Shown here: one piece after another, positions 1 through 64,000 of the stretch | Position numbering within the stretch: position 1 is the stretch's first letter | Layout of the letters: every line of letters starts with the position of its first letter | Origin: Defluviitaleaceae bacterium | GTDB taxonomy: Bacteria > Bacillota > Clostridia > Lachnospirales > WQUN01 | Assembly: GCA_009785605.1 (NCBI GenBank) | Contig: WQVY01000002.1 | Coordinates: 1-64,000 of the forward strand | Direction of reading: 5' to 3' | Length of the DNA: 64,000 nt | Notes under the pieces: model-generated | The model's input: the letters and a program-made list of their open reading frames with translations, nothing else | Databases searched by the model: none | What the model was told of the DNA's origin: nothing | Program-made: the position numbers and the translations under genes

Positions 1-254
1 CGCTTCATGTCAAGCGCCATTGCTTGCGAGTTTGATATTTGTACACTTTGGCTATCGCTTGTGTTTGCAGAAGAAAGCAAAAGAAATACAGTAGAATTTT
101 CAACCATTTCTGCATTTGTATCTGTATCTGTATTTGCATCTATGTTTGTATACCAGCATGTCCAGCCATAGTTATACTCTAGCCAGTTTGCTAATGTTTC
201 GGCTTTTGCTGTATCTGCGCTGTTACAACATATATAAATATCTTTTGATTGCAT
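1..254 (-). CDS. TIR-domain-like protein, N-terminal part only (runs off window edge)
   Basis: Manual translation of minus strand from ATG at 254: MQSKDIYICCNSADTAKAETLANWLEYNYGWTCWYTNIDANTDTDTNAEMVENSTVFLLLSSANTSDSQSVQISNSQAMALDMKR..., open to the edge; TIR-like beta-A, 'LANWLE..GWTCW' and 'STVFLLLS' blocks. Missing from ORF track because no stop lies in the window. Confidence 0.65.
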   Translation of the reverse strand, partial: MQSKDIYICCNSADTAKAETLANWLEYNYGWTCWYTNIDANTDTDTNAEMVENSTVFLLLSSANTSDSQSVQISNSQAMALDMK

Positions 255-261
255 TATGCAA

Positions 262-305
262 AAACCCCTTTCAAGGCGATTATATCACATCCTTGAAAGG
301 GGTTT
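262..305 (-). terminator. Rho-independent terminator after the TolQ/TolR-like operon
   Basis: AAACCCCTTTCAAG-n16-CTTGAAAGGGGTTT, perfect 14-bp stem, followed by a T-run on the minus strand. Confidence 0.8.
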
Positions 306-334
306 ACGATGTTTACACTAATTTCATATTTCCA

Positions 335-808
335 TTACCGCTCTGTAAAATAGACTCCGCTTTCACGCATCAAGGCTATTACGTTTTCATATGTTTCTAC
401 TATAGCTTGGTCATCGTGTAGCTCCCACACATATCCTGGTTGATTTAGTTCTTCCAGTATTGGCACTAGCTCGTAGATGCTTATTTGCCGGTCGCCATGA
501 TAAATTTCGCCACGCGTTACCCTTATTATTAGTACAGGGGGGAGTACTTCGTCCTCGCCTGGTATGTTGGCTGTTTCATCTGGGTCGACTTGGGACGTAT
601 CTTGATATTGATTGTCTTGTGCGGTGTACGCGCCGTTATTGTTCCCATTACCATTACTGGTCCCGTTTGTGCCGTCACCATATGCCCAGGGCAGGATGCC
701 GCCGCCAAAGCCAAAATAGCCCGCACCCCAAAACAGTGCTGCTACGCATCCCACAATTGCACAAAAACCTAAGACCTTGCCATAACCTTTTTTCTTCTTC
801 TTTGCCAT
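335..808 (-). CDS. Membrane-anchored protein with ExbD/TolR-like extracytoplasmic domain
   Basis: Lys-rich N-term, one TM, low-complexity linker, then 'VLIIRVTRGEIYHGDRQISIYELVPILEEL...VIALMRESGVYF' resembling the TolR/ExbD C-terminal fold; SD inside end of upstream gene. Confidence 0.5.
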   Translation of the reverse strand: MAKKKKKGYGKVLGFCAIVGCVAALFWGAGYFGFGGGILPWAYGDGTNGTSNGNGNNNGAYTAQDNQYQDTSQVDPDETANIPGEDEVLPPVLIIRVTRGEIYHGDRQISIYELVPILEELNQPGYVWELHDDQAIVETYENVIALMRESGVYFTER

Positions 809-811
809 GAT

Positions 812-1387
812 CTAACTCATGCCTCCTGTTTGATTATTTGTATCCAACTCTGCAACAACTAGCTGGTTAAACTGCCGCTGTATGTGTATCGCGTTGGCCA
901 CAAGCCTATGGTCTGACATAAATATACTAGAGCTGTCATACCTAAACACTATAACCATCACACTGTTTGCGGCATTTTGAATCTTGTATGCAAGCGCCGT
1001 ATTTAGCTCAAGAGCGGAATTGTCCCTGGCTACAGCGTTCCAGCACAGGTCAACCTGTGTGACATAGGAGTCTGCCTCTATTAGTATCCAGCGATTGTCT
1101 ATGTCATTGCTATCAGAAACTATGCTTACTAATACAATACCTGTGTCTTCTTCTAAGCCCAGCCTAAGCGCGCTATAATCTGCGCCTACTCTCCTTAGAT
1201 ACTCCATCTCATGGTGATGCTCGGCCTTAAACGTGTCTAGCTGTGTTTCAAATGCCTGGCGGGTTTCTTCATAAAACGCATCTACTCGCCCAGCGCTTTG
1301 CACCAGTATCAAAAATAGTAATATGAGTATGACATCAAGTAACGGTGTCAACTCAATGAATATGCTATTCTTCTTCATTGTTTTCAA
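812..1387 (-). CDS. ExbD/TolR-like biopolymer transport protein
   Basis: N-term 'IFIELTPLLDVILILLFLILVQSAGR' is typical of the ExbD/TolR TM segment with the conserved Asp; overlaps upstream TolQ-like gene. Confidence 0.75.
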   Translation of the reverse strand: MKTMKKNSIFIELTPLLDVILILLFLILVQSAGRVDAFYEETRQAFETQLDTFKAEHHHEMEYLRRVGADYSALRLGLEEDTGIVLVSIVSDSNDIDNRWILIEADSYVTQVDLCWNAVARDNSALELNTALAYKIQNAANSVMVIVFRYDSSSIFMSDHRLVANAIHIQRQFNQLVVAELDTNNQTGGMS

Positions 1388-1985
1388 CCATATGGCTTTC
1401 TACAGCTTTACTTGTGTGCGAAGATTCTTGCCGTGCTGTAGATGACCCGCATGTGCATGCAGTATCCAATTTAATTGTTGTCTCCAATTTTTCCATATAA
1501 TCGTCTATCCCGCGGTTGCAGCGCTCTATCCTTGGTGATAGCACACCGTCCAACAATTTGAAAAATATTGCAAAAACCAACCCCCACAATGTAGACGTAA
1601 GGGCCACAAAAAAATTGAGCTGCATATTACCCATATCTTGTACCATAGGCAACAAAGAAATAACTGTACCAAGTATGCCCAGCAGCGGGAATATCCCTGC
1701 CAGGTTGGTGTACATCGTGTAATATTTATCTGATGTCTCGCGCATTTTTCTGAGTTTAATCTTTGTTTGTTTAATTTCTTCTTTTGTGGGCAATGTAGCT
1801 TCGCCTTTTTCTAGCACTTCGTCTGGCAGGTACCCTTTGGTGTGTATCATATTGTATATATTAGTGGTGTGCATCTTTACATACAAAAAATATGCAAGCG
1901 TGCCAATGGCAGTAAGTATAATAACCAAGTCATAACCAAGTAAATTGCTTCTTATTGGGGGGAGAATGTCATAAAAAATCCTCAT
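1365..1985 (-). CDS. MotA/TolQ/ExbB proton channel family protein
   Basis: 'YTNLAGIFPLLGILGTVISLL' and 'FVALTSTLWGLVFAIFFKLLDG' TolQ/ExbB signature helices. Confidence 0.8.
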   Translation of the reverse strand: MRIFYDILPPIRSNLLGYDLVIILTAIGTLAYFLYVKMHTTNIYNMIHTKGYLPDEVLEKGEATLPTKEEIKQTKIKLRKMRETSDKYYTMYTNLAGIFPLLGILGTVISLLPMVQDMGNMQLNFFVALTSTLWGLVFAIFFKLLDGVLSPRIERCNRGIDDYMEKLETTIKLDTACTCGSSTARQESSHTSKAVESHMVENNEEE

Positions 1986-2194
1986 AACACATTACGCCTC
2001 GTTTTCGTGTAATATTGGCCTGTCATATTGCGGCAAGCTTTATGCAATTTCGCTATTGCCAAACAGTATATGCTATCAATTAGCTCACGGCAAGTAAATT
2101 AGACGTATTTGTATAAAAGCATTTGACTATTAATGTGCGATATGGCTATAATGTTGGAAATGTTTTACCATGTATTAAAAGGAGGAACTGCGCG

Positions 2195-2533
2195 ATGAAA
2201 CTAGAAAAATTGGTACTGGCTATCATTCAAGACGAAGATGCTTTTCACATTATGGACTTACTAAACGCCAAAGGCTTTGGCGTAACCAAGTTGGCCTCTA
2301 CTGGTGGCTTCTTGCGGGCCGGTAGTACAACACTGGTATGTGGCGTAAGCAAAGACCGCGTGCCAGAGTTGATAGAGGTTATAGAAACAAAATGCAGGAG
2401 CCGCAAGCAGATTACCTCTGTAAATGCCATGAATGTGAATGCAAATGAGAGTTTTGCACCATACCCAGTAGAAGTTACTGTAGGCGGTGCAAATATTTTC
2501 GTACTCAATATTGAGGAATTTATGAGGGTATAA
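2195..2533 (+). CDS. darA: Cyclic-di-AMP receptor (PII-like), YaaQ/DarA family
   Basis: MKLEKLVLAIIQDEDAFHIMDLLNAKGFGVTKLASTGGFLRAGSTTLVCGV; upstream of holB and yaaT as in Firmicutes; SD AGGAGG. Confidence 0.88.
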   Translation: MKLEKLVLAIIQDEDAFHIMDLLNAKGFGVTKLASTGGFLRAGSTTLVCGVSKDRVPELIEVIETKCRSRKQITSVNAMNVNANESFAPYPVEVTVGGANIFVLNIEEFMRV

Positions 2534-2546
2534 CCCCTTGTACCCC

Positions 2547-3368
2547 ATGAGTGAGCTTCCTATTGCCTTAAGCGGCGACATAGCCCAGCTAACGGTTGGC
2601 CATGCCTATATTATTGAGGGAGGACTCCCGGACAGGATTAATATAGGCCACGCATTTGCCAAAAGGCTCAACTGCCTAGATGCATTACCCGGCAGCATAA
2701 GTGCATGTGACACATGCCTAAGTTGTCGTGTATTAGAAAGCGGAAACCACCCTGATATTTTTTTTGTAAAGGGTACAAAAGCCACAGGCATTGGCGTCGA
2801 CGATGTACGCGATCAGATTGTGTCGCCTATGGCAACCCAGCCATTTAAATATAGATACAAGGTTTTTATCATAGATAAAGCAGAAACTTTAACCCCTGCG
2901 GCGCAGAACGCTTTGCTCAAGACTATTGAGGAGCCTGCGCCATATGGGGTATTTTTATTCCTTGCAGCACATGTGCATACATTGTTGCCTACTTTGCTTT
3001 CAAGGTGCGTACTGGTCAAACTGGGCGAGACAGAAGATATCCCGGACCTAGAAGCACAAGCCCTAGCCGAAGAAATTGCCTCTACAATAGCCGACATGGA
3101 CGTGCTTGACGCAATATTATTATACCGCCGCTTTGAGCCATATAAAGAATCGCGGGAATCTACTGCAAACATGTTGGATATGCTATATTTATCTTATGCA
3201 AGACGTGTGACTCAAGCAGCACTAATGGGCGAAAAAATCCAAAATATTTGGTATGATAGCATAGCTGCAATACAGCACACCAAGCAGGTGCTGGCCCAAA
3301 ACGGGAATTTTCAATTAGCTATTGAGTTAATGTTACTAAAACTTAGCGGTATAAAGGAGAACACATGA
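2547..3368 (+). CDS. holB: DNA polymerase III subunit delta'
   Basis: 'HAYIIEGG', CxxCxxC-type zinc region, 'DVRDQIV', 'FIIDKAETLTPAAQNALLKTIEEP'. Confidence 0.88.
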   Translation: MSELPIALSGDIAQLTVGHAYIIEGGLPDRINIGHAFAKRLNCLDALPGSISACDTCLSCRVLESGNHPDIFFVKGTKATGIGVDDVRDQIVSPMATQPFKYRYKVFIIDKAETLTPAAQNALLKTIEEPAPYGVFLFLAAHVHTLLPTLLSRCVLVKLGETEDIPDLEAQALAEEIASTIADMDVLDAILLYRRFEPYKESRESTANMLDMLYLSYARRVTQAALMGEKIQNIWYDSIAAIQHTKQVLAQNGNFQLAIELMLLKLSGIKENT

Positions 3369-4237
3369 TAATTGTAGGTGTACGTTTTAAAAATGCAGGG
3401 CGTATTTATTATTTCGACCCATGCGGGATGGAAATCCCTCAAGATACAGCCGTAATTGTAGAAACTATTAGGGGTGCAGGATATGGCATTGTTGCCCTGT
3501 CTAACCGGGAAGCCAATGTAAGCAGCCTACAACAGCCGATACGCAAGGTGCTTAGGGTAGCCACCCCAGCAGACGAAGCCCAAGAAGAAGCAAACCGCAA
3601 ACGTGAAGACGATGCCCGCGAAACATGCCACGAAAAAATAAAAGAGCATGGGCTAGATATGCACCTTGTAGATGTGGAGCTGGCTTTTGACCTTAGCAAG
3701 ATTATATTTTATTTCACAGCCGATGGCCGAGTAGACTTCCGCGAATTGGTAAAGGATTTAGCAGCTACATTTAGGATGAGGATAGAACTTAGGCAAATTG
3801 GCGTAAGAGACGAAGCCAAAGCCCTTAGTGGTATTGGTATATGCGGGCGCGGTATATGTTGCGCTACGTTTTTGGATGAGTTCCAACCGGTATCTATAAA
3901 AATGGCAAAGGACCAAGGGCTAAGCCTTAACCCAGCCAAGATTTCTGGCCTGTGCGGGCGCCTTATGTGCTGCCTCAAGTATGAAGAATCTACCTACAAT
4001 GAACTAAATAAAAACATGCCCGGTGTTGGAGACTTGGTACGCACCCCCGATGGCGACGGCGAAGTAATAAACGTAAACATACTACGCCAGACAGCAAAGG
4101 TAGCTGTTAAGAAAAAACCCAACGAAGACCCAACAACAGCCGCATATACAGCAGAGCAGATAACAATCTTAGAAAGACGCCCCCAATGCGACAGAGGGTG
4201 CAAGTGCGGGTCATGTAAGGGGCATCATAAGGCATAG
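3365..4237 (+). CDS. yaaT: PSP1 domain protein, YaaT/RicT family
   Basis: 'IELRQIGVRDEAKALSGIGICGRGICCATFL' and 'ISGLCGRLMCCLKYE' cysteine signature; overlaps holB. Confidence 0.9.
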   Translation: MIIVGVRFKNAGRIYYFDPCGMEIPQDTAVIVETIRGAGYGIVALSNREANVSSLQQPIRKVLRVATPADEAQEEANRKREDDARETCHEKIKEHGLDMHLVDVELAFDLSKIIFYFTADGRVDFRELVKDLAATFRMRIELRQIGVRDEAKALSGIGICGRGICCATFLDEFQPVSIKMAKDQGLSLNPAKISGLCGRLMCCLKYEESTYNELNKNMPGVGDLVRTPDGDGEVINVNILRQTAKVAVKKKPNEDPTTAAYTAEQITILERRPQCDRGCKCGSCKGHHKA

Positions 4238-4354
4238 GCTTTGGGTGATGGCTTTGATGGCAGTCATACATTGCCGGTTTTGATACAAATGATAAAGGCG
4301 ATATTTCTAGTTAATTGGCTATAGTTATAGCTTATAAGTCTAATCTAAAGGGAC

Positions 4355-5806
4355 ATGATTAATTGTATGCAAAATTTCATACATGATTTGAAGACTAGGG
4401 TGCTAAGTCTAAAGCAGCGGATAACTTCCATTGACATGACAACCGGCAAGCCCTGGAAGAAGCTGCTTCTATTTACGCTGCCGTTATTGTTGGGCAATGT
4501 GTTTCAACAATTGTTTAGCACTGTAGATGCAATAATGCTTGGGCATTTTGTTGGCGACCATGCATTGGCGGCGGTTGGCAGTACTATGTCGATATTTTTC
4601 TTGGTAATGGTGCTAATGATGGGTATTTCTATGGGGGCCGGTGTCATGGTTGCCCAGTATTTTGGTGCCAAAAGCCGGGAGGATTTATCATACACCATTG
4701 GCACATGCATCACCCTAACGGTTATGCTGGGCGGGTTTATCATGGTTGTAGGCCCGCAGCTAACACGGCCATTGTTGATATTTTTAAACACGCCACCAGA
4801 AATATTGGACTATGCAGTTACATATATAAATGTCGTACTAATTGGCGTACTTGGCATGAGTTATTTTAATATGCTTTCTGGCATACTTAGGGGTGTTGGG
4901 GATGCTTTTTCACCTCTTTTATTTTTGATTTTTGCGTCTTTGTTAAATATTGTGCTTAATTTCTTGTTTATTGGTGTGCTTGGCTGGGGGATGTTTGGGG
5001 CCGCTTTTGGCACGGTGTTGACCCAGTCTATTAGCGCGCTATTGTGTCTGTGGCGGCTATTGCTTATGACAGATATATTTGACATGGGCCGCAAATTTTT
5101 GGTACCTAAAAAGAAATATGTACAGCAGGTTATGAAGTTGGGCTTACCCACCGGCGCGTCACAGGCTGTGTTTGCAGTAGCAATGATGGTTGTACAGCCG
5201 TTGGCAAATAGGTTTGGGTATATGTTTTTAGCTTCTAATATTATTGTGATGAAGGTAGACGGCTTTGTAATGATGCCCAATTTCTCATTTGGTAATGCCA
5301 TGACTGTATTCGCAGGGCAAAATATGGGTGCGGGCAAGGTTGAAAGAGTCGCAAAGGGCACAAAAGAATGTATTTTTATGGCCCTTGGGGTTGCGGCTAT
5401 TATGGTTTTGGGGATTTTGCTGTTTGGGCGGCAGATTGCGGGATTGTTTACCCAGACAGAAGAAGTACTGGTTATGAGCCTACGTTTTTTGCGGATTTTG
5501 GCTTTTGGATACTTAGCATTTTCTATAAGCATGGTGCTTTGGGGGACTATACGTGGTAGCGGCGACGCTATTACGCCTATGTTTGCTTCTTTAATAAACA
5601 CTATTGTTATACGTGTTCCGCTTGCATATTTGCTTGTTTATATCATGGATGACCCAGTGGCCTTGATATATTCGCTACTTATATCATGGACCACTATAAC
5701 TATACTGTCCGGGGTCTGCTATCGTATAGGGCGCTGGCGTACTACAGGGTTGGTAAAGGCAAAGTCTAAAGAAGACAATCAAGAGCGCGAGTGCAGCGAG
5801 GTATAG
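4355..5806 (+). CDS. MATE family efflux transporter
   Basis: 'PLLLGNVFQQLFSTVDAIMLGHFVG', polytopic, MATE repeats. Confidence 0.9.
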   Translation: MINCMQNFIHDLKTRVLSLKQRITSIDMTTGKPWKKLLLFTLPLLLGNVFQQLFSTVDAIMLGHFVGDHALAAVGSTMSIFFLVMVLMMGISMGAGVMVAQYFGAKSREDLSYTIGTCITLTVMLGGFIMVVGPQLTRPLLIFLNTPPEILDYAVTYINVVLIGVLGMSYFNMLSGILRGVGDAFSPLLFLIFASLLNIVLNFLFIGVLGWGMFGAAFGTVLTQSISALLCLWRLLLMTDIFDMGRKFLVPKKKYVQQVMKLGLPTGASQAVFAVAMMVVQPLANRFGYMFLASNIIVMKVDGFVMMPNFSFGNAMTVFAGQNMGAGKVERVAKGTKECIFMALGVAAIMVLGILLFGRQIAGLFTQTEEVLVMSLRFLRILAFGYLAFSISMVLWGTIRGSGDAITPMFASLINTIVIRVPLAYLLVYIMDDPVALIYSLLISWTTITILSGVCYRIGRWRTTGLVKAKSKEDNQERECSEV

Positions 5807-6357
5807 TCCACCGCGCTAACCGCCAACAGCGCTTGTGATGGCAAGTAAAATACCCATATAAGCGGGAATATACTAGTAAGCCATGACGGCGCACCCATAT
5901 AAAACGGTAAATTAAACAAAAACACACATAAATCACATGCCGCAAATAACAAAAGGCCCGCTATAACCAGCACACGATTGTGCCGGACATAGCGGGCGCT
6001 TACATATATATTTGTGATAAACAATGCGGCATACACACCAGCAACCAAGTAAATATTGGCTAAAACAAAAGCCAACCCAACCACCGGCACCACAGCCAAA
6101 GGCAAACATCGCCACAATCTACATCTGTCACTGGTATCAGTATCATATACCGCCCGCATAATGTATGCCATATGTGCAAAGCAAAACACTGCAACACCCA
6201 TCAAGTGAATGTTGTGTAGGACCAAAAAATAATCCGCACCAACAGTAGCGGCCAGCGCCAATACCAACCATAGCCAATCCTTCTTAGACCGGCATGTGAA
6301 ATATGACACCAGTGCCACAACAAGACATAGTACAACGAAAATAAACTTTAATGTCAT
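5779..6357 (-). CDS. YhhN-like (lysoplasmalogenase family) membrane protein
   Basis: Eight-TM hydrophobic pattern, 'ADYFLVLHN..MGVAVFCFAHMAYI', 'AACDLCVFL'; start taken at ATG overlapping upstream small ORF stop. Confidence 0.65.
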   Translation of the reverse strand: MTLKFIFVVLCLVVALVSYFTCRSKKDWLWLVLALAATVGADYFLVLHNIHLMGVAVFCFAHMAYIMRAVYDTDTSDRCRLWRCLPLAVVPVVGLAFVLANIYLVAGVYAALFITNIYVSARYVRHNRVLVIAGLLLFAACDLCVFLFNLPFYMGAPSWLTSIFPLIWVFYLPSQALLAVSAVDYTSLHSRS

Positions 6358-6467
6358 CAAAAGCCCTGCATAAACCCAGCCAACGTACCAAAAACCATTA
6401 CGATGACAATAATAATACATACAATTACCGCAAACACCCTCTTGTACCTTCTAAAAAAACGCTTCAT
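6357..6467 (-). CDS. Small single-TM basic membrane protein (36 aa)
   Basis: MKRFFRRYKRVFAVIVCIIIVIVMVFGTLAGFMQGF*, preceded by AGGAGG; TGATG overlap with YhhN start; below ORF-track length cutoff. Confidence 0.6.
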   Translation of the reverse strand: MKRFFRRYKRVFAVIVCIIIVIVMVFGTLAGFMQGF

Positions 6468-6591
6468 CTTTGCCTCCTGTATATCCGTCTCCACCATGTC
6501 CATGTACGGAGCGGTATCTGTTTTATTTTACCCATATTTAACCCTAAAATCCGCGAAGATTCAAGCTTGACTGCTAAAATTAATTATATTT

Positions 6592-8448
6592 TTATGTCAG
6601 CCCCAAAAACCGCGACGGCTCTACCTTTTTGTCATATCTGGTTTTTATCACAGAAATATATAACTCGTGCCTGGCTCGTGTCACGCCTACATACAACAGC
6701 CGCCGTTCTTCTTCTATGTCGGTATCGGTCTTGCTGCGTACATATGGGATAACGTCTTCTACTGCACCGGCAATAAAAACCCTGTCAAACTCCAACCCTT
6801 TTGCACTATGAAGCGTTGTAAGGTTTACGCATGGGCCGCGTTGTGCTTCTGGGTCTTTTGCAGCATCAATTGCAGCGCGGGCATGTGCCAAAAATCCCTC
6901 TGCGGTTGTGAAGTTTTTTGCGGCTTCTTGTAGCTCGTCCGCTATCTCGAAAAGCCCTGCTGGGTTTAGCTTTCTGTATGCGCTATGGTCTAGGATATGC
7001 TCGTTATAACCTATGCCTTGGCGTATGTATCGTATTGCAGAAGCCGGGTCGCGCTTCCCTAAAGTGATAAGATCCGCTTTTAGCTCTTCTATCCTGGCCT
7101 TGGACGCAGTGTGCAGTGTTGGGTCACGGTGGTATACAGCAAACATATCCAGGTTGCCTTGTTTCATCCCTTGCAAGAAAGCCTTGCCAATAAACCGGTA
7201 GGGCTTGTTTATTATCCGCTCTGCATCTGTGTCATAGCCAGTTTTTTGCTTCTTATATAACCGCGATGCTAAACGCAGGTATGCAAAAAAATCCGCCGCA
7301 ATCCAGTGGTCGTATATTACTGGCATTTCGTCACGGTTGCGGTACGGGATGTTGGCGTTCATAAACGCGTCTGCAAACGCACGGGCTTGCAGGTTGAGGC
7401 GGTATATTACTGCTATGCTGTCCAGGTTGGCACCGTTTTGGCTCATCTTGCGGATGCGCTCGGCTATTTTTGCGGCTTCAACATTTTGGTCATCGGCTGT
7501 TAGGATACGCGGTTTTATACCATCGCGCCCTGTACCTATGATTTCCTTTTTGTAGCGCAGTTTATTGACGATAATTATATTGTTTGCATAACTGATTATC
7601 TGGTTAGTAGAGCGGTAATTTGTGTCCAATGTCACGCTTGTGGCAGCAGGAAAGTCATTGGGGAAGTTGAGCAAAAACTCTGGCCGCGAACCGCGAAACT
7701 TATAAATACTTTGGTCGTCATCTCCAACAATAAATAAGTTGTTTAGAGGTGCTGCCAACAGCTTTACAGTCTCGTACTGCACGCGGTTTATGTCTTGAAA
7801 CTCGTCTATCATTATATAGGGGTAGGTTTGCCGCCAGCGGTTAAGCTGCACTACGTCACTTTGCAACATGTCATATGCCATTGTAAGCATGTCATCGAAG
7901 TCTATTTTACTTTTTTCGGCTTTATAAGAATCATACATATCCAGTAGCCTACGAAAATCTTCTGCACCTATTACCGCAGAGTGATAATTTGCTAAGTCGT
8001 ACAACTCATTTTTGACAAGCGACATCTCACCCAGTACAGACGAAAGAAACTCGTCTTCTAAGTCATAGCCAAGCTGTGTAAGGAAACCACGCACGGCTAT
8101 GCGGCGCTCGCCTTCGGCCAACACCTGACCCAAATCATAATTAAAACGCTGGCGTATCATGCGATAGAATACAGAGTGAAATGTACCAAATGTAGGAGAT
8201 GCTTGACTACGGCCATCTACCTGCGGCAATTGAAGAAACCGCCGCTGCATTTCTGTAGCGGCGGCTTTTGAGTAAGTTATAACCAAAATACGCCCGGGAC
8301 TGATATTGTGAGCGTGGATTAGATGCGCAGCACGGGCGGTAATAACAGCAGTTTTACCACTGCCGGGGCCTGCGAGTACCATCATAGGGCCGTTTTTATG
8401 CTCAACCGCTTGTTGTTGGTTTTGGTTTAAATTTAGGTTAATGTTCAT
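6592..8448 (-). CDS. UvrD/Rep-type ATP-dependent DNA helicase
   Basis: Walker A 'LAGPGSGKTAVITARA', 'YPYIMIDEFQDINRVQ', 'VGDDDQSIYKFRG', 'LTTLHSAKGLEFDRVFIAG'. Confidence 0.93.
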   Translation of the reverse strand: MNINLNLNQNQQQAVEHKNGPMMVLAGPGSGKTAVITARAAHLIHAHNISPGRILVITYSKAAATEMQRRFLQLPQVDGRSQASPTFGTFHSVFYRMIRQRFNYDLGQVLAEGERRIAVRGFLTQLGYDLEDEFLSSVLGEMSLVKNELYDLANYHSAVIGAEDFRRLLDMYDSYKAEKSKIDFDDMLTMAYDMLQSDVVQLNRWRQTYPYIMIDEFQDINRVQYETVKLLAAPLNNLFIVGDDDQSIYKFRGSRPEFLLNFPNDFPAATSVTLDTNYRSTNQIISYANNIIIVNKLRYKKEIIGTGRDGIKPRILTADDQNVEAAKIAERIRKMSQNGANLDSIAVIYRLNLQARAFADAFMNANIPYRNRDEMPVIYDHWIAADFFAYLRLASRLYKKQKTGYDTDAERIINKPYRFIGKAFLQGMKQGNLDMFAVYHRDPTLHTASKARIEELKADLITLGKRDPASAIRYIRQGIGYNEHILDHSAYRKLNPAGLFEIADELQEAAKNFTTAEGFLAHARAAIDAAKDPEAQRGPCVNLTTLHSAKGLEFDRVFIAGAVEDVIPYVRSKTDTDIEEERRLLYVGVTRARHELYISVIKTRYDKKVEPSRFLGLT

Positions 8449-8473
8449 AAGTCATCTACAGTCATCAACCCTC

Positions 8474-10636
8474 TTATGCAGTTTCTTCTTCCTTGCGGCT
8501 ATTCTGGCGTTGAGCCATTACAAGGTTGTAGTAGAAGCCCTTCTTCCGAAGCAGCTCGCTATGTGTTCCTACTTCCGCAACAGCACCTTCGTTTAGCACA
8601 ACCAGCCTATCGGCGTTTCGCAAGGTAGAGAGCCTATGGGCAATAGCTATCGTTGTACGGCCCTTTGTGATACGGTCAAGGCTTTCTTGTATTAGCGCTT
8701 CTGTTTCTACGTCAAGTGAGCTGGTAGCCTCGTCAAGGATTAGCAGGTCTGGGTTTTTGATTATTGCGCGGGCAATACTTAGCCGTTGCCGCTCCCCACC
8801 AGACAGGGTAGCTCCACCTTCACCAATAAGCGTGTCGTAACCATCGGCAGTTTGCGTTATAAAGTCGTGGGCATTTGCTGCCTTGGATGCGGCAATTACT
8901 TCTTCGTATGTTGCTCCAGGCTTGCCGTATGCAATGTTATCGAAATACGTACCCGCGAACAGGAACGAATCTTGGAACACAACACCAGTATTCTCGTGCA
9001 AGTGGTTGGGTGACATATCCCTGATATCTGTGTCGTTTATGGCAATACGCCCAGTGTTGGGGTCATATAAGCGCATAGCAAGGTTTATGAGTGTGGATTT
9101 ACCAACACCAGACTTGCCTACCAGCCCAATCATTTCACCGGGTTGTATTTTTAGGTCTATCCCCTTAAGCACCGGCTCGTATGACTTATAGCCAAAAGTC
9201 ACGCTGTCATATGAGACTTCACCTGCAATTGGTACGTTTTTGGGGCTTGCAGCCTCTGTAATTTCGGATTCGTCGTCCAATATTTCGAAAACCTTAACCA
9301 TACTGGTGGTTGTGTTAGCAATCCACCTTGGAAGGTTAACCAACACGCGCAAGGGCCAGAAGATAAAGCCCAAGTACATTGTAAACTGGACCAACACGCC
9401 CACAGAAATAGTACCATTGAGTACCATCCAGCCACCAAAGAACAGCACCAAAAACTCACCAATACCAGTTACAAAGCCCATAGGTGGGAACATCAGCGCC
9501 CATAGCACTTCGTTTTGTGATGCTATGGTGGCATTTTCATGGTTGGCTGCGGCATACTTTTCTATCTCTCTTTTTTCGTTGCCAAAGGCCTTAATGGTAC
9601 GTATACCTTTAATAATATCGTGCAAGATAGAGTTGACTTTAGCACCCTTGCGCCATTGCCTTTCGAAGCGGGCGCGCATTATTAGTCTAAAGTTATACAT
9701 CCCAATAATAACAATAGGTACAGGAATCAATACCAACAAGGTCAGACGCCAGTTTGTGATAAATAAAATTGTCAACGACAGGGTTATCAAAACAATAAGC
9801 TCCAACATCCAACGGCCCAAATCTGTAATGAAATCCCCTACCGTACCAGTATCGTCCATGATACGGCGTATCAAGTCACCTGGGGTACGCTTTGCAAACA
9901 ATGACATAGAGTGACTTTGTAATTTCTGGTACGTAGCCACACGCAAGTCATTGGCAACAGAAACCGCCGCCCTGTTAAACATACGGGCAGTTATTATAAA
10001 AATAATCTCGCCACTATAGCTAACAGCCAACATAATCACACCAATGAGTGCGACCTGCGCAAATGTACCCTGTTGTACATACAGGTAATTGTCTATTAGC
10101 ATACGTATGAATAAAGGAGACGACAAAAACGCCAGCAACGTCAGCATAGAAAGCACCTGGGAAAGCCCAAGTGTCTTGGCATAAGGCTTCAAGAAGCTGC
10201 CCGCACGTTTTAGCACACTCAAGTGGTTGTAACAGAACACACACACACTAAGGTCTTTTACCAGTGGGCGGCCGCATTTTTCGCAGCTACGTTTTTCTGT
10301 TGTTTCTGGGATAGCGGCCGTGCCGGTCCTTATATAGTGGTTAACAATTTTGCAAAACTCACCGGCCGGTACCAGCCCGCTCATGGTAAAACGGCATAGT
10401 ATCACGTGGTTGGACTTGTCTCCGGATGTTTTCATCTTCACAAACAAAAGTCCGCACCCAACACCTGCACGCACTACCGCTTCTTCTATATTGGCGACAG
10501 AGATAGTATGTTTTACCTCAGTGCCTTCTTCGGCAATAATTTGCCCGTTTTCTTTAAAAATAAGCCGTCCTGTGCCGGCGCTCATGTCCATGGCCAGGTC
10601 GTACTCAAAAATGTGTACTTTCATTAAGCTATTCAC
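8474..10636 (-). CDS. ABC exporter (permease + ATPase) with N-terminal cytoplasmic domain and zinc ribbon
   Basis: 'CEKCGRPLVKDLSVCVFC' zinc ribbon, six-TM region, 'GLVGKSGVGKSTL', 'LSGGERQRLSIARAI', 'LLILDEATSSLD'. Confidence 0.92.
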   Translation of the reverse strand: MNSLMKVHIFEYDLAMDMSAGTGRLIFKENGQIIAEEGTEVKHTISVANIEEAVVRAGVGCGLLFVKMKTSGDKSNHVILCRFTMSGLVPAGEFCKIVNHYIRTGTAAIPETTEKRSCEKCGRPLVKDLSVCVFCYNHLSVLKRAGSFLKPYAKTLGLSQVLSMLTLLAFLSSPLFIRMLIDNYLYVQQGTFAQVALIGVIMLAVSYSGEIIFIITARMFNRAAVSVANDLRVATYQKLQSHSMSLFAKRTPGDLIRRIMDDTGTVGDFITDLGRWMLELIVLITLSLTILFITNWRLTLLVLIPVPIVIIGMYNFRLIMRARFERQWRKGAKVNSILHDIIKGIRTIKAFGNEKREIEKYAAANHENATIASQNEVLWALMFPPMGFVTGIGEFLVLFFGGWMVLNGTISVGVLVQFTMYLGFIFWPLRVLVNLPRWIANTTTSMVKVFEILDDESEITEAASPKNVPIAGEVSYDSVTFGYKSYEPVLKGIDLKIQPGEMIGLVGKSGVGKSTLINLAMRLYDPNTGRIAINDTDIRDMSPNHLHENTGVVFQDSFLFAGTYFDNIAYGKPGATYEEVIAASKAANAHDFITQTADGYDTLIGEGGATLSGGERQRLSIARAIIKNPDLLILDEATSSLDVETEALIQESLDRITKGRTTIAIAHRLSTLRNADRLVVLNEGAVAEVGTHSELLRKKGFYYNLVMAQRQNSRKEEETA

Positions 10637-10641
10637 CTCAC

Positions 10642-11166
10642 TTAGAACAAGTAAGCATCCAACCGCCGCAAACTTTGCTTGTTAAGCGCCCCAAGATCTG
10701 ACACAACATACCTGTTGCCATCTACATCAAATATGATAACGCTGTTATTGGAAAGCATACGGATATTGCGACTTACGTCTTTTACCGCACAGCTCTTGTC
10801 GTATTCTTTGCCTTGCTTATTCCTTAGCCGCATCTCCATATACACATAGCCCAGTTTGTCTTTTACGGACATAAGATCCAACACTTCTGGGGAATAGTAG
10901 CGGCTGTCTAGCTCCCGCTCTACAATATCCCGCTGGTCTTGTGGCAAGTCAGCTACGGCTTTAAGGATGCATATTTCTTTGTTTTCTTGGTCTGCAACTG
11001 AAATATAGTGCAGAGGCTGGTCGATAGGCATAATGCGGCGTAGTACTATATGCTTATAATCTTCGCCCTTATATCTAAGTCCAGTAAAACCACCTTCACC
11101 AACATAAAATGTGGCCTGGTTCAAATCCATCATGCCTAAATCCATTTGGTCTTTTATTGACTCCAT
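10642..11166 (-). CDS. DUF1854-like protein associated with ABC exporters
   Basis: 174-aa soluble protein 'YKHIVLRRIMPIDQPLHYISVADQENKEICIL' between two ABC exporter genes; resembles DUF1854. Confidence 0.6.
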   Translation of the reverse strand: MESIKDQMDLGMMDLNQATFYVGEGGFTGLRYKGEDYKHIVLRRIMPIDQPLHYISVADQENKEICILKAVADLPQDQRDIVERELDSRYYSPEVLDLMSVKDKLGYVYMEMRLRNKQGKEYDKSCAVKDVSRNIRMLSNNSVIIFDVDGNRYVVSDLGALNKQSLRRLDAYLF

Positions 11167-11242
11167 AAATTAATTCATGCCTCCTTCGTCGGCGGAACAA
11201 ATAGGTTGGTATGAAAATCCGCTTCGCGGATGTTTCACACTT
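11163..11242 (-). repeat. 80-bp dispersed leader repeat, copy 1
   Basis: Identical to 34248-34327: AAGTGTGAAACATCCGCGAAGCGGATTTTCATACCAACCTATTTGTTCCGCCGACGAAGGAGGCATGAATTAATTTATGG (minus strand). Confidence 0.95.
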
Positions 11243-11253
11243 AACCCTCCTTG

Positions 11254-13614
11254 CTAGTCCATACTAATAACTTTCAAGCCTTCCATTTGTATGGAGTATA
11301 GCTTGTGATACTCACCTTTTTTACGCATCAAGTCCTCGTGAGTACCGGTTTCTACAACTTTACCTTCATTTATGACAGCCAGCATATCGGCATCTTTCAG
11401 TGTGGATAGGCGGTGGGCAATAGCAATGGTTGTACGCCCTGTTTGAAGCTTGTTAAGCGCAGTTTGGATTTTGCTTTCTGTTTCTGTGTCCATTGCTGCT
11501 GTTGCTTCATCCAATATAAGAATTTTGGGGTTTTGGATTATTGTCCGGGCAATACTTAGCCTTTGCCTTTCCCCGCCAGACAATTCTTGCCCGCCTGCGC
11601 CCACTCTTGTCTCGTAGCCATCTGGCAATGTAACAATAAAATCATGAGCCGATGCCATTTTTGCTGCCCAGATAACTTCCTCCAGGGTGGCTTCTGGCCT
11701 GGCATAGCGTATATTTTCGATGATGCTCCCAATAAACAAGTATATTTCTTGGGACACGATACCTATATTTGTCCTTAACTCTGTAAGGGAGAGCTGCTTA
11801 ACATCAACACCATCTACATGCACACTTCCTTCGTTGACATCGTAAAGGCGTGCAATAAGGTTGGCCAATGTAGACTTACCGGCACCGGTCTTACCTACGA
11901 TACCCAAGGTCTGCCCTGCGGGTACATCAAGGCTCATGCCTTTAAGCACAGGCGTTGCCGGGTCATATTGGAACCAAACATCACGCACGGCAATTTCGCC
12001 TTTCATTTCTGGCAGATGTATTGGGTTTTCTGGCTCGACTATATCGGCATGGGCATCAACTACTTCAAATACACGCTGGGCCGCGTCCATACAGCGTGCC
12101 CACCAGTTGCTTACGGTAGCCAAGAAGTTAATAGGTCCGGCCAACATTTGTAGGTAGCTAAGGAAAACCAACAGCATACCAAGCGATATTTCACCGTTAA
12201 TAACCATCATACCGCCCACAACAGTAACAACAACTTGACCAAGGAACCTAAACATCCCAATAGCCGGGAATGCTGTAAAGCCAAGGTTATTGCGTGCAAC
12301 ATCTACCTCAACTTGTTTACTGCCAAGGTTGGCAAAACGGTTGGCTTCTTCGCCTTCACGGGCAAATGCTTTTATAACACGCTGCCCGTTTACAGCATCA
12401 GAAACCATATTATTCATCTGCGAATTGATAACCCAAAATTTATGGTGATACCGCCTATATACATGCATTATCAACCTGTACATTAGCCATAGTGCAGGTA
12501 TGATTGATATACATATAAGTGCAAGCCGCCACTCCATAAGAAGCATAACAATAAATACACCAATGAACGTAGCAACATTGATAATTATGAAAGGTAAGCC
12601 GTCAACAAAGAACCAATAAATATTCCTTGCATCACGGCTGACTCTGTTCATGAGTGCGCCTGTACGTTTAGAAGTATAAAAGCCTACACTTAAACGCTGC
12701 ATAGCCTCGAAAATCCGCATTTGCAAGTCATAGATAATCCAAGGCATGATTTTGCCAACAACTACACCTTGCAACATCTCAAAACCAGTGTTTAACAGGC
12801 GTATGCCCATAAAAAAAAGTACAATGGTACCTACCATCCTGTACCACTGGCCGTCTGGGCTAAGCACTTCGTCTACAAACATACGTGTGCCAACATAGGG
12901 CGCAAGTATAGACAAGCCGGTTATAGCCAATACAACCACAAACACAGCCGCAACTTTACCTGTATAGAACCTAAAAAAGCTTAAAAGACGGAAGAAGATA
13001 GACATTTTGTCCGTACATTTTGGGCAAAGTTTGCGATCCGGCTCTGGATAGCGTGTAGCGCATTTTGGGCAGAAAAGTGTATCTTCTACAATTACTTCGC
13101 GCATTGGGTCTACACCCTCGCGAATATTTTTAACTACCTTTATCAGCCTGTCTACATAACCCATAAGCCCCAACGAAAAAATCATCAGCAGTTTCTTACG
13201 GGCGTTATCGTCTTTGGATGTATCGTCGTTGTCTTCGGATGTTTCGCCAACGACGGATATTAAGCGGCATGTAGACAGTAGTTTTTCTGTTTTTAACTCC
13301 CCAATATCTATCAAGGGGTACGCTTCTGCTTTATGTGTTGTGTACTGGGCCACTATGCGGCGGGCCCCTTCTACTTTTACTACTTCTTCTAGCCCGTACA
13401 ATATGTGCAGATGCGTATTGTCCACGGCTACATATACATCAGAAAAATCGCCCTCCAGAGTTAAATCCGTATGGATAGCGTAGATAAGTTTATCTGCCGC
13501 TACGCCGTTTGCCTGGAAGGCGGTTTTCATATAACCGGGAACGGGCTCTTTTATTTGCGAGACTTCTTCACCTTCCCGGGGGGACCCTCTGCGGGTGCCA
13601 CCTTTTTCGTTCAT
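11254..13614 (-). CDS. ABC exporter (permease + ATPase) with N-terminal domain and zinc ribbon
   Basis: 'CPKCATRYPEPDRKLCPKC', 'GIVGKTGAGKSTL', 'LSGGERQRLSIARTI', 'ILILDEATAAMD'. Confidence 0.92.
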   Translation of the reverse strand: MNEKGGTRRGSPREGEEVSQIKEPVPGYMKTAFQANGVAADKLIYAIHTDLTLEGDFSDVYVAVDNTHLHILYGLEEVVKVEGARRIVAQYTTHKAEAYPLIDIGELKTEKLLSTCRLISVVGETSEDNDDTSKDDNARKKLLMIFSLGLMGYVDRLIKVVKNIREGVDPMREVIVEDTLFCPKCATRYPEPDRKLCPKCTDKMSIFFRLLSFFRFYTGKVAAVFVVVLAITGLSILAPYVGTRMFVDEVLSPDGQWYRMVGTIVLFFMGIRLLNTGFEMLQGVVVGKIMPWIIYDLQMRIFEAMQRLSVGFYTSKRTGALMNRVSRDARNIYWFFVDGLPFIIINVATFIGVFIVMLLMEWRLALICISIIPALWLMYRLIMHVYRRYHHKFWVINSQMNNMVSDAVNGQRVIKAFAREGEEANRFANLGSKQVEVDVARNNLGFTAFPAIGMFRFLGQVVVTVVGGMMVINGEISLGMLLVFLSYLQMLAGPINFLATVSNWWARCMDAAQRVFEVVDAHADIVEPENPIHLPEMKGEIAVRDVWFQYDPATPVLKGMSLDVPAGQTLGIVGKTGAGKSTLANLIARLYDVNEGSVHVDGVDVKQLSLTELRTNIGIVSQEIYLFIGSIIENIRYARPEATLEEVIWAAKMASAHDFIVTLPDGYETRVGAGGQELSGGERQRLSIARTIIQNPKILILDEATAAMDTETESKIQTALNKLQTGRTTIAIAHRLSTLKDADMLAVINEGKVVETGTHEDLMRKKGEYHKLYSIQMEGLKVISMD

Positions 13615-13921
13615 AGTTGTGACCTCCTTCTCTTGTCAAGAAACCATAAACATTAGACGCTTACAAGAGACTGCTTTGTCTATGTAATAGACGCATTAAT
13701 GTTGATCATTAATCTGTCTCACATATCAGCCGCAAAAGCTATCTCTAAAATACAGCCCAAGGAGGATACCACGACTTGTTACAATGCTTCAACGAAAATT
13801 TGTGAATTATGCACAAAACCTGCCTTTTGAAAAATGGTTACACATATAGGGTAATATAAATACTAAACTTGACACTACTTACCATCGCAACTATTCTTAC
13901 TAAAAATGGGGTGGATTTTTT

Positions 13922-14338
13922 ATGCTTTTAACCAAAGAGTGCGACTACGGCATTAGGATTATACGAGCCCTGTCGTGTGGCAATAAAAAAACAATAGATA
14001 CTATATCTGATACAGAACATATACCATCAAAATTTGCTTATAAAATCATCAAAAAACTGGTAAAAAGCGACATGGTGCGTAGTGCACGTGGGCGTATTGG
14101 CGGCTACATATTAAATAAACCTCTTAACGAGTTTACATTACTAGACATTGTTACTGCTATCGACAACGAAAGATATATAAAAGATTGTCTTAAACCAGGT
14201 TTTGTATGCAATTTTAAAGATAGTACAGATAAGCATTGCACAGTCCACTCAGAGCTTACACAAGTACAGTCGGTGATAATATCGGCACTTGGTGCTAAGA
14301 CTATGGAAGAAATCCTTCAAACCAGCACACAAGCATAA
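13922..14338 (+). CDS. Rrf2 family transcriptional regulator
   Basis: MLLTKECDYGIRIIRAL... 'IPSKFAYKIIKKLVKSDMVRSARGRIGGYIL', three Cys in C-terminal region. Confidence 0.88.
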   Translation: MLLTKECDYGIRIIRALSCGNKKTIDTISDTEHIPSKFAYKIIKKLVKSDMVRSARGRIGGYILNKPLNEFTLLDIVTAIDNERYIKDCLKPGFVCNFKDSTDKHCTVHSELTQVQSVIISALGAKTMEEILQTSTQA

Positions 14339-14364
14339 TGACACACATATAAAGGAAGATTCTC

Positions 14365-15864
14365 ATGTGCAAAAAGCGGCGAAGCGGCATATTAGTACAC
14401 CCTACGTCCTTCCCTAGCCCCTATGGTATAGGGGATTTGGGGGCTGGCGCGTATAGTTTTATTGATTTTATGAAAGCAGCAAATCAAAAACTCTGGCAGG
14501 TACTTCCTCTGGGGCCTACGGGCTACGGGGATTCACCTTACCAGAGTTTTTCTAGTTTTGCGGGTAATCATTATCTTATTAGCACGGATATTTTAGTAGA
14601 GCAGGGCTGGCTATCAACTTCAGATTTACAGGTGGTGGATTTTAACCCTCGTGCTGTAGAATATGGCCCTGTAATCGAATACAAAACCAGCCTGTTAAAA
14701 AAAGCGCATGAAAAGTTTAAAAGCCATGCTACCACTACTGACCTAAACCAGTTTACTAGGTTTTGCAAACAGCATCGCGCATGGTTGGATGATTATGCAC
14801 TGTTTATGGCACTAAAGGATTATCACGGTGGCGCTCCATGGACAGACTGGCCTAAGGCACTGGCTAAACGAGACGTGAAAGCCCTGGCCGACATGAAAAC
14901 TCAGCTTTCAAATGAGATATCGCTAACAAAGTTTCTTCAATATGAATTTTTTCGCCAATGGGATAAACTGCGTGCCTATGCCAACGCAGCCGGGATAAAA
15001 ATCATAGGTGATATACCTATTTTTGTGTCCATGGACTCTGCAGATATATGGGCTGCGACTGAGTTGTTTGCCCTGGATAGTAATGGCAAACCAACCGCTG
15101 TAGCTGGTGTACCACCAGATTATTTTAGCAAGACAGGCCAGCTATGGGGCAACCCGTTATATAACTGGGACGCACACAAAAAAACCGGTTTCGAATGGTG
15201 GTGCAAGCGGGTAGAGGCTGTACTTAATTTTGTAGACGAGATACGCATAGACCATTTTCGTGGTTTTGAGTCATATTGGGCCGTGCCCTATAGCGCCAAG
15301 ACAGCCACAGAAGGCAAATGGCAAAAGGGGCCTGGTAAGCCACTGTTTGATGCGTTAGAAAAAAAGCTAGGCCAGTTGCCCATAATCGCAGAAGACCTAG
15401 GTATCATCACCCCCGCAGTAAACCGCTTACGTAAAAGGCTTAAGCTTCCTGGGATGAAAGTATTACAATTTGCCTTTAACCCGGAAGATGAAAGTGTGTA
15501 TTTACCACACTTATATGAAGATAGCGAAACGGTAGTCTACACCGGCACCCACGATAACGATACAACGGTAGGCTGGTATACAAGCGCCAAAGATACCGAA
15601 AAGGACTACCTGCGGCGGTATTTGAACGTGTCAGGTGAGAATGTGGCTAGTGATATGATACGGCTGGCTTTTTCCACAACCGGCGTATATGCCATTGTGC
15701 CGATACAAGATGTGCTAGGTCTTGGCACAGAAGACCGCATGAACACACCCGGGACGACAGACGGGTGCTGGCAGTTTAGGTATACAGGTGATATGTTGCA
15801 AGAGGAGTATGCTGTGCAGTTGAAATATTTGTCAGAGTTGTTTCATAGGAATATAAGTGAATAA
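14365..15864 (+). CDS. malQ: 4-alpha-glucanotransferase
   Basis: 'RRSGILVHPTSFPSPYGIGDLG', 'GDIPIFVSMDSADIWA', 'EIRIDHFRGFESYW', 'IIAEDLG', 'YTGTHDNDTTVGW'. Confidence 0.95.
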   Translation: MCKKRRSGILVHPTSFPSPYGIGDLGAGAYSFIDFMKAANQKLWQVLPLGPTGYGDSPYQSFSSFAGNHYLISTDILVEQGWLSTSDLQVVDFNPRAVEYGPVIEYKTSLLKKAHEKFKSHATTTDLNQFTRFCKQHRAWLDDYALFMALKDYHGGAPWTDWPKALAKRDVKALADMKTQLSNEISLTKFLQYEFFRQWDKLRAYANAAGIKIIGDIPIFVSMDSADIWAATELFALDSNGKPTAVAGVPPDYFSKTGQLWGNPLYNWDAHKKTGFEWWCKRVEAVLNFVDEIRIDHFRGFESYWAVPYSAKTATEGKWQKGPGKPLFDALEKKLGQLPIIAEDLGIITPAVNRLRKRLKLPGMKVLQFAFNPEDESVYLPHLYEDSETVVYTGTHDNDTTVGWYTSAKDTEKDYLRRYLNVSGENVASDMIRLAFSTTGVYAIVPIQDVLGLGTEDRMNTPGTTDGCWQFRYTGDMLQEEYAVQLKYLSELFHRNISE

Positions 15865-15878
15865 GAAAGGAGCTCCCC

Positions 15879-17084
15879 ATGAGTATCAGCTATCTAGAAG
15901 ACGCGCAATTATTAGTAAAATGGGTAGAAGCAATGCACCCGATTTTCTACTTCAACGAAATACCGTCGGAGTACGACGGCAAACGTGATGCATATCTAAA
16001 AGCAGTAAGCCACCCCATGGCAAAATGGCATTTCATATTCGAGACAATGAAATACCTCACAGCTATGCATGACGGGCATATGGGAAGCGGGTACTCACTA
16101 TTTGGCCCGGACTCCTCCATGATTGATACAGAAATAATTTATACAAAAAACCGGCTATTTGTATCAAACAACGGAAAACCCGGCGACGAGATAATAGCAA
16201 TTGGCGGCGTACCTGCAACAAAAATTTTAGAAACAGTAAAAATGCTAACCTTTGCCGAAAATATCCACGCCCAAAAGCGCCAATATGAGCGTATGTGTAG
16301 GTTTGTTCAAATATTAGAATATGCCGGCTGCGCAACTACCAACCCTATATCTATCACATTACAAGGTACAGACGAGTATACACAAGAATCTGCTATAATC
16401 GCGCAAAATCAACTCCCTAGCGCTAAAATCAAAAATGACTATATAATCCGCCATGAAGTACGTAATGATATATTCATAATTGACCTGCGAGAATTTACAC
16501 CGCATCAATGTATTGACGATACATGCGAAGAAATAAAAAAAGCAATTAAAAACGGCATAAAAAAATTCATCGTTGATGTACGTGGCAATAGCGGTGGCAA
16601 CAGCAATGTAGGCGAAGCGCTACTTTCGGCTATGGGCATGAAAGCACCCCAATATGGCATGTACGAGGTCGTTAGCGACTATGTTATAGGGCGCTGGGGA
16701 GGCGAAAAGCCAGAAAACGGGACGCGATATCACGCACCCAACCCAGGATGTGCCGTTATAAATGAAAACATACAGCTTGTTGTATTAAATGACCACGACA
16801 CATTTAGCTCAGCCACAATGTTCAGCGTGTGGGTGCAAGACGGCAAACTAGGGACAATAATCGGAAGCCCAAGTATCAACTCCCCAAACTCATACGGTGA
16901 AATGATGTGGTTTATGTTACCGCTTAGCGGACAAGGATTTCCTATCTCTCGCAAAAAGTTTCTACGACCGGACACAAACGCAGACGCTAATGTACTATGG
17001 CCGGATGTTCTCCTAGAGTCCCATGAGGATGCAATGGAACAAGCGCTGGAATTTTTGAGTGATAATCACATACAACCAGTGTGA
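15879..17084 (+). CDS. S41-like peptidase family protein
   Basis: 'FIVDVRGNSGGNSNVGEALL' S41 motif, 'LVVLNDHDTFSSATMFSVWVQD' active-site region. Confidence 0.75.
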   Translation: MSISYLEDAQLLVKWVEAMHPIFYFNEIPSEYDGKRDAYLKAVSHPMAKWHFIFETMKYLTAMHDGHMGSGYSLFGPDSSMIDTEIIYTKNRLFVSNNGKPGDEIIAIGGVPATKILETVKMLTFAENIHAQKRQYERMCRFVQILEYAGCATTNPISITLQGTDEYTQESAIIAQNQLPSAKIKNDYIIRHEVRNDIFIIDLREFTPHQCIDDTCEEIKKAIKNGIKKFIVDVRGNSGGNSNVGEALLSAMGMKAPQYGMYEVVSDYVIGRWGGEKPENGTRYHAPNPGCAVINENIQLVVLNDHDTFSSATMFSVWVQDGKLGTIIGSPSINSPNSYGEMMWFMLPLSGQGFPISRKKFLRPDTNADANVLWPDVLLESHEDAMEQALEFLSDNHIQPV

Positions 17085-17122
17085 TAGCTTTGTCAAACTT
17101 CTATTGTATAACCATAACACAT

Positions 17123-17161
17123 GGCCGCCTAAGCACTACGAAAAGTAGTTCCCAGGCGGCC
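17123..17161 (+). terminator. Rho-independent terminator-like hairpin
   Basis: GGCCGCCT-aagc-ACTAC-gaaaa-GTAGT-tccc-AGGCGGCC followed by ttattatt. Confidence 0.65.
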
Positions 17162-17260
17162 CTTATTATTGGATATTACTCATAACGCGAAATTTATTTA
17201 CAACATCATGACACGGGCATATATTATAAAGTGTTATTTTAACTATTAAAGGAGCACACA

Positions 17261-18961
17261 ATGTCAGACAAAAAACCCGGCGATACAAATCCAACACATA
17301 TACCCAACCCCACAAGCAAGCCACCGGCACCCCCACGTCCTACCCCACGCCCATATACCGGTGCTGGCCATGTCCCTAGCTCTAGTGCTAGTACTGGTAG
17401 ACGACCAGTTACTCCGCCCCCGTCAGGCCCAGGCCCAAGGCGCCCAGCCATGCACCCCACAACAGGTGAGCGGCCAAAGCGCCGCATAGCGCCTGACACA
17501 AGGCACCCCAACCCGGAAGGCCGCGCTTTTTTGATCCCGGATAGCCCAGCAGATCACACTGCTTCCCATACCCATAGCCCAAGCCCGCGCCGCCGGGCAC
17601 GCCGCAGGACCCAGTTTGCCGCGTTCAATATCGTTATGATTGTTATAATCGCAGTCATAGGCTTGACTATATTTGCCATGTCATTCCAAAGCATCTTTGC
17701 CGAGGACCGGGGTGCTACTACGGTTACACCTACCCCTACACCCACCGCTACCCCACTCCCGTTAAACACACAACATTTTACCGGCATAATTACCGGTATA
17801 AACGATCAGGCCACCCTTCGCACTATGACCATAAAGGACATTGCCACAAACCACAGCAGGGACTTTTCGTTTTTAGACTCGACATCCCTGGCCAACCGTA
17901 CAGGCATCTCTATACCTTTTTCTACATTAGCAATAGGCAATATGATGGAGGTTGCATACAATCCAGACAATAACGAGCTGTTGGACCTTAGGCAAAGCTT
18001 TACAAGGGATTTCCATTCCCGCACTGGCATACGCATTGATATGGAAAACACATCCATAACCCTTGGCAATGATGTACTTACATTTACAAGCCAGACATTG
18101 GTCTTATATCGCGGTGCACCTGCTCTAATATCCGATATCACAGAAGATGACATTGTTACCATAATCGCTGTAAGCGACGTGATATGGCTAATACAAATAG
18201 AGTCAAGCCACGGCCTTTTACAGGTAACTAGTTCTGGTTCTATTATTAATGGGCGCATAATACTAGACCCCATAGGTACAGGTACACCTCGTATAATGGC
18301 CCTTAACGATATTGGCACCACTGGGTTAACAATGCCCGAAGGCACATATCGTGTAACAGTAGAGGGTACCAACATCGAAACATATATAACAGAGCTGTCT
18401 ATCCATCATGGCGAAACCACAACCCTAGACCTTAGCAATGTTGAGCCGGGCGTAGCCGTGCTAGAGCTGACCGTGACCCCCGCAAATGCCCAAGTCTTCA
18501 TAAATGGCGAACTGATGCAAAACCACCGTGAGCCTATGGAGTTTGATTTTGACGCAAGCCTAACAATACGTGTGGAGCGTGAAGGTTATGTCACCCAAGA
18601 ACGCACAATAGTAATGTCACAAATAACTACGACAGCTACCATAAACCTGGAAGTGGAAATAATTACGGCTATGGTCACAATTATGACATACCCCATTGGT
18701 GCCAATGTCTGGATAAACAATGTACCCGTAGGTCAATCTCCAGTATTAACAGAGCTGACACCGGGAAGTCACGACATCATACTCCAGATGCATGGCTTTA
18801 ATGATTTATTTTCTACTATATATGCACCGCCAGGTGAAAGCGCCCATAACCTAGTCATGACACAAATTATAGAAGAACCACCCCCATACACACCGCCATA
18901 TGAGGAAGCTCCCGGCTACAACTACAATGAAGGCGGTTATGAAGGGGGTGTTGACTACTAA
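17261..18961 (+). CDS. PEGA-domain surface protein with Pro-rich cytoplasmic tail and single TM
   Basis: Pro/Arg-rich N-term, TM 'FNIVMIVIIAVIGLTIFAMSF', repeated PEGA-like 'ANAQVFINGE' and 'IGANVWINNVPVGQSP'. Confidence 0.75.
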   Translation: MSDKKPGDTNPTHIPNPTSKPPAPPRPTPRPYTGAGHVPSSSASTGRRPVTPPPSGPGPRRPAMHPTTGERPKRRIAPDTRHPNPEGRAFLIPDSPADHTASHTHSPSPRRRARRRTQFAAFNIVMIVIIAVIGLTIFAMSFQSIFAEDRGATTVTPTPTPTATPLPLNTQHFTGIITGINDQATLRTMTIKDIATNHSRDFSFLDSTSLANRTGISIPFSTLAIGNMMEVAYNPDNNELLDLRQSFTRDFHSRTGIRIDMENTSITLGNDVLTFTSQTLVLYRGAPALISDITEDDIVTIIAVSDVIWLIQIESSHGLLQVTSSGSIINGRIILDPIGTGTPRIMALNDIGTTGLTMPEGTYRVTVEGTNIETYITELSIHHGETTTLDLSNVEPGVAVLELTVTPANAQVFINGELMQNHREPMEFDFDASLTIRVEREGYVTQERTIVMSQITTTATINLEVEIITAMVTIMTYPIGANVWINNVPVGQSPVLTELTPGSHDIILQMHGFNDLFSTIYAPPGESAHNLVMTQIIEEPPPYTPPYEEAPGYNYNEGGYEGGVDY

Positions 18962-20820
18962 TGGCCGATACAACCCTATGGGCAAATATCCCACACAAAC
19001 CCGGTATATACATTATGCGGGACGAAAAGGGTGCCATTATTTATGTAGGCAAAGCCATTGACTTGTATAAACGCGTGCGAAGTTACTTTAACGATTCTAA
19101 AGACATAAAAACAAAGCTCTTGGTAACACACATCCATACAATTGACTATGTAGTGACAGACAATGAAATCGAAGCATTCGTATTAGAAAATAATCTAATA
19201 AAACAGCATCAACCCAAGTACAACATCCGTCTAAAGGACGACAAAGCCTACCCATATATAAAAATAACAATAAACGAACGCCTACCCAGGGTTATGTACG
19301 CGAATAAACGAGGCAAAGATAAAGCAAAGTACTTCGGCCCATATGTAGATAAGGGCAGGATGCGGGAAATATTGGACCTAGTACATCGCCTGTGGCCACT
19401 AAGGCGGTGCAGCAAGCGCTTCCCTCAAGACTTTAACAAAGACCGTCCTTGTCTAAACCATCATATAGGCCAATGCAAAGCCCCCTGCAATAAGCTGCTT
19501 AACGAAGATGACTACAATGTTTTTGTTAGTGAGGCAGAGCGGTTTATTCGTGGCAAAACCGGCACGATACTAGAAAGGCTAAAGGCAGAGATGGCTGATG
19601 CCGCCGAGGCTATGGAATATGAACGCGCAGCAGATGTAAGAAACACAATAACCGCGCTAAACATACTAACAGAAAAGCAGAAAGTAGAATCCAGCGGAGA
19701 CGATGCAGATGTATTGGCCCTGGCACGCAACAAGGAAAAAGACGAAGCGCTGGTGCTAATTTTCTTTGTACGCGACGGCAAGCTGTCTGGTAACGAGCGT
19801 TTTATGATGGCAGCCACATCAGCAGAAGAAGACGGGGATATACTAGCTGCCTTTATAAAGCAATTTTATAGCGAAGCAGCTATCATACCCAAGGAACTGC
19901 TGCTGGCAACCAACCCGACAGACAAAAATCTTATAAGCGAATGGTTAACCAACTTGGCTGGCCGCCAGGGCCAGGTAGCTATTAATATCCCACAGCGCGG
20001 CCATAAGCGCGACTTGCTAAAATTGGCCCAGACCAATGTAGAGTTAACAATCACCCAAGCCGAAACTGCTATAAAAAAAGAAGCTGAACGCAACAACAAA
20101 GCTTTAGACGAAATAGCAGAGTCCATTGGCTTACCGGGCCCACTTACCAGGATAGAAGCATATGATATCTCCAACATACAGGGGTATGAATCTGTAGGCT
20201 CGATGATCGTCTTCGAAGATGGTACAGCAAAAAAAAGCGATTACCGTAAATTCAAGCTAAAGGCCGTAGTTGGCCCCGACGATTATGCCGGCATGGAAGA
20301 AATCCTGACCCGGCGGCTGGCACGCTACCAAGCCGAGCATACTGCATTTGCAAAACTCCCAGATATCATTTTTGTAGATGGTGGCAAAGGACAAATCACC
20401 GCCGCTAAAAAAGCGCTAACTGGCTTGGGCATGGATTTGCCGGTAGCTGGCATGGTAAAAGACGACCGCCACCGTACCAGGGGCTTAGTTTTCGAAGGCA
20501 ATGAGGCAGCCCTACCCCGCCATAGCGAAGGGTTTAAGCTAATAACCCGCATACAAGATGAAGTGCACCGTTTTGCACTAGAATACCACCGTAAGCTTAG
20601 AGCTGACAGCCAAGTACGTTCTGTTTTGGATGATATAGGCGGTATTGGCCCTACCCGCCGCAAAGCGCTACTGCGGCATTTTAAAAGTATCGAGGCAATC
20701 ATGGAAGCGGATATAGACTGTCTAACATCCGCACCATCTATGAACAAAGCCAGCGCAGAAGCGGTATATAACTTTTTCCATACCAAGGAGGAGCAGCATG
20801 ACCATACAATTCCTAGCTAA
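18961..20820 (+). CDS. uvrC: Excinuclease ABC subunit C
   Basis: 'PHKPGIYIMRDEKGAIIYVGKAIDLYKRVRSYF' GIY-YIG, 'IEAYDISNIQG', C-terminal HhH. Confidence 0.97.
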   Translation: MADTTLWANIPHKPGIYIMRDEKGAIIYVGKAIDLYKRVRSYFNDSKDIKTKLLVTHIHTIDYVVTDNEIEAFVLENNLIKQHQPKYNIRLKDDKAYPYIKITINERLPRVMYANKRGKDKAKYFGPYVDKGRMREILDLVHRLWPLRRCSKRFPQDFNKDRPCLNHHIGQCKAPCNKLLNEDDYNVFVSEAERFIRGKTGTILERLKAEMADAAEAMEYERAADVRNTITALNILTEKQKVESSGDDADVLALARNKEKDEALVLIFFVRDGKLSGNERFMMAATSAEEDGDILAAFIKQFYSEAAIIPKELLLATNPTDKNLISEWLTNLAGRQGQVAINIPQRGHKRDLLKLAQTNVELTITQAETAIKKEAERNNKALDEIAESIGLPGPLTRIEAYDISNIQGYESVGSMIVFEDGTAKKSDYRKFKLKAVVGPDDYAGMEEILTRRLARYQAEHTAFAKLPDIIFVDGGKGQITAAKKALTGLGMDLPVAGMVKDDRHRTRGLVFEGNEAALPRHSEGFKLITRIQDEVHRFALEYHRKLRADSQVRSVLDDIGGIGPTRRKALLRHFKSIEAIMEADIDCLTSAPSMNKASAEAVYNFFHTKEEQHDHTIPS

Positions 20821-20835
20821 AAGTAGGTGCGCTGC

Positions 20836-21819
20836 ATGAGCGGTTTAGCTGCCAGTGGGGCCTTTAACAAGCCCGGCTGTGGGTACTCTGTAGCGTTATC
20901 CAGCATAGTGTCAGAGTTTAATCTAGAAATTATGACCCCTACGGTAGATATATCTTCTAAGATACTTACCCAGGTAAACATCAACCGTCCGGCTTTGCAA
21001 CTAGCAGGATTTTTTGATTATTTCGATGCAGATAGGTTACAAATCATAGGTATGGTAGAGCATACTTATTTGCAAAAATTAAGCATCGAGGCTAGGCAGG
21101 AAAACTTGCGTCGTATATTTAAGCGTGGCATCCCGGCAATAATACATTGTCGCAAGTTAAGCGTCTTCCCAGAAATGCTGGACTACGCCCAGGAGTATGA
21201 TGTCCCAATCCTAACAACAGAGGCTACAACAACGGACTTTGTAGCAGACCTTATAGGCTGGATGAAAACACAGCTGGCCCCGCGCATAACAATGCATGGC
21301 TGCTTGTTGGATATCTACGGCGTTGGCACTCTAATAACAGGCGACAGCGGAGTAGGCAAAAGCGAAACCGCGCTGGAACTTATAAAACGCGGGCATCGCT
21401 TCATAGCGGACGATGCGGTAGAGGTGCGACGTGTGTCTTCTACAACATTGGTAGGCAGTTGCCCCCCCAATATCCGTTATTTCTTGGAGCTAAGGGGCAT
21501 AGGTATAATTGATATATTAAAAATGTTTGGTGTGCAGTCTATAAAGCCCACCCAGTCCATAGACTTGATTATAAACCTAGAGTTATGGGACCAAAGCCGT
21601 ACGTATGACCGCCTTGGCCAAGTAGAAGAGTTTACAGAAATCCTAGGAAACAGCGTTAGCAGCCACTCTATACCTATCCGTCCGGGCCGTAGCTTGGCAA
21701 TTATCTGCGAGTCCGCTGCAATCAACCACCGGCAAAAGAAAATGGGCTACAATGCCGCTGATGCTTTGACTGAGCGTGTTATGAATCTTGTTGCTGGTGG
21801 CGAATATGAGCACATGTAG
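20836..21819 (+). CDS. hprK: HPr kinase/phosphorylase
   Basis: 'HGCLLDIYGVGTLITGDSGVGKSETALELIKRGHRFIADDAVEVRR', 'LELRGIGIIDI'. Confidence 0.96.
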   Translation: MSGLAASGAFNKPGCGYSVALSSIVSEFNLEIMTPTVDISSKILTQVNINRPALQLAGFFDYFDADRLQIIGMVEHTYLQKLSIEARQENLRRIFKRGIPAIIHCRKLSVFPEMLDYAQEYDVPILTTEATTTDFVADLIGWMKTQLAPRITMHGCLLDIYGVGTLITGDSGVGKSETALELIKRGHRFIADDAVEVRRVSSTTLVGSCPPNIRYFLELRGIGIIDILKMFGVQSIKPTQSIDLIINLELWDQSRTYDRLGQVEEFTEILGNSVSSHSIPIRPGRSLAIICESAAINHRQKKMGYNAADALTERVMNLVAGGEYEHM

Positions 21820-21828
21820 GTTAAAAAT

Positions 21829-22006
21829 GGCGTTGAAGCGTCGCCAAAATAAATAAAGTATTAGGAAATCTTTTTGCCTGTGGCAAAAACCGTAAATTTA
21901 TTTGGGCGTTGAAGCGTCGCCAAAATAAATAAAGTATTAGGAAGTCTTTTTGCCTGTGGCAAAAACCGTAAATTTATTTGGGCGTTGAAGCGTCGCCAAA
22001 ATAAAT
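21829..22006. repeat. 76-bp tandem repeat, two copies plus a 26-bp partial third
   Basis: GGCGTTGAAGCGTCGCCAAAATAAAT... recurs at 21829, 21905 and 21981 (period 76); junctions form GTAAATTTATTTGGGCG...CGTCGCCAAAATAAATTTAC hairpins. Confidence 0.9.
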
Positions 22007-22033
22007 TTACTGACTAGGAGGCAGCAATAAAAC

Positions 22034-22951
22034 ATGACGGTTTATGACACAATACGCCCCCTACTCCCTGAGGGTATGGTATTTGCTAATGAGCCAATGT
22101 CCCGCCATACATCTTTCAAGATTGGTGGCCCGGCAGAGGTATATGTTACCCCCGAAAACAATCTCCAGATGTCAGAGGTATGGAAAGCCTGCCTACAAGC
22201 AGGTTACCCAATGACGGTACTTGGGGGTGGTTGCAATGTACTGGTAGCAGACAAAGGGATAAAAGGCGTGGTAATTGCCACAAATCGCATGAATCATACA
22301 AGCGTAGCCAATGCTTGTATAACCGCAGGATGCGGTACCAAACTGGCTCGCCTTGCCGATGCTGCTTACAATGCAGGTTTGGCTGGGTTGGAGTTTGTAT
22401 CTGGCATACCGGGGACGGTTGGCGGAGCCGTATTTATGAACGCAGGCGCTTTTGGACACAACATACAAGATGTATGCGAAAGCGCAGAAGTTTTGCTGCC
22501 GGATGGAAACATTGTGTCATACACATGTGAACAAATAAACTTTGGCTACCGTGCAAGCCGCTTCCAAACCGAAAACGCTATTATTACCAGCGCCACGTTT
22601 ATATTAACCCCAAGCAAACCAGAAGAAATAAAGGCCAAAACATTAAAACTTAACACCCACCGCCGCGATTCCCAGCCCCTATGTTACCCAAGTGCCGGGA
22701 GTGCTTTTAAGCGCCCAGCAAAAGAAGGCTTTTATGCCGCAAAGTTAATAGATGACTGTGGCTTAAAGGGCTTTACCATTGGTGGCGCGCAAGTATCCGA
22801 AAAACACGCAGGTTTTATAGTCAATAAAGGCAACGCAACAGCCGCAGATGTACTGGCACTAATGGAAGCCATACGCGAAAAAGTCCACAGCGCATATGGG
22901 ATATGGTTGGAGCCGGAGGTACAGATGCTGGGTGAAGGAGGCATAGGTTAA
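22034..22951 (+). CDS. murB: UDP-N-acetylenolpyruvoylglucosamine reductase
   Basis: 'SRHTSFKIGGPAEVYVTP', 'VLGGGCNVLVAD', 'GIPGTVGGAVFMNAGAFG'. Confidence 0.96.
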   Translation: MTVYDTIRPLLPEGMVFANEPMSRHTSFKIGGPAEVYVTPENNLQMSEVWKACLQAGYPMTVLGGGCNVLVADKGIKGVVIATNRMNHTSVANACITAGCGTKLARLADAAYNAGLAGLEFVSGIPGTVGGAVFMNAGAFGHNIQDVCESAEVLLPDGNIVSYTCEQINFGYRASRFQTENAIITSATFILTPSKPEEIKAKTLKLNTHRRDSQPLCYPSAGSAFKRPAKEGFYAAKLIDDCGLKGFTIGGAQVSEKHAGFIVNKGNATAADVLALMEAIREKVHSAYGIWLEPEVQMLGEGGIG

Positions 22952-22954
22952 TAT

Positions 22955-23830
22955 ATGCACATTGTAATTGTAACCGGTATGTCCGGCGCGGGTAAAACTA
23001 CTGTGCTAAAAATACTAGAAAACGCGGGCTTCCACTGCGTAGACAATCTTCCCCCAGCGCTGATAGGCAACTTTGCTGACCTGTGCCTTAAGCCAGAAAC
23101 CGGTATAAACCAGGTGGCTTTGGGTATAGACATACGTGGCGGCATCATGTTTGCGGACTTTTTTACGGGGCTTACATGCCTTAAAAACTTAGGATTAACA
23201 TATTCTATCCTGTTTTTGGATGCGTCCAACGATATATTAATAAACCGTTATAAAGAGACCCGTCACTTGCACCCCCTTGCAAAAGACGGCCCCGCAAGCG
23301 TGGGTATAGCCAAGGAACGTGTCATACTAGAAGATGTAAAGCGGCAAGCGTCATATATAGTAGATACCAGCACCCTATTACCCCGCCAGTTAAAAGAAAA
23401 AATCCATGATATATTTTCGGAAGACGCAGTGTTTAACCGTTTTTTGGTGAATATTATATCCTTCGGCTTTAAAAATGGCATGCCTACAGAGGCTGACTTG
23501 GTTTTCGATGTGCGATTCCTACCCAACCCCTATTATGACCATGAGCTTAGGCCTTTATCTGGGTTAGACCCTGCCGTGCGTGACTTTGTAATGCGCCATG
23601 ATATAACCGCACGGTTTATGGAAAGCCTGCTAAATATGCTACACATGCTAATCCCCCACTATATAGCCGAAGGCAAAAATCAGCTAATAGTGGCCATAGG
23701 TTGCACAGGTGGGCGGCATCGCTCTGTAGCGCTGGCAAGCGACTTGCACCGTTCTCTTACCCAGCGCGACCAAGCTGCAGAAGTTGTCCACCGGGATATA
23801 GGCCGGGACGAGTACTTAAAAGAAGGTTGA
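22955..23830 (+). CDS. rapZ: RNase adapter RapZ (YvcJ)
   Basis: 'VTGMSGAGKTTVLKILENAGFHCVDNLPPAL', 'VAIGCTGGRHRSVALA'. Confidence 0.96.
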   Translation: MHIVIVTGMSGAGKTTVLKILENAGFHCVDNLPPALIGNFADLCLKPETGINQVALGIDIRGGIMFADFFTGLTCLKNLGLTYSILFLDASNDILINRYKETRHLHPLAKDGPASVGIAKERVILEDVKRQASYIVDTSTLLPRQLKEKIHDIFSEDAVFNRFLVNIISFGFKNGMPTEADLVFDVRFLPNPYYDHELRPLSGLDPAVRDFVMRHDITARFMESLLNMLHMLIPHYIAEGKNQLIVAIGCTGGRHRSVALASDLHRSLTQRDQAAEVVHRDIGRDEYLKEG

Positions 23831-23836
23831 TACAGC

Positions 23837-24451
23837 ATGTCATTTTCATCTAGGGTACGCGAAGAAATTTCTAACATTACCAGCGGCTCTGCACGTCGCG
23901 TGCGCATACGCCAGAGCTTCCTTGACGGGGGGACAATTGCAGACCCTATAAAATCCTACCACCTGACATTTACATTGCCAGCCAAAAAAGCCAAAGCACT
24001 AACTCTTACCCTAGAGAGATATGGGATAAACCCAAAAACATTGGCCAAAAACGACCAAACTGTAGTATATTTAAAAGAAGCAGACGATATATCTGATGTA
24101 CTAAAGCTAATAGGCGCGAGTAAATCGTTATTGGAATTTGAAAGCAAACGCGTAGAAAAAGAACTCCGCAACAATCTTAATAGGCAAGTAAATTGCGAGT
24201 CTGCCAACATAAACAAAATAGTAACCGCCGCCCAAAGCCAAATAGACGCAATTAACTATATAGAAACTGAAGTAGGGCTAAGCTACCTAACAAAGCAACT
24301 GCGTGACGTAGCACATCTTAGGCAAACCTACGACACTGCCAGCCTTACAGAGATTGGTCAAATGCTAACTCCACCGCTAAGCAAATCGGGTGTCAACCAC
24401 CGCTTACGAAAAATATGCGAAATTGCTGAAGACATAAAACGTTTTAGATAA
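23837..24451 (+). CDS. whiA: WhiA-like sporulation/division regulator, short form
   Basis: 'MSFSSRVREEIS', 'NNLNRQVNCESANINKIV', 'PPLSKSGVNHRLRKICEIAEDI'; 204 aa, lacking about 110 aa expected after the N-terminus. Confidence 0.88.
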   Translation: MSFSSRVREEISNITSGSARRVRIRQSFLDGGTIADPIKSYHLTFTLPAKKAKALTLTLERYGINPKTLAKNDQTVVYLKEADDISDVLKLIGASKSLLEFESKRVEKELRNNLNRQVNCESANINKIVTAAQSQIDAINYIETEVGLSYLTKQLRDVAHLRQTYDTASLTEIGQMLTPPLSKSGVNHRLRKICEIAEDIKRFR

Positions 24452-24503
24452 CAAACCTCTAATATAAGCAGTCCAAATCTTAAACGGAAAGAAGGCGAAT
24501 AAA

Positions 24504-24749
24504 TTGTATGAAAAAAATGTAGTAGTGAACTCGTTTTTTGAACCATCGGCAGTGGCAATGCTAGTACAAACAGCAAGTAAATTTAAAAGCCGCATTTCTT
24601 TGGTCATAGACGAGAAAACCGCAAACGCCAAAAGCATCATGGGCATTATTTCTTTAAACATGCAAGAAGGCCAAGCAGTTAAAATAATGGCAGAGGGCGA
24701 AGATGCATCTACAGCCGTAGCAGAGCTGGAAGCTCTTTTTATAAACTAG
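24504..24749 (+). CDS. HPr-like/Crh-like phosphocarrier protein (TTG start)
   Basis: 'AMLVQTASKFKSRISLVID..TANAKSIMGIISLNMQEG' HPr fold with Ser46 motif; the active-site His position reads Glu (FFEPSAVAMLVQ). Confidence 0.85.
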   Translation: MYEKNVVVNSFFEPSAVAMLVQTASKFKSRISLVIDEKTANAKSIMGIISLNMQEGQAVKIMAEGEDASTAVAELEALFIN

Positions 24750-24767
24750 GCGGGAAGGGGCGAGCCT

Positions 24768-25640
24768 ATGAGCAAGAGTTTGCATTTTACAAAAATGCAT
24801 AGTTGCGGCAACGATTATATATATTTTAATTGCTTCGACCAACAAATAGACAAGCCTGAAGCCCTTTCTGTAAAGCTAAGCCACCGCCTTACTGGCATTG
24901 GCGGCGACGGCATTGTTATGATACTCCCTTCCGATGTAGCAGACGCTAAGATGCGCATGTTTAACAGCCTAGATGGAAGCGAAAGCGATATGGCCGGTAA
25001 TGCCATACGTTGTGTAGCAAAATATTTATATGACAACGGGCTGGTACGCAATCACAACATACAAATAGAAACAGGTAGCGGCATAAAAGATCTGTCCCTC
25101 ACAACAGCAGACGGCAAAGTAAGTGCTGCCCGTGTAGATATGGGCACAGCAATACTGCGGCCAGAGTTGATACCTGTAGACCTGACTGGCGAGTCTGTTA
25201 TAGCGCGTCCTGTAACAATAGGTAGCACCGCCTACAAGATAACATGCGTATCCATGGGAAACCCCCACGCGGTTGTATTTATTAGCGGGATGGGCGAGCT
25301 GGGCAGTGTAGAGCTTAACGCTATTGACCTGGACAAAGTAGGCCCTATGTTTGAGAATAATCCCATATTCCCCGAGCGTGTAAACGTTGCGTTCGCTCAA
25401 ATAATTGCTCGCAACCATTTAAACACCCGTGTGTGGGAGCGCGGCAGCGGCGAAACCAAGGGCAGCGGTACAGGCGCATGTGCTACGGCAGTAGCTGCAG
25501 TACTCAACGGCTACGGCGATATGAATACAAACATAAAAATAGAAATGCCAGGCGGGGAGCTAATTGTCGAGTATACAGATGATACCGTGTACATGACCGG
25601 TGACTGCGTGCAGGTGTTTGAGGGCATTGTTAGTGTATAG
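24768..25640 (+). CDS. dapF: Diaminopimelate epimerase
   Basis: 'FTKMHSCGNDYIYFN', 'RVWERGSGETKGSGTGACATAVAA'. Confidence 0.96.
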   Translation: MSKSLHFTKMHSCGNDYIYFNCFDQQIDKPEALSVKLSHRLTGIGGDGIVMILPSDVADAKMRMFNSLDGSESDMAGNAIRCVAKYLYDNGLVRNHNIQIETGSGIKDLSLTTADGKVSAARVDMGTAILRPELIPVDLTGESVIARPVTIGSTAYKITCVSMGNPHAVVFISGMGELGSVELNAIDLDKVGPMFENNPIFPERVNVAFAQIIARNHLNTRVWERGSGETKGSGTGACATAVAAVLNGYGDMNTNIKIEMPGGELIVEYTDDTVYMTGDCVQVFEGIVSV

Positions 25641-25656
25641 CATTCATAAACACAAG

Positions 25657-25687
25657 AAGGGCCGGTGCATTTTTCTTACCGGCCCTT
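25657..25687 (+). terminator. Rho-independent terminator after dapF
   Basis: AAGGGCCGGT-gcatttttctt-ACCGGCCCTT then actttttgtt. Confidence 0.88.
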
Positions 25688-25907
25688 ACTTTTTGTTATG
25701 CGGCGCAGGCTAACCATTAACTTGCGCTTTTGTTTTTTATGTACGGCTGGTAAACCAAAGCGCTTATGCAGCGCTTTCTTTTGTTATGGGGGGAGATGGT
25801 TCGGGCCAAGAAGATGCTTCCCACATCATTCTTGTGACAACTTACGTATAGCTTCGCCTAGCCGCATGTTTGCTATAGCATCCGGCGAAGCCCTACGCAA
25901 ATTTTAC

Positions 25908-26069
25908 TTAAAGCATCCTGCCACCACCGGAAAACATCATTAGAAGAAGAATCATAAGCATCATATTATCGCCGCCCATCATGCCGGGATTCATCATCAT
26001 CAGTAGTAGCAAAATCATTAGCATATCGTTGTTTTGATCCGCTACGTAGCCTACGCCGGTATTGTTCAT
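25908..26069 (-). CDS. Met/Leu-rich small membrane protein (53 aa)
   Basis: MNNTGVGYVADQNNDMLMILLLLMMMNPGMMGGDNMMLMILLLMMFSGGGRML*, start preceded by AAGGAGG; below ORF-track cutoff. Confidence 0.7.
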   Translation of the reverse strand: MNNTGVGYVADQNNDMLMILLLLMMMNPGMMGGDNMMLMILLLMMFSGGGRML

Positions 26070-26147
26070 ACAGTGCCTCCTTCAATTTGCGTACTGGATA
26101 GTATCATTGTATGAAGGAGGCTATTTTTGTTGCGTGTCCATAAACAA

Positions 26148-27557
26148 CTATAACCCAAAATACTCCTGTGCATTCCTATAGCCAATACCCTCTACAATTT
26201 GGAAAAGCTTGGCCTGGTGGTTAGGAAATTCGCCATTGTCTACCCATGTTGCAAGAGTTTGAGCAACAATGCGGCGGAAGTACTCATGCCGTGGGTACGA
26301 CATAAAACTCCTGGAGTCCGTGAGCATACCAATAAACCTTGAAAGCACCCCGGCACTTGCAAGGTACACAAGGTGATTTTCTATGCCAGGCTTGGTATCG
26401 TTAAACCACCACGGGCAACCCCATTGGATTTTGCCGCGCATACCGCCACCTTGGAAATTGCCTATCATAGTGGCCAGCATCATGTCGGACACGGGGTTTA
26501 GGCCGTACAATATGGTCTTGGGCAATGATTCACTAATGTCCAAACCGTCCAAAATCCTGGCAAGCGGGCGAGAAAAGTTTTCGTCAGACATAGAGTCATA
26601 TCCGGTGTCTGGGCCCAACAAACGTGACATGCGGGTGTTATTGTTGCGCTGTGCGGCCATGTGTAGCTGCATAACCCAGCCCTTTGCATGGTACTGGCGG
26701 CCCAGCCACAGCATAAGGTAGGTCTTGTAGCGGTCAATTTCCAGTTGCGAAAGACGCTGGCCAGCCAATGCCTTTTGGAATACTTCTGCAGCTTCGCTAC
26801 TAGTACATTCGGCAAAAACCGGCGGGTCAAGTGCATGGTCAGATGCACGGCATCCTGCCATGTGGAAGTAGTCAACCCGCTGGGCCAGTATGGCCAAGAA
26901 GTCGTCCCAGCTTTGAAGTGGCATACCGCTTATCTTGCTTAGGGTTTGTACATACTCACTAAAGCCTGCTGCTTCTATGTTCATGGCCTTAGAAGGGCGG
27001 AAGGTTGGCGATACCAGGGGTAGCGATGGGTCGTTTATACGGTTGGCGGCCATTTGCTTGTGATATTCTAGATTATCTACTGGGTCATCTGTTGTGCCTA
27101 TTTGCTCGACTTTGAATTTCTTAAAAATGCTCCATGCACAAAAATCGTCTTGTTGTATAATTTTGTTGCAGTGTGCATAGACATCTGCCGCAACATCGCC
27201 GTTAATGGGACCATCGTAGTCAAAGTACCGCCGCATTTCTAGGTGCGTCCAGTGATATATTGGGTTGCCAATACAGTCTTCTATTGTAGCGCACCAGTGA
27301 TAGAACTTTTCTTCATCTGAAGCGTTGCCAGTAATATATTGCTCTGGTACGCCATTTGCGCGCATTAGCCGCCACTTATAATGGTCGCCTCCTAGGGCCA
27401 GGTCCGTGATATTGAGGAAGCGCTTGTTTTCTGCTATTTCTTTTGGCTCTAGGTGGCAATGATAGTCAATAATTGGTAGGTTTTTGCTGTGATTATATAG
27501 GTTCATTGCGGTTTGACTGTGTAATAAGAAATTTTCGTCCATGAAGGGTTTTGGCAT
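26148..27557 (-). CDS. uxaC: Glucuronate isomerase
   Basis: 'FMDENFLLHSQTAMNLYNHSKNLPIIDYHCHLEPKEIAENKRF', 'GWVMQLHMAAQRNNNTRM'. Confidence 0.96.
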   Translation of the reverse strand: MPKPFMDENFLLHSQTAMNLYNHSKNLPIIDYHCHLEPKEIAENKRFLNITDLALGGDHYKWRLMRANGVPEQYITGNASDEEKFYHWCATIEDCIGNPIYHWTHLEMRRYFDYDGPINGDVAADVYAHCNKIIQQDDFCAWSIFKKFKVEQIGTTDDPVDNLEYHKQMAANRINDPSLPLVSPTFRPSKAMNIEAAGFSEYVQTLSKISGMPLQSWDDFLAILAQRVDYFHMAGCRASDHALDPPVFAECTSSEAAEVFQKALAGQRLSQLEIDRYKTYLMLWLGRQYHAKGWVMQLHMAAQRNNNTRMSRLLGPDTGYDSMSDENFSRPLARILDGLDISESLPKTILYGLNPVSDMMLATMIGNFQGGGMRGKIQWGCPWWFNDTKPGIENHLVYLASAGVLSRFIGMLTDSRSFMSYPRHEYFRRIVAQTLATWVDNGEFPNHQAKLFQIVEGIGYRNAQEYFGL

Positions 27558-27597
27558 AGATGTACTCCTTTAATAAAATTAAAATTTTTCTAACAAA

Positions 27598-28401
27598 TTA
27601 TTGCGGCCGGCCAAAGTATGAAAGCATCCCGCCATCTACATACAAGATATGCACGTTTACAAAATTGGAGGCATCAGACGCAAGGAAAACTGCTGCACCT
27701 TTTAAATCGTCAGGTGTGCCCCAGCGGTTGGCAGGGGTCTTGGACATGATAAGCGTGTTCATGGGGTTGGGGCTACCGTCTGCTTGAGGCTCACGCAGTG
27801 GGGCGGTTTGTGGTGTAGCAATATAGCCTGGGCCTATACCGTTGCACTGGATATTGGCACTCCCAAACTCCGCACAAACATTCTTTGTCAGCATCTTGAG
27901 CCCGCCTTTGGAGGCGGCATAGCCCGCTATTGTTTCGCGGCCAAGCTCGCTCATCATAGAGCAGATATTAATAATCTTGCCGTGCCCCTTTTCTATCATG
28001 CCTGGGATAACTGCCTTGGACACAATAAATGGACCGTTAAGGTTTATGTCCACCACTTGCCTAAAATCATCCGGTGACATATCCAGCATAGGCATACGCT
28101 TTATAAGCCCGGCATTGTTAACCAAAATATCTATTATGCCAACTTCGTCACGTACGCGCTTAATAAATTGGTCAACGGCGGCTTCGTCTGTAACATCGCA
28201 TACATACCCACGGGCGTTTATGCCTTCGGCGGCATAAGCTTGCATACCTTTATCAACCATTTCTTGCCTGATATCATTAAACACTATTGTAGCCCCTGCA
28301 TGGGCCAAGCCCGATGCCATCGCCTGGCCAATGCCATGGGCAGCGCCGGTTACTAAGGCAATTTTACCGTCTAAGCGGAAATTGTTCATATTAAAACTCA
28401 T
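27598..28401 (-). CDS. kduD: SDR oxidoreductase, 2-deoxy-D-gluconate 3-dehydrogenase / gluconate 5-dehydrogenase type
   Basis: 'FRLDGKIALVTGAAHGIGQAMASGLAHAGA', 'YAASKGGLKMLTKN'; genomic neighbourhood with kduI. Confidence 0.82.
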   Translation of the reverse strand: MSFNMNNFRLDGKIALVTGAAHGIGQAMASGLAHAGATIVFNDIRQEMVDKGMQAYAAEGINARGYVCDVTDEAAVDQFIKRVRDEVGIIDILVNNAGLIKRMPMLDMSPDDFRQVVDINLNGPFIVSKAVIPGMIEKGHGKIINICSMMSELGRETIAGYAASKGGLKMLTKNVCAEFGSANIQCNGIGPGYIATPQTAPLREPQADGSPNPMNTLIMSKTPANRWGTPDDLKGAAVFLASDASNFVNVHILYVDGGMLSYFGRPQ

Positions 28402-28415
28402 ATCTCTCTCCTTTG

Positions 28416-29453
28416 CTATAGCGGGTTGCTATATATACATGTAGAGTTGCGTAAAATTAGTTTAGAGCTAAGCTCTACATATTGCGGGTTGTTTTCAATT
28501 TCATTCCTGATACGTTTTATTAGCATTTTTGCACTTTCTATACCCACTTCGTAAAAAGGTTGCTCTATCACAGATATCCCGCCGCTTATTAGCCTCGTCC
28601 AGTGCAGGTTATCGTAGCCGCATACCCCCAAATCTTCGGGAATCTTTAGGCCAAGCTCATGTGCGGCACCCAATAAGTTAAGTGTTGCCATTGGTGTAGA
28701 CGCAAAAGCCGCAACTTTTTTACCAGCGTTTTTTTTCATAAAATCTGCAAGTGATACGCGATAACCTTCTTCTTGGTCCCCTTGAAGGACATAGGCAAAC
28801 GCTTCCGGGTTAGCGATATATTCCCTGGATTGGTTAATGAATGCGTTATAACGCGCAAGACGGACATTGCTTTTTAGCAGCTCCGAAGAAAAAAGCCCAA
28901 CAACATCGAACCCTACGTCATACAGTGTCTTTATTGCATGCTTAGACATGGCGTAGTTGTCTGTTGTTACAACATCAAAAATAGGCTTATTTATTGTCCT
29001 GTCTGCCAGCACAATTTTGGCCCCGCTGGCTCGTAGGTTTTCTAGCAACTCAAACTCGTTATAGTCTGCAACAACGACTATCAACCCTTCGACTTGCCTG
29101 TCCACCATAGACAAGATATATTCACGCTCTTTTTCTGCTTTTTCGTTGCTTGAGGCGGTTACTACTTGGTAACCCTCGCGTGAGCAATAGTCTATGATGC
29201 CTTTGATGAGCTGTACCGTTACTGGGTTTGTTACATCAGATACTATTACACCTATAAGGCCTGTTTTTTGGGATTTTAGGCTACGGGCTATGGAGTTGGG
29301 GCGGTAATCCAACTCCTCTATTACCGCCCGTATCCTGTTTTTTGTTTCTTCGGACATATGCTCGTACTTGCCGTTAAGATAACGCGAAACCGTGGTTTTA
29401 GACACACCGGCAACTTCGGACACTTTGCCAATTGTGACGGTATTGGGCTTCAC
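28416..29453 (-). CDS. LacI family transcriptional regulator (KdgR-like)
   Basis: 'VTIGKVSEVAGVSKTTVSRYLNGKYEHMSEETKNRI'; GTG start overlapping the kduI TAG. Confidence 0.92.
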   Translation of the reverse strand: MKPNTVTIGKVSEVAGVSKTTVSRYLNGKYEHMSEETKNRIRAVIEELDYRPNSIARSLKSQKTGLIGVIVSDVTNPVTVQLIKGIIDYCSREGYQVVTASSNEKAEKEREYILSMVDRQVEGLIVVVADYNEFELLENLRASGAKIVLADRTINKPIFDVVTTDNYAMSKHAIKTLYDVGFDVVGLFSSELLKSNVRLARYNAFINQSREYIANPEAFAYVLQGDQEEGYRVSLADFMKKNAGKKVAAFASTPMATLNLLGAAHELGLKIPEDLGVCGYDNLHWTRLISGGISVIEQPFYEVGIESAKMLIKRIRNEIENNPQYVELSSKLILRNSTCIYSNPL

Positions 29454-30289
29454 TATTTTAGGTCTTCCATTGCCACAACATCCATGTCTGTGAAGGTGAT
29501 ATTTTCGCCGCACATACCCCAGATAAAGGTATAACTACCCGTACCAGCACCAGAGTGGATGGACCAGCTAGGTGAAAGGATGGCTTGCTCGTTGGCTACG
29601 ATGATGTGACGGGTCTCGCTTGGCTCGCCCATTAGATGTACAACTCGTGCATCATCTGCCATGCCAAAATAGAAATACGCCTCCATACGACGCTCATGGG
29701 TATGGCTTGGCATAGTGTTCCATACACTGCCGGGGGCTAAGATGGTCATACCCATTACCAACTGGCAGGTTTCTAATACATCTGGGTGGAGATATTGGTT
29801 GATTGTGCGTTTGTTTGAAGTTTCGCTACTACCCAAGTGGACTTTTTTGGCCATTTCTAGGGTGATTAGAGTCGAAGGGTATGGGTGATGCGCTGGTGCA
29901 GAGTTGAAATAAAATTTCGGGGGACTGTCTGGGTCGGCGGCTTCGAAAGTGATATCTTTTATGCCCTTGCCTATATACAGGCCGTCTTGAAAGTTAAGGT
30001 CAAACACTTTACCGTCTAGGGTGATTTTGCCTTTGCCACCGATGTTAATAACACCACCTTCGCGGCGCTCGAAGAACGAATCTACACCCATTTCCTTACC
30101 ACCTGTAAGCGTAAGCGGTATATCTGTTGGCATAATGCCGCCTACGATAATACGGTCTATGTGGGAATAGGTAAGGTTTGCTTCACCTGGTACAAACACC
30201 GGGTCGATAAGAAAGTGCTCGCGCAGTTCTTCTGTTGTGTACAGTTTTACATCCTCTGGATGGTTTGAGTAGCGGATTTGTAGTTTCAT
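29453..30289 (-). CDS. kduI: 5-dehydro-4-deoxy-D-glucuronate isomerase
   Basis: 'RYSNHPEDVKLYTTEELREHFLID', 'MPSHTHERRMEAYFYF', 'SPSWSIHSGAGTGSYTFIWGMCGEN'. Confidence 0.95.
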   Translation of the reverse strand: MKLQIRYSNHPEDVKLYTTEELREHFLIDPVFVPGEANLTYSHIDRIIVGGIMPTDIPLTLTGGKEMGVDSFFERREGGVINIGGKGKITLDGKVFDLNFQDGLYIGKGIKDITFEAADPDSPPKFYFNSAPAHHPYPSTLITLEMAKKVHLGSSETSNKRTINQYLHPDVLETCQLVMGMTILAPGSVWNTMPSHTHERRMEAYFYFGMADDARVVHLMGEPSETRHIIVANEQAILSPSWSIHSGAGTGSYTFIWGMCGENITFTDMDVVAMEDLK

Positions 30290-30301
30290 TGTGTTCCTCC
30301 T

Positions 30302-31129
30302 TTATATAAATAATTTTTTCATGCTTGCGATGTCTTCGTGATAGCTGTCCATTTTTGCGTCTTCACGCAGTAAGCGCATTGTTGGTTTATTTTGCTTTAA
30401 CCAGTCAAAGATAAGCTTGTAGTTTATTACGCCTTCGCTTATTTTTCGCCAGGCTTTTGTATCGTTTTCTATTACTGTGTCTTTTATGTGCATTACTGCT
30501 ATCTTGTCGCCCAGCAGCTCTAGCATTTGTGTGAAAATATAGTCTTGTTCTTGTATTGTGTGGGGTAGTACAAGGTTTACCGGGTCAAAAATAACCCGCA
30601 GCTTATCACTGCCTACCTCATCCAGTAGCCGCTTTGTTATAGCCGGGGTATTGAGGGTATGCTCTGCCACGGGCTCTATGCCTATTAACACGTTTTCTGC
30701 TTCGGCTTTTTCGGCCATGCGTAGTACACTGTCTTTGAGGCGGGTATAAGCGCTTTCCCTTTCGGCTGGGGTGGCGTAGATGCTTAGGCCGGTTGTTTCT
30801 GTACCTACTATTGGCACGCCCAAAAACTTGGCATGAGATAGGTTGTCCATAAAGATTCTTACATTATCAAGCCTTTCTTGGTCGTCTGCGAGCGACGGCT
30901 CTATATAACAACCCAGCACTGTTATTTCTACATCATGCTTGGTAAAGACTGTTTTAATCTCATGCAAGACTTCTGGCGTAATTCCATCAAAATGCTCTAT
31001 GCCCACAATAGCCTTAGCTGGGGCGTATTGTACGCAATCAAAACCTGCTTTCTTGAGTGTAGCAGCTTGGTCTGCAAGGGAGCTGTATCGCCCAAAGTCA
31101 TGGGCGCGGACCCCTATTTTCATTTTCAT
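30302..31129 (-). CDS. Sugar phosphate isomerase/epimerase (TIM barrel)
   Basis: 'GFDCVQYAPAKA', 'VLIGIEPVAEHTLNTPAITKRLLDEVGSDKLRVIFDPVNLV'. Confidence 0.85.
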   Translation of the reverse strand: MKMKIGVRAHDFGRYSSLADQAATLKKAGFDCVQYAPAKAIVGIEHFDGITPEVLHEIKTVFTKHDVEITVLGCYIEPSLADDQERLDNVRIFMDNLSHAKFLGVPIVGTETTGLSIYATPAERESAYTRLKDSVLRMAEKAEAENVLIGIEPVAEHTLNTPAITKRLLDEVGSDKLRVIFDPVNLVLPHTIQEQDYIFTQMLELLGDKIAVMHIKDTVIENDTKAWRKISEGVINYKLIFDWLKQNKPTMRLLREDAKMDSYHEDIASMKKLFI

Positions 31130-31135
31130 CTCTCC

Positions 31136-31238
31136 TTAATAGACTTCTCCGGAAACTTCCATTGCGGCCAAAAATCTTAGGCATTAATAAGTTTTTGCCG
31201 CTCATTCGGAGTTTCCGGTGAAATCAAATAGACTTCTT
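31136..31238. repeat. Imperfect inverted-repeat element with AATAGACTTCT at both ends
   Basis: taatagacttctCCGGAAACTTCC...GCGGCCAAAAATCTT...AAGTTTTTGCCGC...GGAGTTTCCGGtgaaatcaaatagacttct; shared motif with 61301-61347. Confidence 0.65.
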
Positions 31239-31242
31239 TGGA

Positions 31243-32730
31243 TTACAACGTTACCCCATCTTTGAAAATAGAAATTTCACGATAGTCGTTTTCTTCGTTT
31301 CTAGCCAAAACTTCGCCGCTCGCCAAGCGTATTATATAGTCGAAAAATTGTGCCGTTAGGACTTCCATCCCTGTTTTGTCATGTAACAGCACTCCTGCAT
31401 CAAAATCTACCCAGTGCGGTTTATTTGTAGCTAATGCGGTGTTACTTGATATTTTTACAGTAGGGACAGGGCCGCCAAGTGGTGTACCCCGGCCTGTTGT
31501 AAACAATATGATATGAGCGCCTGCGGCTGTAAGGTTTGTTACTGCTACTATATCGTTGCCGGGGCCCTGCAATAGTGTCAGGCCTGGTTTTGTGACGGTT
31601 TCGCCATAGTTAAGCACGTCAACTACAGGGCTTAGGCCACCTTTTTGGGTGCATCCCAGGGATTTTTCTTCCAAGGTTGTTATCCCACCGTCTTTATTGC
31701 CAGGAGAGGGATTTTCGTAAATTTCTTGGTTATGCCTTATAAAATATCCTTTAAAATCGTTGATTAGGGTGACTGTTTTACTAAATATATCTTTGTTTAT
31801 ACAGCGGTTCATTAGCAAAGTCTCCGCGCCAAACATTTCTGGTACTTCTGTTAACAGACAAGTGCCGCCATGCCTAATAATTTCATCCGAAAGCTTCCCA
31901 ACCAGTGGGTTGGCAGTTATGCCAGAAAACCCATCCGACCCACCGCACTTTAGGCCAACAACCAGCTTGCTTACAGGCACAGGCTCACGCTTAAATATTT
32001 CGGCATAAGTCACAAGTTCGTCTATTATCGAAAGCCCTGCGGCTATATCGTCAGATACATCTTGAGTGTTAAGAAACTTAACGCGTGTATCGTCCCATGT
32101 ACCCAATACTTTTTTAAATTCATCTATGTGATTGTTTTCACAACCAAGCCCAAGCACAAGTACCGCTGCTGCATTGGGGTGGTTGGCTAAATTTTTGAGG
32201 GTGCTTTGGGTGTATACATGGTCATCACCCAACTGCGAACAACCAAACGGGTGCACAAAGGTATATATGCCGTCTACCCGGCCTTTGTGGCGGCGGTTGG
32301 CATCACTGGCTATTTTTTCGGCAATTTTGTTTACACAGCCTACTGTGTTAATAATCCATATTTCGTTACGTATGCCTACTTGGCCGTTTTTGCGCAGGTA
32401 GCCCTGGAAAGTTGCTGGGGCTGGGGCTTTGCTTTTGGATGGCATAATTTGACTGTAGGTGTATTCTAGTATGCCGCTAAGGTTGGTTTTTATATTGTGG
32501 GTATGGACATGTTCACCAGGCTTGATAAATGCTGTTGAATAGCCTATTGGGTTGTCATATTTTATTATGTTTTCGCCTTTGGCAATGGGCTTTATTGCTA
32601 TCTTGTGGCCCGCCGGGATTGGGGCCATAGCGGTTGTACATGATACGCTTTCACCCGCTTTTATATCACATAAGGCCACAGCTACATTGTCGTTGGCTCC
32701 TATCACTACTGCATTATGTGTTTTGGTCAT
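31243..32730 (-). CDS. uxaA: Altronate dehydratase
   Basis: 'FQGYLRKNGQVGIRNEIWIINTVGCVNKIAEKIA', 'LKCGGSDGFSGITANPLVG'. Confidence 0.94.
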   Translation of the reverse strand: MTKTHNAVVIGANDNVAVALCDIKAGESVSCTTAMAPIPAGHKIAIKPIAKGENIIKYDNPIGYSTAFIKPGEHVHTHNIKTNLSGILEYTYSQIMPSKSKAPAPATFQGYLRKNGQVGIRNEIWIINTVGCVNKIAEKIASDANRRHKGRVDGIYTFVHPFGCSQLGDDHVYTQSTLKNLANHPNAAAVLVLGLGCENNHIDEFKKVLGTWDDTRVKFLNTQDVSDDIAAGLSIIDELVTYAEIFKREPVPVSKLVVGLKCGGSDGFSGITANPLVGKLSDEIIRHGGTCLLTEVPEMFGAETLLMNRCINKDIFSKTVTLINDFKGYFIRHNQEIYENPSPGNKDGGITTLEEKSLGCTQKGGLSPVVDVLNYGETVTKPGLTLLQGPGNDIVAVTNLTAAGAHIILFTTGRGTPLGGPVPTVKISSNTALATNKPHWVDFDAGVLLHDKTGMEVLTAQFFDYIIRLASGEVLARNEENDYREISIFKDGVTL

Positions 32731-32733
32731 GCC

Positions 32734-34251
32734 TCACCTCAATAATAAACGCTTTAATGACTCAGCTACACCAACTGTTTGTATGCTTTGCAAATACCCT
32801 GCTGCCTTGTGCGCAAAACCGGGAAGCTTGTTTAAGTCCGTATCCCAAAAAGCAGCATGTGCACATGTTGCACTTACTATGGCACTAAAATCACATGTTT
32901 CGCTTGTAGCTTGCTGCCATTGGGCGTTAAAAAATTCTAAAACTTCTGGGCTATCGTTGGCTTCATTGGTTTTGTAAAAGGCTATAAGCGCCGCAAAACT
33001 AAATGTCAGGACATCTGGCAAGCGGTCTTTCTTCTTGTAATAATCATAAATTGTGGGTAGCACCCTGGCCTTAAACTTTGATACCGAGTTAAGGGCAATA
33101 CTAAGCAAATAATGTTTTATATGGGGATTAGAAAAACGGTCAAACACAGATGCAGCAAAGGACATTAGATCTTCTTCATCAAGGTCAAGCGTTGGGATAA
33201 TTTCTTCATAAATGCCTTTTTTCAAATATTCGATAAACAGTGGGTCACCCATCATCTCGCCTACTGTCTCTATGCCAGCCAAACGCGCAGCAAGTACTGA
33301 CATGGTGTGGCTACCGTTAAGTATACGCACTTTGCGCATCTTGTAAGATGTGACATCACTGGTCAAAACCACGTTGAGCCCTGCATTTTTGAATGGCATG
33401 TCACTTTCAATTTCTTGTAGCACATTTACTGGAGCCTCTATTGCAAAAAAGTGGAATATTTCGCCTGTAACTAGCATGTCATCTTTATAGCCAAGCTCTG
33501 CTTCAAAAACCCCCGCTTCATCACGTGGGTAGCCGGTTACGATACGGTCAACTAGCGTGTTAGCAAAATAGTTGGCCTTGTCTACCCATGTTATAAAATC
33601 ATCAGGCAGCTTCCATTTTGATGCATAGCACAGCACAACTTCTTTGAGGGTATCGCCGCTGTTGTCTATAAGTTCGCACGGCAAGAAAATAAACCCTTTG
33701 GCCATGTCACCACCAAAGTGTTTATAACGTTCATACAAAAGCGCCGTTACCTTCCCAGGGAAGCTTGCCGGTGGCCGGTCGCATAGTTTATCGGTTTCCA
33801 GGTACGCAATACCTGCTTCTGTTGTGTTTGAAATTATATAGCGCAACTGCGGGTTTTTCATTGTTTCTACATATGTATCAAAGTCTGTATATGGGTTTAT
33901 AACACGATTTATAGACGTCACAATCTGCTTACTAGCTACAGGTTTGCCGCCTTCTAGCCCACGCAACACAACTGTATAGCAACAACCTTGTGCGTTGAGC
34001 TCATTGGCCATGCCTTGGGGTATTGGCTGCACTATGGCAATACGGCCATTAAAAAAACCCTTTATGTTAAGCTTATCTATAAATGAGTCCATAAACGCGC
34101 GCAAAAAATTGCCCTCGCCAAACTGCAAAACCTTTTCTTCTAGACCACTGACGGTATTGTTTTTATTTATATGGAAACCGATTCCCATGTTACGCAAAAA
34201 ATTAGACTCCCTTTGAAGAAAGTCGCGGTCTAGCTTGTTGTATGAACCCAT
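32734..34251 (-). CDS. uxaB: Tagaturonate reductase (altronate oxidoreductase)
   Basis: 'LQFGEGNFLRAFMDSFIDKLN', 'RIVTGYPRDEAGVFEAELGYKDDMLVTGEIFHFFAIEAP', 'VRILNGSHT'. Confidence 0.92.
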   Translation of the reverse strand: MGSYNKLDRDFLQRESNFLRNMGIGFHINKNNTVSGLEEKVLQFGEGNFLRAFMDSFIDKLNIKGFFNGRIAIVQPIPQGMANELNAQGCCYTVVLRGLEGGKPVASKQIVTSINRVINPYTDFDTYVETMKNPQLRYIISNTTEAGIAYLETDKLCDRPPASFPGKVTALLYERYKHFGGDMAKGFIFLPCELIDNSGDTLKEVVLCYASKWKLPDDFITWVDKANYFANTLVDRIVTGYPRDEAGVFEAELGYKDDMLVTGEIFHFFAIEAPVNVLQEIESDMPFKNAGLNVVLTSDVTSYKMRKVRILNGSHTMSVLAARLAGIETVGEMMGDPLFIEYLKKGIYEEIIPTLDLDEEDLMSFAASVFDRFSNPHIKHYLLSIALNSVSKFKARVLPTIYDYYKKKDRLPDVLTFSFAALIAFYKTNEANDSPEVLEFFNAQWQQATSETCDFSAIVSATCAHAAFWDTDLNKLPGFAHKAAGYLQSIQTVGVAESLKRLLLR

Positions 34252-34327
34252 AAATTAATTCATGCCTCCTTCGTCGGCGGAACAAATAGGTTGGTATGAA
34301 AATCCGCTTCGCGGATGTTTCACACTT
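34248..34327 (-). repeat. 80-bp dispersed leader repeat, copy 2
   Basis: Exact match to 11163-11242 by eye; ends at the uxaB start codon. Confidence 0.95.
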
Positions 34328-34363
34328 GGCCCCCTGTTGGTGTTTACTATAAATCTCACACTT

Positions 34364-34392
34364 AGTCTAGAATACGGTATTAGTGTTGTCAA
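34364..34392 (-). promoter_or_regulatory. Sigma-A-like promoter for the hexuronate operon
   Basis: Minus strand TTGACA-17 nt-TAGACT, upstream of uxaB. Confidence 0.6.
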
Positions 34393-34482
34393 GGCCTTGT
34401 TAGGCAACAACCCCCTTTCGGACTAACATTCACTTCACATACATATAATTAATACCGCAGTTAATCAAAAGAGGTGTAAACC

Positions 34483-36969
34483 ATGAAAAGTATCTTTCTA
34501 TTTTTAATTTTGCTTATTTTTGTATCAGCCTGTGGCCACAATGATGATAACATTGGCGGCCGCCTTCCTATGGTAGTGACCGAGTGGGCCAGCGATACAG
34601 ATGGTGACGTTCTTGGCTGGTTTATACAAAACAATTATACCGACAACAACAGTTATACACCTACAGAGGTTGATATTGCCCGTATCGGCGATGACTTCCC
34701 GGTACCACGCGCCATGGTTGCCAAGATGTTGTCCCTAGCTCATACCTGTCAACAAACAATAGATTCTTGGGCACGTTACCCATCCATTATTTTTACAGAT
34801 GTAAACCTCCAAAGCTGGTATTTTAAATATGTAAATGCTGCATATACCCTTAACCAGATGTCTGGTGGAGGTACAATGTTTAGGCCTTTAGACATGCTTA
34901 CCTTACACGAGGCTGGGCTACTTATGTTGTCTTTAAACCCAGGCGGCCCGGGGCTACTTGTGACAGATGAAAACCGCAACCTCCCCATTTCATATGCGCT
35001 TTGGGTAGACCTTTTTATCCACTACATAGCAAATATAGACGAGGCTGGCGTAATCGTTACCACACAAGTAGTACCAGTTGCGCATAGCACAGTAACAGAG
35101 CAAATAATCACAAATAACGGGACATTCTCATCCATGGGCATAAACATGAGTGTTTACCTGGACAGGGAAGTAGAAATTTTACACCGAGATGGTGAAATAT
35201 TAGCACTACTGGGCCAAGTCACAGCAATGCCCACATTACACAATGTTTTACTCCAGAACATAGATACCTTTGGCATCACTGCTTTTATTGGCGGTGCTGT
35301 ACGCAACTATGTATTTGACGAAGGGGTCGCACAACCTCCTGAAGGCACCATAATTGCCGATATAACTATACATGGCAACACCGTCCTATCCATAACTCCA
35401 GCAGAAACAATATTACGCGGCACATTAGAGCAGGTAGGGCCACAAAGCATCGTATTACGCGAATGGGGCGCTATACCTATACGTTCTGGGTTTGCTGTTT
35501 ATTTAGTGGCAAACGGCAATATAACAGAAAAAAACACAGCGGACTTGATTGTGGGCGCAAACATGGCTGATTTTCATCTTACAGGGGGTGCAATTGGAGC
35601 GGCAATTATTACAAGCAAGCCCACGCCAGTTAATATTCGTGTGCTCATTGGTACGTCCAACTTTGCCGGGCTAATTCACAATTATGTGTCTATCACGGCC
35701 ACCGGCCAGTTTACAGTGTGTGATGGGAAAGACGAAATAATAAAAACCCTTGCCCAAGGCGAAGCATTTCCTGTCCCAAGCGGCCTTATGGGGCATAACC
35801 GCCTTTATATCCGGCCAGTAAACCCACAAGACCGCCTTGAAATCATAGGCCTAACACGAAACCACCCTACCCCACTTTACCGAGGCGCACTAGAAATTGC
35901 CCAATATGGTGATGGTTTTATTATTGTCAACGAATTGCCCCTAGAAGAATACTTATATGCCGTTGTCCCAAGCGAAATGCCTTCATATTTTGGGCTGCAA
36001 GCAGCTAAGGTACAGGCAATAACTGCACGTACTTTTGCCGTTAACCAATTTTACGAAAACCGCTTTAGGACATTTGGCGCACATGTAGACGACTCTGTAA
36101 TCAGCCAGGTGTACAATAATATCCCCGAAAATGATATATCCAGGGAAGCAGTACGGGCCACAGCAGGGCTGGTAATGACATACAACGGCGAAATAATCCG
36201 TGCCAATTATTTTTCTACATCCGGCGGGGTTACTGCCAACGCCGGGGAAGTATGGGCTGCCGGCAGCAGCTTCCCTGCATATACACCAGCGTTTTTGACT
36301 TCGCGCTTACAATTTGACCCAAACGATATCGTAGACCCGGTACTTCGCAGCGCAACCAAGGATTTAAGCCGCGAGCAAAATGCCGCACTATTTTTTACTG
36401 CCACCAACATACCGGCATACGAACGGTACCTACCATGGTTCCGCTGGCAGGTACGTATGACTGTAGATGAGCTTACTCAAAGCATCAATGCCACCCTACC
36501 CGCTCGCCAGCAGGCCTCGCCACACATGATACACAGCTTAGATGCCACCGGCGCAACAACAGGCATGTCTACCGGCAACATAGGACAGGTAACCGCGCTA
36601 GAGGTAACACAGCGCGGCGCTGGCGGCAATGTTATGGAGCTGCTAATAACCGGTACAAACGGCCAAGTGCGCGTACAAACGGAGTTTAATATCAGAAGCA
36701 TACTATCCCCACACGCCGCCACTATCACCCGCGAAAACGGCAGCCCCGTTAGCGGCTTAAACCTTATGCCCAGCGGCTTTTTTACCATACAAAAAGAAAC
36801 CGGCACCAATGGCGCCCTAGCATCCGTGATATTTCACGGTGGTGGGCATGGCCATGGTGCCGGTATGAGCCAAAACGGCGCTAATATAATGCTAAACCAG
36901 GGGTATAGCTATCGGGATGTGCTAAAGCATTTTTATCCCGGGGTAGAAATTGATACTAATCTCAAGTAA
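34483..36969 (+). CDS. SpoIID/LytB domain lipoprotein
   Basis: Lipobox 'LLIFVSACGHN', 'LPLEEYLYAVVPSEMPSYFGLQAAKVQAITARTFAVNQ', 'ISTSGG'-type and 'GGGHGHGAGMSQNGANIM'. Confidence 0.9.
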   Translation: MKSIFLFLILLIFVSACGHNDDNIGGRLPMVVTEWASDTDGDVLGWFIQNNYTDNNSYTPTEVDIARIGDDFPVPRAMVAKMLSLAHTCQQTIDSWARYPSIIFTDVNLQSWYFKYVNAAYTLNQMSGGGTMFRPLDMLTLHEAGLLMLSLNPGGPGLLVTDENRNLPISYALWVDLFIHYIANIDEAGVIVTTQVVPVAHSTVTEQIITNNGTFSSMGINMSVYLDREVEILHRDGEILALLGQVTAMPTLHNVLLQNIDTFGITAFIGGAVRNYVFDEGVAQPPEGTIIADITIHGNTVLSITPAETILRGTLEQVGPQSIVLREWGAIPIRSGFAVYLVANGNITEKNTADLIVGANMADFHLTGGAIGAAIITSKPTPVNIRVLIGTSNFAGLIHNYVSITATGQFTVCDGKDEIIKTLAQGEAFPVPSGLMGHNRLYIRPVNPQDRLEIIGLTRNHPTPLYRGALEIAQYGDGFIIVNELPLEEYLYAVVPSEMPSYFGLQAAKVQAITARTFAVNQFYENRFRTFGAHVDDSVISQVYNNIPENDISREAVRATAGLVMTYNGEIIRANYFSTSGGVTANAGEVWAAGSSFPAYTPAFLTSRLQFDPNDIVDPVLRSATKDLSREQNAALFFTATNIPAYERYLPWFRWQVRMTVDELTQSINATLPARQQASPHMIHSLDATGATTGMSTGNIGQVTALEVTQRGAGGNVMELLITGTNGQVRVQTEFNIRSILSPHAATITRENGSPVSGLNLMPSGFFTIQKETGTNGALASVIFHGGGHGHGAGMSQNGANIMLNQGYSYRDVLKHFYPGVEIDTNLK

Positions 36970-37054
36970 AATGTAAATTTGCCCAAACGAAAAATCACTG
37001 ATACCTGATATTTTCTATTTGGGCAAATTCTCAGAATTTATTTGAGATTAGTAT
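36953..37054. terminator. 102-bp palindromic element between convergent genes, probable bidirectional terminator
   Basis: ATACTAATCTCAA(G)TAAA...TTTGCCCAAA...TTTGGGCAAA...TTTATTTGAGATTAGTAT; overlaps 3' end of the SpoIID gene. Confidence 0.75.
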
Positions 37055-37078
37055 GAGCAGTTGCGTTAACCGTAAAAA

Positions 37079-38107
37079 TTACCTCTGCACACGCCCACTA
37101 GCATCCCCACCAGAAAGTGCATTAACCTCGCTAACACTTACCAGGTTAAAATCACCTTCTATAGAGTGCTTTAAACAGCTTGCCGCAACAGCAAACTCCA
37201 GAGCATCTTGTTTGCTTTTTCCGTTCATGAACCCATAAATTAGTCCCGCACCAAAGCTATCGCCGCCGCCTACACGGTCAACAATATTGCGTATAGAATA
37301 TTTTTTAGAAAAACATGCTTCCTTACCGTCATACAACATGGCAGACCAGTCGTTGTGGTTAGCGGAGAAGGATTCGCGCAAAGTAATAGCTACATACTCA
37401 AGCCCAAACCTGTCTACCATCTGCTTGGCAACATCTACATAGCCGTCATGGTTTAGGTGCCCAGATGTGACATCTGTACCACTTGCTGTAATACTAAAAA
37501 CATCAGACGCATCTTCTTCATTGGCTATTACCACATCAACATATGGCATAAGCTCTGCCATGGTTGCACCGGCTTCGGCCTTTGTCCATAGGTTTTTGCG
37601 GTAATTGAGGTCACAGCTTACGGTTATGTTTTTATCTTTTGCGGTTTTTGCAGCAATTTTACATATTTCAGCTGCAGACTTAGATAATGCCGGTGTAATG
37701 CCTGTGAAATGGAACCACTCTACCCCCTCGAATATCATGTTCCAGTCAAAGTCTTCTGGCTTAGCCGTAGCTATTGCAGAACCGGCCCTGTCGTATACTA
37801 CTTTGGATGGGCGTTGATTTGCACCTTTTTCTAGGAAATAGGTACCTACCCTGTCGCCGCCGCGTACAATTTTGGAGGTATCCACACCAAAACGCGCAAG
37901 CGAGTTGACCGCTGCCTGGCCTATCTCATGCTTGGGAAGCTTAGTAACATAGGCCGCATCCAAGCCGTAGTTGGCAAGCGAAACTGCTACATTGGCTTCA
38001 CCGCCGCCATATGTTGCGCCAAACTGGGATGCTTGAATAAAGCGCTCATAGCCAATGGGGGCCAGGCGTAGCATTATTTCACCAAAAGTGATTACTTTTT
38101 TCATCAT
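37079..38107 (-). CDS. kdgK: 2-dehydro-3-deoxygluconokinase (PfkB family)
   Basis: 'KVITFGEIMLRLAPIGYERFIQASQFGATYGGGEANVAVSLANYG', 'DRVGGGDSFGAGLIYG'. Confidence 0.94.
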   Translation of the reverse strand: MMKKVITFGEIMLRLAPIGYERFIQASQFGATYGGGEANVAVSLANYGLDAAYVTKLPKHEIGQAAVNSLARFGVDTSKIVRGGDRVGTYFLEKGANQRPSKVVYDRAGSAIATAKPEDFDWNMIFEGVEWFHFTGITPALSKSAAEICKIAAKTAKDKNITVSCDLNYRKNLWTKAEAGATMAELMPYVDVVIANEEDASDVFSITASGTDVTSGHLNHDGYVDVAKQMVDRFGLEYVAITLRESFSANHNDWSAMLYDGKEACFSKKYSIRNIVDRVGGGDSFGAGLIYGFMNGKSKQDALEFAVAASCLKHSIEGDFNLVSVSEVNALSGGDASGRVQR

Positions 38108-38133
38108 GACTCTCCTTTAAGATAGTATTTATG

Positions 38134-39099
38134 CTATTTTTGTATAAGATGTATCCCAAAGCCGTTAACTTCCATATCCAGGTATACGGCTTTGATATTG
38201 CCTTTTGCATCTTTCTTAATTGTATCTTCGCGGAAATTTACCCCTTGCATTTCTAGCTGGTACATAGCGCGCTCTATGGAGTTTGTGCCTATGGCTATAT
38301 GTCCGTTTTCGCCGCGCCCGGGTAGTGGCGTCATTGTCTCGACTATACTCCCCGCAAACACAGAGGAGTTACCTGGCTTATATTCTACACCAAACAACTG
38401 GCAAAAAATCTTTGCCACGGCATGAGTCTGGGGTTCGTCTTTGCAATTTATCCCCACATGGGCCAGGGTGTAGCCCAGCATAAGATTAACTGCTTCGCGG
38501 GTAAGCTTTGTTATAGTGGCAAAATCGCCGCTTTCTATTAGCTTTGGGTCTACCATCCAACTACCACCGCATGCGATGATTTTATCAAAACTTAGATAGT
38601 CATTAAGATTTTTGGCGTTAACGCCGCCTGTTGGCATAAATGTCAAATCCCCATATGGGCCAGACATAGCCTTGATAGCCGCAATGCCACCAATATTTTC
38701 GGATGGGAAGAATTTTACTGTTTTTAGCCCAAGTTCAAGAGCCGCTTCTATATCTGTAGGAGAGCTGCAGCCCGGGTATACCGGAACGCCCTTGGCAATG
38801 CAAGCCTTCACGATGGTTGCGTTAAACCCAGGTGATACCACAAACTTAGCACCAGCTCCAACTGCCCTATCTAGTTGGTCTAAAGTCAGCACCGTGCCCG
38901 CACCTACTAGCATGTCTGGGTAGGCGCTAACAATATTGCGGATAGATTCTTCTGCTGCTGCCGTCCTAAATGTAATTTCTGCACAAGGTAGCCCACCGTC
39001 AATAAGTGCCTTTGCCAGGGATACTGCGTCCTTGGCATTTTCTAGTTTAACAACTGGGACTATGCCTGTTTTTTTGATTTTTTGGAAAATGGTTTCCAA
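38134..39099 (-). CDS. eda: KDPG/KHG aldolase with C-terminal VOC-like domain (TTG start)
   Basis: 'IFQKIKKTGIVPVVKLENAKDAVSLAKALIDGGLPCAEITFRT', 'VGAGTVLTLDQ', plus about 115-aa C-terminal 'LAHVGINC...FGIHLIQK'. Confidence 0.92.
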   Translation of the reverse strand: METIFQKIKKTGIVPVVKLENAKDAVSLAKALIDGGLPCAEITFRTAAAEESIRNIVSAYPDMLVGAGTVLTLDQLDRAVGAGAKFVVSPGFNATIVKACIAKGVPVYPGCSSPTDIEAALELGLKTVKFFPSENIGGIAAIKAMSGPYGDLTFMPTGGVNAKNLNDYLSFDKIIACGGSWMVDPKLIESGDFATITKLTREAVNLMLGYTLAHVGINCKDEPQTHAVAKIFCQLFGVEYKPGNSSVFAGSIVETMTPLPGRGENGHIAIGTNSIERAMYQLEMQGVNFREDTIKKDAKGNIKAVYLDMEVNGFGIHLIQK

Positions 39100-39283
39100 C
39101 GTGATTACCCCTTTCTTAGCCGAATGCAAACAATGATTCATATTTTCGCATATCGCTTCACAGTATTTGTACTGTGCATGATTATATCAGTTGAAACCAT
39201 ATATACAAGTTTGTACAAACCGGTTTTTTTCGTTAATATACATATCACTAATACCAAAGATTTATATAAAGGATGAACACAAA

Positions 39284-40675
39284 ATGACAGAGCAAAACGT
39301 TTTAAAACGCCAACACGGGTTGTTCGTAGCAATATGTGTGGTTGTAGGCTTTATAGTCGGCACAGGGATATTTTGGCGGCCTGGTCGCGTGTTGTATGAA
39401 GCAGGCGGGCGCATGTGGGTTGGCGTTTTGGCGTGGGTAGTAGGCGGTGCTGTAATTGCTACCTGCGTGTACATGTTTGCGGTAATGGCCGCCAGGTACG
39501 AAAAAATCCATGGTATGGTAGATTATGCCGAGGCTATTGTTGGCAAGAAATACGGCTACATGGCAGGTTGGTTTTTTTGTGTGATGTATCAGAGTGCAGG
39601 ATACGCTATTATTGCGTGGATTTCTGCAAGCTTTACCGCTACATTGGCTGGGCACGAAAATGTTACCAATACGCCTTTTGTATTTTTTATTGCTACTTTC
39701 TACATGGCCATGATTTTTGCAATAAATTATCTGGCACCAAAGTTACCAATGAAGCTCAATGTTGCAACAACCATCGCAAGGCTGATACCGCTGGTTATAA
39801 TGGGTACAATAGGCGTGGTGCTTGGACTTTTTATAGACAGCGGCCAAGCAGCAACACCCATAGTCGTGCCCAACCTTGGCGAAGGTATGGCTGCGCCGTC
39901 ATTTCTTGGCGCAGTGTTTGCTACCGTATTTGCATACAATGGCTGGCAAGCCGCGGTAGCGTTTAACAGTGAAATTAATGACAGCAAGCGCAACCTGCCT
40001 ATAGCGTTATTGGCGGGTTTTTTTATTGTTATGGTCATATATGTACTGTACTTTATTGGTGTTGTTACGATGGGCGACCCTTACGAACTTATGCGCAGTA
40101 ACCAGCTAGGTACAAGAAATGCCTTTGTTAACTTATTTGGCCAGCCTGCAAGCTATGTTGTTTTAGTGTTTGTTATCATATCGGGGCTTGGTATTTTAAA
40201 CATGTGCTGTATGGGAATGAGCCGTAGCATGTACTCACTGGCGCGGCGCGGCAAGGGGCCCATCCCAAAGCGGATGGTGCAACTTGACCCAAGTACCGGT
40301 GTGCCTGTATGCAGTATGGTAACTTGTGTAGCGATATCATTTATATGGATGATGGTGATTTACGGCAACCACAACAACTGGTTTGGGACGCTGGATGGCC
40401 GGCCTTTTAGGTTTGACTTGCCTGATTTTTACAATATGATATTTTTTGTACTGTTGATTCCTATTTTTATAGGATTTGTTATACGCAACAGGAACAACCA
40501 TGAGATAGCTGTCATTAACCGCTTTGTTGTACCTTTCCTTGCGACTGGTGGTGCCGGGTTTATGATTTTTGCGTTGGTAATATCTAGCCCTGTACATGCG
40601 GTTGTATATATCGCGGCGTTTATGATACTGGGGTTGGTTGGGATGTTGTTTTGGAGAAATAGCAAGTCAATCTAA
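39284..40675 (+). CDS. APC family amino acid permease
   Basis: 'RQHGLFVAICVVVGFIVGTGIFWRPGRVLYEAGG', 12-TM pattern; start chosen at ATG with upstream AAAGGA. Confidence 0.9.
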   Translation: MTEQNVLKRQHGLFVAICVVVGFIVGTGIFWRPGRVLYEAGGRMWVGVLAWVVGGAVIATCVYMFAVMAARYEKIHGMVDYAEAIVGKKYGYMAGWFFCVMYQSAGYAIIAWISASFTATLAGHENVTNTPFVFFIATFYMAMIFAINYLAPKLPMKLNVATTIARLIPLVIMGTIGVVLGLFIDSGQAATPIVVPNLGEGMAAPSFLGAVFATVFAYNGWQAAVAFNSEINDSKRNLPIALLAGFFIVMVIYVLYFIGVVTMGDPYELMRSNQLGTRNAFVNLFGQPASYVVLVFVIISGLGILNMCCMGMSRSMYSLARRGKGPIPKRMVQLDPSTGVPVCSMVTCVAISFIWMMVIYGNHNNWFGTLDGRPFRFDLPDFYNMIFFVLLIPIFIGFVIRNRNNHEIAVINRFVVPFLATGGAGFMIFALVISSPVHAVVYIAAFMILGLVGMLFWRNSKSI

Positions 40676-40701
40676 AGAATGCAACAACAAAGGATGACAA
40701 A

Positions 40702-41949
40702 ATGAAAAAACCTGAACTCTTAGCCCCCGCAGGGGATTATGAAAAGCTTCAAATGGCTATTGCCTATGGCGCAGACGCAGTATATGTAGGCGGCAAGCAG
40801 TTTAGCCTGCGCGCAAACGCAAAAAATTTTGATACAGACGAGCTACGCAAGGCGATTGCATACGCCCACAGTAAGGATGTAAAAGTATATGTAAGTGTGA
40901 ATATATTTGCCAACAACCATGATTTCACCGGCCTGGAAGAATATCTACAACAGCTAAAACAAATAGGTGCAGACGCAGTTATAGTAGCAGACCTGGGTGT
41001 GCTTGCTGTAGCACGCCAAATTCCTGGCCTAGAAATACACATAAGTACCCAGGCCAATATAACCAACTATCAAAGCGCTGAGTTGTATAAAAACCTTGGG
41101 GCCAGCAGGGTCATCTTGGCAAGGGAGTTGTCGCTGGGCGAGATACGTGAAATAACTATAAAAACCGCAACATCCAAGTCAACGGCAAGCAAAATGCTAC
41201 CGGGCACTTCATCTTTCGAAACCGAAGTATTTGTCCATGGTGCTATGTGTATGTCATATTCTGGCCGGTGCCTACTAAGCAATTATATGGCAAACCGTGA
41301 TGCCAACAAAGGTGACTGCGCCCAACCCTGCCGCTGGAATTATTACTTAACAGAGGAACTAAGACCAGGCGAGCACATCCCCATATACGAAGATGACCGC
41401 GGCACATATATCATGAACTCAAAGGATTTGTGCATGGTTAAACATATCCCAGAGCTGGTAGCTACCGGCGTGTCCAGCCTCAAAATAGAAGGCCGCATGA
41501 AAACTGCCTACTATGTAGCCGCCGTTACACGCATTTATAGGCATGCAATTGATGACTATTTCACATGCGAAAGCCTGTATAAATCCAAGCTAGATTATTA
41601 TATGCACGAAATAAATAAAACCGGCAACCGTGATTTTTATACAGGTTTCTACTTTGGCCGCCCGCATGACGGACAAAACATGACCAACACAATATACAAC
41701 AACACACAAGACTTCCTGGGTGTTGCTGTCGACTATGATGCCAATACCAAGCAAGCACTAATACAACAAAGAAATAAATTTGCAGTAGGCGAAGAAGTTG
41801 AATTTTTAAAAAGCGGGCAAAAACAAACCATCACAGAAATATATAACCAAGACGGCACCCCATTAACCACCGCACCACACCCTAAGCAGATGCTTCGCAT
41901 ACCGGTCACACATCCCGTAGAGAAGTTGGAAATAATGAGGCGTTCATGA
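40702..41949 (+). CDS. Peptidase U32 family protein
   Basis: 'KPELLAPAGDYEKLQMAIAYGADAVYVGG', 'EVFVHGAMCMSYSGRCLLSNYMANRDANKGDCAQPCRW'. Confidence 0.95.
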   Translation: MKKPELLAPAGDYEKLQMAIAYGADAVYVGGKQFSLRANAKNFDTDELRKAIAYAHSKDVKVYVSVNIFANNHDFTGLEEYLQQLKQIGADAVIVADLGVLAVARQIPGLEIHISTQANITNYQSAELYKNLGASRVILARELSLGEIREITIKTATSKSTASKMLPGTSSFETEVFVHGAMCMSYSGRCLLSNYMANRDANKGDCAQPCRWNYYLTEELRPGEHIPIYEDDRGTYIMNSKDLCMVKHIPELVATGVSSLKIEGRMKTAYYVAAVTRIYRHAIDDYFTCESLYKSKLDYYMHEINKTGNRDFYTGFYFGRPHDGQNMTNTIYNNTQDFLGVAVDYDANTKQALIQQRNKFAVGEEVEFLKSGQKQTITEIYNQDGTPLTTAPHPKQMLRIPVTHPVEKLEIMRRS

Positions 41950-42788
41950 AAAATATCTTACTAAAAAAACCCATACACAGAAGTGACATAAGGCTATTTT
42001 TGGGGCGCATGTATTTCACACTTAAGCGTCATATTACATGGCTTTTTGGTAGTATAAATTTTGCACGCAACAAGTCAAATGGTAGCTTTACTCACCTATA
42101 TGCCTCCCACAAGACCCCGCTGTTACGCAAGCTAAAAGACGTTGATATGTATCTACAGCACAATAAAATCACCAATCTTAAGATAGCCGCCCCAAAAATC
42201 AATAACATTGTCCTCCGTCCTGGCGAGACATTCTCCTACTGGAAGTTAATAGGTAGACCCACAAAGCTAAAAGGCTACAAGCCTGGCATGGTACTTAAAA
42301 GCGGCAAGGTAACCGTGCGCACCGGTGGGGGGTTGTGCCAACTTTCAAATCTGGTGTATTGGCTTACTATCCATACACCTCTAACTGTAACAGAACGTCA
42401 CCGCCATGGATATGATGTATTCCCAGATTCTAACCGTACGCAGCCCTTTGGTAGTGGTGCCACATGCTTTTATAATTATGGCGACTTGATGATAAAAAAT
42501 AACACAAGCATGAACTTTCAGCTACAACTAAACATATCTGACAAATATCTAGAAGGTGCATGGCTATGCGACAGCACTCCCACATTTAGGTACGAAGTAT
42601 ACGAGAAGGAACACTACATGCGCAGCGAGTATTGGGGTGGGTATACCCGTCATAACACCATTTGCCGCCGGAAATATGACATACATGGCAACCTGTTGGA
42701 CGATGAATATGTAGTAGAAAACCATGCGATTATGATGTATGCCCCATTCTTAACAGATAAAAACAGTGGTAATAGTGACTTAAATTAA
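41946..42788 (+). CDS. VanW family protein
   Basis: 'IVLRPGETFSYWKLIGRPTKLKGYKPGMVLKSGKVTVRTGGGLCQLSNLVYWL'. Confidence 0.9.
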   Translation: MKNILLKKPIHRSDIRLFLGRMYFTLKRHITWLFGSINFARNKSNGSFTHLYASHKTPLLRKLKDVDMYLQHNKITNLKIAAPKINNIVLRPGETFSYWKLIGRPTKLKGYKPGMVLKSGKVTVRTGGGLCQLSNLVYWLTIHTPLTVTERHRHGYDVFPDSNRTQPFGSGATCFYNYGDLMIKNNTSMNFQLQLNISDKYLEGAWLCDSTPTFRYEVYEKEHYMRSEYWGGYTRHNTICRRKYDIHGNLLDDEYVVENHAIMMYAPFLTDKNSGNSDLN

Positions 42789-42823
42789 GAACTTGTAATA
42801 TTAGTTGCGAGTGGAGGTGCACA

Positions 42824-44011
42824 ATGTTTGATAACATACAGCCAAAATGGTACATAGGCATTATTACACTTTTAGTAACACTAGTATTTTTTATTTTTGG
42901 TGCAACACCGTTACAGGTGCATTTTGGCATGTGGGGATTTGCTGCAACGCAGCTAGGTATATTGGTTATTGCGCTTACCCCGATATTTTTATTTAAATGG
43001 AAGATTAGTGATGTTATGCCATTAAAAAAAGTAACATTAAAGCAGCTTCTTGCTTTATTTGTGCTTTTAGTCGCAACATATATGGTGGTAAATGTTGTGT
43101 CTGTCATAACGGCATATTTGTTTCCGGCTTATACAGAAATAAACGCGTATATCGCAGAGTTCTTCGCGTCTGTGCCCTTTATTGTTGCAATACTGCTTGT
43201 GGGTGTCCTTACAGGCATTTGCGAAGAAGCACTACACAGGGGGCTGATACAACACACATTTGCAAAGCACGAAAATAAACTAGCTATTATGCTAATCATG
43301 GCTGTTATTTTTGGTGTTTTTCATTTGAGCCCGTATCGCTTTTTATCCACGGCTATTATTGGGTTTATGATGACATATATCATGTTAAAAACCCAAAACT
43401 TTCTCCTTCCAGTTATATATCACGCGCTTCAAAATATTATTGCGGTCACCATTGGCTATATCACGGGCGCTGGGGACAATGTGGGGCAAGGCGTGTCGGT
43501 TGTAATATCAGCTACAGCCATAGGCGAGATTTTGATAATAACTGCGCTATCACCGTTACTTTTTTATGCTGGTGTATGGTTATTAAACAGCTCTAAACCT
43601 ACAAGAAAAGCCAAATATACAGCTTTGATATTTACTTTGCTATTGCCGGTTATGGGCTTGGGTGTGCTTGTTGCTTCACCCACACCTTCAAACATGTATG
43701 TTACCAATTTTAATATGACATACTATGTAAATCACGAAACAGAACCTAGTGTCTTTGACAATTTTGTTATCGAATATGACGGTATGTATGACTTGTTTGT
43801 ATCCATAAGCAGTGAAGATGGCGTTGTTATTACATCTGTAAGGGTAGAGGATGAGAACGGTGATGTTGTTTGGGATGTACAAGGTGGCCGCTTTTTTGTT
43901 AACAGGCCAACACATTTGAATGCCGGTGTATACAAAGTCACTTTTACCTACGAGACAGAAAGCATCGAGCCGGTTTTGGTTGAAATGCATTTTTCTATAC
44001 GGATTATGTAG
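42824..44011 (+). CDS. CPBP family intramembrane metalloprotease with C-terminal extracytoplasmic domain
   Basis: 'GICEEALHRGLIQ' and 'FGVFHL' motifs, polytopic. Confidence 0.85.
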   Translation: MFDNIQPKWYIGIITLLVTLVFFIFGATPLQVHFGMWGFAATQLGILVIALTPIFLFKWKISDVMPLKKVTLKQLLALFVLLVATYMVVNVVSVITAYLFPAYTEINAYIAEFFASVPFIVAILLVGVLTGICEEALHRGLIQHTFAKHENKLAIMLIMAVIFGVFHLSPYRFLSTAIIGFMMTYIMLKTQNFLLPVIYHALQNIIAVTIGYITGAGDNVGQGVSVVISATAIGEILIITALSPLLFYAGVWLLNSSKPTRKAKYTALIFTLLLPVMGLGVLVASPTPSNMYVTNFNMTYYVNHETEPSVFDNFVIEYDGMYDLFVSISSEDGVVITSVRVEDENGDVVWDVQGGRFFVNRPTHLNAGVYKVTFTYETESIEPVLVEMHFSIRIM

Positions 44012-44083
44012 GTGGTACGTTATGTATAGAAATATAACCATAGCGCACACTATACATACATTGACACGAAAGGATGCAAAACT

Positions 44084-44242
44084 ATGTACCCAAATAAAAG
44101 TCTTACCCACACAAGTAAAAGCACCAAGCAAAGTTCTACACTAACAGAGACTGTGTCAAATGCAGAAAAAAGCAAAACCCAAAACCCACCGGGTGTTAAC
44201 ATGCCACCAGAAGAAGAAATGTCACCAGCTCAACTTGGTTAA
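44084..44242 (+). CDS. Small hydrophilic protein (52 aa)
   Basis: MYPNKSLTHTSKSTKQSSTLTETVSNAEKSKTQNPPGVNMPPEEEMSPAQLG*, preceded by GAAAGGA; below ORF-track cutoff. Confidence 0.45.
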   Translation: MYPNKSLTHTSKSTKQSSTLTETVSNAEKSKTQNPPGVNMPPEEEMSPAQLG

Positions 44243-44260
44243 ACTTTGAGAATATAGCTC

Positions 44261-44635
44261 TTAATTTGGTATATGCTGGATAACATGTATGACAACAAGC
44301 CCCAAACCAATGCGGGCAGTAAGCCCATGAACCCGACCTATTGTAGAAGCTCCATCACTAAAAAACGGTGCAATTGCAATAAAGCCAGTAGTAATTGAAA
44401 TCCCCCACACCACTAGTAACAGAATATCAACTATATATTTACCTCTTAGCGCCTTGATTAGTTTCCCAGCAAAGCAAGATTTGGTAACGGCTTTGATCCA
44501 TTTCCTGTGTATGAAAATATGAATGGCAAAAAACAGTGTGCATGCACTACCAACAACAATATGATATATGGCCCCGTCTGCACCGTCCCACCTCACGAAT
44601 GACAAGACTAAAAATATCGTCATTAGTATATCCAC
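44261..44635 (-). CDS. Four-helix membrane protein, DUF4405-like
   Basis: 'HIVVGSACTLFFAIHIFIHRKWIKAV', 'RVHGLTARIGLGLVVIHVIQHI' His-bearing TM helices. Confidence 0.6.
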   Translation of the reverse strand: MDILMTIFLVLSFVRWDGADGAIYHIVVGSACTLFFAIHIFIHRKWIKAVTKSCFAGKLIKALRGKYIVDILLLVVWGISITTGFIAIAPFFSDGASTIGRVHGLTARIGLGLVVIHVIQHIPN

Positions 44636-44704
44636 AATTATTTTTGTACGTTTGTTGTTAATATTAATGCCCCCTTTTGCATGTTTTGTTTTATGGCGAA
44701 GTTA

Positions 44705-45508
44705 TTAGTAATTCTCGTATAAAAAATCCATCCACATATCATTAAGCCCGGCATTGCTTTGTACAAACTCTCTGGGGTTGCTATATAAGGCCACTAGCTC
44801 ATCATAGCCAAACTCCGCAACTATGAACTGTATGAAGGCAAAGCCTACTTGATAAACCCCTTCGCCCGCAGTCATGCCGATGATTCTATCTACACTTGGT
44901 ATTGCTTGGTTACTACGCATTTGGGTAATTGTGTCGGCTACAGTTTCATATTGGTTGGCGAAATACATTGCCAACCCTTCAGAAAGATGCGGGTGCATGG
45001 CTGTAGTCCTGAAACTAAGCACTCTGGCCGCGGTATGAACAAATTCATGAACAGCTATTTTTATCATAGAATTAAAATCATGTACAGGCCCAGCATTGTT
45101 GGGCGAAGCCAAGATGATTTCCCCTGTCACCATTGATACGCCAACCGCCCTTTCTCCTAGGCCTGGCATACCAATAGCATGATGAAAGTCTTCTTGACTT
45201 GCGTGGATATACACATGGGTAGGCCCGGGCGGCACAACCCCCAGTATGCCTGTTATCCTTTCGAAGCTGCTTTCTAAAGCATCGGCAATTGCCACTATGA
45301 CCTGGTCATCATTACCGTAATAACGCAGCGCAAAATTTTGTGTTTCTAGCACAATAATATCCCGCCCGGCATCGTACACGATTTCTGGCACAAAGGTAAT
45401 AGTTTCATATTCAATTAGTTCTGTTGTATGCTCTGGCGCTACAGCGTTGTTTCTGCACCCTACCAAAAACAAGATAAACAGCAAAACCGCAAATCTCATG
45501 TATCTCAT
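44705..45508 (-). CDS. Peptidase MA-like (gluzincin) lipoprotein
   Basis: Lipobox 'FILFLVGCRN', 'IAVHEFVHTAARVL' HExxH and 'HLSEGLAMYFANQYE'. Confidence 0.78.
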   Translation of the reverse strand: MRYMRFAVLLFILFLVGCRNNAVAPEHTTELIEYETITFVPEIVYDAGRDIIVLETQNFALRYYGNDDQVIVAIADALESSFERITGILGVVPPGPTHVYIHASQEDFHHAIGMPGLGERAVGVSMVTGEIILASPNNAGPVHDFNSMIKIAVHEFVHTAARVLSFRTTAMHPHLSEGLAMYFANQYETVADTITQMRSNQAIPSVDRIIGMTAGEGVYQVGFAFIQFIVAEFGYDELVALYSNPREFVQSNAGLNDMWMDFLYENY

Positions 45509-45612
45509 ATATCTCCTATCAACTCGAATTACGACGCATTGTAGCAGTTGCATGAACTACATGCAAGTACTATGGATACAAGTGAGAATTGCAAACAACA
45601 TCCTACAGGCAT

Positions 45613-45642
45613 AAAAAAGAGACGCACATAGGCGTCCCTTTT
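45613..45642 (-). terminator. Rho-independent terminator after the PNPOx-family gene
   Basis: Minus strand AAAAGGGACGCctatgtGCGTCTCTTTTTT. Confidence 0.8.
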
Positions 45643-45664
45643 ACATATACATTACCGCTTTTGT

Positions 45665-46105
45665 TTATAGATTACCCTCTACTTCTTCCCCAACCTCTGT
45701 AAAAAGAATTTTGTAGCGCTTGGTGGTAAACTTAAATACACAGTAGTTGGGGTCATCTGCATCTGTAAAATGGTGTGATAGACCATCGTACCACATTTCG
45801 GCCTTGACTTCTGGTGACGTAATGATTTCCATCTCGCCAACCAAGTTAATGCAATATTCTACCGTGGCAAAACAAACACTGGCACGGTTGCATTTTGCTA
45901 CCCTTTTTGCGCCGTTTGCGTTGATGTTTGTGCAAAATGTCATCCAGTTAATCCCGTCACACTTTGACGGCGATAATATAGATGCCGTGGGGAAGCCTTC
46001 CAAATCAATCAACGAAAGGACACTAATCCCGCCTGTGTACTTGCCGTCTTTGACAGCGTTCATTTCTACTACTTTGCCAGCCTTGGCAATTACTTCATGA
46101 TTCAT
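45665..46105 (-). CDS. Pyridoxamine 5'-phosphate oxidase family protein
   Basis: 'GFPTASILSPSKCDGINWMTFCTNINANGAKRVAKCNRASVCF'. Confidence 0.82.
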   Translation of the reverse strand: MNHEVIAKAGKVVEMNAVKDGKYTGGISVLSLIDLEGFPTASILSPSKCDGINWMTFCTNINANGAKRVAKCNRASVCFATVEYCINLVGEMEIITSPEVKAEMWYDGLSHHFTDADDPNYCVFKFTTKRYKILFTEVGEEVEGNL

Positions 46106-46121
46106 GTATACAACAACCTTT

Positions 46122-46958
46122 CTACAATGCCAGCACTACCCCGCCCCTGTTTGCATAAGTAGCCACTACACCCCGGCATTCTTGTATAAGCACATCTTTG
46201 ACATTAAGCTGCTTTAGCACTTCGTCTTTTAGGGCAACGGCTTTTTCGTAACACTTGCAGTGGGATATGGCCACAACGCGGTTTTCTAGGTCACTTGTGG
46301 TTTCTTTTATAAGCGCTACCAGCTTTACCATAGCCTTAGTATACCCACGAGCTTTATCTTTCATAGCTATTTCGCCTTCGTGGGCGCTGCATATTGGTTT
46401 TACGTTAAGAAAAGAGGCTAACTTAGCGATATAGGGTTTTACGCGCCCGGTTTTTACCAGGTTGTCGTACTTGTCCAGGATAAAAAATGTACGCATTTCT
46501 TTTATAAAGTGGTCTACCTCGTTTACTATTTCTAGGTTGCTTGTACCTTTTTTTATAAGCTCGGATATTTTCATGGCTATTACACCCTGGCCTACAGATG
46601 CAGATAGGCTGTCAAATATGTGGACAAACTTCTTCCCACATTCTTCGATGTACATGTCCTTTGCGGTCATGGCGCTTTGGTACGTTGCGCTTAGCTTGCT
46701 GGACAGTGTTACTACAAATATGTTTTCGCCGGACTTGAAGCGCTCATAAAACAAGCTTGGCGATGGGGCCGATGTTTTTACCCCAGCAGATCGCTCCATT
46801 TGAACAAGATAATCCTCAATATCCAGGCTTTCGTCGTCCAAGTACACCTTATCATCCAACTGAAGGTTTAAAGGGACATAAGACAAGTTACACTTCTCGT
46901 GATCTATGACATCTGTACTGATGTCACAGCCACTGTCTACGATCAAATTATTAATCAT
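46122..46958 (-). CDS. DegV family fatty-acid-binding protein
   Basis: 'NNLIVDSGCDIS', 'KTSAPSPSLFYERFKSGENIFVVTLSSKLSATYQSA'. Confidence 0.92.
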   Translation of the reverse strand: MINNLIVDSGCDISTDVIDHEKCNLSYVPLNLQLDDKVYLDDESLDIEDYLVQMERSAGVKTSAPSPSLFYERFKSGENIFVVTLSSKLSATYQSAMTAKDMYIEECGKKFVHIFDSLSASVGQGVIAMKISELIKKGTSNLEIVNEVDHFIKEMRTFFILDKYDNLVKTGRVKPYIAKLASFLNVKPICSAHEGEIAMKDKARGYTKAMVKLVALIKETTSDLENRVVAISHCKCYEKAVALKDEVLKQLNVKDVLIQECRGVVATYANRGGVVLAL

Positions 46959-47072
46959 GTAGGCCTCCTGCCTGTAATGTAAGCTAGTGCTTACTATTAT
47001 TGGGATTTTCTTCTGTTGGTGGCAGTATAGCACGTGGGCCAATATGCCACAAGTTATGTTGAGCCTATGTGT

Positions 47073-48410
47073 CTAATTTACTTTAAGCGACTTGAAATAT
47101 CCTAAGAAATCGGCATTTTTGTTAAGCATTTCTTGGGTCATGTCTTTGATTTCGGCCATAGAAAGTACACTTGCCGTTAGTGGGTCAAACAAGTTGGCCT
47201 GGTATACGTTCCAGGGGTTGCCCTCTATAGCAGCGGAGATTGCAAGCCCTTCTATTAATGCAGAATGGCTTATCATAACTGCCAAGTTGGCTGGTATTTC
47301 GCCTACATGCAGGTACTGCAAGCCCGCCGGGGATGCTAGTACAGGTGTTTCCACACATGCAGATTGTGGAAGGTTGGGTATTATCCCATTGTTGGGTTGG
47401 TTGCCGTTAAATACAAATGGCTCCCCATCTCCAAATAATGCGTTGAATATATTGGCGGTATATTCGTTGCCGCGCTTTAGGTCAATATTGTCGTTGTTTA
47501 TAAAATCCTTAAACCTGCGTTCCCAGGCATTTTCGTCTTCTTTTAGGGCATATTTTAGTATATGAGCATGTTCTCCTGGGTTCCAATTAGTGCCGTGAGT
47601 GCAATATTTTTGGATTAGGTCTGGCCGTTTTCTAAACCATGGTAAGTATTCTGAGTTGTGGCCGGAAGATTCTGTTGGATAGTAGCCAAGTTGTAAAAAC
47701 ATCTCGTTGCGTACCAGCTCGGCGTTGGTAACGGTTGGGTCGTTCATAACTTTGTCTTTGATTAAGGGGTATACATCGTGGCCGTTGACTTTAAAGTCCA
47801 GATAAAACGCTTGATGGTTAATACCTGCACAGGTGTAGGTATACTCGCCTGGTTTTGCACCTATCCAGCCGGCCAGCATTTCTGCTGTACCTTGTACGCT
47901 ATGGCAAAGGCCTGTTACTTTTACTTTGCTCATCTTTTGCAAATAACTGCACAACATGCCCATGGGGTTTGTGTAATTTAGCACAATCGCGTCTGGGCAC
48001 ATGACTTCTACATCACGTACAATGTCCAAGACCACAGGTGCGGTACGCAAAAAGCGGAAAACACCAGAAGGGCCGCGGGTGTCGCCTATATTAATGTCCA
48101 CCCCGTATTTCATGGGGATTTCTAGGTCATGCCGCCACACATCAACGCCGCCGTGCATTACTGTAATAATGACTCCGTGTGCGCCTTCAAGTGCTTTTTT
48201 ACGGTCTGTTGTTGCATGGACTGTTGCCGGGTAGTTACCGGCTGTTATAAGTTTTTGGACTGCTTGTTTTGCGTATTCCAGCCGCCCTTCGTGGATATCC
48301 ATCAGGTGCAGCTCGGCATTGCTTAGAGCTTCAAAACTCAATATATCCCTTGCCAATGCCCTGGTAAAACCCTGGGAGCCTGCGCCTATAAATGCGATTT
48401 TTTTCTTCAT
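47073..48410 (-). CDS. GH4 family glycosidase (alpha-glucosidase/alpha-galacturonidase type)
   Basis: 'KKKIAFIGAGSQGFTRALARDIL', 'INIGDTRGPSGVFRFLRTAP', 'VLNYTNPMGMLCSYLQ', 'GLCHSVQGTAEML'. Confidence 0.9.
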   Translation of the reverse strand: MKKKIAFIGAGSQGFTRALARDILSFEALSNAELHLMDIHEGRLEYAKQAVQKLITAGNYPATVHATTDRKKALEGAHGVIITVMHGGVDVWRHDLEIPMKYGVDINIGDTRGPSGVFRFLRTAPVVLDIVRDVEVMCPDAIVLNYTNPMGMLCSYLQKMSKVKVTGLCHSVQGTAEMLAGWIGAKPGEYTYTCAGINHQAFYLDFKVNGHDVYPLIKDKVMNDPTVTNAELVRNEMFLQLGYYPTESSGHNSEYLPWFRKRPDLIQKYCTHGTNWNPGEHAHILKYALKEDENAWERRFKDFINNDNIDLKRGNEYTANIFNALFGDGEPFVFNGNQPNNGIIPNLPQSACVETPVLASPAGLQYLHVGEIPANLAVMISHSALIEGLAISAAIEGNPWNVYQANLFDPLTASVLSMAEIKDMTQEMLNKNADFLGYFKSLKVN

Positions 48411-48455
48411 ATTCAATTAATGCCTCCTTCTGATTTATTTCGCCATAGTATAGCA

Positions 48456-48558
48456 TATAGCCAATTAATTCGAAATCAGTCCAGCCTGTCGCCAAAAAAG
48501 CGTTGAAGCGTCCGCTATTTTGTCTCGGGCTGAACTGTTTCTCATTTAATTGGCTATA
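48456..48558. repeat. Palindromic hairpin element, copy A
   Basis: TATAGCCAATTAA...TTAATTGGCTATA termini; core CGGACGCTTCAACGCTTTTTTGGCGACAGGCTGGACTGATT (minus) shared with copy B. Confidence 0.85.
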
Positions 48559-48587
48559 GTAGCAGCGCAAAGGGTTTGTTTTTACGC

Positions 48588-48636
48588 AAAAAGGCGTTTG
48601 TATCGTGTGGTATTCCACCGTACAAACGCCTTTTTT
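48588..48636 (-). terminator. Rho-independent terminator after pepF
   Basis: AAAAAGGCGTTTGTA...TACAAACGCCTTTTTT, 15-bp perfect stem. Confidence 0.85.
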
Positions 48637-48663
48637 CATAAACTGTGATATTGATATCTTAAA

Positions 48664-50346
48664 TTACTGCTTATCCAACCACTCTACCGCGGCATCGGCC
48701 ACATCTTTTAGGTTGTTGGGTACAAACGGGCTTGGAAGCCCTGCGTCTTCTATAAGCTCTACAAATGTCTTTGTCCCTGCAAAACCCAATAAGCGCCTGT
48801 ACTTTGCCCATGCATCTGACGGGTTTTTCTGGTTTTGAGCCCAGAAGCTAAGCGCCATAATTTGTGCTAGGCAATAATCTATATAATAGAAAGGTGAGCT
48901 AAAGATATGCCCTTGTGATTGCCAGCGGCGGCCTTGGCCATAGAAGTCTGTACCCTCTAAGTTGAGCCATGGGCGGTACTTGCTTTCTAGCTCAAGCCAT
49001 AGCTGGTTACGCTCTTTGGGTGACATGTTGGGTTTTTCATATATATGATGCTGGTACTCGTCCACCATTGTGCCATACGGTATAAATGTTAAAGCACTGG
49101 CTAGGTGGCTATAGTAATATTTTTGGGTTTGGTCACCAAAGAAACCTTCCATCCAAGGCCATGTGAAAAATTCCATTGCCATAGAGTGGATTTCTGCTGT
49201 TTCCATGGAGTAGCGCCTTAGTGCAGAGGGGTAGATATCCCTTGCCAAATATCCCGCAAAGGCATGGCCGGCTTCATGTGTTAGTACATCTATATCCCCG
49301 GATGTACCGTTAAAATTGGCAAAAATAAACGGTGAGCGGTAAATGGGGATATGCGAGCAATATCCGCCGGCTTGCTTGCCTGGGCGGGTAAGCACATCGA
49401 ACAGCTCGTTCTCTAGCATGAAGTCTATAAACTCTGCTGTTTCTTCGGATAGCTCGTGGTACATTTTTTTGCCATGTGCGAATATCTCGTCTGGGGTACC
49501 CATTGGCTTGGCGTTACCCTCTGGATACTCGAAGAAATCATCATGCATTTTTAAAGGAGTAGTTGTGCCTATGCGCTTGGCTTGTTCGTCTTTCAAACGC
49601 TTAGCAACTGGCACTATGTGCTTTATCACGCCTTCGCGGAATTTTGCAACCAGGTTTGCGTCGTAACAGTTACGCTGCATACGATAATAACCAAGTTGGA
49701 CAAAGTTATCATGCCCAAGCTTCTTGGCCATGCGGGTCCTTATTTGCACTAGCTCATCAAATAAGCCGTCTAATTTTTCTGCATTGCTTAGGTACCATGC
49801 AGATGCTGCTTCTATTGCGGCTACGCGTACGGCTTTATCTGGGTTTTCGTAGTATGGCCTAAGTTGTGCCAAGGTTAGGGTCTTGCCATCAAACTTGATT
49901 TGGGCAGAGGCGATTAGCTTGCTATACTCGCTTCTTAGCTTGTTTTCTTCTTGCATGTCTGGCACTATTTCGGGGCTAAAAGTCTTAAGATTCATTTCTG
50001 CATTTACAAACAGCAGGTTGCCCCATTTGGCCTCCAGGTCTTTCCTGAAAGGTGTGTCAAGGAGTGCTTGAGTAAAGGCTTGGTATACAGATTGCAGTTT
50101 GGGGCTAACCTCGTCCATGTAGGTCTTTTCTTTGTCATAAAATTCGTCGTTGGTATCCAGGGTGTTGCGGATACGGGCAATTGCGAACATGGAGAATAGG
50201 TAGCCGTTGTACTCGTCATACTCCTTGTAGGCTGCGAAGCATTCTTCTGCGCTTGCGGCAGTTTTAAATTTCTCTAAAATCTCTGTCAGCTTGGCGCTTA
50301 CCTCGTCATACTGGGGACGGGTGTAGGGCATTTGCGGGAATTTCAT
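48664..50346 (-). CDS. M3 family oligoendopeptidase
   Basis: 'DIDVLTHEAGHAFAGYLARD' HExxH, 'SMETAEIHSMAMEFFTWPWMEGFFG'. Confidence 0.94.
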   Translation of the reverse strand: MKFPQMPYTRPQYDEVSAKLTEILEKFKTAASAEECFAAYKEYDEYNGYLFSMFAIARIRNTLDTNDEFYDKEKTYMDEVSPKLQSVYQAFTQALLDTPFRKDLEAKWGNLLFVNAEMNLKTFSPEIVPDMQEENKLRSEYSKLIASAQIKFDGKTLTLAQLRPYYENPDKAVRVAAIEAASAWYLSNAEKLDGLFDELVQIRTRMAKKLGHDNFVQLGYYRMQRNCYDANLVAKFREGVIKHIVPVAKRLKDEQAKRIGTTTPLKMHDDFFEYPEGNAKPMGTPDEIFAHGKKMYHELSEETAEFIDFMLENELFDVLTRPGKQAGGYCSHIPIYRSPFIFANFNGTSGDIDVLTHEAGHAFAGYLARDIYPSALRRYSMETAEIHSMAMEFFTWPWMEGFFGDQTQKYYYSHLASALTFIPYGTMVDEYQHHIYEKPNMSPKERNQLWLELESKYRPWLNLEGTDFYGQGRRWQSQGHIFSSPFYYIDYCLAQIMALSFWAQNQKNPSDAWAKYRRLLGFAGTKTFVELIEDAGLPSPFVPNNLKDVADAAVEWLDKQ

Positions 50347-50388
50347 GTTGCACTTCCTTTCTTTGGTTTTATTGTATTATAACAAATT

Positions 50389-51117
50389 TTACGAAGCCGC
50401 GATAAACTTGGCGATTTTTTTCTTATCTGCCAATGGGTTAAGCTTTAATACTTGTGTTTCTATGGCATTAATAGCTTCTGTTTTGCTTGTATTAGCCGCT
50501 TCGCTAAAAACATCTTCGCCAAAAAAGTGCTCTGTTGTGCAAAACACGGTAGAGGGCCAGCTTGCATTTTGGCCGGGTGCTATATCTAGGCCTATGTCAA
50601 GATTCTTTCGTGTCGTCCTTTGTTGTTGCCCGCTCATGGTCAAAAACATACCCATTTGCAGCTCTACAAGCGCCCTGTCAAAGCCAGGCTTTTCTTCTCG
50701 TGTAAACCTGGCCAGTTGCTTTATTGTATGAAGCGGCAGGTTGCCGTTTTCGGCGACAACATCGTATATGCGCTTAGCAAAATAACTGATTTCGCCCGCG
50801 GCATAAGCATCATTGAAGTCATAGCCGCCGCGCCTAGCCGCCAAGAAATACGGGTACCACTGTCGTGTGATATACCCGCCTTTTTTGAAAAATATCTTTG
50901 CATATGCAATGTCATCGCGCTGGTTAAGGACACGGATACGCCACTCCCATGGGTCTGTTTCCGGGTCGCCGGTATGCCACTGTATTGGCGAGTCGCCAGG
51001 TACGGGCTCGTTCCAGCCATGGTGTATGATTGCAAAAATACCCTCGTCGTTGCTGCCACTCATAGAAAACCCCGCAGCTAGTAGGGTATCTAAAAAACCG
51101 TTGTAATCTTTAATCAT
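50389..51117 (-). CDS. AlkZ-related / uncharacterised protein
   Basis: 'WEWRIRVLNQRDDIAYAKIFFKKGGYITRQWYPYFLAARR'; resembles conserved Firmicute proteins described as AlkZ-related. Confidence 0.5.
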   Translation of the reverse strand: MIKDYNGFLDTLLAAGFSMSGSNDEGIFAIIHHGWNEPVPGDSPIQWHTGDPETDPWEWRIRVLNQRDDIAYAKIFFKKGGYITRQWYPYFLAARRGGYDFNDAYAAGEISYFAKRIYDVVAENGNLPLHTIKQLARFTREEKPGFDRALVELQMGMFLTMSGQQQRTTRKNLDIGLDIAPGQNASWPSTVFCTTEHFFGEDVFSEAANTSKTEAINAIETQVLKLNPLADKKKIAKFIAAS

Positions 51118-51134
51118 TAGTTATCCTTTAAAAA

Positions 51135-51170
51135 ATAGCCTGTAGCCAGTTACAACCCGCTACAGGCTAT
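51135..51170 (-). terminator. Rho-independent terminator
   Basis: ATAGCCTGTAGC...GCTACAGGCTAT with T-run on minus strand, downstream of 51195-51638. Confidence 0.82.
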
Positions 51171-51194
51171 TATATTGTTGTGTTTGTTTGCTAA

Positions 51195-51638
51195 TTACTC
51201 GTCAAGCAAGTCAAAGTCCACCATGATAGGTGCATCCCCTGCTTCGCCATCTTCGTAGCTTATGCACTCCCCAAATGCGGCAGCATAAAAACTTGCAAAA
51301 TATTCGCCGTCATTGTTGTAGCCATAAGGGTCGTTGTAGGGTGTATAAGAATATGGGTTGTATGCGTAGTTGTAGTCATATCCATCGTAGTCGTATTCAT
51401 CATTGTTTTCGTAGATGTAGTTGTTTACGTAACCGTAGCCTACATAGTAGTTATAGTCATCTTCCTGCATTGTATATTCATAGTGATAACCATCGCCTAC
51501 TACATAGTCTTGATAACCGTCCGCACCATCAATAGCAAATACAACCACCGTGGCCACAACAGCCAACACTACAAGAAGTATCAAGACCCGAAACTTTTGT
51601 GATTTTGTTATATGCTTTAGTTCGTTTAACATAAGCAT
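51195..51638 (-). CDS. Membrane-anchored Tyr/Asp/Asn-rich low-complexity protein
   Basis: TM 'FRVLILLVVLAVVATVVVFAI' then 'DGYHYEYTMQEDDYNYYVGYGYVNNYIYENNDEYDYDGYDYNYAYNPYSY'; good SD. Confidence 0.65.
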   Translation of the reverse strand: MLMLNELKHITKSQKFRVLILLVVLAVVATVVVFAIDGADGYQDYVVGDGYHYEYTMQEDDYNYYVGYGYVNNYIYENNDEYDYDGYDYNYAYNPYSYTPYNDPYGYNNDGEYFASFYAAAFGECISYEDGEAGDAPIMVDFDLLDE

Positions 51639-51775
51639 TCTCTCCTTTAAATTTATGTACTGGTTGGTTGCTTCATTTGTAGAGCTTATGCCAACCGTGG
51701 GTATTATACTATAGTATGCTTGTGAAGGCTACCCTTGTAATTTAAATTTAAAACTTTTGCGTTGTTGATTTATTG

Positions 51776-51877
51776 TATAGCAATTCACTTTAAATCGGCC
51801 CCGCCTGTCGCCGAAAAAGCGTTGAAACGCTCGCTATTTTCGGCTCGGACGGGACCGTTTAAAGGGGAATTGCTATA
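51776..51877. repeat. Palindromic hairpin element, copy B
   Basis: TATAGCAATTC...GAATTGCTATA termini; core CGAGCGTTTCAACGCTTTTTCGGCGACAGGCGGGGCCGATT (minus) shared with copy A. Confidence 0.88.
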
Positions 51878-52801
51878 ACTACAAACAACTCCGTAAACCT
51901 TCTTTGTCCAGTCATAGATATCCTTGCAGTCGTTTTCGACATATATAACTTTGTCCGCAAGATTAAAGGGGATAACCCCTGTAAAGTCTAGTCTATGATG
52001 TTCTGGAATTATGCAGCAATATAGCGATTCTGACAATAAGATTTCATCTTTCACTTTACCGGGATGATAGCCGTCGTTAACAAAACCTATGTGATTTACC
52101 ATGGTATCATACTTGAAGAAAAACCGCACACCGGGCTTAAATCCGGTGCTAAACTCTGTTTCGTTGGGGAACTTGCCTAGCATCCGCTCCATAACAAGGC
52201 TGTCACCTGCAATACAACTTCCCCAAGACATCATTACATAATCGAAATAATCAAGCGGGTCCTTGGAAGCTTGTCTTTTTTCACCTTGTAACTCTTGCGC
52301 TGGCTTGCCCCTTGCGTTTACTGCCGACAATATTTTGCCGCATTCAAAAATGGACTTTGCGCTTTCGATTGCCGTGCCATGACAAAGATACTCTGTTAGG
52401 CAACCTATTTGTTTACACGCAGTACATCCGGGTACGACATTGGGCATTTGTGCTGGTATATATGAATCGGGAGCTGACAATGCTAATTTTACCGCAGTAA
52501 TAATAGCGTGATTATCGCATACAAACTCGGTATTTCTGTTGTGTTTTTTTTCGTAATTGTAGAACCAAAGCAGCTTTGTTAGTTCCCAATTTGTAATCTT
52601 TGGGTAATCAGCTAACTTAAAGTAATAGACGCCGTCCCAGATGCCTGGATATTTGTGATTTCCTGCAATATTAACAATCACATCAACACACCCCAGAATA
52701 CATACGTTATAGCAATCGCTTTTGGCCCAATCATCAAAACCGCCATATTGCCGACTATGAATTACTCCACTATTGCCAGTGATACCTCTTCTTATACACA
52801 A
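51785..52801 (-). CDS. Uncharacterised protein, possible ADP-ribosyltransferase-like fold; C-terminus encoded by hairpin element
   Basis: 'LTEYLCHGTAIESAKSIFECGKILSAVNARGK' resembles ART/DarT-type 'HGT...I...G.L'; last ~31 codons lie inside element B. True start uncertain (the ORF 5' end overlaps an LPXTG relic). Confidence 0.45.
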   Translation of the reverse strand: MCIRRGITGNSGVIHSRQYGGFDDWAKSDCYNVCILGCVDVIVNIAGNHKYPGIWDGVYYFKLADYPKITNWELTKLLWFYNYEKKHNRNTEFVCDNHAIITAVKLALSAPDSYIPAQMPNVVPGCTACKQIGCLTEYLCHGTAIESAKSIFECGKILSAVNARGKPAQELQGEKRQASKDPLDYFDYVMMSWGSCIAGDSLVMERMLGKFPNETEFSTGFKPGVRFFFKYDTMVNHIGFVNDGYHPGKVKDEILLSESLYCCIIPEHHRLDFTGVIPFNLADKVIYVENDCKDIYDWTKKVYGVVCSYSNSPLNGPVRAENSERFNAFSATGGADLK

Positions 52802-52972
52802 AAATCAAAGATGCCGCAACCATAGCAATACCTAGGATAACATTACCTGACAAAAAAACATCATCCTACTGCTGCCGCCAGTAAGGGGCAGATTAAACTG
52901 TGTGACGTTACCAACCCACCAATTACCGCTTGCTGGTGGGTCTTGCACAAATGGCGGGTTACCCCCATGGCA
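52770..52972 (-). pseudogene. Remnant of LPXTG-anchored surface protein C-terminus
   Basis: Minus: GGNPPFVQDPPASGNWWVGNVTQFNLPLTGGSSRMMFF[frameshift in T7]LSGNVILGIAMVAASLIFVYKKRYHWQ* = LPxTG + TM + basic tail. Confidence 0.75.
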
Positions 52973-53015
52973 TTAATGAAGGCGGCACCGATGGCATAAT
53001 GCACTGCTTAGTGCA

Positions 53016-53396
53016 GTGATACTCAACAACAAAATAAAATGCCTTATGCAGTTAAAGCGGCATGATGAATGCAAAAAAATAATTGAAGATGGGCTTGCTA
53101 TAGCCAAGAAGGGAAATAACGAAACAATCATCATCTATCTTGAAACAGCAAGATGTTTAATGACTATAAAAGACCCAAAATCCCAAGATTATCTAGAAAA
53201 TATCACAATCCCACACTTCCGAAACTCTAACACGACCCTAATATACGATGTACTTGAAATATGCTATACCCTAGAAAACTTCTACAATAAAAACCGCAGT
53301 AAAACTAAGGCATTGAACATGGCAAAAGTGTCACGGGATATTTTATATGAGATGTTTTATGGCCGCCCGGTAAAAATAGATGCGGTGTATCAGTAG
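53016..53396 (+). pseudogene. C-terminal fragment of TPR-type regulator, diverged relative of 55796-57082
   Basis: 'YLENITIPHFRNSNTTLIYDVLEICYTLENFYNKNRSKTKALNMAKVSRDILYEMFYG' parallels 'YLSEIVIPKLKEYGQHEAIVYYYEQLSNFYNELGNIDIAIKCSNHALEIQKQMYNELLEG'. Confidence 0.65.
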
Positions 53397-53529
53397 TTGA
53401 GACGAAATGCTGAGAGCGGCTTGTTGGCAGAATTTGATGAGAGGCTTTGGTACGAAACCATTGAAACCCTAATAAATAAAGTGCCTGCGGCTAATGGGAA
53501 AACCCCTAGTCGTAGGCACTTTTTTGTGT
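53397..53529 (+). pseudogene. Possible serine recombinase C-terminal remnant
   Basis: In-frame 'LRNAESGLLAEFDERLWYETIETLINK', resembling the 'EFDExLWxxxVExVxV' tail of large serine recombinases. Confidence 0.45.
53478..53526 (+). terminator. Rho-independent terminator
   Basis: AAAGTGCCTgcggCTA...TAGtcgtAGGCACTTTTTT. Confidence 0.75.
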
Positions 53530-53633
53530 AGAATATAATCGTATTCAAAAGGTTTTTTGTGTACTTGTATTCTTTGTATGCATTGCGAACAGTTAGCTAA
53601 CGTTCCTTTTGTGTCGCATTAAGTCGCTAGTCA

Positions 53634-53756
53634 CTCGCAATAAAATGAGTTAATTTGTTGATCTAACTGACGCGATGTCCAGCCAGACTCTGCACATTCG
53701 GTTAAATAAAATTCACGGCGGCTTGGATCATCAACATTCGGTAACATGTCTATGTT
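53634..53756 (-). pseudogene. DUF1016/YhcG-type nuclease N-terminal remnant
   Basis: Minus: NIDMLPNVDDPSRREFYLTECAESGWTSRQLDQQINSFYCE* matches the typical 'FYLxEAxxxGWSTRQLERQINSFYYERL' block, then stops. Confidence 0.6.
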
Positions 53757-53811
53757 AATTCGCTACGCAGTGCGTAGCGAAATGGGAAGGTGTGGTAGAA
53801 CTCAAAAATAT

Positions 53812-55175
53812 TTAGTACATTTCTACCCCAAGAACCGCATGGGCTAAATCTGACTTAACGAATATCATTGCATTATTCGCTGGGTCATTGGCCATAACAA
53901 GCCCTGCGACTATATTTGAGCCTGTGATAAAAACAAGTCCTCCACTGTCCCCACCAATGGCTCTTATATTTGTCCTGGTTAGATTGGTAAAGAACACTCC
54001 ATTTAGTGTCCCTCGATGGTCATCATCCACCACTTGTCCCCAAGTCTCGCCACGACTAAAATGCCCTACCATTGCTACAGTAGTCATTCGTCCTGGACGA
54101 TTATTTATTGTAGGCTGAATTGTTGACAGATGGCCACTAAAAGGCAATGAATTTGAAAGAATAACGTTGTGTTCGGTTTGAACAAAAACAGCGTCTACGC
54201 TACCACTAAAAGAGAACCCACTTACCCGTCCCATGATATCACGACTAACATTTAATGCCCAAGCATTATTCTGAACCCTACCGTGAGGAGATGTAAGAAA
54301 CCCCACAGCACTGGCATTTGCCCGCCTACGAACCCTATAACCAACAGGCCCTTCAAGACGACCAAATGCGGCAGTATCGAATAGGACATAACTCCCAGGG
54401 GCAACGTAAATGGGATTGTAAAATCGTGGATTTGATGTATATTCGCCCCAAAATATGCTCCACTTTCAGGAAGTAAATGCACGGTCCTTCCTGTATTGAT
54501 GTCCTGTATAGAACACATAAAACTAATCATAGGTGATTCGAAAAAATGCTTATGAAAAAAATAAATTTCATCTTCGTCATTATAATATATAACAACCCTA
54601 TTTAGCTCTGGCCTTATGCCAAACCAGAAATTATCAATAATCCCGGCGTAAACAAGTTCTACCATCCTATCCCATATTAGGTCAGCAGTTTCTTCAAGTT
54701 GAACATGACTAAATTCAACAGACTCTATGATAATACCATCTATATCACCAAGCCTTGCTATTCCAGTTTCGTAATAAGAACCTCGAAGATACAAATCTAC
54801 TACCGCAACTACCAATAACCCATCATCACCAATAAAAATACCACCCAAATGCTCTGGATATATAAAATTCGTAGCGGCATCATTTAGGCATAATGTGCTG
54901 TTAAGGATATCCATATACATGCGAGATCTTTCTTTATTTATTATTTCTTCGCGACTAAAACCCATTTGTAACAATATCTGGCGATGGAAATCGTTGAAAA
55001 ATTCATCATCATATAGGTCTGTTCTTTGAGGAGTATGTGATAAATAATAGATTTCGTTTACAGCCTTATCAAATGAACGAACCCTATGTCCATTATCATC
55101 TGCATATACCTCAATATGTCCTGTAAAACCAAGCAAAAATATCAATAAAAAAGCCAAGTAAGAATAATTCATCAC
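53812..55175 (-). pseudogene. Secreted S1 (chymotrypsin-like) protease gene split by a frameshift
   Basis: ORF 55175-54252 (signal peptide + propeptide-like) and ORF ending 53812 with 'RAIGGDSGGLVF'; intervening alternative frame reads 'PRFYNPIYVAPGSYVLFDTAAFGRLEGPVGYRVRRRANASAVGFLTSPHG' continuous with the second ORF. Confidence 0.7.
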
Positions 55176-55251
55176 GAAACCTCCTTCTTGGCTTTATATG
55201 AAATTGCTAATCTAGTATAACAATCGTAGATGTAATACAACATCCATGACC

Positions 55252-55449
55252 TCATTGCGCTGGCGGCAGAGTTGGTGGTGGGCCGTCCAGGGGGCCACTA
55301 AAAGTCGTGAAAGTAATGCAAATACTCAGGCCGTGTTGTGCTGGTGGCTGGTATGGAGGCGGGCCGCCCTTTGGCCCCCCAAAAGCAGTTATAGGCAGGA
55401 CTAAAATCATCATAAGTACCAATAGCAAACCAATTAAACGTTTTCCCAT
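55252..55449 (-). CDS. Small secreted Pro-rich peptide precursor, copy 2
   Basis: MGKRLIGLLLVLMMILVLPITAFGGPKGGPPPYQPPAQHGLSICITFTTFSGPLDGPPPTLPPAQ; signal-peptide-like N-term; paralogous to 55587-55793. Confidence 0.75.
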   Translation of the reverse strand: MGKRLIGLLLVLMMILVLPITAFGGPKGGPPPYQPPAQHGLSICITFTTFSGPLDGPPPTLPPAQ

Positions 55450-55586
55450 GTCTACATATCCCCCTCTATTAACTCATTGTACATCTGCTTTTGTATCTCC
55501 AGTGCGTGATTGCTACATTTTAAAGCAGTTTCTATATTTCCAAAATCAAAATCACTTAGCTGCATGCAATAATCCACTTTAAGACC

Positions 55587-55793
55587 TCATTGCTCTGGTG
55601 GCAGGGATGGCGGTGGGCCATCATTAGGGCCACTATAAGTCGTGAAAGTAATGCAAATGCCCAGGCTATGTTGCGTTGGTGGTTGGGGCGGCGGGCCGTC
55701 TCCATCCCCACCTCCGGGCCCCCCAAAAGTAGTTATAGGCAGGATTAAAATCATCATAAGTGCCAATAGCAAACTAATTATATGTTTTCTCAT
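55587..55793 (-). CDS. Small secreted Pro-rich peptide precursor, copy 1 (candidate signalling peptide)
   Basis: MRKHIISLLLALMMILILPITTFGGPGGGDGDGPPPQPPTQHSLGICITFTTYSGPNDGPPPSLPPEQ; ATG two bases after the regulator stop codon. Confidence 0.8.
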   Translation of the reverse strand: MRKHIISLLLALMMILILPITTFGGPGGGDGDGPPPQPPTQHSLGICITFTTYSGPNDGPPPSLPPEQ

Positions 55794-55795
55794 GT

Positions 55796-57082
55796 CTACA
55801 TATCCCCCTCTAGTAACTCATTATACATCTGTTTTTGTATTTCCAGTGCATGATTGCTACATTTTATAGCAATATCTATATTTCCAAGTTCATTGTAAAA
55901 ATTACTTAGTTGTTCATAATAATACACAATCGCTTCATGCTGGCCATACTCTTTTAGTTTAGGAATGACAATCTCACTTAAATATTTTGCCGAATTCAAA
56001 TCATTATGCATTAATATGGAATGTTTTATAGCATCGAACTTTGTTTTCCAATATTCGCTTCTAGTTATGCTCATGCCTTTCTCTGCATACACTACAGCTT
56101 CGTCACTTTCATCGTTGTTTATTAGTGATGAAGCTTTAAGGTATATGCTGGCAATATGCCCACTTTCACCTACATGCAAATATTCTAATGCTTTATCGAA
56201 ATAATCTATTGCTTTATCGTAATCACTTATCCTTCTATAGACCCTTCCTAAACTAAAATACGTGTAACCCAATCCTTCTCTAGACTTATTTTTCGTTTCA
56301 ATTACATAGCGCCTCTCTAAAACTTTAAGAGCTTCATCACCTCTACCAATTTTACTAAGGTCATTGGCCAAATATCCATCAATATAAACATCAAACCTCC
56401 TGTTAGGCTTCCCATTATAAGCCTTACCCCACATAGCCATATGCTTCGCCTTTTTCAAGTACTCTACCGCCCTGGTAGCATAACCCCTGTCCGACAAGCT
56501 CATACCCAAGCCAAAATAAAAACGCACATCAGCCCATGTATCATTTTTGTCCAACTTTTCGGCCGACTTATACGATTTAATAGCATCTTGATAGTGCTTG
56601 CCCACAAACGCCTTAGCTCCTAACAGGCAGTTGTAGTGGTACCAATGTCTTGCGCTAAACTCATTGGTGCGCTGGCTTAGAGCTGTCATTGTTTCTTCAT
56701 AAGATTTCATATCATTTATAAGATAATAATAGTCCGCCGCGAGCAAATCATACATATTTATTGTGCTGGGGCTAAAAGAAGACATTGCGGACTTTTCCAG
56801 CCCAGGTTTGAGCTCACTTGCTTTGGCTATGTCACCGTAGTTAATTGTTACTTTCCAATCATAGAGGCGAGTCATAGTATCTTCTCTCTCTCTATCGAGG
56901 ATGGGAGAGCTATGCAAGTTGTACTTGTTCTTGAGTTTGACAACAAACTCAAAACTCGCCTGCTCCTTATTGGCTTCTAGGTTGTAAACATACGCCTCTG
57001 TACAGTCTAGGTCCTTGGCAAACTCGGCCAGCGACAGGCCAAGGCTTTGTCTTATTCTTGTAAGTGTCTTGCAGTATATCAT
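55796..57082 (-). CDS. HTH + TPR transcriptional regulator (RNPP/PlcR-Rgg-like)
   Basis: N-term 'LTRIRQSLGLSLAEFAKDLDCTEAYVYNLEANK' XRE HTH; multiple TPRs 'GLGYTYFSLGRVYRRISDYDKAIDYFDKALEYL'. Confidence 0.85.
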   Translation of the reverse strand: MIYCKTLTRIRQSLGLSLAEFAKDLDCTEAYVYNLEANKEQASFEFVVKLKNKYNLHSSPILDREREDTMTRLYDWKVTINYGDIAKASELKPGLEKSAMSSFSPSTINMYDLLAADYYYLINDMKSYEETMTALSQRTNEFSARHWYHYNCLLGAKAFVGKHYQDAIKSYKSAEKLDKNDTWADVRFYFGLGMSLSDRGYATRAVEYLKKAKHMAMWGKAYNGKPNRRFDVYIDGYLANDLSKIGRGDEALKVLERRYVIETKNKSREGLGYTYFSLGRVYRRISDYDKAIDYFDKALEYLHVGESGHIASIYLKASSLINNDESDEAVVYAEKGMSITRSEYWKTKFDAIKHSILMHNDLNSAKYLSEIVIPKLKEYGQHEAIVYYYEQLSNFYNELGNIDIAIKCSNHALEIQKQMYNELLEGDM

Positions 57083-57160
57083 AACGCCCCCTTACTTCAA
57101 GAATTTGTGCTATTTGTATTATTTTTCTCACTTGACCCATGTAAAACCATTTATGGGTTC

Positions 57161-57189
57161 ATAATACACGCCTTGATTCATTGTGTCAA
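57161..57189 (-). promoter_or_regulatory. Sigma-A-like promoter of the TPR regulator
   Basis: Minus strand TTGACA-17 nt-TATTAT, 5' of 57082. Confidence 0.7.
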
Positions 57190-57253
57190 TATGTAATTTG
57201 ATATTTTTGTATATATTTCGACAAATTTCACATTGACATATATCAGGGTGCTG

Positions 57254-57949
57254 TTATACCACAAGACCACCTACATCCCCAACTTCACAATGCAATACAA
57301 ACCTAGTTTCAACTTTCCCGTCAACGCACTGTTTATCAAATGTCTGCTTTAGTGTTTCGCAATATTCTTCGTAATTGTCGTCTTCAGGTGTCGGAGCTAG
57401 GGAGCTAGACAAATGGCCGTGCAAAAACTCACGCAACCTGCTGTGATGCGTAAATTCAAATGTTTTTGATATACACCGGCCGTCTTGAAAAGGAGACGCG
57501 CTACTTGGCATACCCACCCCAAGCGAGCATATGACAACATCAAACCCGCGGCTGTTTCCCCGCAAGACCCTCTTAAACTCAGGGACGGCTATACCACTGT
57601 CAAACCAATGATACGAGTTGCCGCAAAAAACAAGGTCTACTGTGCTATCTGGGAGACAGGTGTTTTCTGCTGTGCTTTCTATGGGGATGCAGCTCGGGAA
57701 GCCAGCCAGGTTATTTACTAGTACCTGCATCATGTCTTTGTCCGGTTCTAGGGCATATACGGTGCTCCCGCTCTTTAGGAAGCCTTCTGTTACCTTGCCG
57801 GTACCCGCGCCCATATCTGCAATTGTTGAGTCCTTTGCCAGGCCTAGCTCATCATATATGTAATCGAAAAATTGCTTTGGATAATGCGGACGGCCTATGT
57901 TATAGCTCTGTGCCTTGTGTGCGTGGGTATTTTTATGCCGTGATGTCAT
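57254..57949 (-). CDS. Class I SAM-dependent methyltransferase
   Basis: 'STIADMGAGTGKVTEGFLKSGSTVYALEPDKDMMQVL'. Confidence 0.88.
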   Translation of the reverse strand: MTSRHKNTHAHKAQSYNIGRPHYPKQFFDYIYDELGLAKDSTIADMGAGTGKVTEGFLKSGSTVYALEPDKDMMQVLVNNLAGFPSCIPIESTAENTCLPDSTVDLVFCGNSYHWFDSGIAVPEFKRVLRGNSRGFDVVICSLGVGMPSSASPFQDGRCISKTFEFTHHSRLREFLHGHLSSSLAPTPEDDNYEEYCETLKQTFDKQCVDGKVETRFVLHCEVGDVGGLVV

Positions 57950-57978
57950 GCGCGGTACCTCCGTTTAGGTTGTATCCA

Positions 57979-58527
57979 CTATAAAGCCTTAGCCAGCATA
58001 ATATCAGGCTTACCTCTCCCGTTTGCATCGGGCACAACACCTACTACCTTGTACCCAAGCTTCATATAAAACGCAGCTTGGTGCGTACCCGGCTCAAACT
58101 CACGTATGCGCGTTGGCAGGTCGTCATATAAATCTACATTGGCGAAAGATGTTTCGCCGCCGGGCAGCTCATCATCGGCACCTAGGTACATGGTCAAGCC
58201 GCCTTTTTGCTGTGCGGCTTCTTCTATTGCTGTCATTAGCATTTTGCCAATGCCCCGGCCTTGCATATCATGCCGCACTACCAGAGGGTGGAGTTCAAAT
58301 ACCCGGCTTTCATACTCTGGCAATATCCCGCACCAGCCAATGACTTCATCATCTTGTATTGCGGCCAAGAATACAGCATCCGGCTCATCGTTATCGTCTA
58401 GTAAGTCGGATACTTCGTCTAGGGCATCTTCCAATGTAGGCCAGCCACGGGGCAGCTCGTTTGTTAGCATTTGTGCGGCTTGTACGCGCATTGGCTTGCT
58501 CAATGACTTCATGTTTACTATTTTCAT
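57979..58527 (-). CDS. GNAT family N-acetyltransferase
   Basis: 'ELHPLVVRHDMQGRGIGKMLMTAIEEAAQQKG'. Confidence 0.9.
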   Translation of the reverse strand: MKIVNMKSLSKPMRVQAAQMLTNELPRGWPTLEDALDEVSDLLDDNDEPDAVFLAAIQDDEVIGWCGILPEYESRVFELHPLVVRHDMQGRGIGKMLMTAIEEAAQQKGGLTMYLGADDELPGGETSFANVDLYDDLPTRIREFEPGTHQAAFYMKLGYKVVGVVPDANGRGKPDIMLAKAL

Positions 58528-59135
58528 AGTTTGTTTAACTCCTCCGCCAACAACTGGTTTTTAATACGGATATGTGTACCCTTTACCCCAAGCGACCTGG
58601 TTTCTATTACCCCGGCACCTTCTAATTTTTTGAGTGCGTTAACAACTACAGACCTGGTAAAGCCAAGCTTGTCCGCGGTATGCCCAGCAACCAGCCGCCC
58701 TTCTGGCCCGCCAATGGCACGTATTATATGTACAGCCGCTTCCAACTCAGAAAAGCTAAGGGCGTTGATGGCGCTGCGTACTGCTTCTTGCCGCTCTTTG
58801 CGTTGTTTTTTGGCTTGCTGCTCGTATTTGCGAAAAAGTATCGTGCATATGCTAGTGGCTACATTTGCCATAAGCTTGTCGTCGTCATTAAATGGTGAGC
58901 CGTCGCGGGTTAGGCAAAGGACGCTTGTACTTGCCGGTATTGGCAGTTTTAGCATATCACCACTTGGGCGCACGCCATCTTGAGGCAACACTTCCACTAG
59001 CAATTTACCATCGGGCGCGTACAAACACACATGCGCCCCTGTGTGGGTACGCAATAAATCACAAAGCCCGGCCAACCAGCCGTCCTCGTCGGCAGACGCA
59101 AGCATTTGGTTTAGCTGGGCTATGAATGTGTTCAT
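58524..59135 (-). CDS. codY: CodY-like global regulator, short GAF domain
   Basis: C-term 'LSFSELEAAVHIIRAIGGPEGRLVAGHTADKLGFTRSVVVNALKKLEGAGVIETRSLGVKGTHIRI' is the CodY wHTH; adjacent to topA. Confidence 0.9.
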   Translation of the reverse strand: MNTFIAQLNQMLASADEDGWLAGLCDLLRTHTGAHVCLYAPDGKLLVEVLPQDGVRPSGDMLKLPIPASTSVLCLTRDGSPFNDDDKLMANVATSICTILFRKYEQQAKKQRKERQEAVRSAINALSFSELEAAVHIIRAIGGPEGRLVAGHTADKLGFTRSVVVNALKKLEGAGVIETRSLGVKGTHIRIKNQLLAEELNKL

Positions 59136-59208
59136 ACTTATATCCTCATTAATCCTTTATCAATAATATCAAAACTATCGCCTTTACCAATAGTATCAAA
59201 ACCAAAGT

Positions 59209-61284
59209 CTATTCTTCTTCCGGCGCTTCTACCGCCTCTGTTGCATAGGTACAGGCCGAACACGCAATTACGCGCTTCTTGCGGCCTTTTTCTACCAGGT
59301 ATGCGCCGCAGTCTGGGCATGGCTCGCCAGTGGGTAGGTTCCAGGAAATAAACTCGCACTCTGGGTTCTTTTCGCAGCCGTAGTAATTGCGGCCTTTTTT
59401 TGATTTTTTGATAACAACCTTGTTAGAACATAGGGGACATGGTACACCTGCATCCTCTAATATTGGCTTGGCATTTCGGCAATCTGGGAAGCCTGGGCAG
59501 GCCAAGAATTTCCCAAACCGGCCAAACTTTATAACCATGTTGCGCCCGCAATGCTCGCACAATACATCTGTTTCTTGGTCTTTGACTTCTATTTCACCAA
59601 TTTGTTCTTCGGCTTCTTGGATTTTATTTTCCAGGGGCGGGTAAAAACCGCGTACGATGTGCTTCCATTCCAGCTCGCCCAGCTCTACCCTGTCTAGGTC
59701 GTCTTCCATACGGGCGGTGAAATCTGCGTTTACTATGTCTTCGAAATAGTCGTTCATGATTTCGTTTACTATTTCCCCAAGCTCTGTAGGGTATAGTACT
59801 TTGTTTTCCTTGGTTACATAGTAGCGGTTCATAAGGGTTGTGATGGTCTGTGCAAATGTACCGGGGCGGCCTATGCCCAACTCCTCCATTGTACGCACCA
59901 TACTACCCTCGGAGTATCTTGGCGGCGGTTGGGTAAAATGTTGGCCCGGCTCAAACGACTTTGCTTTTAACTCATCACCCAAGGTAAGAGCTGGGATTTT
60001 TACGTCTTTTTCGGAATCTTCGTTCTTGCTATACACGGCTAAGTACCCGTCAAATTTTAAAACAGAGCCGCTGGCCCTAAAAATAGTTGTAGCGGCAGAA
60101 ATTTTTACGGCCAGGGTATCGTATATGGCCGGTGTCATTTGGCTGCCTACAAACCGTTCCCAGATTAGCTTGTACAGCTTGTACTGCTCTGGTGACAAAG
60201 ACGCTTTTACTGCCTCTGGCAAGCGCGCAACGCTTGTGGGGCGTATAGCTTCATGAGCGTCCTGGGCACGGCCCTTTGTCTTGTACTCTGGCCTTTGGTT
60301 TGGGATATAGTCTTCACCATACTTGTCTTGTATCAGGGCTTTGGCTTCCTCGTATGCATCGTCTGACACGCGAGTTGAGTCTGTGCGCATGTATGAGATA
60401 AGGCCCACTGTACCCTCACCTGCTATGTCCATACCTTCATATAATTGCTGGGCTATACGCATCGTGCGGCTGGTGGCATAGCCAAAGAGCTTAGACGCTT
60501 CTTGCTGCAAGGTGCTGGTGATAAAGGGTGCGGCTGGCTTCTTGGTGCGTGTACCTTGCTTTATGTCTTGCACCTTAAACGATGCTTTTTTTACTTGGTC
60601 TATTACTGCTTGGGTATCGGCTTGTGTTTTGAGCTCATGTTTATTGTTATCAGAGGCAACATAGCGGGCTGTAAACTTGCCTTTATCGCTTTCTAGGTTT
60701 ACCTCAAGAGTCCAATATTCTTCTGGGATGAATTGCTCTATTTCTTCTTCCCTGTCGCATACCAGTTTTAGTACTACTGACTGTACACGTCCGGCACTGG
60801 TGCCTTTTCTTACTTTTTTCCATAGTAGGGGGCTTATACGGTAGCCTACTATACGGTCTAGTACGCGGCGGGCTTGTTGGGCATCTACCAGGTTCATGTC
60901 TATGGGGCGGGCTTCTTTAAGAGATTTTTTTACGGCGTTTTTTGTTATTTCGTTAAATGTTATGCGCTCTATTTCCTTGCCTTCTAATTTTAGGGCATGG
61001 ATTAGGTGCCAGCTTATGGCCTCGCCTTCGCGGTCGGGGTCAGTTGCGAGGTAGATTTTTTTTGCCGCTTTTGCTTCTTTCCTTAGGGTGGCCAATATGT
61101 CGCCTTTGCCTCTAATGGTGATGTACTTTGGCTCGTAGTCGTTGGATATGTCTATGCCAAACTGGCTCTTGGGCAAGTCGCGGATATGACCAACACAGGC
61201 CTCGATTTTATAGTTTGACCCCAGGATTTTTTTTATTGTTTTGGCCTTGGACGGGGACTCTAGGATTACTAGGTTCTTTGACAT
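59209..61284 (-). CDS. topA: DNA topoisomerase I
   Basis: 'KNLVILESPSKAKTIKKILG', 'LATDPDREGEAISWHL', 'GLISYMRTDSTRVS', C-terminal zinc fingers. Confidence 0.97.
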   Translation of the reverse strand: MSKNLVILESPSKAKTIKKILGSNYKIEACVGHIRDLPKSQFGIDISNDYEPKYITIRGKGDILATLRKEAKAAKKIYLATDPDREGEAISWHLIHALKLEGKEIERITFNEITKNAVKKSLKEARPIDMNLVDAQQARRVLDRIVGYRISPLLWKKVRKGTSAGRVQSVVLKLVCDREEEIEQFIPEEYWTLEVNLESDKGKFTARYVASDNNKHELKTQADTQAVIDQVKKASFKVQDIKQGTRTKKPAAPFITSTLQQEASKLFGYATSRTMRIAQQLYEGMDIAGEGTVGLISYMRTDSTRVSDDAYEEAKALIQDKYGEDYIPNQRPEYKTKGRAQDAHEAIRPTSVARLPEAVKASLSPEQYKLYKLIWERFVGSQMTPAIYDTLAVKISAATTIFRASGSVLKFDGYLAVYSKNEDSEKDVKIPALTLGDELKAKSFEPGQHFTQPPPRYSEGSMVRTMEELGIGRPGTFAQTITTLMNRYYVTKENKVLYPTELGEIVNEIMNDYFEDIVNADFTARMEDDLDRVELGELEWKHIVRGFYPPLENKIQEAEEQIGEIEVKDQETDVLCEHCGRNMVIKFGRFGKFLACPGFPDCRNAKPILEDAGVPCPLCSNKVVIKKSKKGRNYYGCEKNPECEFISWNLPTGEPCPDCGAYLVEKGRKKRVIACSACTYATEAVEAPEEE

Positions 61285-61305
61285 GTTGTACTTTACTCCT
61301 TAATA

Positions 61306-61347
61306 GACTTCTTTGGAAACTTTCCAATCAGAGTTTCCAAAGAAGTC
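61306..61347. repeat. Perfect inverted repeat in the topA leader
   Basis: GACTTCTTTGGAAACT-ttccaatcag-AGTTTCCAAAGAAGTC, 16-bp perfect arms. Confidence 0.85.
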
Positions 61348-61358
61348 ATGTTCTTATC

Positions 61359-62534
61359 TTAACATCTTGTATATCTTGCGCCTGGTAATTTTTTTATTAA
61401 GCCTTTTAACTCCAATGTTGTGCATAAATAATGTATCTTACCCGACGGGAAATTTGTCGCCAGGCAAAGGCTGTCAAAACTTACCGCATCAAAGGTCAGG
61501 CTATCATATACCAGTTTTTCTTCAGGTGCAAGAGACAATACAGCGTTTTCTTGGGCTTTGGATGTTGTGCCGCCATGGGCATATTGGTTTAATGGGTCAG
61601 ATGTGTCTACAGCATCCGACAGGCCTAGCGCATATAGTACGTCTGTATAATCTGTTACGGGGATTGCGCCCTCGCGTATTAAGCTGTTGGTACCGGCACT
61701 TAGCGGGCTATTTATATTACCCGGTACTGCCAGCACATCACGCCCTTGCTCTGTTGCTTGGTCTACAGTTATGAGTGTGCCGCTTTTCTTGCTTGCTTCC
61801 GCTACTATTATTACCCTACACAGGCCGCTTATTATACGGTTGCGTGCCGGGAAAAAAGCGGCAATTGGCCGCTGACCCGGTGGGTACTCGGAAAGCACGC
61901 AGCCGTTTTCTATAATTGAACCGCGTAAATGTATATTTTCTGACGGGTAACATATATCTGCACCACAACCCAGCACGGCAATGGTCTTGCCGCCGCCTTC
62001 TATTGAGCTGCGGTGCGCTATACTGTCTACGCCGCGTGCCATGCCGCTTACTACTACTATACCATGCTGGGCCAGTGGTTTTGCCAACAGGGCGGCAGCC
62101 ATCTTGCCATACTCTGTACAACGTCGCGAGCCGATTATTGCCACCTTGTGGGTAACATCGGCAGCCAGTTCGCCAATGCAAAAAATCCCTACCGGTGGGT
62201 CGGGGATAGATGCCAGCAAAGCTGGAAAGCGCTCGTGATTGCGAGACAGGTAAACCATCTGCTTAGACTCCATATCTCGCAGGGTGTTTTCTATGTAATC
62301 GAAATTGCGGTTTTTTGTGAGGTTGCTAAAGGCTAAGTCAGACAGGCTACCTTGGGATTTTAATACATCCACAGGTGCGGTAAATATATCTCTTGCCGTG
62401 CCAAAGGCCGATAGCAAAAAATTGAGTTTTCTAGAGCCAAGCTGTGGTAGAAGCGTTGATAGCCAAAGCATATAAATTTCATCGCGCATAAGTGCCTCCG
62501 TACATATGTCTTTACCCAAGTACAATTGCTCCAT
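61359..62534 (-). CDS. dprA: DNA-processing protein DprA
   Basis: 'VAIIGSRRCTEYGKMAAALLAKPLAQHGIVVVSGMARGVDSIAHRSSIEGGGKTIAVLGCGADICYP'. Confidence 0.96.
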   Translation of the reverse strand: MEQLYLGKDICTEALMRDEIYMLWLSTLLPQLGSRKLNFLLSAFGTARDIFTAPVDVLKSQGSLSDLAFSNLTKNRNFDYIENTLRDMESKQMVYLSRNHERFPALLASIPDPPVGIFCIGELAADVTHKVAIIGSRRCTEYGKMAAALLAKPLAQHGIVVVSGMARGVDSIAHRSSIEGGGKTIAVLGCGADICYPSENIHLRGSIIENGCVLSEYPPGQRPIAAFFPARNRIISGLCRVIIVAEASKKSGTLITVDQATEQGRDVLAVPGNINSPLSAGTNSLIREGAIPVTDYTDVLYALGLSDAVDTSDPLNQYAHGGTTSKAQENAVLSLAPEEKLVYDSLTFDAVSFDSLCLATNFPSGKIHYLCTTLELKGLIKKLPGARYTRC

Positions 62535-64000
62535 ATCCCGGTACGGTAAGCTTTAACTCACCAGCTGCCACATGGTGCCATACAACATCCCTATGAAAAT
62601 TGTCATCGCAGGTAACAATAAGCTGCATGAGCTGCCCCTCGATGATACCAAACTTCCACACAGGTAAAACGACCTCTTTGGGCATGGCGTTGTTGTTTAT
62701 AGCAATAATCACTTTCTGCCTCGCGTCCCACCGGCCATAAGATATAAAGCCGTGATGCATCCACAAAAAATCTACACAACCAGTTTTAAGCACCGGGTAT
62801 GCCCGCCGCAACCCAATCATAACCCTATGAAGCTCTGTAAGTGTAGTGTCTTCATAGCCCCATGGGAAAGGGCGCCGGTTGTCCGGGTCTGTCCATCCTG
62901 TAAGCCCGGCTTCATCGCCATAGTACACTGTTGGTGCGCCGGGCCATGTCATTTGAAATACAACGGCTTCCATCATGATACTACGGTTAATGCCTTCATC
63001 TGCCGCTCGTGGCCCAACTGTGTGGAGCCGCCCTGTTGCGCTGTTTGTACGGGTCATAAAACGCGAGTGGTCGTGGTTAGAAAGCTGATTCATGGCCGAT
63101 TCCAACGCATGGATATTGAGCTTGGCCATATGATAACGCATGGCGTTTTCGAAAGCGGCTGCATTATTTTTAAGGCATGGGCGTGATTCTTCGCTATGTT
63201 TGCTTACACCTGTTAAAAACCAAGTGATGGGTTCCATAAAAGCATCGTAGTTCATGATACTGTCCCACTCGTGGCCGTTAAGCCACGGTGATGGGTCGCC
63301 ATAATGCTCGGCTAGTATCAGTGCTTCTGGGTTGGCGGCTTTAACTACGGTTCTAAATTTGCGCCAATATTGGTGATTAAAATCTTCAGACAGGCCCAGG
63401 TCCGCAGCTACATCTAGCCGCCAACCATCGGCGTTATAAGGTGGTGATACCCATTTTGCGGCGATGCTTAATATATATTCGCAAAGCTGCGGCGAGCCTT
63501 CGAAGTTTAATTTGGGGTGATTTGCGTTGTCCCACCAGCCATGGTAGGTATTAGTATCGGCATTGTCACCTTTCCATAAAAAATAATCCCGGTAAGGGCT
63601 GTCAAGATTGTTGTACGCACCATCATGGGCATGATAAAAGCCCTCTTTATCCATCCATCTATGAAAACATCCACAGTGGTTAAACACCCCGTCTATGATG
63701 ACGCGCATACCATGGCGGTGTGCGGTTTCTATAAACTCCGCAAACAAGTTATTGCTTGCTTCTAGGTTGGCTTTGCTGGTTATGCGGTGGCGATATTTTG
63801 TGGCATAGCGGTTATGCACCCGCTCGAAACGCAGGGCCTCACCGCCGTCGTCTACGATTACACCAAAATGCGGGTCAATATTATCGTAGTCTTGGATATC
63901 ATATTTGTGGTTGCTGGGGGATACAAAGATAGGAGTCAAATATATGACTTCTATACCCAAAGACTGCAAATAGCCCATCTTTTGCATTATCCCCCTTAAA
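62512..64000 (-). CDS. GH13 alpha-amylase/neopullulanase family, 5' end outside window
   Basis: 'YLQSLGIEVIYLTPIFVSPSNHKYDIQDYDNIDP', 'RVIIDGVFNHCG', 'GWRLDVAADL', 'LILAEHYGD'; frame stays open to the edge. Confidence 0.9.
   Translation of the reverse strand, partial: LRGIMQKMGYLQSLGIEVIYLTPIFVSPSNHKYDIQDYDNIDPHFGVIVDDGGEALRFERVHNRYATKYRHRITSKANLEASNNLFAEFIETAHRHGMRVIIDGVFNHCGCFHRWMDKEGFYHAHDGAYNNLDSPYRDYFLWKGDNADTNTYHGWWDNANHPKLNFEGSPQLCEYILSIAAKWVSPPYNADGWRLDVAADLGLSEDFNHQYWRKFRTVVKAANPEALILAEHYGDPSPWLNGHEWDSIMNYDAFMEPITWFLTGVSKHSEESRPCLKNNAAAFENAMRYHMAKLNIHALESAMNQLSNHDHSRFMTRTNSATGRLHTVGPRAADEGINRSIMMEAVVFQMTWPGAPTVYYGDEAGLTGWTDPDNRRPFPWGYEDTTLTELHRVMIGLRRAYPVLKTGCVDFLWMHHGFISYGRWDARQKVIIAINNNAMPKEVVLPVWKFGIIEGQLMQLIVTCDDNFHRDVVWHHVAAGELKLTVPGYGAIVLG

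Follow-up and report, generated by a model that had tools for sequence, protein, structure and literature searches.

A candidate RRNPP-type peptide signaling module with two tandem propeptide genes in a Defluviitaleaceae bacterium

Introduction

Peptide "quorum sensing" systems are those by which bacteria sense their own density. The RRNPP signature is a receptor of 250 to 500 amino acids (aa) and a propeptide of 10 to 100 aa encoded −60 to 400 bp apart, and the validated propeptides are 21 to 50 aa long (PMC10075063). Receptors of the nine-TPR group form clan B (PMC12700828). In NprR-NprX of the Bacillus cereus group, the gene for a receptor with an HTH and nine TPRs is followed by the gene for a secreted propeptide. 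Genomes with more than one pair, propeptide genes in tandem, and internal repeats have all been described before (PMC7425212, PMC7376267, PMC9765709). The main RRNPP survey was based on complete genomes (PMC10075063), so lineages available only as MAGs are poorly covered.

Here we describe a locus in a window of 64,000 nucleotides (the whole stretch of DNA analyzed), for which an earlier note had proposed a function in peptide signaling.

Results

A nine-TPR regulator precedes two tandem propeptide genes

The locus has the following features.

57197 to 57209, no strand assigned: AT-rich element TTTGATATTTTTG, just upstream of the −35 element
57161 to 57189, minus strand: regulator promoter, TTGACA-17-TATTAT, 11/12 consensus
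55796 to 57082, minus strand: regulator (receptor), 428 aa, ATG start; HTH plus nine helix pairs (TPR)
55587 to 55793, minus strand: propeptide 1, 68 aa; ATG 2 nt after the regulator stop
55452 to 55577, minus strand: duplicated regulator 3′ end, 126 nt, between the two peptide ORFs; carries the RBS of propeptide 2
55252 to 55449, minus strand: propeptide 2, 65 aa, a tandem copy

The earlier note had described an HTH-plus-TPR regulator that stops just before the start of a 68-aa ORF. ORF coordinates and Pfam agree with this description, with HTH_3 at residues 9 to 56 (E 4e-6) and TPR_8 at 4e-15. We then compared the regulator with receptors of known structure. A profile of 52 homologues aligned with NprR along the whole TPR region (1e-48), with Rap F, H, J, and I next, and NprR was the best natural full-length profile match of known structure. 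The AF2 model of the regulator (pLDDT 94.5) consists of the HTH and 18 TPR helices. It superposes on apo NprR (E 7e-10), with TM scores of 0.83 (by target) for peptide-bound NprR and 0.80 for RapJ-PhrC. Profile and superposition together place the receptor in the nine-TPR group and not with PlcR or Rgg. The RNPP-type receptor of the note is thus borne out, with NprR and Rap as the closest natural relatives of known structure; of the three architectures it had invoked, NprR-NprX held, and PlcR-PapR and Rgg-SHP, with five TPRs rather than nine, did not. One feature counts against the RRNPP reading: in the family's LYYNIAxCY stretch, the common Asn is Gly in the window receptor.

Clan A (PlcR-PapR/PrgX/ComR/Rgg) was ruled out by the 18 TPR helices and because the best RNPP matches are all nine-TPR proteins, and membership in Rap-Phr was ruled out by the HTH_3 domain. 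AimR, the arbitrium receptor, is phage borne, and the regulator had no match among 50,697 phage records. Viral contigs likewise gave no match in an alignment-based search. The plasmid search returned only a regulator of Mesobacillus foraminis (22%) and general TPR proteins, and the TPR part of the regulator distantly resembles phrog_5208.

We assigned the regulator promoter by position and conservation, because consensus matches across the region are not enriched overall. The same arrangement is found upstream of paralogue C79 and of a paralogue fragment on C16. This fragment (G000:C16:119-463) is a truncated regulator with a 110-aa ORF and a promoter region similar to that of the window, and it is apparently a pseudogene of the window regulator's family. 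In a search for a shared operator, TTTGATATTTTTG was exact in only two promoters, those of the window regulator and C79, which makes it a lead. The window holds three matches with at most one mismatch (one of them exact) versus 0.44 expected. We regard TTTGATATTTTTG as a candidate that may serve as an operator.

Propeptide 1 has its RBS, GAGGGGG, within the last codons of the regulator. The two small ORFs are related, as the earlier note had said, and both contain the shared sequence that it gave. We found that each combines a charged start with a hydrophobic stretch. The lengths of receptor and propeptides and the distances from the regulator (+2 nt for propeptide 1 and +346 nt for propeptide 2) fall within the RRNPP ranges. 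Both propeptides also have a predicted Sec signal peptide (positive start and hydrophobic stretch), called by our own charge/hydrophobicity rule rather than SignalP, so that the call is less stringent than in the published test. Nothing of note matched the propeptides in Pfam, NCBIfam, or PHROGs.

The 126-nt segment between the peptide ORFs is 76% identical to the last 43 residues of the regulator. Alignment of the two units showed that a single segment of about 330 bp, comprising the regulator 3′ end, the RBS, and the peptide, had been duplicated in tandem. The second peptide therefore arose by tandem duplication of the regulator 3′ end together with the peptide. The same unit is present in three copies at paralogue C5 and in two copies, with a shorter 3′ end, at C79.

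Small ORFs with predicted signal peptides recur next to related regulators

A single-sequence search of the source genome gave 17 matches to the window regulator, and a six-member profile gave 20. Twelve of these are near-full-length regulators (one with an internal stop), and the remainder are fragments or more distant TPR matches. The peptide-type clades have seven members in this genome, and six of them (window, C5, C79, C69, C78, and C36) have between one and three signal-peptide ORFs directly behind them; no such ORF follows C6. Homologues of the regulator occur in 12/38 genomes of the same family and 20/295 genomes of the order, counts that include the source genome. The low counts from the class and phylum scans are lower bounds (five candidates scored per genome). 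A genome_contigs scan with the regulator gave no match, and taxonomy was taken from TopA, whose relatives belong to "Defluviitaleaceae" MAGs (82 to 85% identity for the nearest). The relatives examined closely are MAGs, a caveat for the RRNPP reading, and isolate prefixes suggest an origin in termite-gut metagenomes.

We scored coupling strictly, requiring an ATG, a net charge, a hydrophobic stretch, and a start at most 60 nt from the regulator stop, and drew on 60 further loci. We found that 39/71 regulators were followed by such an ORF versus 3/164 unrelated control genes (Fisher p=2e-21, which overstates the independent evidence because the regulators are mutually related). The tree meets this caveat: over 72 regulators, the adjacent-peptide trait required 10 changes versus 24 in shuffles, so the trait goes with clades. 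Similarity among receptors was also correlated with similarity among peptides (Mantel 0.28, 0/999), as expected if pairs are inherited together. The coupling noted in the window recurs in both paralogues and relatives. Counting against the RRNPP reading, an adjacent peptide gene is missing from many homologues, among them C6 and an entire sister clade.

In the tree, this sister clade comprises 17 regulators without a peptide gene, including those at L017, L018, L019, L021, L095, L097, L099, L100, L101, L109, and L113; the source-genome contigs C121, C103, C125, and C3 are among these loci. Head to head with the regulator lies a long surface-type ORF at 11 of the 15 loci with enough upstream sequence, whereas only 3/34 peptide-type loci have any divergent secreted ORF. 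The facing ORFs mostly have a Tyr/Asp-rich N terminus and usually run off the contig. The surface-type protein at L018 has a Chlam_PMP repeat.

The window itself contains a Tyr-rich secreted 147-aa ORF (51195 to 51638, minus strand). At a distance of 1.4 kb lies the C-terminal remnant of another regulator (53016 to 53396, plus strand; E 8e-14 with profile A1). The two apparently represent a peptide-less module that has decayed.

The peptides are under purifying selection and share a motif

We pooled 21 pairs of tandem or close peptide copies and obtained a dN/dS of 0.45, with signal and mature parts alike. The window pair gave 0.44 overall and 0.26 for the mature part, and only one pair (L082) exceeded 1. 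The tandem copies are under purifying selection, and we obtained none of the results that the earlier note had named as refuting its reading. GC-rich Pro/Gly codons make open frames likely, so the small ORFs might be chance frames downstream of TPR genes. Set against the excess over control genes, the pooled dN/dS, and the conservation of RBS and motif, this explanation is barely credible.

The motif (A/G)GPxGGGxxPP emerged from 56 mature sequences with a log-likelihood of 261 versus at most 157 in shuffles. It directly follows the signal peptide in most propeptides, lies near the C terminus in one group (L098, L104, L105, L106, and L121), and occurs more than once in the window, C5, C69, and L086 peptides. 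After this module, many peptides have PP, a few residues, and then a hydrophobic core (QLSICI, QLSITI, QLSIII, RSIALP, LRIVLP, or TRIIIP). In most tandem pairs, the core is more conserved than the Gly/Pro spacer; with a division chosen after the sequences were seen, the PP-plus-core stretch was 73% kept and the spacer 58% (p 0.005). L106/L121 is an exception, with a better-kept C-terminal module. The mature signal most likely lies within the PP-flanked hydrophobic core, which at the window locus would place it within PPAQHGLSICITFTT. The GPxGGGxxPP module may be either part of the signal or a linker or processing element. The earlier note had favored a pheromone of the form SGPxDGPPPxLPPxQ. 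This is possible at the window locus but does not generalize, since C79, C78, and C36 have no such C terminus and the core is better kept.

The peptides could also be effectors, such as a bacteriocin or a surface or matrix peptide, controlled by a regulator that senses something else. Their mature parts are longer and more Pro/Gly rich than known RNPP pheromones, and several relatives (L093, L102, and L110) have Cys-rich tails. However, the receptor has the fold of dedicated peptide receptors, its similarity tracks that of the peptides, no conserved immunity, maturation, or export gene lies nearby, and the peptides match no protein family. We therefore consider effectors improbable and favor a peptide signal. 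The length of the propeptides, about 40 to 87 aa and mostly greater than that of validated ones, does count against the RRNPP reading.

If the peptides are signals, the second copy might be a decoy or a divergent message instead of an increase in dose. This would be a variant of the signaling model and does not compete with it. The window copies differ at defined positions (S/G, G/S, and Y/F), and Rap systems are known to include pairs of dissimilar propeptides (PMC9765709). In contrast, the mature parts of tandem copies in the source genome are under purifying selection (dN/dS 0.07 to 0.55), and the hydrophobic core is kept between copies. On balance, we think a decoy or divergent message unlikely.

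A probable protease adjoins the peptide genes

Two further ORFs lie downstream of propeptide 2.

54252 to 55175, minus strand: signal-peptide-bearing ORF for the N-terminal portion of a probable secreted protease (S1-like)
53812 to 54306, minus strand: C-terminal part of the probable protease (GDSGG), in another frame

The earlier note had placed a secreted S1 protease here as a typical output. A protease is probable, but it is split over two frames and weakly assigned. Neither ORF matched a Pfam family or a PDB sequence, and recognition came only from GDSGG and one homologue with a subthreshold Trypsin_2 match. The pair (53812 to 55175) probably represents a single secreted protease of the S1 type that a frameshift has divided; the frameshift may be either real (a true pseudogene) or an assembly error.

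The claim of a typical output was not supported, and we ruled out the protease as a general module partner: the genes after the peptides differ among loci with no conserved output gene, the source genome has no second copy, and homologues are scattered. It simply adjoins the peptide genes and would be a candidate module member at most. At the window locus alone, a protease may be the output, as in NprR-NprA. At C36, an S41 peptidase follows the peptide gene. In two genomes (L076 and L077), a similar ORF, subtilisin-like as judged by sequence alone, lies downstream of the peptide on the opposite strand, convergent to the regulator-peptide pair.

Discussion

A two-gene intercellular signaling module of the RRNPP type very probably explains the locus. 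According to this model, the regulator would bind DNA via its N-terminal HTH and a short peptide via the superhelix of its nine TPRs. Both small ORFs would encode propeptides that are exported by Sec, cut by signal peptidase, and trimmed extracellularly to a short peptide. An oligopeptide permease would then bring this peptide back into the cell, where the adjacent receptor would bind it and alter transcription, probably including that of its own operon. The source genome encodes four SBP_bac_5 (OppA-type) proteins, whose part in peptide import is a prediction, and Spo0A.

We tentatively propose that the family may be an undescribed RRNPP subfamily in which the pheromone combines a Gly/Pro-rich GPxGGGxxPP module with a hydrophobic core, tandem copies carrying the receptor 3′ end adjust the dose or variety of the signal, and a sister clade has moved from peptide genes to the control of giant Tyr-rich surface proteins encoded head to head. 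A literature search pairing the lineage with quorum sensing found no paper in the library searched. The family brings in peptides that differ from the described classes, and its genomes, from a gut lineage that is uncultured, hold several independent receptor-peptide pairs apiece. Its many natural pairs and tandem variants offer material for studying how receptor specificity evolves.

Among known systems, PlcR-PapR and Rgg-SHP share the general receptor-peptide logic, but their receptors are five-TPR proteins (PMC12700828), whereas nine helix pairs make up the window receptor. For SHP the route is PptAB, and not Sec as predicted for the window-family propeptides. Rap-Phr of Bacillus and phages has the nine-TPR fold and occasionally paired propeptide genes (PMC9765709), yet Rap lacks an HTH and acts on response regulators through an N-terminal three-helix bundle. 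AloR-AloP of Paenibacillus and Qsr-Qsp of Clostridium acetobutylicum also have many paralogous pairs per genome, each with an HTH-plus-TPR receptor followed by a peptide (PMC7425212, PMC7376267). Compared at the level of the peptides, they differ (SHGRGG for AloP13 and AEPTWGW for QspB). NprR-NprX shares the gene arrangement and is the best match in sequence and structure. Unlike NprX, the window-family propeptides are Gly/Pro rich, longer, and often in tandem, and SKPDIVG is absent from all 56; the TPR region of the window receptor is about 18% identical to that of NprR in the structural alignment. Since multiple pairs, tandem genes, and internal repeats have precedents, the window family looks like a new subfamily of a known kind of system (RRNPP), with an unusual peptide.
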